Assembly (NCBI GenBank): GCA_902800005.1
Contig: CADCCP010000011.1
Span: 1-41,006 of the forward strand
DNA: 41,006 bases
Reading direction: 5' to 3'
Source: an uncultured Ruminococcus sp.
Lineage (GTDB): Bacteria; Bacillota; Clostridia; Oscillospirales; Acutalibacteraceae
The position numbers were made by a program, and so were the translations under genes. The notes beneath the pieces are model-generated. The model had not been told where the DNA came from, made no database searches, and saw only the letters and a program-made list of their open reading frames with translations. This document shows positions 1-41,006 of the stretch, in pieces. Each line of letters starts with the position of its first letter. Positions within the stretch are counted from its first letter, which is position 1.

Positions 1-84
1 CACATTGTAAATTGTACATTGCACATTGTAAATTGTACATTGCACATTGTAAATTGTACATTGCACATTGTAAATTGTACATTG
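1..84. repeat. 21-bp tandem repeat, four copies
   Basis: Four perfect head-to-tail copies of the 21-mer CACATTGTAAATTGTACATTG occupy the first 84 bases, and a partial fifth copy (CACATT) follows. The unit is AT-rich and partly self-complementary (TGTAAATTGTACA-like core). It lies just beyond the stop codon of the minus-strand HD gene. There are no unique spacers, so it is not a CRISPR array. The array may continue to the left of the window; if the window edge is a contig edge, the repeat may be why assembly stopped there (inference). Confidence 0.95.
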
Positions 85-93
85 CACATTATT

Positions 94-678
94 TTAATTT
101 CTCATTGCAGAGGTGTGTTTTTCTCTGAGGTAGGTAGATTCAAGGTCGGCAAGGTGCAGCTTTATAGCAAGGGGATATTTCTCATATGCAACGCTTATTG
201 AAAAACTTCCGCCCTTTGCGGCTTCATCAAATCCCCCCATGTGCCATCTTATCGCAACAGCTTCTGCAGGCTTCAATCTGATGAATCTCTCTATAAGAAA
301 TACCGATTTTTCACCATGTCCGAAGGGAAATTTATCCTCAACTGCATAATACGGCACTTTCTCCCATTTACCCGTTTCATCGTTTTTTACATTCCTTGTG
401 GAAACTTTGTAAAATTCCGCTTTACAGAGGTCATGCAGTAATGCACATATAGCAAAACTTTCCATGTTATCTGTTTCGGGATCGAAGTGCTTTTCGACAA
501 GAGTTTTAAAAACGCTGATACTGTGCATTACAAGCCCCTGTTCACAAGCTCCATGAAATTTCGTACTTGCGGGTGCTGTAAAAAAGTCCGTCTTTTGCAG
601 CCACTCCAACAATTCTGCAGAACCCTCACGCTTGATATTCTCTTTGTATATCTGTATAAATTCCTCTTTATATCCCAT
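94..678 (-). CDS. HD-domain protein, putative phosphohydrolase
   Basis: A 194-residue protein with the pattern of an HD-superfamily metal-dependent phosphohydrolase. Candidate metal ligands are H42, H52 and the H82-D83 pair (ALLHDL), with a late Asp in the LHLADLEST stretch near residue 177. No other domain, signal peptide or membrane segment is seen. It starts 7 bases after the stop of the UPF0340 gene and is probably co-transcribed with it at the end of the cmk operon. The last residues (MRN) and the stop codon run into AATGAGAAATTAA, which resembles the short repeats found elsewhere in the window, so the C-terminus may have been altered by repeat insertion. The substrate is unknown; nucleotides or cyclic nucleotides are typical of the superfamily. 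Confidence 0.75.
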   Translation of the reverse strand: MGYKEEFIQIYKENIKREGSAELLEWLQKTDFFTAPASTKFHGACEQGLVMHSISVFKTLVEKHFDPETDNMESFAICALLHDLCKAEFYKVSTRNVKNDETGKWEKVPYYAVEDKFPFGHGEKSVFLIERFIRLKPAEAVAIRWHMGGFDEAAKGGSFSISVAYEKYPLAIKLHLADLESTYLREKHTSAMRN

Positions 679-685
679 AATTACC

Positions 686-1237
686 TCACTTTAAATCGTC
701 ATTGTAAACGGCTCTTTCGCCGCCTATGAATTTCAGTCTTGTACGGGCTGATGTGATATGTGCCTCGCCTATCTGCTTTACGGAAAGTGTCAGCGGCACA
801 GCTACTTCTTTAAGGTGCATTCCTATCAGAACTCCGCCTATATCCATACCTGCATCTGCCCTGATATGCTCCAAAACAACAGGCTCTTTCATCGTCCTGT
901 AGGTTATCGTGGCAAATGAACCTCCCGCCTTCGGCTGAGGAACAACATTAACACATTCTCTGTTCTGCATGACGGCAACGGTTTTTTCGGTAACTATCGC
1001 TCTGTTGAGATGTTCACAGCACTGTGCAGCTATATATATGCCCCTCTTTTCAAGTTCGGGGTAAATGCCGTCAAAAATCGCCTGAGCTATCTCCATACTT
1101 GATGCCGTACCGAAAGACTGCCCTGCCACCGTACTTGATGAACAGCCTACTACAAATACACTGCCCTGTTTCAGATTTGCTTTTTCAAGAATTTCGGTGA
1201 CAGCCTGTTTTGCCTGTCGGGTGATCTCTTCATACAT
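686..1237 (-). CDS. UPF0340 family protein (YwlG-like, TIGR01440)
   Basis: A 183-residue protein I recognise as the conserved Firmicutes UPF0340/YwlG family (DUF436) of unknown function. Visible hallmarks are the N-terminal VVGCSSSTVAGQ segment, the AAQCCEHLNRA segment in the middle and the DIGGVLIGMHL segment towards the C-terminus. The length is normal for the family. It is cytosolic with no signal or membrane segment. A stem-loop separates it from the ispH-rpsA fusion upstream, and the HD gene follows 7 bases later. The neighbours give no clear hint of function. Family assignment is from memory of the sequence pattern. Confidence 0.8.
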   Translation of the reverse strand: MYEEITRQAKQAVTEILEKANLKQGSVFVVGCSSSTVAGQSFGTASSMEIAQAIFDGIYPELEKRGIYIAAQCCEHLNRAIVTEKTVAVMQNRECVNVVPQPKAGGSFATITYRTMKEPVVLEHIRADAGMDIGGVLIGMHLKEVAVPLTLSVKQIGEAHITSARTRLKFIGGERAVYNDDLK

Positions 1238-1264
1238 TTCAAAACATCTCCGTTTTCATAAACA

Positions 1265-1300
1265 CTTCAAGGCACCTCTTTTTTGGAGATGCCTTGAAAG
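1265..1300 (-). terminator. Stem-loop between ispH-rpsA and the UPF0340 gene
   Basis: CTTCAAGGCA (1265-1274) pairs with TGCCTTGAAAG (1290-1300), and an inner CCTC/GGAG pairing surrounds a run of six T. Read on the minus strand there is no U-tract after the hairpin, so it may be a leaky terminator, an attenuator or an mRNA-processing or stability element rather than a full stop. A T-rich stretch follows on the plus side, but no plus-strand gene ends here. Confidence 0.5.
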
Positions 1301-1320
1301 ATTATTCTTTTTTACAAATA

Positions 1321-3273
1321 TCACTCTGCAGCTTCTTCAGCAGCTTCGTTTGCATCTCTCATAGAAAGAGAGATTCTCTTCTTGTCGAAGTCGATACCTG
1401 TGATCTTGACCTTGACTTTCTGACCGATGGAAAGAACGTCCTGCGGTTTTTCAACTCTCTCTTCAGAGATCTGTGAAACGTGGATAAGACCGTCAATATG
1501 AGGAAGGATGCTTGCAAATGCACCGAAAGGTGTCAAGCCAACGATCTCAACTTCACATACAGTGCCGACAGGGTAATCTCTCTTGAGTATCTCCCAAGGA
1601 TTGTCCTCAGCCTTCTTGTAGCCGAGAGAGATCTTGCCTTTTTCCTGATCGAGAGCCTTTATGTACACTTCAATCTCATCGCCAACATTGACGACTTCTG
1701 AGGGGTGCTTTATCCTGTTCCATGAAAGTTCGGAAATATGCACCATACCGTCAATACCGCCGATGTCGACGAATGCACCATAGGACGTAAGGGATTTAAC
1801 AACGCCCTGATATACCTTGCCGACTTCTGCACTTGCCCAGAACTCATCAGCCTTTTTCTTACGTTCCTCATTAAGTACGGCACGAACAGAGCCTACTGCA
1901 CGTCTTCTCTGGGGAGTAGTTTCGATTATCTGGAAAGATACCTCCTGCTTGAGCAGTTCTTCAAGGTCTGCATCTCTCTTTGCTGTTGCAAGTGACTTCG
2001 GGATAAATACCTTCACGCCGTTGGCAACTGCGATGATTCCGCCCTTTACGACTTCCGTAACAGTACCTGTCACAACCGTTTTATCTTCCTGAGCCTTAAC
2101 GATCTCGTCCCAACCCTTCTGGGAATCGATAATTCTCTTAGAAAGGAGTATAGTACCTTCCTGATCGTTTGTCTTCATGATCTTGAGGTCTATCACATCG
2201 CCTACTTTAACAATATCCTCTACCTTTGCAGAGGGATCGGTCGTCAGCTCTGCAAGCGGAACGATACCGGTCTGTTTTCTGCCGACATCTACTCTTGCCT
2301 CAGTTGGCGTAACTTCTACAACAACACCTTTTACCCTTCCGTCTGTATTATAAGTTTTGAGTGACTCCTCTAAAAGCTCCTTAAAGTTTTCTTCGCCTTC
2401 CTCAACCTTTTTGATTTCGTTTTTGATTTCTTCTGTCATGGTTTGTACCTCCTCAATAATGCTTGCCGGAGTTGACGCACCGGCTGTAATGCCTGTACGA
2501 CAGGATCTTTGCAAAGCTGACCTCGGCAACTCGTCAGCCGTTTCGATAAGATACGTTTCCTTACACTTGCTCTTACATATTTTATAGAGTTTATTGGTGT
2601 TGGAACTGTGTTTTCCGCCTATCACAAGCATAAGGTCTGACTGAGATGCCAATATTTCCGCTTCATTCTGTCTTTCAGACGTTGCATTACATATTGTATC
2701 ATAAATTTTCGCATTTGTACAGAGTTTTTTCAATTTTTCCAAAGATTTTTTCCATTCCGACATATCGAAAGTGGTCTGAGCAACGACACACGCACTTTTT
2801 TCATATAAAAACGGATTTTCTTCCAATACTCTTTCCAAATCATCACTGTCCGAGAATGTGAAGCATTCCGAACTGCAATGACCTATTATGCCTTGTACTT
2901 CGGGGTGATTTTTATCGCCTGCAATCAGTATTATATCACAAAGTTTTGAATGTTGCAACACTATATTATGAATTTTTTTGACAAAAGGGCAAGTTGCGTC
3001 ACGGTAGTCCAGATTCATGGACTTTATTTTTTCTTCCACATATGCGGGGATACCGTGTGCTCTTATAACGAGCACGGAATTTTTGTCCGCATTTTCGGGG
3101 GTATCTGCGATAGTCACCCCTCTTTGTTCAAATTCACGGACTTTTTGGGGATTGTGGATAATAGGTCCGAGTGTACAGACTTTTTTTCCCTCGTCGAGCA
3201 GTTTTTCAACTATCTCTATGGCACGGTTCACGCCGAAGCATAAGCCTGCCGATCTTGCAACAGTTATTTTCAT
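1321..3273 (-). CDS. ispH: IspH (HMB-PP reductase) fused to ribosomal protein S1 domains
   Basis: A 650-residue fusion. Residues 1 to about 285 are IspH (LytB), the [4Fe-4S] enzyme that makes IPP and DMAPP from HMBPP in the last step of the MEP isoprenoid pathway. The three cluster cysteines are visible at C12, C95 and C195, with the TxHG-like RAHG and the NHPEV and TTFD segments conserved. A charged linker follows, and residues about 305-640 hold four S1 RNA-binding repeats (for example SYGAFVDIGGIDGMVH and PFGAFASILPHIDGLIH). This architecture is known in Clostridia, where it appears to supply the S1-like protein. Its start overlaps the plsC stop by four bases (ATGA), so the two are translationally coupled. 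No separate S1 gene is seen in the window. Confidence 0.95.
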   Translation of the reverse strand: MKITVARSAGLCFGVNRAIEIVEKLLDEGKKVCTLGPIIHNPQKVREFEQRGVTIADTPENADKNSVLVIRAHGIPAYVEEKIKSMNLDYRDATCPFVKKIHNIVLQHSKLCDIILIAGDKNHPEVQGIIGHCSSECFTFSDSDDLERVLEENPFLYEKSACVVAQTTFDMSEWKKSLEKLKKLCTNAKIYDTICNATSERQNEAEILASQSDLMLVIGGKHSSNTNKLYKICKSKCKETYLIETADELPRSALQRSCRTGITAGASTPASIIEEVQTMTEEIKNEIKKVEEGEENFKELLEESLKTYNTDGRVKGVVVEVTPTEARVDVGRKQTGIVPLAELTTDPSAKVEDIVKVGDVIDLKIMKTNDQEGTILLSKRIIDSQKGWDEIVKAQEDKTVVTGTVTEVVKGGIIAVANGVKVFIPKSLATAKRDADLEELLKQEVSFQIIETTPQRRRAVGSVRAVLNEERKKKADEFWASAEVGKVYQGVVKSLTSYGAFVDIGGIDGMVHISELSWNRIKHPSEVVNVGDEIEVYIKALDQEKGKISLGYKKAEDNPWEILKRDYPVGTVCEVEIVGLTPFGAFASILPHIDGLIHVSQISEERVEKPQDVLSIGQKVKVKITGIDFDKKRISLSMRDANEAAEEAAE

Positions 3274-3875
3274 TTCAGATCATTTTCCCTCATTTTTTTT
3301 ATTTCTTCCATAATTTTACGGCTTGCATTCCTGTATTCTTCGGGAGTACCTTTGATAAGTCCGAGTTCTTCGGGAGTCATCGGTGTTCCTATAGACACAG
3401 TAACTCTTTGGAATATCCTGTATTTTTTGTTTTTTGGTGTTACGCAGACGGGGATTATCGGCACGTTCATCTGATGTGCAACGATAGCCGCCCCGGATTT
3501 CGGTCTGAGAAATTCACCTGTCTTGGAACGTGTACCCTCTATGAATATACCCAAAAGTCTGCCTTTTTTAACGACTTCTTCTGCTTCATTTATAGCCTTG
3601 CCGTCACCCGAACCACGATTGACGGGAAATGCCCCAAGCCATCTGATGATCTGACCGCCTATAGGATTTTTGAACAGTTCGGCTTTAGCCATATAATATA
3701 TCTGTCTTGGAAAACACACTCCGAGCATTATCGGATCATGGTTTGACAAATGATTTGAACACATGATATATGCACCCTTTTTCGGCACATTTTTTTTGCC
3801 GTTCACCTTGTAGAAAAACAACAGCTTATATATGGGAATAAGTATACATCTGCCTATGAAATACAACGGATTCAT
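3270..3875 (-). CDS. plsC: 1-acyl-sn-glycerol-3-phosphate acyltransferase
   Basis: A 201-residue PlsC-family acyltransferase, which makes phosphatidic acid by acylating lysophosphatidate at the membrane. The catalytic HX4D box is visible as NHLSNHDP, followed by the substrate-binding EGTRSK motif and the proline-rich VPIIPVCV segment. A hydrophobic N-terminus (LYFIGRCILIPIYKLLFF) would anchor it to the membrane. Length is normal for the short Firmicutes form. It overlaps cmk by one base upstream and ispH by four bases downstream. The cmk-plsC-ispH order is common in Clostridia. Confidence 0.93.
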   Translation of the reverse strand: MNPLYFIGRCILIPIYKLLFFYKVNGKKNVPKKGAYIMCSNHLSNHDPIMLGVCFPRQIYYMAKAELFKNPIGGQIIRWLGAFPVNRGSGDGKAINEAEEVVKKGRLLGIFIEGTRSKTGEFLRPKSGAAIVAHQMNVPIIPVCVTPKNKKYRIFQRVTVSIGTPMTPEELGLIKGTPEEYRNASRKIMEEIKKMRENDLK

Positions 3876-4543
3876 TATATATCTGCCCTTTCTTTGATGA
3901 TATAAGACACTTCTTTAACAGACTCCTCAAGTGTCATATCTGACGTATCAACGATAACCGCATTGTCAGCAGGCTTCAGCGGTGCAATTTCCCTGTTGGA
4001 GTCATTGTAGTCACGCTTTACTATATCCGTCAGCACTTTTGTGTAATCAGCTTCCTCACCCTTTTCTTCAAGCTGCAGGACACGCCTTTTGGCTCTTATC
4101 TCAGGCGACGCTGTCAGAAATATCTTCACCTGTGCATTAGGCAATACTACCGTACCTATATCCCTGCCGTCCATGATGACGTTATCCCTCTTGGCAAAAT
4201 TTCTTTGCAGATCAAGCAGGAATTTTCTCACTTGGGGTATTGCCGAAACAGTTGAAGCTGCCATTGATACATTTTCTGTACGGATACTTTCGGACACATC
4301 TTCGTCATTGAGAAGAATATGCTGTTCACCGTTAAGGAAAACAATGCTTATATCAATTTCCTGAAGCAGTTTTTCAACAGCATTCTTATCGCCCTCATCT
4401 ATGCCTTTTTTGATACAGGCAAGCCCTACGGCTCTGTAGATCGCACCTGTATCCACATACACAAATCCGAGTGCTGATGCCACTTTTTTGGCTATCGTGC
4501 TTTTGCCTGCCCCTGCAGGACCGTCTATTGCTACCGCTATCAT
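3875..4543 (-). CDS. cmk: Cytidylate kinase
   Basis: A 222-residue (d)CMP kinase, which phosphorylates CMP and dCMP for nucleotide recycling in the cytosol. It begins MIAVAIDGPAGAGKST, with the P-loop GPAGAGKS, followed by the VDTGAIYRAVG substrate-binding segment and DGRDIGTVVLP. A longer reading frame extends 11 codons upstream to 4576, but that extension covers a TATAAT box, and a strong GGGGGA ribosome site stands just before the ATG at 4543, so the shorter start is chosen. It is the first gene of the operon with plsC and ispH. Confidence 0.95.
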   Translation of the reverse strand: MIAVAIDGPAGAGKSTIAKKVASALGFVYVDTGAIYRAVGLACIKKGIDEGDKNAVEKLLQEIDISIVFLNGEQHILLNDEDVSESIRTENVSMAASTVSAIPQVRKFLLDLQRNFAKRDNVIMDGRDIGTVVLPNAQVKIFLTASPEIRAKRRVLQLEEKGEEADYTKVLTDIVKRDYNDSNREIAPLKPADNAVIVDTSDMTLEESVKEVSYIIKERADI

Positions 4544-4578
4544 AAATTCTCCCCCTAAAAATTCCGTATTATACATTA

Positions 4579-4606
4579 ATTATAACATATATTTCCAAAA
4601 TTACAA
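4579..4606 (-). promoter_or_regulatory. Promoter of the cmk operon
   Basis: On the minus strand TTGTAA (4601-4606) and TATAAT (4579-4584) are 16 bases apart. A second TATAAT lies at 4568-4573. Both are upstream of the ATG at 4543 and support that start. Confidence 0.6.
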
Positions 4607-4639
4607 CAACAAAATCGATCTGACTGAAACCTTTTTTGC

Positions 4640-4679
4640 AAAAAAAACTCCCCGACTTTCTTTCAGGAAAATCGGGGAG
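4640..4679 (-). terminator. Intrinsic terminator of the membrane-protein gene
   Basis: On the minus strand CTCCCCGA (4679-4672) pairs with TCGGGGAG (4655-4648), and eight U residues follow (4647-4640). It lies just after the stop of the gene ending at 4686 and upstream of the cmk promoter. Confidence 0.92.
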
Positions 4680-4685
4680 AATGAT

Positions 4686-5348
4686 TTATCCGAGGGGATC
4701 GAGTTCTTCTTCTTTTATTCCAAACATATTGACTGCCTCTGAAAGATAGGTAAGGAATACAATGGATCTGGCAATATTCAAACCGCCTATTATCAGTGTA
4801 ATGATATTGGATATTGACGGTGCAAATACATTCACTATACCAAGTACGACAGCCGTCACTGAAAGAACTATGATTACAGTAAAAATAATACCGCCTTTTT
4901 TGTCTGTATCCGTTTTTTCGATCCTATTAGCAACGCTGCGGATACCTTTGATGATATAGAGCGTAATGCAAAGTGAAAGTACCTTAGACACAACAGACAT
5001 CAAACTCTCAAGCCAACCGCTTGCCAAACCGCCGATAACTGCAACGACTATACCGCCGATAATAAACATGAGAGCCGTGTCAAAACTTTCATCATCAGTT
5101 TTTGCCTTGTTTATGCCGCTTATCTGGAGTATAAAAGAACTGATCGCTAAAACAAATGCGACGATCCCTGCAAGTACGATTACGAAGCCGTTTCCTATCT
5201 CCTGCGAAGATACGTCTATATTTTCCATACTTCCGCTTTTCAATATCAGCATCAATGACATCAAGAGTGCAATGCCAATACTGATAACATTCAATATCTC
5301 AGCCAACTTCAATGTTTTCAATCCCTCATACGCATTCATAAACTTCAT
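4686..5348 (-). CDS. Hypothetical multi-pass membrane protein
   Basis: A 220-residue protein that I do not recognise. It has five or six hydrophobic segments (roughly residues 15-37, 55-80, 90-110, 115-137, 150-172 and 178-200), separated by short charged loops such as GINKAKTDDES and RIEKTDTDKKGG. The acidic tail IKEEELDPLG is probably cytosolic. There are no catalytic motifs. It is a single-gene transcript, with an upstream terminator of the next gene at 5410-5459 and its own strong terminator at 4640-4679. M4 could also be the start. It resembles small uncharacterised membrane proteins common in Ruminococcus, but no function can be given. Confidence 0.75.
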   Translation of the reverse strand: MKFMNAYEGLKTLKLAEILNVISIGIALLMSLMLILKSGSMENIDVSSQEIGNGFVIVLAGIVAFVLAISSFILQISGINKAKTDDESFDTALMFIIGGIVVAVIGGLASGWLESLMSVVSKVLSLCITLYIIKGIRSVANRIEKTDTDKKGGIIFTVIIVLSVTAVVLGIVNVFAPSISNIITLIIGGLNIARSIVFLTYLSEAVNMFGIKEEELDPLG

Positions 5349-5409
5349 TTTAATAACTTCCTTTCAATTTGTTGTTTTTGAACTGCAACTATAATACCAT
5401 AAATCGCAA

Positions 5410-5459
5410 AAAAATAAAATCGGAGATTTCCGACTTTTCTAAAATGAAAAATCGGAAAT
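5410..5459 (-). terminator. Intrinsic terminator of the BIG2 protein gene
   Basis: On the minus strand ATTTCCGATTTT (5459-5448) pairs with AAAAGTCGGAAAT (5438-5426), and a U-rich stretch including TTTTTTT follows (about 5415-5409). It sits downstream of the stop of the gene ending at 5492. Confidence 0.8.
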
Positions 5460-5491
5460 ACTCCACGAATTCTTTAAAATATCATTTCAAG

Positions 5492-7450
5492 TCATTTCAC
5501 AACTACCTGACAGGAAACTTTTTTGCCGTTGAAGGTCTGCACTCTTATAACAGAAGTTCCCTTGCTTTTTGCAGTGATGACACCGCTCTTATCTACCGTA
5601 CATACTTTTGTATTGGTAGAAGAGAATGTTCTGGTCGCCGAAGCGGAGTTGCCCGGAACGTGCGTAGCAAGTCTGAAAGTCTGACCGACTTTGAGATCAA
5701 CACGGTATTTATCAAGAGTTATCTGTGTTGCAGGCTGTTTAACGGTTATCTTGCAGGATGCCGTTTTGCCGTTGTAGGTTTTCACGGTAACGGTTGCCGT
5801 ACCGATCTTTTTACCGGTAACGGTGCCGTTTTCGCTCACGGTGCAGACTGCCTCATTGCTCGATGAAAAAGCCCTCATATTTGAGTTCATGCCTGCCGAA
5901 ATATGCGACCACAGGCGGAAGCTCTCGCCGACACCCAACCAAAGTTCTGTTTTTTCAAGAGTTATCTTATCGGGAGCTTTCTTGACAGTAACTTTGCAGG
6001 AAGCTGTCTTTCCGTTGACAGTCTTTACAGTTATTGTTGCCGTACCGACACCCTTGCCCGTGACCTTGCCGTTTGAAACGACTGCAACGGTCCTGTCGGA
6101 AGAACTGTAAGTAACGGTCTTGTCCGTTGTATTGACAGGCGATACTGTCGGAGTCAATGTAAAGCTCTCGCCCTTGCCTATTATGATCGATGTTTTATCC
6201 AGAGTCAAGCTCTTTGCATCTATGATACTCGGATCAAGCACTTTAACTTTACAGGTAGCTGTCTTACCGTTATATGTCTTGACTGTAATATTTGCACTGC
6301 CCCTTGCCACGCCCTTGACAAGCCCGCTTTCCGTGACAGTACAAACCTTTTTATTGCTTGAAGTGAATGTGATCTTGTTGGAAGCCGTATTGATAGGAAT
6401 GGTCGCTGTCAGCTTCACCATTGAATTCTTGTTTATGGTCAGTTCTTTTTTGATCTTCACCTGTGAAGGCGCTTTCTTTACAGTGACTTTGCACCTTGAT
6501 TCACCGCCGCTCTTGGACGTTGCCACAACATAAGCTGTACCGATATTGACAGCTTTTACGGTACCGTCCTTGCTTACAGTGATAACATCTGTATCAGACG
6601 ACTTCAATGTAAAAGTTTCCGAACCCTTTGATGCTTTTTTGTCGGCTTTCACATTCAGTTTCAGGCTATCACTTTTGTCGTTGTCCGTCATGCCTATAAC
6701 TGCCTCTTTCACATCGAATAAAGGCACTACGACTTCATTGAATGTGAAATTTCCGCCTCTTTTGTTTTGTGCGGATATATATTCATATGCTTTTGAATCA
6801 TATGCAGCTGTGACTTCCGCATCATTCGGAACAGCCGCCTTTGATATATCAAGTTCGGGATTGTCTATTTTTATCTGCTTGATACCCGTCTTTTCAAAGG
6901 CATTGACACCGACTTCAGTAACACTTGCAGGCAGTTCTATACTTTTAAGAAATCTGCACTTGTAAAAAGCATATTCACCTATCTTCTCCACACCGTCAGG
7001 AATATTTATCTTCGACAGCTTGCGGCAGTCAAAAAATGCTCCCATTCCAATTATCTTCAATTCATTCGGCAAAATTACCGTTTCAGTTACATCGTTGAAT
7101 GTTTCATCATAGAACTTTGTAGGAACTTCCTCACCCTCGACGACAGCATAATATTTTGAAGGCTGCCCGAAAATATTCTTCAGCTCGCCTCCCTCATTTG
7201 AAAGCTCCTGTTCGGGAGTCTGCAACATGACTACATTCAGATCATTTATCCTCTCTTTGACGATGACCTTTGTTTTCACATCATATATCCTGTCAATGTA
7301 AACGCCGTAACGATCTTCCGTTTCATAAAAATTATATTCATAGTTACCGTCATAGCTGTATATAGCACCAACATTCATGCTTGCACCCATACATAATACT
7401 GCCGAAAGTGCCACTGCACCTATCTTTCTCAATAACTTGTGAGCCTGCAT
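5492..7450 (-). CDS. Secreted leucine-rich-repeat and BIG2 (Ig-like) protein
   Basis: A 652-residue exported protein. A signal peptide (residues 1-29, basic start then AVALSAVLCMGASMNVGA) is followed by a unique region, a BspA-type leucine-rich segment (about 125-200, with VILPNELKIIGMGAFFDCR and KIGEYAFYKC), and then about five BIG2-like domains from residue ~247 to the end. Each BIG2 unit ends in a near-copy of TVKTYNGKTASCKVTV and contains a SSNxxVCTV strand. No LPXTG motif, dockerin, S-layer domain or C-terminal membrane segment is seen, so the mode of surface attachment is unclear. Adhesion or carbohydrate contact is typical of such proteins but is inference here. It has its own promoter and terminator. 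The repeated units may recombine. Confidence 0.88.
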   Translation of the reverse strand: MQAHKLLRKIGAVALSAVLCMGASMNVGAIYSYDGNYEYNFYETEDRYGVYIDRIYDVKTKVIVKERINDLNVVMLQTPEQELSNEGGELKNIFGQPSKYYAVVEGEEVPTKFYDETFNDVTETVILPNELKIIGMGAFFDCRKLSKINIPDGVEKIGEYAFYKCRFLKSIELPASVTEVGVNAFEKTGIKQIKIDNPELDISKAAVPNDAEVTAAYDSKAYEYISAQNKRGGNFTFNEVVVPLFDVKEAVIGMTDNDKSDSLKLNVKADKKASKGSETFTLKSSDTDVITVSKDGTVKAVNIGTAYVVATSKSGGESRCKVTVKKAPSQVKIKKELTINKNSMVKLTATIPINTASNKITFTSSNKKVCTVTESGLVKGVARGSANITVKTYNGKTATCKVKVLDPSIIDAKSLTLDKTSIIIGKGESFTLTPTVSPVNTTDKTVTYSSSDRTVAVVSNGKVTGKGVGTATITVKTVNGKTASCKVTVKKAPDKITLEKTELWLGVGESFRLWSHISAGMNSNMRAFSSSNEAVCTVSENGTVTGKKIGTATVTVKTYNGKTASCKITVKQPATQITLDKYRVDLKVGQTFRLATHVPGNSASATRTFSSTNTKVCTVDKSGVITAKSKGTSVIRVQTFNGKKVSCQVVVK

Positions 7451-7484
7451 AAAAATTCTCCTCTCTCAAAATATATTTTTATAT

Positions 7485-7513
7485 ATTATATTGCTTAATC
7501 ACTTTTAAGTCAA
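7485..7513 (-). promoter_or_regulatory. Promoter of the BIG2 protein gene
   Basis: On the minus strand TTGACT (7513-7508) and TATAAT (7490-7485) are 17 bases apart. A GAGAGGAG ribosome site precedes the ATG at 7450. Confidence 0.85.
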
Positions 7514-7542
7514 TCTATTTTTTATTTTCCCTAAAAAAACCA

Positions 7543-7571
7543 TTGACAAAAAAATTTTTTAGTGATATGAT
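7543..7571 (+). promoter_or_regulatory. Promoter of the thrS T-box transcript
   Basis: TTGACA (7543-7548), a 17-base spacer and TATGAT (7566-7571). It starts the leader RNA in front of thrS. Confidence 0.85.
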
Positions 7572-7577
7572 GATTCT

Positions 7578-7850
7578 ACCGAATACAGTTATCTGCATTG
7601 AAAAGAAGCATGGATTTCATATGGGTGTATCTCAGAGAAAGGCGGTCGTAGGCTGTGAGCCGCCTGTACATTCGATCTTCATGTACCGTCTTGGAGCTGT
7701 ACAGTGATGAATTGTACCGTATATCTGCGTTAAGGATACAATGAGTGGCGGCATACTGCCGTTTAATTCAGGGTGGAACCGTGTGGATCTTATTCCTCGC
7801 CCCTTTATGCTTGTTTGCATACAGGAGCGGGGGTTTTTTGATGCAAAAAT
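7578..7850 (+). ncRNA. T-box leader (threonine), with terminator
   Basis: The 7451-7872 gap holds two promoters and this riboswitch. Stem I features are the AGAGA box (7634-7638) followed by a GGCGG...CCGCC arm with distal-loop sequence. In the 3' side of stem I the sequence GATGAATTGTACCGT contains ACC (7716-7718), a threonine codon in the expected specifier position. The conserved GCGTTAAGG follows (7728-7735). The T-box proper AGGGTGGAACCGTG lies at about 7770-7783 and would pair with the uncharged tRNA-Thr acceptor end. A terminator hairpin (about 7795-7837) with a TTTTTT tail precedes the gene. Uncharged tRNA-Thr should favour read-through into thrS. The specifier call is by eye, without a folded model. 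Confidence 0.92.
7795..7844 (+). terminator. T-box-controlled attenuator of thrS
   Basis: The arm CCTCGCCCCTTTATGC pairs imperfectly with GCATACAGGAGCGGGGG around the loop TTGTTT, and TTTTTT follows. This is the conditional terminator of the T-box leader. The alternative pairing would use the T-box sequence upstream. Confidence 0.85.
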
Positions 7851-7872
7851 ATTTTTTACGGAGGTTTTTAAA

Positions 7873-9737
7873 ATGATAAAAGTTGAACTGAAAGACGGCT
7901 TTATCAAAGAATTTGATGAAAATGTCAGTGTTGCAGATGTTGCCAAAAGTCTTGGCGGCGGTCTGTACAAGTCCGCCTGTGTTGCAAGAGTCGATGGAGA
8001 AGTGTGCGATCTCAGAACGGAATTGACAAAAGACTGCAAGGTGGAAATACTCACTTTCGACAGCAAAGAAGGCAAAAATGCTTTCTGGCATACGACTTCA
8101 CATATACTTGCACAGGCTGTTAAAAGACTTTTCCCAAATGCAAAATTTGCGATAGGTCCTGCTATCGACAGCGGTTTTTACTATGATTTCGATGTGGAAA
8201 TGAAAAAGATAGTCAAAGAGGGCTTTGACGTTGAGAGATTCTATTTACAGCCCGATGAAGCAGTAAAAATGCTTGAAGAAATGAATGAACCCTACAAAGT
8301 GGAACTTTGCAAGGAACACACCGACAAAGGCGAACCTATCAGCTTTTATAAACAGGGCGAATTCACAGACCTTTGTGCAGGTCCTCATCTGATGAATGTC
8401 GGCGTTATCAAGGCTGTTAAACTTACAGCTTGTACGGGTGCTTATTGGAGAGGTGATTCAAAAAATAATCAGCTTTGCAGGGTTTACGGTGTATCTTTCC
8501 CGAAAGCGTCAATGCTTGAAGAACATCTCAAAATGCTTGAAGAAGCAAAACTGCGTGACCATAATAAAATCGGTCGTGAACTTGAATATTTCACGACTGT
8601 TGACTATGTGGGACAGGGCTTGCCCGTACTTCTGCCCAAGGGTGCAAGAGTTATACAGCTTTTACAGAGATGGGTTGAAGATACCGAGCAGGCTCGTGGC
8701 TGTCAACTGACGAAAACACCTCTCTTTGCAAAACGTGAACTCTATAAAATTTCGGGACATTGGGATCACTACCTTGACGGTATGTTTGTACTCGGCGATC
8801 CAAATGATGAAACAAAAGAATGTTTTGCACTTCGTCCTATGACTTGTCCTTTCCAGTATCAAGTTTTCCTCAATAAACAGCGTTCTTACAGAGAACTTCC
8901 CATGCGACTGACGGAAACTTCAACGCTTTTCAGAAATGAAGCGTCATTTCAGAGGGACATTATATTCTCCGTCCCGATCAGCTTGAAGAAGAATTCAAGG
9001 GCTGTCTGGAACTCGCAAAATACTGCCTTGATACAGTCGGACTTTTGGAAGATTGCACGTTCAGATTTTCACAGTGGGATCCCAAAAACCCCAACAATAA
9101 ATATGAAGGCACGGCGGAACAATGGGAACACGCTCAGAGTGTCATGAAAAAGATACTTGACAATATCGGACTTGAATATGAAGTCGGCATAGATGAAGCT
9201 GCTTTCTACGGTCCTAAACTCGATATCCAGTACAAAAACGTCTTCGGCAAAGAGGACACTATCGTTACTATCCAAATAGATATGCTTCTCGCTGAAAAAT
9301 TCGGTATGTACTACATTGATAAAGACGGTCAGAAAAAGCTCCCCTACATCATACACAGAACTTCTCTCGGCTGTTACGAAAGAACACTTGCCTATATGCT
9401 TGAACATTTTGCAGGTGCGTTACCGATGTGGCTCAGTCCCGAACAGGTGCGTGTATTGCCTTTGAGCGAAAACCTTGCAGATCAGGCTAAGGAAATCGAG
9501 GCTAAACTCCTTAATGCAGGAATCAGAGTTACAACAGACCTCAGAAGCGAAAAGATAGGCTACAAGATTCGTGAAGCTCAACTTGAAAAAATTCCCTATA
9601 TGCTCGTTATCGGCAATAAGGAAGTTGAAAACGGCACCGTTTCCGTCCGTTCACGCAAACAGGCTGACATGGGTTCAATGCCCCTTGACGATTTTATCAA
9701 ACTTGCTCTTGAAGAGATAGCCGCAAAGAAAAAATAA
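7873..9737 (+). pseudogene. thrS: Threonyl-tRNA synthetase with internal frame-breaking deletion
   Basis: Two reading frames together give a nearly complete ThrS. The first runs from ATG 7873 (GGAGG site upstream) through the TGS domain (residues 1-62), the editing domain (HTTSH and CAGPH) and the catalytic core to LFRNEAS near 8946. From about 8946 the frame shifts and continues as ISEGHYILRPDQLEEE through the anticodon-binding domain to 9737. Between NEAS and ISEGH about 13 conserved residues (family pattern GEMHGLIRVRQFT) are missing, consistent with loss of about 40 nt. This is the motif 2 loop, including the RVRQF arginine that contacts the substrate. As read, the product stops early at 9147 and would be inactive. 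Because thrS is normally essential, an assembly or base-calling error or a second thrS copy elsewhere must be considered. The upstream reading-frame extension to 7741 lies in the T-box and is not coding. Confidence 0.9.
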
Positions 9738-9750
9738 TCACCCAAAAAAG

Positions 9751-9780
9751 ACGTTTGCTTTCGGGCAAACGCCTTTTTTC
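9751..9780 (+). terminator. Intrinsic terminator of thrS
   Basis: CGTTTGC (9752-9758) pairs with GCAAACG (9765-9771) around a TTTCGG loop, followed by CC and six T. Confidence 0.88.
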
Positions 9781-9789
9781 ATTCCAAAC

Positions 9790-9833
9790 AAAAAGATTGA
9801 CAGCTCCCATGATCTCTCATCATTGGAGCTGTC
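9790..9833 (-). terminator. Terminator of the large RNA
   Basis: On the minus strand GACAGCTCC (9833-9825) pairs with GGAGCTGTC (9807-9799); the loop has a further ATGATGAGAGATCAT pairing, and AATCTTTTT follows. It faces the thrS terminator, so the two transcripts converge. Confidence 0.88.
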
Positions 9834-9865
9834 ATCTAAACAATGGAGGCACAATAATCATCTTC

Positions 9866-9926
9866 TCATCGGACTCATTCCCTAAACATAACATCTGAAT
9901 ATAAAAGTTATCATCGGACTCATTCC
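9866..9926 (-). repeat. Duplicated 16-base motif in the large RNA
   Basis: GGAATGAGTCCGATGA (minus-strand sense) occurs exactly at 9881-9866 and again at 9926-9911, 45 bases apart. The sequence between them is TAACTTTTATATTCAGATGTTATGTTTAG, which can fold weakly. Identical exposed loops or two protein-binding sites are possible. Confidence 0.8.
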
Positions 9927-10609
9927 TTCAACTTTATATCAAAACCGCTTTCGGTTTTATGTCCTATCTCTGATACGGAATACATTCGGTGAACGGTCTT
10001 AACGACGAACACCATCGAAAGAATCTTAACGCTTTGCTCACCACGACCACCCATATGGCGACCGCACACTACACCGAAAGATCATCAATGCAATGCGGAG
10101 CTTCCGACCAAAGACGGAGGAGAAAATACCTTGTTCAACCTTCTCTGACACCATTCCTGAACAATGTCTTCAAGCGATCCCCGTGTGTCAATACGGTTAA
10201 TTCCCCATCAGGCAATCACACCCATGCAGGAAAACACATATTCAATTTTTCATTCCGGATTCAGATGATACCCTGCCGCAGAAACTTCGTTGTGATCCTT
10301 CAACATACGGCTGACTTTTATTGTCAGGCACCTTCATACGACTCTAAGACCTTTCAGAACTCACTCGGCTCATTGCCTTACTAAACGGAGTGTACGCCGT
10401 CCAAACTCAGAACGGACATTTTAAACACCCCAAAAAATCAACTTTCCTTCCTACTCTGTCCCATCATCGTTGAAGACATCGCACCAACTTGTGCGACGAT
10501 CATCAATATCGGTTCAACATCGCCCATTGGAGCCTGCCTCCTTTCAATGATCTGACCTGCAAAGCACCATGCCCTGCACCTTTCCGAAATCTTTCTTTAT
10601 CTTGATTGT

Positions 10610-10638
10610 ATTATACCACCTCTCTTATCAAATGTCAA
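10610..10638 (-). promoter_or_regulatory. Consensus promoter of the large RNA
   Basis: On the minus strand TTGACA (10638-10633), a 17-base spacer and TATAAT (10615-10610). Both hexamers match the sigma-A consensus exactly, suggesting strong expression. No ribosome site plus reading frame follows. Confidence 0.9.
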
Positions 10639-10729
10639 TAGTTTTTTTGAACTTTTTATAAAAAAAATATCTTTTTTATAGATCGGCTCGTTTAGACTTG
10701 TGATTTTTAAGAATATATTATGTAAATTA

Positions 10730-10758
10730 TTGACAAATTAAGAAGATGATGTTAAAAT
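10730..10758 (+). promoter_or_regulatory. Promoter of the condensation/carrier/ligase cassette
   Basis: TTGACA (10730-10735), a 17-base spacer and TAAAAT (10753-10758). It diverges from the large-RNA promoter, with about 90 AT-rich bases between them. Confidence 0.85.
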
Positions 10759-10807
10759 AATTTCGGAGATTTGAGTCAAATCCATTTATCATAAAGGAGG
10801 CTTTTTT

Positions 10808-12211
10808 ATGGAAAAAATCATAGGCGGTATCAAGCATGAATGCTATCCGCTTACACCCGCACAGATGGTGCATATGTACACTCTCCAGCTCAGCCCCACT
10901 CACGAGATCGTAAACATCGGTACAGGTCAGTTCTTTAAAGTCGATCTCAATGTATCGGTGCTTCGTGAAGCTCTCAATCGTGCCGTTGAGAGATGTGAGG
11001 CTATGCGTATGAGAATATGGCGTGATCCTGAAACAGGCGAGCTTTGGCAGTATATCATGCCTTATAAAAATCAGTATTTTGAATACTATGATTTCTCTGC
11101 CCTTACGGAAGAAAAGGCTCATGCTATCCTTGAAAGATGGACTTCACAGCCGTTTGATACATATGGCGGTGAACTTTCGAGAATAGTGATCGTTTCCATG
11201 CCCGACGGCTACAACGGCTATTATTTCAATGTACATCATGCCTGTGAAGACTCCTATTCTGCCATCACTTTCACCAAAGATGTCCTTGAGATATATTGCC
11301 ATCTGATGTATGATCTGCCTGCTCCTGCTCCCGTAACGTCATATATCGAGTCTGTCAAGAAAGACCTTGAATATCCCAATTCCAAAAAAGCAAAGCGTGA
11401 TGAGGAATTCTGGCATTCAAAACTTGCACAGCCCGAACCGATCTATACAGACTTCACCGGTCCCGGCAGACTTATGCAGCTCCGTCAGGAAATGGGAAAT
11501 CCCGATCTCAGATGGGGTTCTCTCCCGACCAAAGATGCGGCAGGTGCGACCGTTACTTACAGCCTTGACGTTGAATCAACAGACAAGATCATCGCTTTTG
11601 CAGAGGAACATAATATCCCGACAAGTGTAGTTATCATCCATGCCATCAGAACCGTTCTTGCTAAATTCAACAATCAGAATGATGTCACTATCAGAGACTT
11701 TATAAGCAGACGTTCCACTCTTCTCAACAAGAGATGCGGCGGTGTCAGAATGCACTGCCTGCCCCTTAGAACTATCATCGAACCGACTGCTACCGTCCTC
11801 GAATCTATGGAGATCATCAACAAGGCTCAACAGGATGTTTTCCTCCATGCAGATTACTCCACCATGAAATATTACTATGAAGAAAGAATGAGATACCAGT
11901 ACGGTGCGGCAGGTACTTACAGCAGTATCAGCTTTACCTATCAGCCCGCTACAAGAAAGAGCCTTATCCCCTACCTCAAAGACATTCCTTTCAAGAGCCG
12001 TTGGTACTGCAGCGGAAAACAGCCTCAGCCTTTCTATATCACTGCTATGCACCGTCCCGGTGACGGCGGTCTTAACTTCTACTTCGGCTACCAGAAAGAC
12101 TCCGCTACTCCCGAAGAAATTGAATTCCTCTATTACTTCACCGGCAGAGTGCTTTTCAGAAGCATCGAAAACCCCGATAAGACTATTCAGGAGATCATGG
12201 ACATGGTCTGA
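10808..12211 (+). CDS. Stand-alone NRPS-type condensation-domain protein
   Basis: A 467-residue single-domain protein of the CoA-dependent acyltransferase/condensation superfamily. The N-terminal ECYPLTPAQ is the usual C1-like start (xxxLTPxQ). The catalytic HHxxxDG box appears as HHACEDS at residues 143-149, with H144 as the likely general base and D148 kept but the Gly replaced by Ser. The C-terminal half keeps the superfamily's second lobe. An excellent AAAGGAGG site precedes the ATG. It is first in a three-gene unit with a carrier protein 27 bases downstream and an adenylating ligase. It probably joins the acyl or aminoacyl group held on the carrier to an amine or alcohol acceptor. Both substrates are unknown. 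No signal peptide or membrane segment is seen. Confidence 0.85.
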   Translation: MEKIIGGIKHECYPLTPAQMVHMYTLQLSPTHEIVNIGTGQFFKVDLNVSVLREALNRAVERCEAMRMRIWRDPETGELWQYIMPYKNQYFEYYDFSALTEEKAHAILERWTSQPFDTYGGELSRIVIVSMPDGYNGYYFNVHHACEDSYSAITFTKDVLEIYCHLMYDLPAPAPVTSYIESVKKDLEYPNSKKAKRDEEFWHSKLAQPEPIYTDFTGPGRLMQLRQEMGNPDLRWGSLPTKDAAGATVTYSLDVESTDKIIAFAEEHNIPTSVVIIHAIRTVLAKFNNQNDVTIRDFISRRSTLLNKRCGGVRMHCLPLRTIIEPTATVLESMEIINKAQQDVFLHADYSTMKYYYEERMRYQYGAAGTYSSISFTYQPATRKSLIPYLKDIPFKSRWYCSGKQPQPFYITAMHRPGDGGLNFYFGYQKDSATPEEIEFLYYFTGRVLFRSIENPDKTIQEIMDMV

Positions 12212-12238
12212 ACAATCATTTATGAAGGAGATTTTAAT

Positions 12239-12463
12239 ATGTTTGATAAATTGAAAGATATGATAACAAATTATGTGGACGTTGATGCCGACAGCATTGA
12301 GATGGATTCGAGATTTGCGGAAGATCTCGGCTTCAATTCATACGATTTTCTCTGTATGCTCGGCGACTGCGAGGACGAATTCGGAATAGACGTTGATGAA
12401 AGCGTTGCAGGCAAGAAAAAAACTGTCGGCGAACTCGTTGAATACTTAGAGGAACAAGCATGA
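12239..12463 (+). CDS. Acyl/peptidyl carrier protein
   Basis: A 74-residue carrier protein. The phosphopantetheine attachment site is Ser34 in DLGFNSYDF, in which the usual DSL is changed to NSY. The acidic second and third helices (CEDEFGIDVDES) are typical of the family. It lies between the condensation gene and the ligase gene and overlaps the latter by four bases (ATGA), so the ligase is the likely loading enzyme. The cassette has no phosphopantetheinyl transferase, so activation must use one encoded elsewhere. A GAAGGAG site precedes the ATG. Confidence 0.92.
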   Translation: MFDKLKDMITNYVDVDADSIEMDSRFAEDLGFNSYDFLCMLGDCEDEFGIDVDESVAGKKKTVGELVEYLEEQA

Positions 12464-13971
12464 TGGAAGTAAAAACTTTAAAAGACCTCGTTTATCGTGC
12501 AGCCGAAAAATTCGGTGATGAAACATGGGTACGCGAGGCTAAGAAAAAAGACCTTATTGAACACAGCTATAAACAGTTCAAAGATGACTGCGATAAAGTC
12601 GGTGCATGGCTTGAAGATAAATTCCCCGACAGAGTCCATGCAGCTGTCACAGGTCTGACAAGCTATGAATATCTCGTTGCATGGTTCGGTATCCAGGCAA
12701 GCGGTAATGTTTCCGTTCCTCTCGATTGTGCCAACAGTGCCGAAAAAATTGCAGACGAGATCAACCGCTCGGACAGTGAAGTGCTTTTCCTCGATGACAA
12801 GCATGAAAATGATCTTGAAACCTTCAAGTCCCTTTGTCCGAAAGTAAAATACTACGTCCACATCCACAAAAAAACCGATGGTATGCTCTATTTGAACGAC
12901 ATCATCAGCGAATACAAGGACAAAGCCCCGACAAAAAGTTCAACCGAAAGTGATGTTACCGCTATCCTGTTTACATCAGGTACAACAGGATTAAGCAAGG
13001 GAGTTATGCTTTCAAACGGCAATCTCATCGACAATGCTACCTGTGAACCCGATGAAGGCTTCCACGGCTTTACAAGACTGACCGTTCTCCCTATCCATCA
13101 CATTTTCTGCTTTACCTGTGACATTCTGTGCAGCCTTTGGTACGGAAGAACTGTATGCGTCAATGACTCTCTTATGCGTATCGTCAAGAATCTGAAAATT
13201 TACAGACCTACGGAAGTCACATTCGTTCCCATGATAGCAGGCTCTATCTTAACGAGAATGAACCAGCTTGCTGCAGGAGGTACAGATAAAAAAGCTATCG
13301 GCAAGGATATTTTCGGCGAAAACTTCAGAGTAATGTATACAGGCGGTGCATACCTCAGCCCCAAGATCATTGAAGGCTATAAAGAATACGGCATAAAAGT
13401 TTCACAGGGCTACGGTATGACCGAGTGTTCTCCCAGAATTTGTACGGGCGTTGTGGATTGCCCCGAACCTGAATCTGTCGGCAGGATAGTCCCCCACTGT
13501 GAAGTAAAGATCGTTGACGGCGAGATATGGGTAAAAAGTCCGTCTGTTATGCAGGGATATTACAAAAATCCCGAAGAAACGGCAAAATCACTTACTCCCG
13601 ACGGCTGGCTCATGACAGGTGACTTGGGCTATCAGAAAGACGGCTATGTCTTCATCACCGGCAGAAAGAAAAATCTTATCATTCTTGCCAACGGCGAAAA
13701 TGTTTCCCCTGAGGAGATCGAAAACCAGTTTGCATATTTTGCACCAATAAAGGAAATCGTCGTTTACGACAAGGACGGCATTATAACAGCGGAAGTTTTC
13801 CCCGATCCCGACTATGAAAGTGCCGACATAAAAGCCGAAATACAGGCTAAAATAGATGAAGTCAACGACACATTCCCACCTGCAAAACACATTGTCAATC
13901 TCGTCATCAGAGATAAAGAGTTTGAAAAGACCGCTTCAAGAAAAATAATTCGTGCAAGCGTGGGTAAATAA
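12460..13971 (+). CDS. AMP-forming acyl/aminoacyl ligase (adenylation enzyme)
   Basis: A 503-residue ANL-superfamily enzyme that activates a carboxylate with ATP and should load it on the adjacent carrier protein. Visible core motifs are the P-loop FTSGTTGLSKG (residues 171-181), GYGMTECSP (A5), TGDLGY (A7-like), the hinge GRKKNLI (A8) and the C-terminal catalytic lysine in KTASRKI (A10). It is a free-standing protein with no fused carrier or condensation domain. The sequence is closer to the long-chain acyl-CoA synthetase/AMP-ligase group than to textbook amino-acid A domains, so a fatty or aryl acid is at least as likely as an amino acid. ATG at 12460 overlaps the carrier stop; a second ATG lies at 12463. 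A terminator follows at once, closing the cassette. Confidence 0.9.
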   Translation: MMEVKTLKDLVYRAAEKFGDETWVREAKKKDLIEHSYKQFKDDCDKVGAWLEDKFPDRVHAAVTGLTSYEYLVAWFGIQASGNVSVPLDCANSAEKIADEINRSDSEVLFLDDKHENDLETFKSLCPKVKYYVHIHKKTDGMLYLNDIISEYKDKAPTKSSTESDVTAILFTSGTTGLSKGVMLSNGNLIDNATCEPDEGFHGFTRLTVLPIHHIFCFTCDILCSLWYGRTVCVNDSLMRIVKNLKIYRPTEVTFVPMIAGSILTRMNQLAAGGTDKKAIGKDIFGENFRVMYTGGAYLSPKIIEGYKEYGIKVSQGYGMTECSPRICTGVVDCPEPESVGRIVPHCEVKIVDGEIWVKSPSVMQGYYKNPEETAKSLTPDGWLMTGDLGYQKDGYVFITGRKKNLIILANGENVSPEEIENQFAYFAPIKEIVVYDKDGIITAEVFPDPDYESADIKAEIQAKIDEVNDTFPPAKHIVNLVIRDKEFEKTASRKIIRASVGK

Positions 13972-13979
13972 AAAAATCA

Positions 13980-14016
13980 CGGAACAGAAAGTAAAATTTC
14001 TGTTCCGTTTGTTTTT
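13980..14016 (+). terminator. Intrinsic terminator of the cassette
   Basis: CGGAACAGAAA (13980-13990) pairs perfectly with TTTCTGTTCCG (13997-14007) around GTAAAA, followed by TTTGTTTTT. Confidence 0.92.
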
Positions 14017-14029
14017 GCAAAAATTCCTC

Positions 14030-14058
14030 TTTACGCATTGAAGATTTTATGCTATAAT
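14030..14058 (+). promoter_or_regulatory. Promoter of the trmN6-rsmI-maf operon
   Basis: TTTACG (14030-14035), a 17-base spacer and TATAAT (14053-14058). Because this lies inside the longest reading frame (ATG 14038), it argues for the downstream TTG start of the methyltransferase. Confidence 0.75.
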
Positions 14059-14085
14059 GATTTGTCGGTAAAGGGGGTAATTTGC

Positions 14086-14826
14086 TTGCTGAAAGATACG
14101 GAAAAATTAGAACCTCTCGGAAACGGAATTAAAATAATCGTTTCCGATGAACATAAATTCTGGACGGATACAGTTTTGCTTGCAAATTTCGCAAAGCCTA
14201 AAAAAAGTGATAAAGCCTGTGACTTGGGTACAGGGTGCGGTGCTATTCCGCTGATATGGTGCAGAAACTCTCCGCCCAAATCCGTTACTGCCGTCGAAAT
14301 TCAGGAAAATGCCTGTTCCATGCTTGAACGGAGCGTTTCTCTCAACAACATTCAAAATATAAACATAATCAACTCAGACCTCAGACAGCTTGACGGCAAA
14401 GTGCAGTTTTCATCATATAATCTTGTCGTGTGCAATCCCCCCTACAAAGCAGAGGGTACGGGCATCGTCAATCCCAATGATGCTCATAAAATTGCCCGTC
14501 ACGAATATTCCTGCACCATGTCGGAGATAATTCAGACTGCTGCGAAACTGCTGAATTTTTCGGGCAGGCTGTGTATGTGTCAGCGTCCCGAAAGGCTGAG
14601 CGATGTCATCACCGACATGAGAAAGTACGGCATCGAACCCAAACGCTTACGCTTTGTACAGCAAAGACCTGACAAGCCTCCAAAACTCTTTTTAATCGAG
14701 GGCAGGCGTGGCGGAAATCCCAACGGACTTATCGTTGAACCCGTTCTTTTCATCGAAAAAGACGGCGGAGATTTTTCTGATGAAATGATCGAAATTTACG
14801 GAGCATACAAGGAAGGTTATCTATGA
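14086..14826 (+). CDS. tRNA1(Val) adenine-N6 methyltransferase-like (YabB/TrmN6 family)
   Basis: A 246-residue SAM-dependent methyltransferase of the YfiC/TrmN6 group. The SAM-binding motif is CDLGTGCGAIPL and the N6-adenine catalytic motif is CNPPYKAEG. In Bacillus the orthologue yabB sits in the holB-yaaT-yabA-yabB-rsmI region, and here it is directly followed by rsmI (overlap ATGA), which supports the assignment. The start is taken as TTG 14086 because AAAGGGGG ends about eight bases before it and the upstream ATG at 14038 lies within the promoter. The exact tRNA target is inferred from the family. Confidence 0.87.
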   Translation: MLKDTEKLEPLGNGIKIIVSDEHKFWTDTVLLANFAKPKKSDKACDLGTGCGAIPLIWCRNSPPKSVTAVEIQENACSMLERSVSLNNIQNINIINSDLRQLDGKVQFSSYNLVVCNPPYKAEGTGIVNPNDAHKIARHEYSCTMSEIIQTAAKLLNFSGRLCMCQRPERLSDVITDMRKYGIEPKRLRFVQQRPDKPPKLFLIEGRRGGNPNGLIVEPVLFIEKDGGDFSDEMIEIYGAYKEGYL

Positions 14827-15647
14827 AAGGAAAGTTATATGTAGTCGGCACTCCTATAGGCAATTTAGCCGATTTTTCTCCCCGTGCCATTGAAACGCTC
14901 AAAGAAGTCGATTTCATTGCCGCTGAGGATACAAGAGTTACTATAAAATTACTCAATAAATTTGATATAGACACCCCCATGATAAGCTATCACAAATTCA
15001 GCAATATCGACAAGGGTGATGAAATTTGCACAAGGATCGAAAACGGTGAAAACTGTGCTATCGTTTCCGATGCAGGTATGCCGTGCATATCCGATCCGGG
15101 TGAAAATCTTGTGAAACAGTGTGCGGAACGTGGTATTACAGTATGTGCCGTGCCGGGTGCAACCGCACTTGCAACTGCCCTTGCCATTTCAGGCTTGCCT
15201 ACGGGAAGATTTACCTTTGAAGGCTTTCTGAGTGTCAACAAGCCTAACAGACATGAACATCTCTTAGCCGTCAAGAATGAAGAACGTACCATGATATTCT
15301 ATGAAGCACCCCATAAATTAGCAGCGACTCTCAAAGATATGTACAATATGTTCGGTGACAGAAAAATATCTGTTGTTCGTGAACTGACAAAAGTGCATGA
15401 GGAAGTTATCCGCACAACTCTTGCACAAGCCGCTCAATTCTACTCGGAAAATGAACCAAAAGGTGAATTTGTCCTTGTCATAGAGGGAGCAAGGCACGAA
15501 GAAGAAGAAAAAGAAATCACTCTTGAATATGCCGTTTCACTTGCAAAAGAGCTTTCACAAAAAGGTATGTCACTTTCAGAAAGTGCAAAAGAAGCAGCTA
15601 AACTTACGGGCTTCAAAAAAGGCGATATTTACAAACAACTGATTTAG
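14823..15647 (+). CDS. rsmI: 16S rRNA 2'-O-ribose methyltransferase RsmI
   Basis: A 274-residue tetrapyrrole-methylase-fold enzyme that methylates the ribose of C1402 in 16S rRNA. The signature start is LYVVGTPIGNLADFSPRA, followed by AAEDTR, SYHKFSN, VSDAGMPCISDPG and the FYEAPHKL segment, all typical of RsmI. The length is slightly short but complete, with the C-terminal helical region ending in KKGDIYKQL. Its start overlaps the preceding methyltransferase stop (ATGA), and maf follows after 12 bases, forming a three-gene operon. Confidence 0.96.
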   Translation: MKGKLYVVGTPIGNLADFSPRAIETLKEVDFIAAEDTRVTIKLLNKFDIDTPMISYHKFSNIDKGDEICTRIENGENCAIVSDAGMPCISDPGENLVKQCAERGITVCAVPGATALATALAISGLPTGRFTFEGFLSVNKPNRHEHLLAVKNEERTMIFYEAPHKLAATLKDMYNMFGDRKISVVRELTKVHEEVIRTTLAQAAQFYSENEPKGEFVLVIEGARHEEEEKEITLEYAVSLAKELSQKGMSLSESAKEAAKLTGFKKGDIYKQLI

Positions 15648-15659
15648 GAGAAATGTATT

Positions 15660-16292
15660 ATGGAAAAAACACAAGGCATAATTTTAGCATCAGCTTCACC
15701 GAGAAGAAAAGATCTTCTTAAAAGACTATATGATGATTTCAAGGTCATACCGTCAAGGATAAAGGAAGTCGTGCCGAAAGAACTCGGAGCGGAACAATGC
15801 CCCGAATATCTGGCAGGTCAGAAAGCCGAAGATGTTGCTAAAGCATACAAAAAATATCTTGTAATAGGCTGTGACACATCTGTCATCATTGACGGAGCGG
15901 TGCTTAATAAACCCCGTTCAACAGACGATGCAAGAGAAATGATGAAAACGCTTTCAGGTAAAGTTCACCGTGTCATTACAGGATGCTGTCTTTTCTACAT
16001 GGGAAAATCCTACAGCTTTTCGGAATCAACGGAAGTGGAATTTTATCCCCTTACAGATGAGGAAATAGAAAATTATGTCGTCACCCCCGAACCTTATGAC
16101 AAGGCGGGCGGTTATGCTATACAGGGCAGGGCTGCTCTGTTCATAAAGGGCATTCGTGGAGATTATTACAATATAGTCGGCTTGCCTATCGCAAGACTGC
16201 AAAGAGAGATCGCTGCATTTCTTGACCAAGACTTTACTCCCGAACCGCCTAAAAAAGATGAAAAAAAATCCAAAAACAAAAAGAAAAAATGA
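15660..16292 (+). CDS. maf: Maf family nucleotide pyrophosphatase
   Basis: A 210-residue Maf-like nucleoside triphosphate pyrophosphatase, which hydrolyses dTTP, UTP or modified NTPs. The diagnostic ILASASPRRKDLL start and the VIGCDTSVI segment with the catalytic Asp are present, followed by LNKPRSTDDAREM and KAGGYAIQGRAALFI. An unusual lysine-rich tail of about 20 residues (PPKKDEKKSKNKKKK) extends beyond the fold. The tail ends at TGA, which is itself the first part of a TGAGGAATGAG repeat, so the end of the gene abuts repeat DNA. It is last in the trmN6-rsmI-maf operon. Confidence 0.93.
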   Translation: MEKTQGIILASASPRRKDLLKRLYDDFKVIPSRIKEVVPKELGAEQCPEYLAGQKAEDVAKAYKKYLVIGCDTSVIIDGAVLNKPRSTDDAREMMKTLSGKVHRVITGCCLFYMGKSYSFSESTEVEFYPLTDEEIENYVVTPEPYDKAGGYAIQGRAALFIKGIRGDYYNIVGLPIARLQREIAAFLDQDFTPEPPKKDEKKSKNKKKK

Positions 16293-16423
16293 GGAATGAG
16301 AAGTGAGGAATATTTCTTATTCCTCATTTTTTGTTATAAACTGCTCCGTATTTTAATATAAATTTAGCATGGCATGAGGTATACCTCAAAATTTCTCACT
16401 CCTCATTCCTCATTTCTCATTCT
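16291..16423. repeat. Purine-rich short repeat locus A1 (GAGGAATGAG family)
   Basis: Direct purine-rich units (GAGGAATGAG, AAGTGAGGAAT) at 16291-16312 face their reverse complements ATTCCTCA (16319-16326) and CTCACTCCTCATTCCTCATTTCTCATTC (16395-16422). The spacer of about 70 bases is AT-rich. The locus begins at the maf stop codon and ends just before the TTG start of the carboxypeptidase. Related loci occur at 35690-35806, 36627-36652 and 40338-40412. Confidence 0.85.
16304..16335 (+). terminator. Terminator of maf made of repeat sequence
   Basis: TGAGGAATA (16304-16312) pairs perfectly with TATTCCTCA (16318-16326) around TTTCT, and TTTTTT follows. The arms are copies of the GAGGAATGAG repeat family, so repeat DNA provides the terminator. 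Confidence 0.85.
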
Positions 16424-16438
16424 TTCGGGGGTGTTTTT

Positions 16439-17587
16439 TTGAAAAAACTATGTATCGTACTGTCAATATTATTGTGTATACCGTTTTCGATGTCGGTGAA
16501 TGCACTTTCCGACAGTGAGATAACTGCACCGTCAGCCGTACTCATGGATGCTCATACAGGACAGGTTCTCTATGCTAAAAATCCTCATGAAGTCAGGGCT
16601 TGTGCTTCAATTACAAAAGTCATGACATTAACGCTCGTCATGGAAGCCATCGACAGCGGTAAAATATCCCTTTCAGATACCGTCACGACCTCTGCACACG
16701 CTTCATCAATGGGAGGCTCTGATATATGGCTGGAAGTCGGTGAGACCATGACTGTTGATGAAATGGTCAAAGCCACTATTGTTGCAAGTGCCAATGATGC
16801 CGCTGTTGCACTGGCAGAACATATCTGCGGTACAGAAGATGAATTTGTTGTACAGATGAATAAAAAAGCCAAATCTCTCGGCATGAAAGAAACCGTTTTC
16901 AAGAACTGCAACGGTCTTGATGAAGACGGTCATGTTACAAGTGCATATGACGTTGCGGTCATGTCGAGGGAGCTTATCAAACATAAAAAAATATTTGAAT
17001 ACAGTAATATCTGGATGGACGAACTTCGTGGCGGCAAAACACAGCTTGTCAATACAAATAAACTCCTTAAAAGCTATCGTGGCATTACGGGGCTTAAAAC
17101 AGGCACGACTTCACAAGCCGGCAGTTGCATAAGTGCAACAGCAGAACGTGACGGTTTAAGTTTAATTGCCGTTGTTCTCGGAAGCAAAACGGGCAAAGAC
17201 AGATTTTCCGATGCCTCCAAACTCCTCGATCACGGCTTTGCCAATTATGAGATGTATACTCCTGCCATTCCGGAAGGGGCTGTCACAGAGGTAACTGTCA
17301 AAAACGGAATGACCGACAAAATAATGACCTCTGCAAAAACAGATAATTCCGTGCTTATCAAAAAAGGCGATAAAGAGAAAATTTCTGCTGATGTAGTCCT
17401 GCCTAATGAAGTGGAAGCACCTGTGGAAAAAGGGGCGGTCATCGGCAAGATAATATATAAAAACAGCGGTCATCAGATAGCAGAATATCCGATAACCGCT
17501 GCCGAAAATGCAGAACAGATCAATTTCTGGAAAATATTCAAAATTATATTCAGCTTATCAGTCGGGGCTTGCCCGCCTGACTGTTAG
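16439..17587 (+). CDS. D-alanyl-D-alanine carboxypeptidase (PBP5/DacA family), copy 1
   Basis: A 382-residue serine carboxypeptidase that trims the terminal D-Ala of peptidoglycan stem peptides outside the membrane. A signal peptide (MKKLCIVLSILLCIPFSMSVNA) precedes the transpeptidase-like domain with S57-I-T-K60, S117-A-N119 and the KTG box in GLKTGTTSQAG. A PBP5 C-terminal beta domain follows, and the last helix (INFWKIFKIIFSLSV) may anchor the protein at the membrane. It starts at TTG 16439 behind a GGGGG site. Its 3' end overlaps the convergent second carboxypeptidase gene by 38 bases. Confidence 0.92.
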   Translation: MKKLCIVLSILLCIPFSMSVNALSDSEITAPSAVLMDAHTGQVLYAKNPHEVRACASITKVMTLTLVMEAIDSGKISLSDTVTTSAHASSMGGSDIWLEVGETMTVDEMVKATIVASANDAAVALAEHICGTEDEFVVQMNKKAKSLGMKETVFKNCNGLDEDGHVTSAYDVAVMSRELIKHKKIFEYSNIWMDELRGGKTQLVNTNKLLKSYRGITGLKTGTTSQAGSCISATAERDGLSLIAVVLGSKTGKDRFSDASKLLDHGFANYEMYTPAIPEGAVTEVTVKNGMTDKIMTSAKTDNSVLIKKGDKEKISADVVLPNEVEAPVEKGAVIGKIIYKNSGHQIAEYPITAAENAEQINFWKIFKIIFSLSVGACPPDC

Positions 17588-18680
17588 GCACTCCATATCT
17601 GTAGGAAAGTCTGTATAACTTGTATCCCCTCGTGAAAAGCAAATTTGCATCATCATATTTTGCATATCCGTCATAGCCGTCCATTATGACCGCTATCATC
17701 ACATGATCGTCCACCGTTGCAGAAGATATGATACATGAACCTGCCTCATCTGTAAAGCCTGTCTTTAAGCCGTCACAGAACTTGGAATAACAGTTATAAT
17801 AGTCATTCAGCATAAGATTACCGTTCACCCAATACATCATACCGCCTTTTACAAGTTCCCTTTCCGCATAATGCGTACTGCATGACTTTGCTATGATCGG
17901 CACACTTTTTGCATAAGCACTGATCTTTGCAAGGTCTTTTGCAGTCGTGTAATGATTCGGACTGTGCCAGCCGTCAGGATTGACAAATTTTGAATTTACC
18001 GCTCCAAGCTGCTGTGCCGCCTCATTCATCAACTCTACAAAAAAATTCAGTGCATCTTTATTGGACATCTTCGGATCATTCTTATATATCCTTGAGCAAT
18101 TCACTGCCATCGCATATGCAGAATCATTGCCCGACGGCAACATCATGGCATCCATCAAATCCGAAAACGTCAATTTCATCCCTATTTCAAGTCCTGCTGT
18201 ACTTGACTCCTCACCTATCATCTTTATTTCATTACCGACCGTTATAACTGTATCAGGATCGGTAATTATTTTTGTTGCAACTATCGCTGTCAGCAATTTC
18301 GTTGTACTTGCGGGATAGCATTTTTTATCCGCATTTTCCTCAAACAATATCTCGTCTGTTGTCATGTCATAAAGCACCGAATATTCTGCTCTTACATCTT
18401 TTATCAGATTTTTATATATCTTATCCGAAAATTTTGACGTATTCACAGTGAACTTCCCTGACGGTTCATACACAGGTCTGTTCGGATCGTAATTCGGCTC
18501 TATCACAAGTTCGGGCAGTTCTGCAAGAGGTACTTCTTTGACGGCATTACTGATATTCTGCTGATGTCTCTGCACATCAAAGTAATACAGCGTTCCGCCT
18601 GCACCTGCAAGCACCGCTGCTGTACATATGAGCGATATGACCGTTATTCTGAATTTCTTTGACTTTCTGCCATCGGACAT
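17550..18680 (-). CDS. D-alanyl-D-alanine carboxypeptidase (PBP5/DacA family), copy 2
   Basis: A 376-residue DacA-type enzyme. After a short basic start, one hydrophobic segment (about residues 12-33) acts as signal anchor; a proline-rich linker leads to the catalytic domain with S125-T-T-K128, S183-G-N185 and KTG in DGLKTGFTDEAG. It lacks the long C-terminal beta domain seen in copy 1. It is last in the holB-ricT operon, 29 bases after an unknown protein gene. The two carboxypeptidases are convergent and share 38 bases at their 3' ends. They are clearly different in sequence, so this is not a recent duplication. Confidence 0.92.
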   Translation of the reverse strand: MSDGRKSKKFRITVISLICTAAVLAGAGGTLYYFDVQRHQQNISNAVKEVPLAELPELVIEPNYDPNRPVYEPSGKFTVNTSKFSDKIYKNLIKDVRAEYSVLYDMTTDEILFEENADKKCYPASTTKLLTAIVATKIITDPDTVITVGNEIKMIGEESSTAGLEIGMKLTFSDLMDAMMLPSGNDSAYAMAVNCSRIYKNDPKMSNKDALNFFVELMNEAAQQLGAVNSKFVNPDGWHSPNHYTTAKDLAKISAYAKSVPIIAKSCSTHYAERELVKGGMMYWVNGNLMLNDYYNCYSKFCDGLKTGFTDEAGSCIISSATVDDHVMIAVIMDGYDGYAKYDDANLLFTRGYKLYRLSYRYGVPNSQAGKPRLIS

Positions 18681-18709
18681 ACTGCCACTCCCCCATGCAT
18701 TTCTTTATC

Positions 18710-19264
18710 TTATGCCCAATCATCTTCCGATACAGGCACTCTTATCCCTACAAGTATATACTGCTCCCACAAATACCACTTATCACCCTTTTTTCTGAGG
18801 ACGATCTGTCTCGGACTGTCAGCACCGCCTGAACGTACATTCAGCTTTGCATAGCCCTCATTCTGATATGTGTATGCATCTTCAAAAAATGTTATTTTAT
18901 AAGGCTCATTCGGACGGTATCCATTGGACGGCTCTGCACCCTCAAAATACGAAAACGGCAGATATGCTTTTCCCGACAGCCTGTCGTTGATGAACTGTAT
19001 GTCATAGTTTGAAAGCGGCTTCGGTCCTTTCAGGAAATTCAGCATTTCTTTTCCCGCCTCTTTATCCACCGCATAACAGCAATATGCACATACTGCAAGT
19101 GCCGCTGTCATAAACGGCGTGGAAAGTGATGCTTCCGGCAATTTCTGCATATCCGACAAATTTTCCGGCAACTGCTCAAACGTGACTGTCACACTTTTGG
19201 GAGTATTGTCTTTTTTTTCCTGTTCCGATCTTGCATTGTTCTGCATTCTGTCAAAAAGTCCCAT
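18710..19264 (-). CDS. Conserved hypothetical protein between ricT and dacA
   Basis: A 184-residue protein that I cannot assign with certainty. It starts MGLFDRMQNN, then has a polar linker, a helical region with an AVCAYCCYAVDKEAGKEMLN segment, and a beta-rich C-terminal half with aromatic residues (PYKITFFEDAYTYQNEGYAKL, GDKWYLWEQYILVGIRVP). It has no signal peptide or clear membrane helix. Proteins of this general look (GLFD start, WYLWEQ near the end) occur as uncharacterised DUF families in Ruminococcus and relatives. It is co-transcribed with holB and ricT upstream (16-base gap) and a carboxypeptidase downstream. Confidence 0.8.
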   Translation of the reverse strand: MGLFDRMQNNARSEQEKKDNTPKSVTVTFEQLPENLSDMQKLPEASLSTPFMTAALAVCAYCCYAVDKEAGKEMLNFLKGPKPLSNYDIQFINDRLSGKAYLPFSYFEGAEPSNGYRPNEPYKITFFEDAYTYQNEGYAKLNVRSGGADSPRQIVLRKKGDKWYLWEQYILVGIRVPVSEDDWA

Positions 19265-19280
19265 GCCGAAACATCTCCTT

Positions 19281-20150
19281 TTAATTGTTCTCCAATTTTT
19301 TCAGCTTTTCAAATTCAGCTTTGTCCACTTTGATCTGTGCGTCTTTTATCAGCGTTACATCAGATACTTTATACGTTCTTGCCGCTGCATTCATCGATTT
19401 ATGCAATGATACCGTCAACATTCCCGTTATCAAATTCACATCTACGACATTTCCCTTTCCGTCAGGTGTATTCACGATCGCACCTATCTTCGGCGTTATC
19501 TTCAACAGGTCACTGTAAACGTCCTGCTCATATTTCAAACAGCACATAAGTCTGCCGCACGTTCCCGATATTTTTGTAGGATTGAGTATCATGCCCTGTT
19601 CCTTTGCCATCTTGATGGAAACGGGCTGGAAATCTCCCAAAAACGTATTACAGCAGAAAGGTCTGCCGCATATGCCAAGTCCGCCTGTCATCTTCGCTTC
19701 ATCACGAACACCTATCTGTCTTAACTCTATCCTCGTCCTGAATACATATGCAAGATCCTTGACAAGCTCTCTGAAATCCACTCTGCCGTCTGCTGTGAAG
19801 TAAAACATTATCTTGTTTCCGTCAAAAGTGTACTCAACATTCACCAGCTTCATTTCAAGATCATGAAGTTTTATCTTCTGACAGCATATATCAAACGCTT
19901 TTTTTTCTTTTTCCCTGTTATCTGCAACAGTTTTCATATCCTTTTCCGTTGCGATCCTTATGATGCCTTTGAGCGGCTGCGGTATCTCGTCATCGGGCAG
20001 AAGTCTGTTTGACATCACCACTTCTCCACATTCAACACCCTTCATTGTTTCAACTATCACATACTTTCCCTTTTCTATATTCTCACCCTTCGGATCAAAA
20101 TAATATATCTTTCCTGCATCCCTGAATCTTACTCCTATTATATAACCCAT
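19281..20150 (-). CDS. ricT: RicT/YaaT, PSP1-domain regulatory protein
   Basis: A 289-residue PSP1-family protein matching RicT (YaaT) of Bacillus, part of the Ric (YaaT-YlbF-YmcA) complex that binds iron-sulfur clusters and works with RNase Y in mRNA processing; it affects sporulation and competence there. The cysteine-rich core is present: GICGRPFCCNTFLGDF and TCGRLMCCLKYEQ, plus the N-terminal VRFRDAGKIYYFDP beta segment. It lies 18 bases after holB, the same pairing as in Bacillus (holB-yaaT). Partner genes are not in the window. Confidence 0.93.
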   Translation of the reverse strand: MGYIIGVRFRDAGKIYYFDPKGENIEKGKYVIVETMKGVECGEVVMSNRLLPDDEIPQPLKGIIRIATEKDMKTVADNREKEKKAFDICCQKIKLHDLEMKLVNVEYTFDGNKIMFYFTADGRVDFRELVKDLAYVFRTRIELRQIGVRDEAKMTGGLGICGRPFCCNTFLGDFQPVSIKMAKEQGMILNPTKISGTCGRLMCCLKYEQDVYSDLLKITPKIGAIVNTPDGKGNVVDVNLITGMLTVSLHKSMNAAARTYKVSDVTLIKDAQIKVDKAEFEKLKKLENN

Positions 20151-20168
20151 TTCATTCCCTCCGTATTT

Positions 20169-21125
20169 TCATGTTCTCAGCACAGAACTCAGCCATGTGC
20201 AGAACAAATTCAAGTTGACATTTGTATTAAGTATCTTTCTGGCATACCGTATATTTTCGGCTGTTTCTGCAATACGTTTTTTGGAATATCTTTCTGCGGT
20301 GTCGTTAGCTGTATGAGAGGAAACTTTAACTCCCGCTGCCGCCTTCATGCAGTCTGCTGCGATCTCCGTCATGCAGTCAAGCACATTCACAGCAAAATTT
20401 CTGTCTGCCGCAAGCCTGCCCGTCAGTGTCAGAAGGGCATATTCCGTTGACTGCGTGGCAGCAAGGAATATATCCTCTGCCAATTTCCGAGCCTCCTCAC
20501 CGCCGCTCTCTATCATCTGCAAAGTCATTCCGATATTTCCGTCACATATCTCTGCGATATGCCTTATTTCGTCAATATCTTTATTCGGAAATCTCTTTTC
20601 GGCAATTTTCACCGCATTCCCAACACCTGCCGGATACAGTGAAAATATCCTCGACCTTGAACGCACCGTTTGCAGCATTGATGATGCAGACTTCACTGTC
20701 ATGATAAACTGCACGTTTTTCGGCGGTTCTTCAAGCACTTTCAAAAATGCATTCTGTGCCGATACAAGCATTTTTTCACAGTTCGATAAAATATAAACTT
20801 TCATCGGAGCTTCATTCGGCTTTATATATGCCTCTGACCTGATATTCCTTATCGAATCCACAGACAACTCTTTCTTTTCACCGTCTGCATAAAATATATC
20901 CGGATGTATTTTCTTTTGTGCCTTCATGCAGCCGTTGCAGACACCGCACGGTCTGCCGCTGTCTGCCCTGCATACACAATATTGTGCTATTATATCCGCA
21001 AGCGTTCTTTTGCCTGTGCCTGCCGCTCCCTCTATGATGATCGCATGGGGCAGTGTTCCTCTCTTCATGTTCTCCCCAAGCTCATATTTCAATTCCGCAT
21101 TCCCTGCAAATTCCGTCAGCAACAT
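20169..21125 (-). CDS. holB: DNA polymerase III delta' subunit
   Basis: A 318-residue clamp-loader subunit. The AAA+ P-loop is GAAGTGKRT, followed by a zinc module with four cysteines (CVCRADSGRPCGVCNGC) and the VLEEPP segment typical of DnaX/HolB proteins (NAFLKVLEEPPKNVQF). The C-terminal collar domain is compact. It is the first gene of the holB-ricT-unknown-dacA operon and has its own promoter, which overlaps the divergent AAA-CYTH promoter. Confidence 0.93.
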   Translation of the reverse strand: MLLTEFAGNAELKYELGENMKRGTLPHAIIIEGAAGTGKRTLADIIAQYCVCRADSGRPCGVCNGCMKAQKKIHPDIFYADGEKKELSVDSIRNIRSEAYIKPNEAPMKVYILSNCEKMLVSAQNAFLKVLEEPPKNVQFIMTVKSASSMLQTVRSRSRIFSLYPAGVGNAVKIAEKRFPNKDIDEIRHIAEICDGNIGMTLQMIESGGEEARKLAEDIFLAATQSTEYALLTLTGRLAADRNFAVNVLDCMTEIAADCMKAAAGVKVSSHTANDTAERYSKKRIAETAENIRYARKILNTNVNLNLFCTWLSSVLRT

Positions 21126-21159
21126 AAAAAACTATCTCCAAAAAAAATTTTGCACCTCT

Positions 21160-21188
21160 ATTATAAACTATTCTTATTGATTTTACAA
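21160..21188 (-). promoter_or_regulatory. Promoter of the holB operon
   Basis: On the minus strand TTGTAA (21188-21183), a 17-base spacer and TATAAT (21165-21160). It interleaves with the plus-strand promoter at 21177-21205. Confidence 0.8.
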
Positions 21189-21205
21189 GAATTTTTAGTT
21201 ATAAT
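21177..21205 (+). promoter_or_regulatory. Promoter of the AAA-CYTH gene
   Basis: TTGATT (21177-21182), a 17-base spacer and TATAAT (21200-21205). Its -35 region overlaps the divergent holB promoter, so simultaneous polymerase binding is unlikely. Confidence 0.8.
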
Positions 21206-21239
21206 AGTAACAAAGTTTTTTCAAGGAGACAAAAAAATC

Positions 21240-22334
21240 ATGGAAATCATTAAAATGGTAATAACAGGCGGTCCGTGTGCTGGCAAGTCAACTGCTATGA
21301 GCCGTATACAAAATACCCTTGCCAACATGGGCTACAAAGCCCTTTTCATCGGCGAAACCGCTACAGAACTCATTACAGGCGGTGTCGCCCCGTGGACTTG
21401 CGGCACAAATGCTCAATATCAGAGTTTTCAAATGAAACTCCAAATTGAAAAAGAAAAGATATTTGAACAAGCCGCCCTTACCATGAATGCCGATAAAATT
21501 CTCATTATATGCGACAGGGGCGTTATGGATAACAAGGCTTATATGCAGAAAGAAGAATTTGAGCACGTTCTCAAAGAAGCAAATGCCAATGAAGTGGAAC
21601 TGCGTGACGGATATGATGCCGTTTTTCACCTGGTCACTGCTGCCAAAGGTGCTGAACAATTCTATACCACCATCAATAACACCGCCCGTACCGAAACCCC
21701 TGAACAAGCTATCATGCTTGACAATAAAATAATATCTGCATGGACAGGTCACCCTCATTTCAGAGTGATAGACAATTCCTACGACTTTGAAACAAAAATA
21801 AGAAAACTCATTACAGAAATTCTCGGCTTTCTCGGCGAACCCGAACCCCTTGAGATCGAACGCAAATATCTCATAGAATATCCCGATACCGATATGCTTG
21901 AAAACATGGACAACTGCGAAAAAGTCGAGATAATCCAAACTTATCTCCATTCCCCCGACCAAAATCAACAAATACGTTTAAGACAGCGTGGTATTAACGG
22001 TCATTACGTCTACTTCCAGACTATCAAAAAAGACATTACCGCTATGAAACGCATTGAAATCGAAAACCGTCTTACCAAAGACGAATATCTGAAATTACTC
22101 ATGTCTGCCGACACTTCAAAACGTCAGATACGCAAAAACCGTTATTGCCTTACTTATCAAAATCAATACTTTGAAATAGACGTTTTCCCGTTCTGGAAAG
22201 ACAAGGCTATCATGGAAATTGAACTCAGTGATGAAAATTCCCCTATCGTTTTCCCCGACTTCATCAAGATCATTCGTGAAGTCACTACCGAAAAGGAATA
22301 TAAAAATTCATCTCTTGCACAGCACATTATTTGA
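21240..22334 (+). CDS. AAA-type ATPase fused to a CYTH triphosphate-tunnel domain
   Basis: A 364-residue two-domain protein. Residues 1 to about 195 are a P-loop NTPase (Walker A GGPCAGKST at 10-18, a CDRGVMDNKAYM segment) of the AAA_28 type. Residues about 200-364 are a CYTH domain starting with the ExExK hallmark as EIERKYLI and ending with paired acidic/basic strands (MEIELSD). CYTH enzymes hydrolyse triphosphate groups such as thiamine triphosphate or tripolyphosphate with a divalent metal. The fusion suggests an NTP-dependent kinase or phosphatase pair acting on a phosphorylated small molecule, but the substrate is unknown. The start is ATG 21240 behind AAGGAG; the open frame upstream to 20904 runs over the promoter and antisense to holB. 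The 3' end overlaps the convergent symporter gene by 27 bases. Confidence 0.88.
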   Translation: MEIIKMVITGGPCAGKSTAMSRIQNTLANMGYKALFIGETATELITGGVAPWTCGTNAQYQSFQMKLQIEKEKIFEQAALTMNADKILIICDRGVMDNKAYMQKEEFEHVLKEANANEVELRDGYDAVFHLVTAAKGAEQFYTTINNTARTETPEQAIMLDNKIISAWTGHPHFRVIDNSYDFETKIRKLITEILGFLGEPEPLEIERKYLIEYPDTDMLENMDNCEKVEIIQTYLHSPDQNQQIRLRQRGINGHYVYFQTIKKDITAMKRIEIENRLTKDEYLKLLMSADTSKRQIRKNRYCLTYQNQYFEIDVFPFWKDKAIMEIELSDENSPIVFPDFIKIIREVTTEKEYKNSSLAQHII

Positions 22335-23651
22335 CAATTCCCTGTAATTCACCTGTTTTGACAAAAATACCAATGCAATTATATTCGGTATTGCCATCAA
22401 GCCGTTGAACGTGTCCGAGATCTCCCATACAAGCGTTATTCCCGTGACGCACCCTGCATATACGACTATCGCATATATCACTCTGTAAACTTTTATATAT
22501 CTCCCGTTCGTCAGATATTCAAAACTCTTTTCCCCGTAATATGACCATGATATGAGCGTTGCAAATGCAAACATAACTATTGACAGCGATATAAATATAT
22601 TTCCTGCGATCCCCAAAACACTTTCAAATGAATATGTGCTTAATTTTATGCCGTCAAGTTCCGTCTTGTCGGCATTTGTCGTTAATATGCAAAGTGCCAT
22701 TAAAGTACACATAACTATCGTATCTACGAATACCTGAAATATCCCCCACATTCCCTGCTGATATGCTCCGTCACTGTCTGCCGCCGAATGTACGATAGGT
22801 GAACTTCCCAAACCTGCCTCATTTGAGAAAACTCCCCTTGAAATCCCATATTTCACCGCTCTTGACATTCCGTAACCCATGAATCCCCCTGCCGCTGCTC
22901 TGAGATCAAATGCTTGTGTAAATATCTCCCCGAATGCAGTCGGTATCTCCCTGAAATTCACACATATTACTATCAAAACAACAACAGTATATATCACCGC
23001 CATGAACGGTACTAATTTTTCCGTTAAGCCCGAAATCCTGTCTATACCCCCGAATATTATCACTCCAACAAGTACAGCCAATATTATTCCGCTTATTTTC
23101 GGAGATATGCCAAAGTTTTCCAACGCTCCCGATACGGAATTTGCCTGTGTCATGTTTCCCATGCCGAATGCCGCCAATGTGCAAAATACCGCAAATATAA
23201 CTGCCAGCCATTTGCATTTCATGCCCCTCTCTATATAGTACATAGGTCCGCCGACATATTTTCCGTTTCGCTTTACTCTGTACTTCATGCCTAAAACATT
23301 CTCTGCAAGTACGGTTGACATTCCGAAAAATGCCGCTGTCCACATCCAGAATATCGCTCCTGCACCGCCCAAAGCTATTGCATTGGCGACTCCTACGATA
23401 TTTCCCGTACCTATCGAACCTGCCAATGCCGTTGCAACTGCACGAAATGGCGATATTTTTTCATTTGTCGAACTCCCCTTTGCTTTTAAAAATGACATTG
23501 CCGTATGTTTCCACCATGTTCCGAAATGCACTATGGGGAAAAATCTCAATTTCACCGTGAAGAATATCCCTATCCCCAACAGCATTATCAATGTGTATTT
23601 GCCCCATACTATTTTATTGACAAACCCGTTTATATCCGCTATTATCTGCAT
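22308..23651 (-). CDS. Sodium:alanine (AGCS) symporter
   Basis: A 447-residue transporter of the alanine/glycine:cation symporter family. The family signature is visible as ATALAGSIGTGNIVGVANAI, followed by GAIFWMWTAAFFGM and the GGPMYYIERGM loop. About ten or eleven membrane segments are visible throughout. It imports D/L-alanine or glycine with Na+ (or H+). It is monocistronic, convergent with the AAA-CYTH gene (27-base overlap) and divergent from prfB. The substrate is inferred from the family. Confidence 0.93.
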   Translation of the reverse strand: MQIIADINGFVNKIVWGKYTLIMLLGIGIFFTVKLRFFPIVHFGTWWKHTAMSFLKAKGSSTNEKISPFRAVATALAGSIGTGNIVGVANAIALGGAGAIFWMWTAAFFGMSTVLAENVLGMKYRVKRNGKYVGGPMYYIERGMKCKWLAVIFAVFCTLAAFGMGNMTQANSVSGALENFGISPKISGIILAVLVGVIIFGGIDRISGLTEKLVPFMAVIYTVVVLIVICVNFREIPTAFGEIFTQAFDLRAAAGGFMGYGMSRAVKYGISRGVFSNEAGLGSSPIVHSAADSDGAYQQGMWGIFQVFVDTIVMCTLMALCILTTNADKTELDGIKLSTYSFESVLGIAGNIFISLSIVMFAFATLISWSYYGEKSFEYLTNGRYIKVYRVIYAIVVYAGCVTGITLVWEISDTFNGLMAIPNIIALVFLSKQVNYRELSNNVLCKR

Positions 23652-23710
23652 ATCATCACCGTTTTGAAAAAGTTTTTGCTAAATACTATGCAAAAAAAGT
23701 TATTTTTATC

Positions 23711-23739
23711 TTTACAACCGGCAACTTTTCCTTTATAAT
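23711..23739 (+). promoter_or_regulatory. Promoter of prfB
   Basis: TTTACA (23711-23716), a 17-base spacer and TATAAT (23734-23739). It is followed by an AAAGGGG ribosome site. Confidence 0.82.
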
Positions 23740-23774
23740 ATATAAATTGAGATAAATTATAAAGGGGAATATAT

Positions 23775-24908
23775 ATGATACAGTTTGAGGAATTGAAATT
23801 GCAGCTTGAACAGCTTGAACCCGATATTAAAGAATTGTCAAATGCTCTCGGTCTTGACAAGCTCAAAATGGAAATAGAACAGCTTGAACAGAGGGCTGCA
23901 CAGCCGGGTTTCTGGGACGATGCCGAAAATTCACAAAAGATACTTCAAAAAACAGGTGCTTTGAAAAATAAAGTTGAAGCGTATGATAATCTTGTCGCCG
24001 CCTATGACGATACTCTTGCACTCATCGAACTTGCAAATGAAGAAGAAGATCTATCACTTTTAGAGGAAGCTCAGGCTGAATTCGACAAAGTGAAAACAGA
24101 CCTTGATGCACAGCGTTTACAGACACTTCTGACAGGTGAATATGACTCTAAAAATGCCATTCTGACATTCCATGCAGGTGCAGGCGGTACTGAGGCTCAG
24201 GACTGGGCAGAAATGCTTTACAGAATGTATAACAGATGGGCTGAACGCCATAACTTCAAAGTCAAGGAAGTCGATTATCTTGACGGTGAAGAGGCAGGCT
24301 TGAAAAGTGCCGTACTTCTCATTGAAGGTGAAAATGCCTACGGTTATTTAAAGAGCGAATCGGGTGTACATCGTCTTGTCAGGGTATCCCCCTTTGACGC
24401 TTCAGGCAGACGACATACTTCTTTTGCATCACTTGAAGTCATGCCCGAAATAGACAATACTATCAATATAGAGATACGTCCCGAAGATATTAAAATGGAC
24501 GTTTATCGTGCCAGCGGTGCAGGCGGTCAGAAAGTCAATAAAACATCTTCCGCTGTACGTCTTACTCATATCCCGACAGGTATCGTTGTTGCATCTCAGG
24601 TCGAGAGAAGCCAGTATCAGAACCGTGACGTTGCCATGACTATGCTTAAATCTAAACTCCTTGAAATAAAGGAAAGAGAACATCTTGAAAAAATAGAGGA
24701 TATAAAAGGCGTTCAGAAAGAGATCGCATGGGGGGCACAGATACGTTCCTATGTATTCATGCCCTACACAATGGTCAAGGACCACAGAACGAGCTTTGAA
24801 ACAGGTAATATCAATGCCGTTATGGACGGCGATATTGACGGCTTTATAAATGCCTATCTCAAAGCCGCAAGCCTTAACAAACTCCATGAAGATTTCGATG
24901 AAGAGTAA
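23775..24908 (+). CDS. prfB: Peptide chain release factor 2
   Basis: A 377-residue RF2 that recognises UGA and UAA stop codons and releases the nascent peptide. The anticodon-like tripeptide SPF is in RVSPFDASGRRHTS, and the catalytic GGQ is in ASGAGGQKVNKTSS. The N-terminal coiled coil is complete in one frame (MIQFEELKLQLEQLEPD to EQRAAQPGFWDD). The in-frame UGA and CUUUGA slip site that give the programmed +1 frameshift in many bacteria are absent, so this gene seems to lack that autoregulation. It stands alone with its own promoter and terminator. Confidence 0.96.
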   Translation: MIQFEELKLQLEQLEPDIKELSNALGLDKLKMEIEQLEQRAAQPGFWDDAENSQKILQKTGALKNKVEAYDNLVAAYDDTLALIELANEEEDLSLLEEAQAEFDKVKTDLDAQRLQTLLTGEYDSKNAILTFHAGAGGTEAQDWAEMLYRMYNRWAERHNFKVKEVDYLDGEEAGLKSAVLLIEGENAYGYLKSESGVHRLVRVSPFDASGRRHTSFASLEVMPEIDNTINIEIRPEDIKMDVYRASGAGGQKVNKTSSAVRLTHIPTGIVVASQVERSQYQNRDVAMTMLKSKLLEIKEREHLEKIEDIKGVQKEIAWGAQIRSYVFMPYTMVKDHRTSFETGNINAVMDGDIDGFINAYLKAASLNKLHEDFDEE

Positions 24909-24916
24909 ATTTTCCC

Positions 24917-24952
24917 ATGCACCGAAAATAAAAAATTCGGTGCATTTTTTAT
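24917..24952 (+). terminator. Intrinsic terminator of prfB
   Basis: ATGCACCGAA (24917-24926) pairs with TTCGGTGCAT (24936-24945), followed by TTTTTATTT. Confidence 0.92.
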
Positions 24953-25011
24953 TTGTACAAAAAAATGCACATGATATATGATATAATACATCTGAAACGG
25001 AGTGTGAAAAT

Positions 25012-25716
25012 ATGATTTATGTAATGTCCGATATTCACGGCGAATATGATAAATTCATTGAACTGCTTAAAAAGATAAATTTCAATGACAGCGATACTCT
25101 CTATATTCTCGGAGATATTTTCGACAGAGGAAAGCACCCTATTAAAATCATTCTCAAAATCATGACCATGCCGAATGTTATTTGCATAGTCGGAAATCAT
25201 GAATTGATGGGAATGAGATGTCTGCCGTTTCTCATGGGAGAGATAACGGACGAGTCCATTGAAAAACTTGATGAAAAAATACTCAATGACATTCTCACAT
25301 GGCAGTACAGCGGATTTAGCTCTACAATAAAAGAGTTTGCAGAACTCGATGTCGAAACTCAACAGGCTGTCATTGACTACATAGGCGAATTTCTCACTTA
25401 TGAACAGCTTAAACTGAACGGTCAAAAATATCTCCTCGTTCATGCGGGATTAAGAAACTTTTCACCCGACAGACCACTTGAAGATTATTACATAGACGAA
25501 CTTGTCTGGGAAAGACCCGACTACAATAAGCCGTATTTTGACGATATTATCACCATCACAGGTCACACTCCTACACAGATCATTCATGGAAACACAAATC
25601 CCGGTTTTATTTTCCGCAAAAACAATCATATCGATATAGACTGCGGAGTATGTTTTGAAGGCGGCAGACTTGCCGCTTTATGCCTTGATACCAATGAGGA
25701 GTTCTATTCCTCATAA
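25012..25716 (+). CDS. Calcineurin-like Ser/Thr phosphatase family metallophosphoesterase
   Basis: A 234-residue metallophosphoesterase. All family boxes are visible: DIHG (D7, H9), GDIFDRG, GNHE and the later LLVHAGLR and TGHTP segments, as in PPP-type bacterial protein phosphatases and ApaH-like dinucleoside tetraphosphatases. A TATAAT at 24982-24987 lies upstream, without a good -35 at normal spacing. addB follows after 20 bases, so it may lead the addBA transcript. Whether the substrate is a phosphoprotein or a nucleotide cannot be decided from sequence. Confidence 0.9.
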   Translation: MIYVMSDIHGEYDKFIELLKKINFNDSDTLYILGDIFDRGKHPIKIILKIMTMPNVICIVGNHELMGMRCLPFLMGEITDESIEKLDEKILNDILTWQYSGFSSTIKEFAELDVETQQAVIDYIGEFLTYEQLKLNGQKYLLVHAGLRNFSPDRPLEDYYIDELVWERPDYNKPYFDDIITITGHTPTQIIHGNTNPGFIFRKNNHIDIDCGVCFEGGRLAALCLDTNEEFYSS

Positions 25717-25736
25717 TATTTAATGGAGGTTTTTAA

Positions 25737-28700
25737 ATGATACAGTTTTTCTGCGGGAGGAACGGCTCCGGCAAAACTAATAAAATTTATGAAGCTGTCG
25801 GCTCTGAAAGCAATTTGGACAATGTTATCCTTCTTGTCCCCGACCAAAGCTCTTTCATAAACGAAAAAAGGATACTCGATCAATTCGGTGCAGAAAAGGC
25901 TTCTCATATAAGAGTATTCGGCTTTGAAAGACTCTATGAATACCTTTCCGAAAAGTATAATCAAGTTTCAAAGCAAAGGATAGATGACGGTGCAAAAACG
26001 GTTTTAATGAGCATAGCCGCCGAGCAGGTCTCCGATAAACTCGATCTGTATGCAAAAAAGGCATCAAAAGCTGATTTTGCAGAACTTATGGTCAGTGCCG
26101 TAAATGAATACAAACTCTGTGCAATATCACCCGAAGCCCTCATGCAAACGGCTGAAAAAATTACAGATCAAAATCTCAAACAAAAACTCAAGGAAAGTGC
26201 CTTGATATATTCAGCTTATGATGTGATAGTCAATGAGGCTTATTCCGATCCGAGTGATGACATGATAAAGCTCTATGAGATCATTTGCACAACAGACTTT
26301 TTCATAAATAAGCGTGTCTATATAGACTCCTTCAACAGCTTTTCCGGACAGGAACTCAAAATCGTTGAAAAGATCATTGAACAGGCTGATTATGTCGGTG
26401 TGGCTTTGGGAATGTCTGCCGAACCTGACGAAAACGGCGAAAACTCCATATTCAGAGAACCTTTTATCACCATGAACAAGTTATCTGCTTTTGCCGATGA
26501 CAACGATATTAAAATTCTTTCTCCCGTTCTGCTCAAAGAACAAAAAAGATTTGCAAGTCCGTCTCTGGAAGCACTCGAAGAATCTTTTTTCAGGTTTGAC
26601 GGTGACACTTATTATTGTGATGACAATGCCGTACAGCTTTATGAAGCCGACAACGAATATGACGAGATACAGCAGACTGCAAGAAATATATGCAAACTCG
26701 TAAGAGAACACGGCTATTCTTATAATGACATTACCGTGATATGCCGTGATCCCGATATTTACAGACACATCATTGAATCGGAATTTCCCAAATATAATAT
26801 TCCCTTTTTTCTCTCAGAAAAAAAGCCCCTTGAAGACCATGCTTTGATAAGACTTATCCTTTCTGCATTTGATGTCATACACTCATCTTTTGCAACCGAA
26901 AATATCCTGACTTTCCTCAAGACAGGCTTTTCAAATCTCTCTCCCGAAGAGGTCTGCATACTGGAGAATTATGTTTATATGTGGGACATAAGGGGCAAAA
27001 GATGGAAGTCTGAATTTACCATGAATCCCAACGGAAACTCCATGACCGAAAATGAGGAGACCATGCAGGCTCTTGCCATTATAGAAGAACTCAGAAAAAA
27101 AACTGTATCTCCCCTTATGAAGTTTGCATCTGCCCTTAAAAATGCACAGAACGGCTGTGAGCTTTCCGCTGCGGTATATGATCTTCTCTTGTCCGTCAAT
27201 GCAGAAGAAAAACTCCAAGAAATAGCCGGCTGGTTCTTGTCACACGGCGATACTAACTCTTATGAAACAGAAATTCGTGTATGGAATATCGCAATGGACA
27301 TTCTCGACAAAATGTATGATATATTCAAAAACAGGTCTGTTGACAGCAGACGTTATCTTGAACTGCTAAAGCTGATGATAAGCAAAAGCCCTGTTTCCGA
27401 CATTCCCGAAACTCTCGATCAGGTGACAGTGGGTATTGCAGGCAATCTAATATCCGAAAATCCCAAAGCCGTCTTTATCATCGGTGCGGCAGACGGTGTA
27501 TTTCCTGCTGTACCGAAGCCGTCAGGACTTTTCAGCGACAGCGAGCGTTCAGAACTAATATCACTTGAACTGCCCCTGCACTACGGTGTATTTGACAAGT
27601 CCATGCTTGAAAAATACATAGTCTATTCTTCAATATCCCTGCCGTCGGAAAGGCTTTTTGTAAGCTGTCATACTTCCAACTCCAAGGGCGATAAATTCAA
27701 GCCCTCCGTCATCTTCACCGAAATACAGTCCATCATCGAAAACATCAGTGTCATTACAAAATCCTCTCTTTCCCCCCAAGACATTTATTTCACTCCGAAA
27801 CAGAGTTTTGAAGAGTGTGCTTCACACTGGAATGACCATACGGATATATCAGACACCCTGAAGAACTTTTTCAGAGATACAGACGGCTTCAAAGATGTCT
27901 GCACCTCCATAGACAAAGCTGTTAAAGATGAACCCTATAAGATCGAAAACAAAACTATTGCAAAAAATCTCTTTGGAAAACATATCAGACTTTCCGCTTC
28001 ACAGGCTGAGGTTTATTACAGTTGTCCCTTTGAGTATTTTTGCAGATACGGACTTAATGTATATCCGAGAAAACGTGCCGTCATGGATTCTCGTATGTAC
28101 GGCAGTGTCGTTCATTACGTTCTTGAAAATCTCCTCAAAGAAGAAAGTTTCCAAAATATAAAATCCTTTGATGAAAAACAGCTTTCGGATGTCGTCAAAA
28201 AACATATAGAAAATTACATTCGTGCCATCGGCGGAAAAGATGACCGTCTTGAAAGATTCATGATGCAGTTCAGGATAATGGAAAGAAATCTTGTCATCGT
28301 CCTCAAAAGACTTATTGCAGAGTTCAATGTATGCAAATTTATACCTGAGAGTTTTGAACTCAATATCGGCGGTGCCGATCAGGATATACCTGCCTATACC
28401 CTTCAGCTTCCCACAGGAGAAACTATCTCCGTCACAGGTAAGATAGACCGTGTTGACACCTATGTCAAGGACAATGAAAAATATATCCGTATCATCGACT
28501 ACAAGACAGGTCAGAAAAATTTCAAACTGTCCGATGTATACTACGGACTTAATATGCAAATGCTCCTTTACCTTTCCGCCATCGAGAAAAACGGTGCGGA
28601 TATGTTCTCGGAAAAAAAATATTCCCTTGCTCCCGCAGGCATCCTCTATATGCCTTCAACACCTAACTCTGCTTCAAGAACATTCAACTCCCAAAACGAA

Positions 28701-29093
28701 AAGCAGGAAAATGCCAAAGAACAACAGAAAAACTTTAAAATGAGCGGTCTGCTCATCAAGGATAAGGAAGTCCTGTCCGCTATGGAGGACAAAATAAAAG
28801 GTATTTACATTCCTGCCACAGACGATATTGACAAATGTAAAAATCTTGTCACCCTCTCCGAATACGGCAATATCTTCCAATACATCGATAAAAAATTCAC
28901 GGCAATGGCTCAGTCGCTCTTTGACGGCGATATTCAGAGAAATCCCGTTAAAAAATCATCTTTTGATGCGTGTGAATACTGCGACTACAAAACTGTATGC
29001 GGATATGAAAAGGGTAAAAAATCCAACAGCTTCAAGGATGTCAACAACGATGATATTCTCAAACAGATAGAGGAGGAACTGAAAAATGTCTGA
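25737..29093 (+). CDS. addB: ATP-dependent helicase/nuclease AddB
   Basis: A 1118-residue AddB subunit of the AddAB enzyme, which processes double-strand breaks for RecA loading, functionally like RecBCD. The N-terminal P-loop is GRNGSGKT (residues 7-14). The C-terminal nuclease has RIIDYKTG, and the iron-sulfur cluster cysteines are one upstream in YYSCPFEYFC and three at the end in CEYCDYKTVC. The length is normal for Firmicutes AddB. Its stop overlaps the addA start by eight bases, consistent with equal production of both subunits. Confidence 0.95.
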   Translation: MIQFFCGRNGSGKTNKIYEAVGSESNLDNVILLVPDQSSFINEKRILDQFGAEKASHIRVFGFERLYEYLSEKYNQVSKQRIDDGAKTVLMSIAAEQVSDKLDLYAKKASKADFAELMVSAVNEYKLCAISPEALMQTAEKITDQNLKQKLKESALIYSAYDVIVNEAYSDPSDDMIKLYEIICTTDFFINKRVYIDSFNSFSGQELKIVEKIIEQADYVGVALGMSAEPDENGENSIFREPFITMNKLSAFADDNDIKILSPVLLKEQKRFASPSLEALEESFFRFDGDTYYCDDNAVQLYEADNEYDEIQQTARNICKLVREHGYSYNDITVICRDPDIYRHIIESEFPKYNIPFFLSEKKPLEDHALIRLILSAFDVIHSSFATENILTFLKTGFSNLSPEEVCILENYVYMWDIRGKRWKSEFTMNPNGNSMTENEETMQALAIIEELRKKTVSPLMKFASALKNAQNGCELSAAVYDLLLSVNAEEKLQEIAGWFLSHGDTNSYETEIRVWNIAMDILDKMYDIFKNRSVDSRRYLELLKLMISKSPVSDIPETLDQVTVGIAGNLISENPKAVFIIGAADGVFPAVPKPSGLFSDSERSELISLELPLHYGVFDKSMLEKYIVYSSISLPSERLFVSCHTSNSKGDKFKPSVIFTEIQSIIENISVITKSSLSPQDIYFTPKQSFEECASHWNDHTDISDTLKNFFRDTDGFKDVCTSIDKAVKDEPYKIENKTIAKNLFGKHIRLSASQAEVYYSCPFEYFCRYGLNVYPRKRAVMDSRMYGSVVHYVLENLLKEESFQNIKSFDEKQLSDVVKKHIENYIRAIGGKDDRLERFMMQFRIMERNLVIVLKRLIAEFNVCKFIPESFELNIGGADQDIPAYTLQLPTGETISVTGKIDRVDTYVKDNEKYIRIIDYKTGQKNFKLSDVYYGLNMQMLLYLSAIEKNGADMFSEKKYSLAPAGILYMPSTPNSASRTFNSQNEKQENAKEQQKNFKMSGLLIKDKEVLSAMEDKIKGIYIPATDDIDKCKNLVTLSEYGNIFQYIDKKFTAMAQSLFDGDIQRNPVKKSSFDACEYCDYKTVCGYEKGKKSNSFKDVNNDDILKQIEEELKNV

Positions 29094-32000
29094 AATGAAC
29101 TTCACTCCCGCACAGCAGGATGCTATAAATGCTGTCGGCGGCTCTGTTATCGTGTCCGCTGCGGCAGGCTCCGGCAAAACAAGGGTACTTGTACAAAGAG
29201 TGATACAAATGCTTACCCGTACAGAAAACCCCATTCCAGCAGACAGGCTTCTCATCGTGACTTTCACAAATGCCGCTGCCGATGAAATGAAAAAAAGGAT
29301 AAGCTCCGAGATAGACAGGCTTATCAGGGAACAGCCTCACAACAGCTTTCTGCACCGTCAGCAGATCCTTCTCATGAATGCCGACATATGCACCATCCAC
29401 AGCTTCTGCAGCAGACTGCTCAAAGAAAATTTCTTCTCCCTTGACATCGCTCAGGATTTCCGTATCGCTCAGGATACAGAACTTGCCGTTCTCAAATACC
29501 GCATAATGTCCGATATGATCGAACAGAAATATACCGAAAATTCCGACAGCTTTGCTCTGCTCAGTTCCATATTCTCAAGCAGCAAGAACGACAACAAATT
29601 GGAAAGTACCCTGCTTGATATTTACAAGAAGTGTGCAGCACATCCCGACATGGATAAGTGGATAGACCATGCTTCCCGATTCTATGATCCCTCCGTACCG
29701 CTTGAAGAAACACTCTTTGCAAAGATAGCTTACCAGACACTCGAAACATCTATTAAATATTTCCGCATGATGCTCGATACGGCAGAACAGATAATTTCCG
29801 ACAATTCCCTCGCTTTCTGTACGGGAAAGGAAACCAGCGGTGAAAACAAATACAATGAACTTGATTCCTTCGTCCGCAAACTTGAAAGCCTTGCAGTAAA
29901 AAGAGTATGGAATGATATTTCCGCCCATATCTCCTCATTCCAAAAAATAAAATATCTCCCCCCAAGAAGCAAAAAAAATCCTGTTTCCCATGAGGAACTC
30001 CGAACTCTTAAAATATGTTTCAACAGCATTGATGATGAAATCAAAAACAAACTCCTGCCCCTGTTCGGCATCACTCAGGAAATATATCTGAACGATACTC
30101 AGCAAGTATATCCTGCGGTACAGTGTATGTGCGATATTATCAAGGAATTTTCCGTGAAATTCTCCGAAAAGAAAAAAGAAAAAGGTATCCTTGATTTTTC
30201 CGACCTTGAACACCTCGCTCTCAACCTTCTCAAAGAGCCGTCTTCAGATAAAAAGACCGAGCTTGCAGAAAGCATTTCACAAAAATATGATGCTGTTATG
30301 ATAGACGAATTTCAGGATACCAATGAGATACAAGACCTCATTTTCAGATACATCTCAAAAAATGAAAAAAATATTTTTGTTGTCGGAGACGTTAAACAAA
30401 GCATTTATCGCTTCAGAGAGGCAATGCCTGAGATATTCAAAGCTAAAAGGAAAACTTCCGTTTTATATAACAGAGATTCCCCCGAATTTCCCGCCTGTAT
30501 AATTCTCGACAGGAATTTCAGAAGCCGTGAAAATATCATTGACAGCGTTAATTTTGTTTTTGGTGCTGTCATGTCGGAATATGTCGGTGAGATAACCTAT
30601 GATGACAGCGAAAAGCTCTCATTCGGTGCCTCCTATCCCCCGTCAGACCGCTCCGAAACAGAAATACATCTGCTTGACACGGGCAGCGAAAACTCAGATA
30701 AAAACGAGTATGAAAAAGAAGCAGCATATATTGCCCAAACCATCAAAGACATGATAAAAAGCGGTTTTCAGGTTGCCGAAAACGGTGAGATGCGTCCTGT
30801 CGGATACAGTGATTTCTGTATACTCATGCGTGTCATAAAGTCACATTCTCAGGAATATGCCGATACGATGAATTCTCTTGGCGTTCCCACCTATATCAAA
30901 CAGCCGTATGATCTGTTTGACTGCTATGAAGTCAACATCGTGCTTGCATTTCTGAAAGCCGTTGACAACAGATTGCTGGATATTCCCATGTTGGCATTGC
31001 TTCTGTCTCCTGTATTCGGATTTTCTCCCGACGATCTGTCATTTCTCAGATCATCTTTTATTCCCGAACACCTCTATCAAAAAATACTTCTGTGTTCGGA
31101 AATGACCGATACCGATGACGAATATCTCCTTTCACTCAAAAACAAGTGTATCCGCTTTTTGAATGACATGGAATATTTCAGGACACTTTCCGTCACTTCA
31201 AGTATAAGCGAGCTTGCCGAAGCCTTCTTTGAAAAAACCAATTTTCTCTCTGTCATGAACGCCATGTCCAACGGTTCTGCCAGACTCAAAAATGTCAGAA
31301 AATTCATGAGCTTCATCAGAGAATACGAAGGCAATTCAAAAGGAGGTCTGACTGATTTTGTACGTCACACGGACTGCCTTGAACAAAGTGATACAAGTCT
31401 CCCTGCAAGCGATGCAGAGCCTGAAAATGCCGTCAAGATCATAAGTATACACCATTCAAAAGGTCTTGAATTTCCGATCTGCATAATGGCAGGAATGAAT
31501 ATTGAAGGAAATAATATCCCCCCTGATGTATACTGTCATAAAAAACTCGGTTTCGGCATGAAAATGGCTGAAACTTCAACTATGTTCAAGTACAACACCC
31601 TTCAGAGAAATGTAATAAAACAGCAAAATGATCTTGAAGAACTCAGTGAAGCTATGCGTATTTTATACGTTGCCATGACGAGAGCAAAAGAAAAACTTAT
31701 TGCTGTGATCTCAGTGTCTCCTACAAAAACAAAAAGCTTCAAAGACAAGCTCGCAGAAATTGCAGCACTTGTAAAGATCAGTGACGGCAGGATAGATGAA
31801 CATTGTGTATCAACTGCCAAAACTCTCGGAAACTGGATATTGATGTGTGCATTTGCCCATCCCGATATGTCACAACTCCGTGAAGATGCAGGGGCTGAAG
31901 ATATTATCCCTATCCCTACGACATCTCATTGGAAATATGTCCGCTCCTCTTTCAGCGAAGGCGACACCAATGAAAACAGCATTGACGAACACACCGAAAA

Positions 32001-32676
32001 CACTGTTAATGAAAATTTTCTTGCCCTGCTCAAAGAACGCTTCTCTCAGACATACAAGTATCAGTCAAGGATCAATGTGCCTTCAAAGGTCTCTGCCTCT
32101 GTCCTTGCACACAATCAAAGTGAAAGCCATGAGATCGTAACTTCAAAACCGTCTTTTGCAGTGGGCAGCAAACTCACAAGTGCCGAAAAAGGTACTGCTG
32201 TGCATACATTCCTGCAATATGCCGACTTCTCGAAACTTGCCGTCAGTCCCCTTGAAGAAAAACAACACCTGCTAAATATAGGCAGGCTCTCTCAGGAACA
32301 GTTCTCCGCCATCAGCAAAGCCGACATTGAACGCTTTATACAAAGTCAGACTTATAGATCTATAACATCTGCCGAGCGTGTCGAAAGGGAATACCGTTTT
32401 ACTGTCAACATCTCTGCAAGCGAGATAGGCGAGCCTTTTGAAAACTGCAATGAACAAGTCATTCTTCAAGGTGCTATGGACTGCATTGCCATCAACTCGG
32501 ACGGTATCATCATCATTGACTACAAGACCGATCATGTCAAAGATATGCTCACTCTCAAAGACCGCTATAAAAAACAACTTGATCTCTACAAAAATGCCGC
32601 TGAACAGATATTTTCTATCCCCGTCAAAAAGTGCATGATATACTCAACAAAACTCGGTCAGGAAATTGAAGTGTAA
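29086..32676 (+). CDS. addA: ATP-dependent helicase/nuclease AddA
   Basis: A 1196-residue UvrD-type helicase with a C-terminal RecB-like nuclease. Walker A is SAAAGSGKT (residues 24-32), Walker B is MIDEFQDTN, motif IV-V segments include DRNFRSRENI and HHSKGLEFP, helicase motif VI is LYVAMTRAKEKL, and the nuclease motif is IIIDYKTDH near the C-terminus. It partners with AddB encoded just upstream. Chi sites for this organism are unknown. Confidence 0.96.
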   Translation: MSEMNFTPAQQDAINAVGGSVIVSAAAGSGKTRVLVQRVIQMLTRTENPIPADRLLIVTFTNAAADEMKKRISSEIDRLIREQPHNSFLHRQQILLMNADICTIHSFCSRLLKENFFSLDIAQDFRIAQDTELAVLKYRIMSDMIEQKYTENSDSFALLSSIFSSSKNDNKLESTLLDIYKKCAAHPDMDKWIDHASRFYDPSVPLEETLFAKIAYQTLETSIKYFRMMLDTAEQIISDNSLAFCTGKETSGENKYNELDSFVRKLESLAVKRVWNDISAHISSFQKIKYLPPRSKKNPVSHEELRTLKICFNSIDDEIKNKLLPLFGITQEIYLNDTQQVYPAVQCMCDIIKEFSVKFSEKKKEKGILDFSDLEHLALNLLKEPSSDKKTELAESISQKYDAVMIDEFQDTNEIQDLIFRYISKNEKNIFVVGDVKQSIYRFREAMPEIFKAKRKTSVLYNRDSPEFPACIILDRNFRSRENIIDSVNFVFGAVMSEYVGEITYDDSEKLSFGASYPPSDRSETEIHLLDTGSENSDKNEYEKEAAYIAQTIKDMIKSGFQVAENGEMRPVGYSDFCILMRVIKSHSQEYADTMNSLGVPTYIKQPYDLFDCYEVNIVLAFLKAVDNRLLDIPMLALLLSPVFGFSPDDLSFLRSSFIPEHLYQKILLCSEMTDTDDEYLLSLKNKCIRFLNDMEYFRTLSVTSSISELAEAFFEKTNFLSVMNAMSNGSARLKNVRKFMSFIREYEGNSKGGLTDFVRHTDCLEQSDTSLPASDAEPENAVKIISIHHSKGLEFPICIMAGMNIEGNNIPPDVYCHKKLGFGMKMAETSTMFKYNTLQRNVIKQQNDLEELSEAMRILYVAMTRAKEKLIAVISVSPTKTKSFKDKLAEIAALVKISDGRIDEHCVSTAKTLGNWILMCAFAHPDMSQLREDAGAEDIIPIPTTSHWKYVRSSFSEGDTNENSIDEHTENTVNENFLALLKERFSQTYKYQSRINVPSKVSASVLAHNQSESHEIVTSKPSFAVGSKLTSAEKGTAVHTFLQYADFSKLAVSPLEEKQHLLNIGRLSQEQFSAISKADIERFIQSQTYRSITSAERVEREYRFTVNISASEIGEPFENCNEQVILQGAMDCIAINSDGIIIIDYKTDHVKDMLTLKDRYKKQLDLYKNAAEQIFSIPVKKCMIYSTKLGQEIEV

Positions 32677-32681
32677 TTACA

Positions 32682-32740
32682 ACGGGGGAAAATTTTTTGA
32701 AAAAAGTTTTCCCCCGAACCCCCTTTCAAAAACTTTTAAT
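32682..32740. repeat. GGGGGAAAA hairpin, likely dispersed intergenic repeat
   Basis: GGGGGAAAA (32684-32692) and TTTTCCCCC (32708-32716) form a perfect 9-base-pair stem. GAACCCCCTTTCAAAAACTTTT follows. Very similar sequence (GTTTTCCCCCAAACCCCCTTTCAAAAACTTT) is familiar to me as a repeated intergenic element in several Firmicutes genomes, but copy number here cannot be tested. It may also attenuate addA transcription, although the U-tract is weak. Confidence 0.7.
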
Positions 32741-32812
32741 TTTTATCGAAAAATTCAATATTCTAATTTCATGCTGTCCGTCATACCTATTGTAAAAAAG
32801 GAGTTGGACAGC

Positions 32813-33364
32813 ATGGACTTTTTTTCGGCTATTTTATTAGGCTCGGCTCTCGCTATGGACGCTGCTGCCGTTTCTGCCGTGTGCGGCATGGATCAAAAAC
32901 AAAATTTCTTCCCCTCTGCACTTATTACAGCCTTTACATTCGCACTATTTCAGACAGCCATGCCTATACTGGGCTGGAGTGTCGGCAAACTCGGAAACAA
33001 TTTCATATCTCAATTTGAAAATATCTTTGCATTTGCCGTTCTTCTCTTTTTAGGCATAAAAATGCTCTTCGATGCCAAAAAGCAGGATAAACCCACTATC
33101 TCAAACTTCAAATCTCTCTTTATCCTCGCAATCGCTACAAGCATTGACGCTCTTACAGCCGGTATTACTTTACCCGTCACTGTCAATGCCCTTTCCGTGT
33201 CACACATATTTACAACGGTCTTGATCATAGGTATGATAACTTTTATTTTCTCAATTTCGGGCTGTCTTATCGGACGAACATTTCACCGTGCAAATCCAAA
33301 GTTTGCCGGCTTTACGGGCGGTTTTATGCTTATTCTTATCGCTTTCAAAACACTTTTCTTTTAA
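32813..33364 (+). CDS. mntP: Manganese efflux pump MntP-like
   Basis: A 183-residue six-segment membrane protein with two related halves, each with the diagnostic acidic membrane motif: LAMDAAAVS in the first segment and ATSIDALTAG in the fourth. This matches the MntP (DUF204) Mn2+ exporters. The start is ATG 32813, with AAAGGAG about 10 bases upstream; the longer open frame upstream has no membrane or family features and overlaps the hairpin repeat. No yybP-ykoY-type manganese riboswitch is evident in the 136-base leader. Confidence 0.88.
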   Translation: MDFFSAILLGSALAMDAAAVSAVCGMDQKQNFFPSALITAFTFALFQTAMPILGWSVGKLGNNFISQFENIFAFAVLLFLGIKMLFDAKKQDKPTISNFKSLFILAIATSIDALTAGITLPVTVNALSVSHIFTTVLIIGMITFIFSISGCLIGRTFHRANPKFAGFTGGFMLILIAFKTLFF

Positions 33365-33373
33365 CACTTTTCA

Positions 33374-33401
33374 CACTCCTGTATATTATGATACAGGGGT
33401 G
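33374..33401 (+). promoter_or_regulatory. Hairpin overlapping the yunB ribosome binding site
   Basis: CACTCCTGTAT (33374-33384) pairs with ATACAGGGGTG (33391-33401), with one G-U pair, around ATTATG. The AGGGG ribosome site for the ATG at 33408 lies within the 3' arm and TTTT follows. It may end mntP transcription and/or hide the yunB start. Confidence 0.65.
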
Positions 33402-33407
33402 TTTTCA

Positions 33408-34040
33408 ATGACCGTAAAACGATACCGCAAAAGAAACCGTTTCCCGAAATTTCCTTTCATACTTATCCTCATAGTGACCGCTTTTTTTATATTCCTCGAA
33501 ATTCGTGTAAGACCTGTTTTAAACGGATTTGCGGAAGTTAATGCAAGATCTCTTGCCGTTTCCGCCATTAACAAGAGTGTCACCGAAATACTTGAAGAAA
33601 ATGAGATCACTTGTGAAGACCTTGAAAATATCTCCTATTCCAATTCACGCATTACTGCTATAAACTCCAATACCGTCAATGTCAATAAATTGAAGAGTTC
33701 CATAACTCTCAGAATACAGAAAAATCTCTCCGATATAAAAAATAGAGAAATACACATTCCCATAGGCTCTCTTATCGGCGGTGAACTCATGCACGGCAGA
33801 GGATTCACTATTCCCGTTAATATCTCCATGTCGGGAAATGTCAATACAGATTTCATCAGCTCATTTGAACATGGCGGTATCAATCAGACTGTCCATACAC
33901 TTTCTGTCAAGGTATCCGCTGATGTGACCGTCAGACTTCCAAACGGCTATACAAATACCAGCGTTGAAACGACCGTTCTTATAGGAGAAACTGTCATTAT
34001 AGGCGAAGTTCCGTCAGGTATACTTTATTCTGCAAAATAA
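33408..34040 (+). CDS. yunB: YunB-like sporulation protein
   Basis: A 210-residue protein with one N-terminal membrane segment (residues ~15-34, PFILILIVTAFFIFLEI) and an extracytoplasmic domain. The pattern VNARSLAVSAINKSV, then NKLKSSITLRIQKNL, HIPIGSLIGGELMHGRG and TVLIGETVIIGEVP is that of YunB, a forespore-expressed protein needed for efficient sporulation in Bacillus. The start is chosen at ATG 33408. It suggests the organism is, or descends from, a spore-former. A sporulation sigma promoter was looked for but not confidently found. Confidence 0.88.
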   Translation: MTVKRYRKRNRFPKFPFILILIVTAFFIFLEIRVRPVLNGFAEVNARSLAVSAINKSVTEILEENEITCEDLENISYSNSRITAINSNTVNVNKLKSSITLRIQKNLSDIKNREIHIPIGSLIGGELMHGRGFTIPVNISMSGNVNTDFISSFEHGGINQTVHTLSVKVSADVTVRLPNGYTNTSVETTVLIGETVIIGEVPSGILYSAK

Positions 34041-34065
34041 TTCCCTAAATTTTTTCAAAAAACTA

Positions 34066-34094
34066 TTGACATTTTTAAATCAATGTTATATAAT
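34066..34094 (+). promoter_or_regulatory. Promoter of tRNA-Gly
   Basis: TTGACA (34066-34071), a 17-base spacer and TATAAT (34089-34094), 23 bases before the tRNA. Confidence 0.88.
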
Positions 34095-34116
34095 AACAAC
34101 TGTCGCTGAAAGAAAT

Positions 34117-34189
34117 GCGGATGTAGCTCATCTGGTAGAGCGCAACCTTGCCAAGGTTGAGGTAGCGAGTTCGAGCCTCGTCATCCGCT
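34117..34189 (+). tRNA. tRNA-Gly (anticodon GCC)
   Basis: A 73-base cloverleaf. The acceptor arm GCGGATG (34117-34123) pairs with CATCCGC (34182-34188), with discriminator T. The anticodon stem CAACC/GGTTG holds loop TTGCCAA with anticodon GCC (34150-34152). The T loop is GTTCGAGCC. The 3' CCA is not encoded. It has its own promoter and terminator. Confidence 0.98.
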
Positions 34190-34195
34190 TTATAC

Positions 34196-34226
34196 AAGGA
34201 ACGTCTTCTCACGTTCCTTTTTTTCT
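34196..34226 (+). terminator. Terminator of tRNA-Gly
   Basis: AAGGAACGT (34196-34204) pairs perfectly with ACGTTCCTT (34211-34219), followed by a T run. Confidence 0.92.
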
Positions 34227-34239
34227 GCAAATTTTTTTA

Positions 34240-34268
34240 TTGAAATTATCATAACTTTGTTGTATAAT
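34240..34268 (+). promoter_or_regulatory. Promoter of murC
   Basis: TTGAAA (34240-34245), a 17-base spacer and TATAAT (34263-34268). Confidence 0.82.
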
Positions 34269-34311
34269 ATCCGTATTGCATTTTATTTATTTTTGATTGG
34301 AAGTGCTTTTT

Positions 34312-35718
34312 ATGATAGAAAGTTATCAGCATTTGCTTGACAATGTAAAACGTATCCATTTCGTCGGTATAGGCGGTTCGGGTATGTGTCCGCTTGCAGA
34401 GATCCTTCACAGTGAAGGCTTTGAGATAACAGGCTCAGATACAGCCGAATCCGATACCCTTGCCCGTATACGTTCATACAACATTCCCGTGACTATGGGG
34501 CATTTCCCCGAAAATGTCATAGGTGCGGATTTAGTTGTATACACCGCCGCCGTCAAGCAGGACAATCCCGAACTCGTTTCTGCCAAAGAACACAACATCC
34601 CCGCCATTGAACGCTGTATCATGCTCGGTGCTGTCGTGGATAAATATAAAAAATCAGTTGCCGTCAGCGGTACTCACGGTAAAACTACCACTACTTCAAT
34701 GATAACTCAGATCTTCACCATGTCCGACTTCGATCCTACTGCCGTTATCGGTGCAAAACTCTCTTTCATAGGCGGCAACAGCCGTGTAGGTCGATCTGAC
34801 ATCATGGTCTGTGAAGCCTGTGAATATGTCGATACATTTCTGAAAATATATCCTGCCGTGTCCGTGATTCTCAATGTAGATGAAGATCACCTTGACTATT
34901 TCGGAACTCTTGACAGGATAAAACAGTCATTTACAAAATTTATTTCACAAACATCTTCCCTTATCGTCATCAACGGTGATGATGCAAACTCTATGGAATG
35001 TGTGAAAAATGCCGATACAAACGGAAAAAATATCGTCACCTTCGGTTTCGGCGAAAATAATGACTTCCGTGCAGTCCTCACCAACAAGCCTGATGATGTA
35101 TTCGACAGCTTTGACCTCATTCATAATAACGAAACTCTCTGTAATATCACTCTCAGAGTTCCGGGAAATTTCAATGTCATGAATGCCCTTGCAGCTTGTG
35201 CGGCTTGTATCTCTATGGGTGTTGCTCCCGAAAAGGTTAAAAATGCTCTTGAAAAATTCGGCGGTGCTCACAGACGTTTTGAAATTCTCGGTCACTTTGA
35301 CGGCATTACCGTTGCAGATGACTTTGCACATCACCCGACAGAACTCCGTGCAACTCTCACTACTGCCATGAATATGAAATTCAAAAATGTATGGGCTATC
35401 TTTCAGCCTCATACTTTTTCAAGAACTTATATGTTCTTAAACGAATTTGCTGAAGTCCTCTCCATTCCCGACCATACCATTTTATCCGAAATTCTCCCCG
35501 TCCGTGAGGTAAATACCTACAACATCTATGCAAAAGACCTTGCCGACAAGATAGACGGCTGTGTGTGGTTCAAGACCTTTGAAGAAATTGCCGATTACGT
35601 CACAAAGAATGCTAAATCAGGTGATTTGATAATTACAATAGGCGGCGGCAACGTCTATATGTGTGCCGACCTTATCGTTAAAAAATTAGGAATGAGGAAT
35701 GAAAAATTAGGAATATAA
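34312..35718 (+). CDS. murC: UDP-N-acetylmuramate-L-alanine ligase
   Basis: A 468-residue Mur ligase that adds L-Ala to UDP-MurNAc in the cytosol. It has the MurC start HFVGIGGSGMCPLAE, the ATP loop SGTHGKTTTTS, the VNVDEDHLDYF metal-binding segment, the HRRFE box and DDFAHHPTE. The start is ATG 34312 with GGAAG upstream; an in-frame TTG at 34297 is less likely. The last ten residues (LGMRNEKLGI) are encoded by the short repeats AAAAATTAGGAATGAGGAATGA, so the C-terminus appears to have been rewritten by repeat DNA. Confidence 0.95.
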   Translation: MIESYQHLLDNVKRIHFVGIGGSGMCPLAEILHSEGFEITGSDTAESDTLARIRSYNIPVTMGHFPENVIGADLVVYTAAVKQDNPELVSAKEHNIPAIERCIMLGAVVDKYKKSVAVSGTHGKTTTTSMITQIFTMSDFDPTAVIGAKLSFIGGNSRVGRSDIMVCEACEYVDTFLKIYPAVSVILNVDEDHLDYFGTLDRIKQSFTKFISQTSSLIVINGDDANSMECVKNADTNGKNIVTFGFGENNDFRAVLTNKPDDVFDSFDLIHNNETLCNITLRVPGNFNVMNALAACAACISMGVAPEKVKNALEKFGGAHRRFEILGHFDGITVADDFAHHPTELRATLTTAMNMKFKNVWAIFQPHTFSRTYMFLNEFAEVLSIPDHTILSEILPVREVNTYNIYAKDLADKIDGCVWFKTFEEIADYVTKNAKSGDLIITIGGGNVYMCADLIVKKLGMRNEKLGI

Positions 35719-35806
35719 AATCTATCGTTCCGGATTTCAAAAATGATAAATGAGAATTTGGAGAAACAAAAAATATTTATCATTCCTCACTCCTCATTTC
35801 TCATTG
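35690..35806. repeat. Purine-rich short repeat locus A2
   Basis: Direct units TTAGGAATGAGGAATGA and AAAAATTAGGAAT at the murC 3' end are followed by AATGATAAAT (35742-35751), which pairs with ATTTATCATT (35775-35784), and by CCTCACTCCTCATTTCTCATTG. It fills the murC-speD gap. The pyrimidine-rich arm ends about a dozen bases before the speD start. Confidence 0.85.
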
Positions 35807-35819
35807 TAAAAAGGTTGTG

Positions 35820-36629
35820 ATGTTAAAGTTGAACAAAAGGCTGAAACTATACGGTTTTAATAACCTCACCAAAACCCTCAGTTTTAATATTTATGATGTC
35901 TGCTATGCTAAAACCGAACGTGAACAAAAAGACTATATTGCTTACATTGACGAACAGTATAACTCTGAACGTCTTACCAATATACTTTGCGAAGTCACCG
36001 AAATGATAGGTGCAAGTGTCCTCAACATCTCCAAACAAGACTATGATCCGCAGGGTGCAAGCGTGACTCTGCTCATATCAGAAAAAGGCTTGCCCGAAAA
36101 AATAGATGAATCCTGCAACTGCGGCAAATATGCCAATTACAGAGATACCATCGCCGCACATCTCGATAAAAGTCATGTAACTGTGCATACTTATCCCGAA
36201 TATCACCCTCACAATGCTATTGCAACTTTCCGTGTTGATATAGATGTTTCCACTTGCGGTACTATCTCCCCACTTAATACCCTCGATTTTCTCATTGACA
36301 GCTTTGACTCCGATATTATCACCATTGATTACCGTGTACGAGGCTTTACAAGAGATACAGACGGTAAAAAACTCTTTATCGACCACAAGATAACTTCCAT
36401 TCAGGACTTCATCAAAGAGGAAACTCTCAAACGCTATGATACCGTTGATATAAACGTCTATCAAGCGAATATCTTCCATACTCAGCTCTTGATAAAAGAA
36501 ATGGAACTGCAAAATTATCTCTTCAAAACAGATGTATATGAGATACCGCCAAAAGAACGTCTTGCCATTTCAAACAGCTTACGCCGTGAAATGATAGAGA
36601 TTTTCAGCGGTCAAAATGTATATGAATGA
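35820..36629 (+). CDS. speD: S-adenosylmethionine decarboxylase proenzyme
   Basis: A 269-residue AdoMet decarboxylase of the E. coli-type class 1 group, which gives decarboxylated AdoMet, the aminopropyl donor. The self-cleavage site that forms the pyruvoyl group is DKSHVTVHTYPE, where the Ser becomes pyruvate. The length fits the large bacterial class, not the short B. subtilis class. ATG 35820 is preferred over the adjoining GTG 35817; AAAAGG lies immediately upstream. First gene of the polyamine cluster, and its product supplies the SpeE encoded two genes downstream. Confidence 0.93.
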   Translation: MLKLNKRLKLYGFNNLTKTLSFNIYDVCYAKTEREQKDYIAYIDEQYNSERLTNILCEVTEMIGASVLNISKQDYDPQGASVTLLISEKGLPEKIDESCNCGKYANYRDTIAAHLDKSHVTVHTYPEYHPHNAIATFRVDIDVSTCGTISPLNTLDFLIDSFDSDIITIDYRVRGFTRDTDGKKLFIDHKITSIQDFIKEETLKRYDTVDINVYQANIFHTQLLIKEMELQNYLFKTDVYEIPPKERLAISNSLRREMIEIFSGQNVYE

Positions 36630-36652
36630 GGAATGAGAAGTGAGGAGTGAGA
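36627..36652. repeat. Purine-rich short repeat locus A3, supplying the ribosome site of speA
   Basis: TGAGGAATGAGAAGTGAGGAGTGAGAA fills the whole speD-speA gap. The first TGA is the speD stop codon, and the last GAGGAGTGAG copy lies about 6 bases before the ATG at 36654, so it should work as the Shine-Dalgarno sequence. No pyrimidine-rich partner arm is present here. Confidence 0.85.
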
Positions 36653-36653
36653 A

Positions 36654-38111
36654 ATGCGTATAATGAAACTCGATCAGAATAAAGCCCCTATTTATGAGGC
36701 TCTTTGTCAATATCGTGAAAACCGTATAGTTTCCTTTGACGTTCCCGGACATAAACAAGGTAAAGGCAACCCTGTTTTAACCGAATTTCTCGGTAAACAG
36801 TGCATGAGTGTTGATGTAAATTCCATGAAACCGCTTGATAATCTGTGTCACCCCGTCAGTGTCATAAAAGAAGCCGAAGAACTCATGGCTGATGCTTTCG
36901 GTGCAGCCCATGCTTTCTTCATGGTAAACGGCACTTCAAGTTCCGTTCAGGCTATGGTAATGAGTGTATGCAAGCGTGGCGATAAGATAATCATGCCCCG
37001 AAACGTCCACAGAAGCAGTATAAATGCACTTATCGTATGCGGTGCAGTACCCGTTTATGTCAATCCGGGCGTGAACAAACAACTCGGCATACCTTTGGGA
37101 ATGTCCGTTGATGCCGTAAAACGTGCAATAAAACTTCACCCCGATGCAAAGGCTATTATCGTGAATAATCCCACTTATTACGGTGTATGTTCCAATCTTT
37201 CGGAAATTGTCAAAATTGCCCATAAGACAGGCATGAAAGTCCTTGTTGACGAGGCTCACGGCACTCACTTTTACTTTGGTGACTATATGCCCCGTTCCGC
37301 TATGAGTGTCGGTGCAGATATGGCGGCTGTCAGTATGCACAAAACAGGCGGTTCTCTTACTCAAAGTTCCGCTTTACTTCTCGGTGAAGGCATTTCAGAG
37401 GGCTATGTCCGTCAAATCATCAACTTGACACAAACAACAAGTGCTTCATATTTACTTTTATCTTCCCTTGACATTTCAAGGCGAAATCTCGCCCTCAACG
37501 GCAAATCTATTTTTGAACGTGTTACCACTCTTGCCGGCTACGGCATTAAAGAGATAAATAAATTAGGCGGTCTTTACGCTTTTTCAAGAGAACTCATCAA
37601 CGGCGATACCGTATTTGACTTTGACCCCACTAAAATTTCCGTTCATACAAGAGATATAGGTCTTGCCGGAATTGAAGTTTATGACATTCTCCGTGATAAG
37701 TACGATATTCAGATAGAGTTCGGCGACATCGGAAATATCCTTGCTATCGTTTCAGTCGGTGATAAAATTCTTAATATAGAACGTCTTATTTCCGCTCTCT
37801 ATGAAATAAAACGTCTTTATTCCAAAAGTTCCGCAGGTATGCTTGACCATGAATACATTGAACCCATTGTAGTATGCTCTCCGCAGGAGGCTTTCTATTC
37901 CAAAAAAATACAGCTTCCTTTGAATGAAACTCTCGGAAAAATATGTGCGGAATTTGTGATGTGCTATCCCCCCGGAATACCAATTCTTGCCCCCGGCGAA
38001 CTCATTACAAAAGATGCTATCGAATACATCACCTATGCAAAAGCAAAGGGCTGTAATCTCACAGGTGCAGAAGATATTAACACCGAAAAAATAAATATCA
38101 TGGTCGAATGA
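36654..38111 (+). CDS. speA: Orn/Lys/Arg decarboxylase, aspartate-aminotransferase fold (probable arginine decarboxylase)
   Basis: A 485-residue PLP enzyme of the Orn/Lys/Arg decarboxylase major-domain family (SpeA/Cad/YaaO-like). The PLP lysine is in SMHKTGGSLTQSS, with DVPGHKQGKG near the N-terminus, VDEAHGTHF before it, and CYPPGIPILAPGE near the C-terminus. It lacks the N-terminal wing domain of enterobacterial inducible forms. The polyamine context points to biosynthetic arginine (agmatine-forming) or possibly lysine/ornithine decarboxylation; sequence alone does not settle this. It follows speD after the repeat-derived ribosome site and is followed by speE after 17 bases. Confidence 0.88.
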   Translation: MRIMKLDQNKAPIYEALCQYRENRIVSFDVPGHKQGKGNPVLTEFLGKQCMSVDVNSMKPLDNLCHPVSVIKEAEELMADAFGAAHAFFMVNGTSSSVQAMVMSVCKRGDKIIMPRNVHRSSINALIVCGAVPVYVNPGVNKQLGIPLGMSVDAVKRAIKLHPDAKAIIVNNPTYYGVCSNLSEIVKIAHKTGMKVLVDEAHGTHFYFGDYMPRSAMSVGADMAAVSMHKTGGSLTQSSALLLGEGISEGYVRQIINLTQTTSASYLLLSSLDISRRNLALNGKSIFERVTTLAGYGIKEINKLGGLYAFSRELINGDTVFDFDPTKISVHTRDIGLAGIEVYDILRDKYDIQIEFGDIGNILAIVSVGDKILNIERLISALYEIKRLYSKSSAGMLDHEYIEPIVVCSPQEAFYSKKIQLPLNETLGKICAEFVMCYPPGIPILAPGELITKDAIEYITYAKAKGCNLTGAEDINTEKINIMVE

Positions 38112-38128
38112 AAGGAGGTCTTTTTTAA

Positions 38129-38980
38129 ATGGAAATGTGGTATACAGAAGAACAAACTAACAATGTACGTTTCTCTATCAGGTGCGATAAACAAAAATAT
38201 TCCGCTCAATCGGACTTTCAGCGTATCGAGATTTTCAGTACACCCGAATTTGGTGATATTCTCGTCCTTGACGACAGGATCATGCTTACACAAAAAGATG
38301 AATTTATCTACCATGAAATGATAACTCATGTGCCTATGGCGGTAAATCCCGATGTTAAAAATGTCCTCGTCATCGGTGCAGGTGACGGCGGTACTGTCAG
38401 GGAACTTACAAAATACAAGTCCATTGAAAATATTGACATGGTGGAAATCGACAGAATGGTAGTTGACGCTTGTAAAGAGTTTTTACCGACAGTCGCTTCT
38501 AAACTTAATGACTCTCGTGTGCATATCTTCATTGATGACGGCTTGCGTTTTGTCCGTCACGTTGAAAACAAGTATGATTTGATAATAGTCGATTCAACCG
38601 ACCCTTTCGGTCCCGGTGAAGGTCTGTTTACAACGGAATTTTACGGCAACTGCTATAAAGCTCTTACAAGTGACGGTATTCTTGTAAATCAGCATGAAAG
38701 CCCTTTTTACAACACTTATGCAAAATCCATGAAACAGGCTCATAAAAAGATACTTCAATTTTTCCCCGTTGTAAAGGTCTATCAGGCTCATATCCCGACT
38801 TATCCGTCAGGTCACTGGCTTTTCGGCTTTGCTTCAAAAAAATTCCACCCCACAAATGACTTGGACGAAGGACGTTGGAATCGTCTTTGCATTGACACAA
38901 ACTACTACAATACAAGATTGCATAAAGGCTGTTTTGCACTCCCGACTTACGTCACCAAACAACTCCTTGAAAATGAATAA
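38129..38980 (+). CDS. speE: Spermidine synthase (aminopropyltransferase)
   Basis: A 283-residue SpeE. It has the FQRIEIFSTPEFGDILVLD substrate-gate region, the SAM-like fold motif VLVIGAGDGGTVREL and the catalytic VDSTDPFGPGEGLFT segment. It transfers an aminopropyl group from decarboxylated AdoMet to putrescine; other acceptors such as spermidine are possible. AAAGGAGG precedes the ATG. Its donor comes from the nearby SpeD. The presence of carboxyspermidine genes directly downstream raises the possibility that the two routes make different polyamines. Confidence 0.93.
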   Translation: MEMWYTEEQTNNVRFSIRCDKQKYSAQSDFQRIEIFSTPEFGDILVLDDRIMLTQKDEFIYHEMITHVPMAVNPDVKNVLVIGAGDGGTVRELTKYKSIENIDMVEIDRMVVDACKEFLPTVASKLNDSRVHIFIDDGLRFVRHVENKYDLIIVDSTDPFGPGEGLFTTEFYGNCYKALTSDGILVNQHESPFYNTYAKSMKQAHKKILQFFPVVKVYQAHIPTYPSGHWLFGFASKKFHPTNDLDEGRWNRLCIDTNYYNTRLHKGCFALPTYVTKQLLENE

Positions 38981-38983
38981 ATT

Positions 38984-39118
38984 TAGTGTGGAGAGTTGAG
39001 AGTGAAGAGAATGAAAGTTCTGCTTTCCAGCGTGCAAAAAGAATTAAAAAAAGGTGGATTTTGAGAGTAAGTTTGAGCGTGGAACATCTCCACTCTCCAG
39101 TCTCCAAACTCCACTCTG
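38984..39118. repeat. Short repeat locus B (GAGAGTTGAGAGTGAAGAG family)
   Basis: Purine-rich GTGTGGAGAGTTGAGAGTGAAGAG just after the speE stop faces pyrimidine-rich ATCTCCACTCTCCAGTCTCCAAACTCCACTCTG (about 39088-39118). The arms can pair around a loop of about 75 bases. It resembles the A family in layout but uses a different unit. A 17-codon open frame (39011-39064) in the loop is probably chance. Confidence 0.8.
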
Positions 39119-39140
39119 ATAAATTAGGAGGTTTTTTAAA

Positions 39141-40340
39141 ATGGGAAAGGCTTTAATTATCGGTGCAGGCGGAGTTGCAAGTGTCTGCATTCACAAGTGT
39201 TGTCAGAATCCGGACGTTTTTGAAGAGATCTGTATCGCAAGCAGAACTAAATCAAAATGTGATGCCCTCAAAGCTAAACTTGACGGCGGTAAAACTAAAA
39301 TTTCAACTGCTCAGGTAAATGCTGATAATGTTGATGAACTTATTGCTCTCATCAATGAATTCAAACCCGATGTTGTCATCAACTTGGCTCTGCCTTATCA
39401 GGACTTGACTATAATGGATGCTTGTCTTGCAACAAAAGTAAACTATGTAGATACCGCCAACTATGAACCTCTCGATACCGCTAAATTTGAATACAAATGG
39501 CAGTGGGCTTATCGTGAGAGATTTGAAAAAGCAGGTATCACCGCACTTCTGGGAAGCGGTTTTGACCCCGGTGTTACAGGCGTATTCAGTGCTTACGCTA
39601 TGAAACATGAATTTGATGAAATAAATTACATTGACATTCTCGACTGTAATGCAGGCGATCACGGTTATCCCTTTGCTACAAACTTCAATCCCGAAATAAA
39701 TATCCGTGAAGTTTCCGCAAAAGGCAGCTACATAGAGGACGGTAAATGGATAGAAACAGAGCCTATGGAAATAAAAAGAGTATACAATTTCCCCGAAATA
39801 GGCGAAAAAGATATGTATTTGCTTCACCATGAAGAACTTGAATCCCTTGCACTCAACATTAAAGGCATTAAGCGTATTCGTTTCTTTATGACTTTCGGTC
39901 AGAGTTATCTCACACACCTTAAATGCCTTGAAAATGTCGGCATGACTTCCATTGAGCCTATCGACTTTGAAGGTCATAAGATCGTGCCTTTGCAGTTCCT
40001 GAAAGCCGTATTGCCCGATCCCGCTTCACTCGGTCCCAGAACAAAGGGTAAAACAAATATCGGCTGTATCTTCATCGGCAAAAAGGACGGCAAAGACAAA
40101 ACTTATTATCTTTACAATGTATGCGACCATGAGGAATGTTATAAAGAAGTCGGTTCACAGGCTGTTTCATATACAACAGGCGTTCCGGCTATGATAGGTG
40201 CGGCTATGCTCCTCACAGGTAAATGGAATAAACCCGGCGTACATAACATTGAAGAATTCGATCCCGATCCTTTCATGGAAGACCTGAATAAATTCGGCTT
40301 GCCCTGGAAAGAAAGCTACAACCCCGACTTAGTTGAATGA
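39141..40340 (+). CDS. Carboxy(nor)spermidine dehydrogenase (saccharopine-dehydrogenase family)
   Basis: A 399-residue NAD(P)-dependent enzyme that condenses aspartate semialdehyde with putrescine (or diaminopropane) to carboxyspermidine (or carboxynorspermidine). The Rossmann start is KALIIGAGGVASVCIHKCC, with SRTKSKC for cofactor choice, NLALPYQDL and the LLGSGFDPGVTGVFSAY segment characteristic of this group. Its partner nspC follows about 95 bases later, which fixes the pathway. AGGAGG precedes the ATG. Sequence cannot tell the spermidine form from the norspermidine form, but spermidine is usual in Clostridia. Confidence 0.92.
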   Translation: MGKALIIGAGGVASVCIHKCCQNPDVFEEICIASRTKSKCDALKAKLDGGKTKISTAQVNADNVDELIALINEFKPDVVINLALPYQDLTIMDACLATKVNYVDTANYEPLDTAKFEYKWQWAYRERFEKAGITALLGSGFDPGVTGVFSAYAMKHEFDEINYIDILDCNAGDHGYPFATNFNPEINIREVSAKGSYIEDGKWIETEPMEIKRVYNFPEIGEKDMYLLHHEELESLALNIKGIKRIRFFMTFGQSYLTHLKCLENVGMTSIEPIDFEGHKIVPLQFLKAVLPDPASLGPRTKGKTNIGCIFIGKKDGKDKTYYLYNVCDHEECYKEVGSQAVSYTTGVPAMIGAAMLLTGKWNKPGVHNIEEFDPDPFMEDLNKFGLPWKESYNPDLVE

Positions 40341-40412
40341 TAAATGAGGAATGAGGAATGAGAAATAGTTTCATGTGACATTCTCATTTATCATTCCTCA
40401 TTTCACATTCCT
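40338..40412. repeat. Purine-rich short repeat locus A4
   Basis: It begins at the dehydrogenase stop (TGATAAATGAGGAATGAGGAATGAG). GATAAATGAG (40339-40348) pairs with CTCATTTATC (40383-40392), and further ATTCCTCATTTCACATTCC follows. The hairpin sits between the dehydrogenase and nspC genes and could limit read-through into nspC. Confidence 0.87.
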
Positions 40413-40434
40413 AATTTTATAAAAGAGGTGCAAA

Positions 40435-41006
40435 ATGAAAAATATTTTATCTCTCCCTACTCCGTGTTATGTCATTGACGAAAAATCTCTCATACATAAT
40501 CTTGAAATTTTACAGCACGTTGAACAAGAAACAGGCTGTCATGTACTTCTTGCACAAAAGGCTTTTTCCGCTTATCACACATATCCGCTTATCTCGCAAT
40601 ATATCAGCGGTACGACCGCAAGCGGTCTTTTTGAAGCCAGACTCGCCTATGAAGAAATGCCCGATAAACAAATACACGTCTATTCCCCCGCTCTCACTGA
40701 CAGGGATTTTGATGAACTTCTGACTATATGCGACCATATTGTTTTCAACTCGTTCTCTCAATGGAAACGCTTTAAACAAAAAGCTCTCCAACACCCCGAA
40801 ATTGAATTTGGTTTGCGTATAAATCCCGAATACTCCGAAATCGAAACGGATATTTATAACCCTTGTTTCACAAATTCAATGCTTGGAATAACTCTTGCAA
40901 ATTTTGAAGAAGATGAACTCGATGGCATTTCGGGACTGCATTTCCATACCATGTGTGAACAAAACTCCGATACCCTCCAAAGAACTCTTGAAGTCGTTGA
41001 ACAGCG
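40435..41006 (+). CDS. nspC: Carboxy(nor)spermidine decarboxylase, 5' part (cut by window end)
   Basis: 190 codons are visible and the gene runs off the right edge. It is a PLP-dependent alanine-racemase-fold decarboxylase which removes CO2 from carboxyspermidine or carboxynorspermidine to give spermidine or norspermidine. It starts LPTPCYVIDEKSL, the PLP lysine is in LLAQKAFSAY, and RINPEYSE and GLHFHTMCEQ are characteristic of NspC. AGAGGTG precedes the ATG at 40435. It completes the pathway begun by the preceding dehydrogenase. Genes for agmatine-to-putrescine conversion are not in the window and may lie further right. Confidence 0.94.
   Translation, partial: MKNILSLPTPCYVIDEKSLIHNLEILQHVEQETGCHVLLAQKAFSAYHTYPLISQYISGTTASGLFEARLAYEEMPDKQIHVYSPALTDRDFDELLTICDHIVFNSFSQWKRFKQKALQHPEIEFGLRINPEYSEIETDIYNPCFTNSMLGITLANFEEDELDGISGLHFHTMCEQNSDTLQRTLEVVEQ

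Follow-up and report, generated by a model that had tools for sequence, protein, structure and literature searches.

What is encoded by the stretch between thrS and a divergent plus-strand gene cassette was examined in a window of DNA from an uncultured Ruminococcus sp. (the window is the whole 41,006-nucleotide stretch analyzed). An earlier reading, made from the letters alone (the sequence-only reading), had proposed a new or unassigned large structured RNA on the minus strand. That proposal held: the region was not matched by Rfam, homologues were found, and covariation was detected clade by clade. As judged from these comparisons, the region is a single-copy gene with definable boundaries, a kept fold, and kept reading frames.

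Transcription unit and known RNA families

The predicted transcription unit consisted of the following features.

10610 to 10638, minus strand: promoter, TTGACA, 17-nt spacer ending in TGG, and TATAAT (12 of 12 consensus matches)
9791 to 10603, minus strand: structured RNA of about 813 nt, its 3' end set by the terminator tail
9799 to 9833, minus strand: intrinsic terminator hairpin, with a U-rich tail to 9790 (terminator scan and fold)

The promoter, described earlier as a perfect minus-strand consensus, matched at all 12 positions, and TG precedes the -10 hexamer, forming an extended -10 element of sigma-70 type (minus strand, 10638 to 10610). The 41-kb window contained two such 12/12 promoters (spacer of 16 to 18), the second at 34066 on the plus strand. 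A tRNA gene at 34117 closely follows this second promoter (34066 to 34189, plus strand). The 5' end of the RNA (10603) was inferred as 7 nt past the -10 hexamer, and the leader begins AAGAUAAA. The terminator was as strong as had been supposed, with the hairpin at 9833 to 9799 and a fold of -25.2 kcal/mol (z, -4.75) for the 60 nt from 9791 to 9850. The layout was also as first described, the RNA gene being convergent with thrS and divergent from the plus-strand genes that begin at 10808. thrS itself is read as two overlapping frames (7741 to 9147 and 9045 to 9737, plus strand), which suggests a frameshift or a draft assembly error. The thrS terminator (9752 to 9771) is symmetrical enough to serve as a second terminator of the minus-strand RNA and was also found by the terminator scan.

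The region had been called gene free. This was correct in that no full protein gene was present, the conserved frames found all being short, and incorrect in that one conserved short frame (10527 to 10438) and two mini-frames near the 3' end were found. By its own promoter, terminator, and covarying fold, the region from 10603 to 9791 is predicted to be an independent RNA gene.

At the gathering score, an Rfam 15 scan of the window returned tRNA only, and a scan of 11 homologue loci and one viral locus returned 6S RNA and one tRNA only, leaving the RNA part unmatched. Relaxed searches gave matches below the cut-offs only (far below in the window's RNA region), none of them to GOLLD, ROOL, OLE, or HEARO; the strongest to overlap an RNA locus was rli38 (37.3/49 bits), located in L173 near the 3' end and on the other strand. 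Rfam presumably holds a model for HEARO. Models for GOLLD, ROOL, and OLE exist in Rfam, according to passages of PMC12286853. No Rfam match to raiA was obtained in the window or the 11 loci, but Rfam may not cover raiA, for which the accessible text of one paper describes a custom profile.

The absence of tmRNA and RNase P hallmarks noted from the sequence was confirmed, tmRNA being a separate gene and RNase P RNA being one in same-genus relatives. tmRNA was rejected, as it had no match in the window and a full-length copy lies elsewhere (G000:C10:71169-71519). Class A RNase P RNA was rejected as well, since 13 of the 20 genomes searched, some of them same-genus carriers of the RNA studied here, have a separate gene for it; it was not found in the window's own incomplete genome. 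Identity with 6S RNA was rejected because the 6S of the window's genome lies elsewhere (G000:C41:46354-46542). Literature searches on the RNA itself and on arrays of start-stop sites within structured RNAs yielded nothing on point. The main texts of PMC7580957 and PMC8040213 (candidates 27 to 219 long), supplements excluded, held no description of it in the portions available.

Homologues and genomic setting

Homologues, which the sequence-only reading had proposed to seek in gut and rumen Clostridia, were abundant. The RNA sequence was single copy in the window's draft genome. By nucleotide search, a homologue was found in 45 of 99 genomes (the window's own counted), all of the same genus, and 46 homologue loci were retrieved for comparison. 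A covariance model of the 5' core (R1) had exactly one match in each of 58 of the 64 genus genomes and matched 25 of 26 genus genomes of good quality; of the six without a match, one (G052) was of good quality. Among 150 family genomes, the same model also picked up three further genera, with weak matches (E, 4e-4) in two. The core sequence pattern was present in 16 of 398 family genomes and 6 of 135 genera, with no match for the reversed-pattern control; outside the genus, it matched 10 genomes from five other genera of the family. All 10 of these members had a promoter with its -35 element starting 60 to 260 nt before the short frame, and 9 had a terminator score of at least 29, L185 being the exception.

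An order-wide search of 394 genomes with the 5'-core model gave two genus members and two weak matches among the matches listed, for which nine candidates were scored per genome, so that absence elsewhere in the order is suggested weakly. Weak 5'-core matches at L098 and L099 (E, 0.03 to 0.06) belonged to other families of the order, and the core expression was not found there. The core pattern occurred in 56 named records, 50 of them titled Ruminococcus, Ruminococcaceae, Clostridiales, Clostridia, or plain bacterium; we read rumen and rabbit origin from isolate names like RUG, Lapin, and Roe_deer_Rumen. The other six (L114, L117, L123, L124, L146, and L155) carried titles of other groups, and the three of these that were inspected (L114, L117, and L123) looked chance-like. 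A phage origin was rejected, the pattern scan of viral contigs having produced two matches without the other features of the RNA.

In 65 of 67 members, a promoter of the form TTGACN-16..18-TAWAAT (53 perfect) lay upstream of the short frame at a distance of no more than 330 nt. The two without it (L073 and L088) are cut before the promoter region and thus give no evidence of loss; a promoter was found in every homologue whose extracted sequence extended far enough upstream. The terminator scan of 46 sequences was positive in 43. RNA length ranged from 813 to 1,067 nt among the 42 RNAs with both ends placed, the window included. L049, L051, L055, L073, and L088 had no usable 5' or 3' end and were excluded from the full-length references, the contig ending within L088; L169 was missed by the script's expression and stands outside the 67-member set.

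6S RNA was found in the same locus for 9 of 11 RNA loci scanned. The loci with 6S (RF00013) beside the RNA gene came from several genera (L173, L174, L175, L177, L178, L185, L186, L187, and L059). Within the genus, 6S lay within about 1 kb, in divergent orientation, in 9 of 12 genomes; no 6S was found in two of the remaining three, and the third carried it on a separate contig. The window's genome also has its 6S on a different contig, and there the RNA adjoins thrS, as in L050. Among loci that the script's expression matched, the first frame upstream toward 6S was a gene that we take, from its sequence type, to be DUF1292-like in 16 of 21 cases (13 of 18 without same-place repeats). Where checked, the DUF1292-like gene stood between the RNA gene and 6S, in a conserved pair of RNA genes. 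The 6S neighborhoods of five genomes from other families contained neither the short-frame motif nor the 3' motif.

At the 3' side, a small gene with the motif TSCPD was convergent with the RNA in clade B loci (for example, L074, L081, and L093) and in L166. In L078, the sequence just past the RNA terminator, at the contig end, resembles the 5' end of a group II intron.

Fold and conserved frames

The minus strand of the region (825 nt) folded at -258.3 kcal/mol (z, -4.2; 20 shuffles) and the plus strand at -177 kcal/mol (z, -3.95); both strands fold well, so the energy of a single sequence cannot by itself pick the strand. Alignment energies favored the minus strand over its reverse complement: for the 13 sequences of clade A, RNAalifold gave -164 kcal/mol on the minus strand, -84 on the reverse complement, and -19 ± 6 with shuffled columns. 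Pairs changed on both sides numbered 67 of the 166 predicted in clade A (maximum of 42 with shuffled partners and 29 with slid partners) and 55 of the 107 predicted in clade B (maxima of 38 and 30). Under a harder null, in which the inferred root was kept, substitutions were moved along the tree with per-site rates, and the result was refolded (12 simulations per clade), the two-sided pairs stood at 67 versus a maximum of 10 in clade A, 55 versus 5 in clade B (16 sequences), 27 versus 13 in the window's clade W (5 sequences), and 38 versus 18 in clade C (5 sequences). The covarying structure expected from the sequence was thereby recovered in all four clades tested, with compensatory changes far above the refolded tree null. 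The clades, picked by eye, comprise 39 of the 46 sequences, and L060, L063, L066, L067, L073, L075, and L084 belong to none. With an R-scape-like test, the global alignment of 46 sequences yielded only one significant pair, which is attributed to poor alignment across clades. The main elements of the fold were as follows.

10102 to 10118, minus strand: long helix, 5' arm, UCCGUCUUUGGUCGGAA (compensatory changes)
9962 to 9980, minus strand: long helix, 3' arm, UUCCGUAUCAGAGAUAGGA (compensatory changes)
10477 to 10498, minus strand: hairpin CGUCGCAC / GUGCGAUG inside the short frame (compensatory changes in relatives)
10238 to 10247, minus strand: conserved element AAUUGAAUAU (consensus; present also in L186 to L188 and L161)
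10025 to 10032, minus strand: conserved element GCGUUAAG (consensus of relatives)

Both sides had changed in 8 of 15 pairs of the long helix in clade A, 5 of 10 in clade B, and 3 of 17 in clade W; for the hairpin inside the short frame, the counts were 4 of 8 in clade A and 1 of 8 in clade W.

Two features lie near the 5' end.

10438 to 10527, minus strand: short frame of 29 codons, MGDVEPILMIVAQVGAMSSTMMGQSRKES, kept across members
10529 to 10541, minus strand: possible hairpin GGAG-GCAGG-CUCC holding the Shine-Dalgarno sequence of the short frame (alignment A1, 47 sequences)

Some 60 to 80 nt into the RNA, the sequence reads GAAAGGAGG-CAGG-CUCC-A-AUGGGCGA. All 67 members had a Shine-Dalgarno sequence within the hairpin and a frame of 19 to 45 codons near the 5' end. 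The same hairpin layout occurred in the 10 other-genus genomes, for which the search pattern itself required GGAG and UCC. In the window, the isolated region of the 5' frame folded by a different pairing. The short frame opened in all of the first 47 sequences, which had been found by homology and not through its AUG. A frame of 19 to 45 codons was present in 23 of 23 representatives, compared to 7.2 ± 2.3 in shuffles (maximum, 15), and the other two reading frames were as long in only 5 and 7 of the 23. The distance between the AUG and the following conserved block used two of the three phases (38 and 9 of 47 sequences, with none in the third). The stop codon varied among TAA, TGA, and TAG (23, 7, and 1 in the 26-codon group; 9, 3, and 1 in the 25-codon group).

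A conserved 5' frame with a strong Shine-Dalgarno sequence, followed by a large structured remainder, is what a dual-function RNA like staphylococcal RNAIII would present, with a real peptide of 19 to 45 amino acids and a body acting as antisense regulator. The N-terminus MG[DEA]xxP recurred in most members, other genera included, and frame 0 scored above the other frames in two groups (bootstrap intervals, 0.25 to 0.52 for 26 codons and 0.05 to 0.36 for 25 codons), so some peptide constraint is possible. Against a selected peptide, substitutions were nearly even over codon positions (3,658, 3,577, and 3,962 in the 26-codon group, a slight third-position excess), and of 200 column permutations, 15, 85, and 49 attained the score observed (26-, 25-, and 22-codon groups), which is not significant. 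In the 22-codon group (four sequences), frame 1 outscored frame 0. For 9 of 47 sequences, among them the window's clade, the C-terminal half is read in a different frame, and the other-genus N-termini are biased, since those members were picked by a pattern fixing ATGGGCG and ACC. A dual-function RNA was accordingly considered unlikely. On these comparisons, the open frame and its stop appear to be kept, and the peptide itself does not appear to be clearly kept. The sequence-only reading had named a conserved protein frame as evidence against a structured RNA; frames are indeed conserved, as this one and the start-stop frames below, but they occupy a small part of the RNA, and their amino acids are not clearly selected.

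Near the 3' end, two motif copies were each followed by a very short frame.

9912 to 9926, minus strand: first 3' ribosome-site motif, GGAAUGAGUCCGAUG (pattern match)
9882 to 9914, minus strand: mini-frame 1, MITFIFRCYV-stop (reading after the first motif)
9867 to 9881, minus strand: second 3' ribosome-site motif, GGAAUGAGUCCGAUG (pattern match)
9858 to 9869, minus strand: mini-frame 2, MRR-stop (reading after the second motif)

Across members, GGA-N5-UCC-N-AUG occurred in one to four copies in the 3' part of 61 of 67, giving 123 sites. A stop followed within 10 codons at all 123 AUGs and immediately at 54. The first site read AUG-UAA in 41 of 46 sequences having it, and the window's clade (five sequences) read 3 to 10 codons. 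Within the genus, the AUG-UAA hardly varies and may represent a sequence motif. Among 105 distinct downstream 12-mers, all 105 stopped within 10 codons (shuffles, 51% ± 5%); the corresponding rates were 56% and 36% for the two alternative frames and 48% for the other AUGs of the same RNAs (n = 929). With start-stops removed and the remainder clustered at 60% identity, 43 of 43 stopped early, versus 20.1 ± 3.2 in 3,000 shuffles (maximum, 31). Other genera used other codons: AUG-GCA-UAG and AUG-UAA in L159 and L177; AUG-ACU-UAG in L161; AUG-AUU-UAG in L186 to L188; AUG-AGA-UAA, AUG-GUA-UAA, and AUG-UAA in L178; and AUG-AGA-UAA and AUG-CAA-UAA in L173. The mini-peptides across these sites were MA*, M*, MR*, MQ*, MV*, MT*, and MI*. 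The 3'-site expression missed L088 (truncated), L160, and L185 to L188; by eye, L186 to L188 had a variant site and L160 a looser one with a stop after five codons, and L185 had no clear 3' site and no clear terminator.

These sites bear on a second alternative, an ornate structural RNA of the GOLLD, ROOL, or OLE type that forms RNA-only complexes and in which GGA-UCC-N-AUG elements are folding or binding motifs with unused AUGs. The size and elaborate covarying fold fit such an RNA, and assembly into cages or dimers is described for such large RNAs in passages of PMC12286853. Motif copies without AUG (two of three in L161 and one of three in L173) likewise indicate that the motif may serve structure as well as initiation. 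However, a purely structural motif does not predict stops that are specific to the frame of the AUG and present at every counted site, and Rfam was unmatched. Weighing against docking at hairpin-set sites, GGA and UCC are nearly invariant, leaving the 3-bp hairpin without covariation support, and on its own the window's 3' site region folded no better than shuffles. A structural RNA of this kind was judged quite improbable.

Repeated, near-identical elements of Shine-Dalgarno sequence and AUG in one RNA could also be a protein-binding decoy that mimics translation starts and titrates a translational repressor, by the titration logic of CsrB. Early in-frame stops would be unnecessary in a decoy, and the 15-base pattern GGANTGANTCCNATG occurred at only these two places in the window's 2.4-Mb draft genome (89% complete; reversed control, 0), so no found mRNA shares it. 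A decoy thus seems very unlikely. Chance structure in an AT-rich spacer, to which low single-sequence fold energy on both strands might point, is scarcely credible and is refuted by the presence of the RNA in 58 of 64 genus genomes and by covariation far beyond the null.

Candidate function and known systems

The best explanation, held tentatively and at somewhat under an even chance, is that the region encodes a member of a new family of large structured RNAs that are transcribed as units of their own and act through the engagement of ribosomes. In this mechanism, 30S subunits would dock on Shine-Dalgarno sequences set within small hairpins, and the docked ribosomes would initiate and then terminate almost at once. 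The peptide sequence is not clearly selected, which favors docking over product, and the constraint accordingly looks like one on ribosome loading and quick release. Occupancy by ribosomes, rather than the peptides, would set the fold, stability, or activity of the RNA in trans. The RNA might then report on or buffer translation initiation capacity during growth transitions, as 6S does for RNA polymerase. We infer that ribosomes really dock, that docking sets the activity of the RNA, and that growth control is exerted by the RNA in trans.

A more specific and rather doubtful version would make the RNA a ribosome counterpart of 6S, that is, an abundant housekeeping RNA that captures ribosomes or 30S subunits on hairpin-gated start-stop sites and tunes translation globally, holding or recycling the captured ribosomes or 30S subunits according to growth state. 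A role as a sponge would require very high abundance of the RNA. To our knowledge, no bacterial RNA of this ribosome-capturing design is known.

Large bacterial RNAs are few, and most are without known function; this one is chromosomal, single copy, and near universal in a rumen and gut genus. Its ornate fold combined with ribosome start sites, whose frames are too short for protein, offers a testable handle on function. If the ribosome counterpart is true, control of ribosomes alongside that of RNA polymerase by 6S would be a new kind of global regulator. 6S is itself a housekeeping RNA that binds a core machine, RNA polymerase, and is a conserved neighbor of the RNA studied here, yet it is a separate gene in the same genomes.

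Staphylococcal RNAIII is a dual-function RNA with a short frame, and the present RNA resembles it and VcdRP as a regulatory-type RNA with a frame of about 26 to 29 amino acids. The VcdRP frame is 29 amino acids, as given in the available text of PMC8672173. Unlike in RNAIII and VcdRP, the amino acids are not clearly selected, and an extra array of very short start-stop frames is present. In the bar minigenes of lambda, the AUG is soon followed by a stop, and the sites described here share with minigenes and start-stop sites an AUG with a stop at once or within a few codons. Start-stop sites of Campylobacter and, as cited there, Escherichia coli have been reported from ribosome profiling, with potential regulatory functions (sections of PMC11955535). 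The Campylobacter start-stops described in those sections lie inside other genes, out of frame, whereas those reported here are conserved in a stand-alone structured RNA.

The resemblance to GOLLD and ROOL suggested from the sequence stood as to size and failed as to setting. Like GOLLD, which often exceeds 800 nt, ROOL, and OLE, the RNA is large and highly structured, and binding of ribosomes to GOLLD has been reported from pull-downs; both GOLLD and ROOL are genes of phages and prophages, in many cases close to tRNA islands (all from passages of PMC12286853). The present RNA differs in being a single-copy chromosomal gene, usually beside 6S, that adds conserved short frames and has no covariance-model match. 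Ribosome binding by GOLLD and the reported start-stop sites give each ingredient a precedent; the combination of a structured RNA with a start-stop array was not found in the literature searched. Set beside these systems, the RNA is best read as a candidate new structured-RNA gene family, with ribosome engagement as its proposed distinguishing feature.
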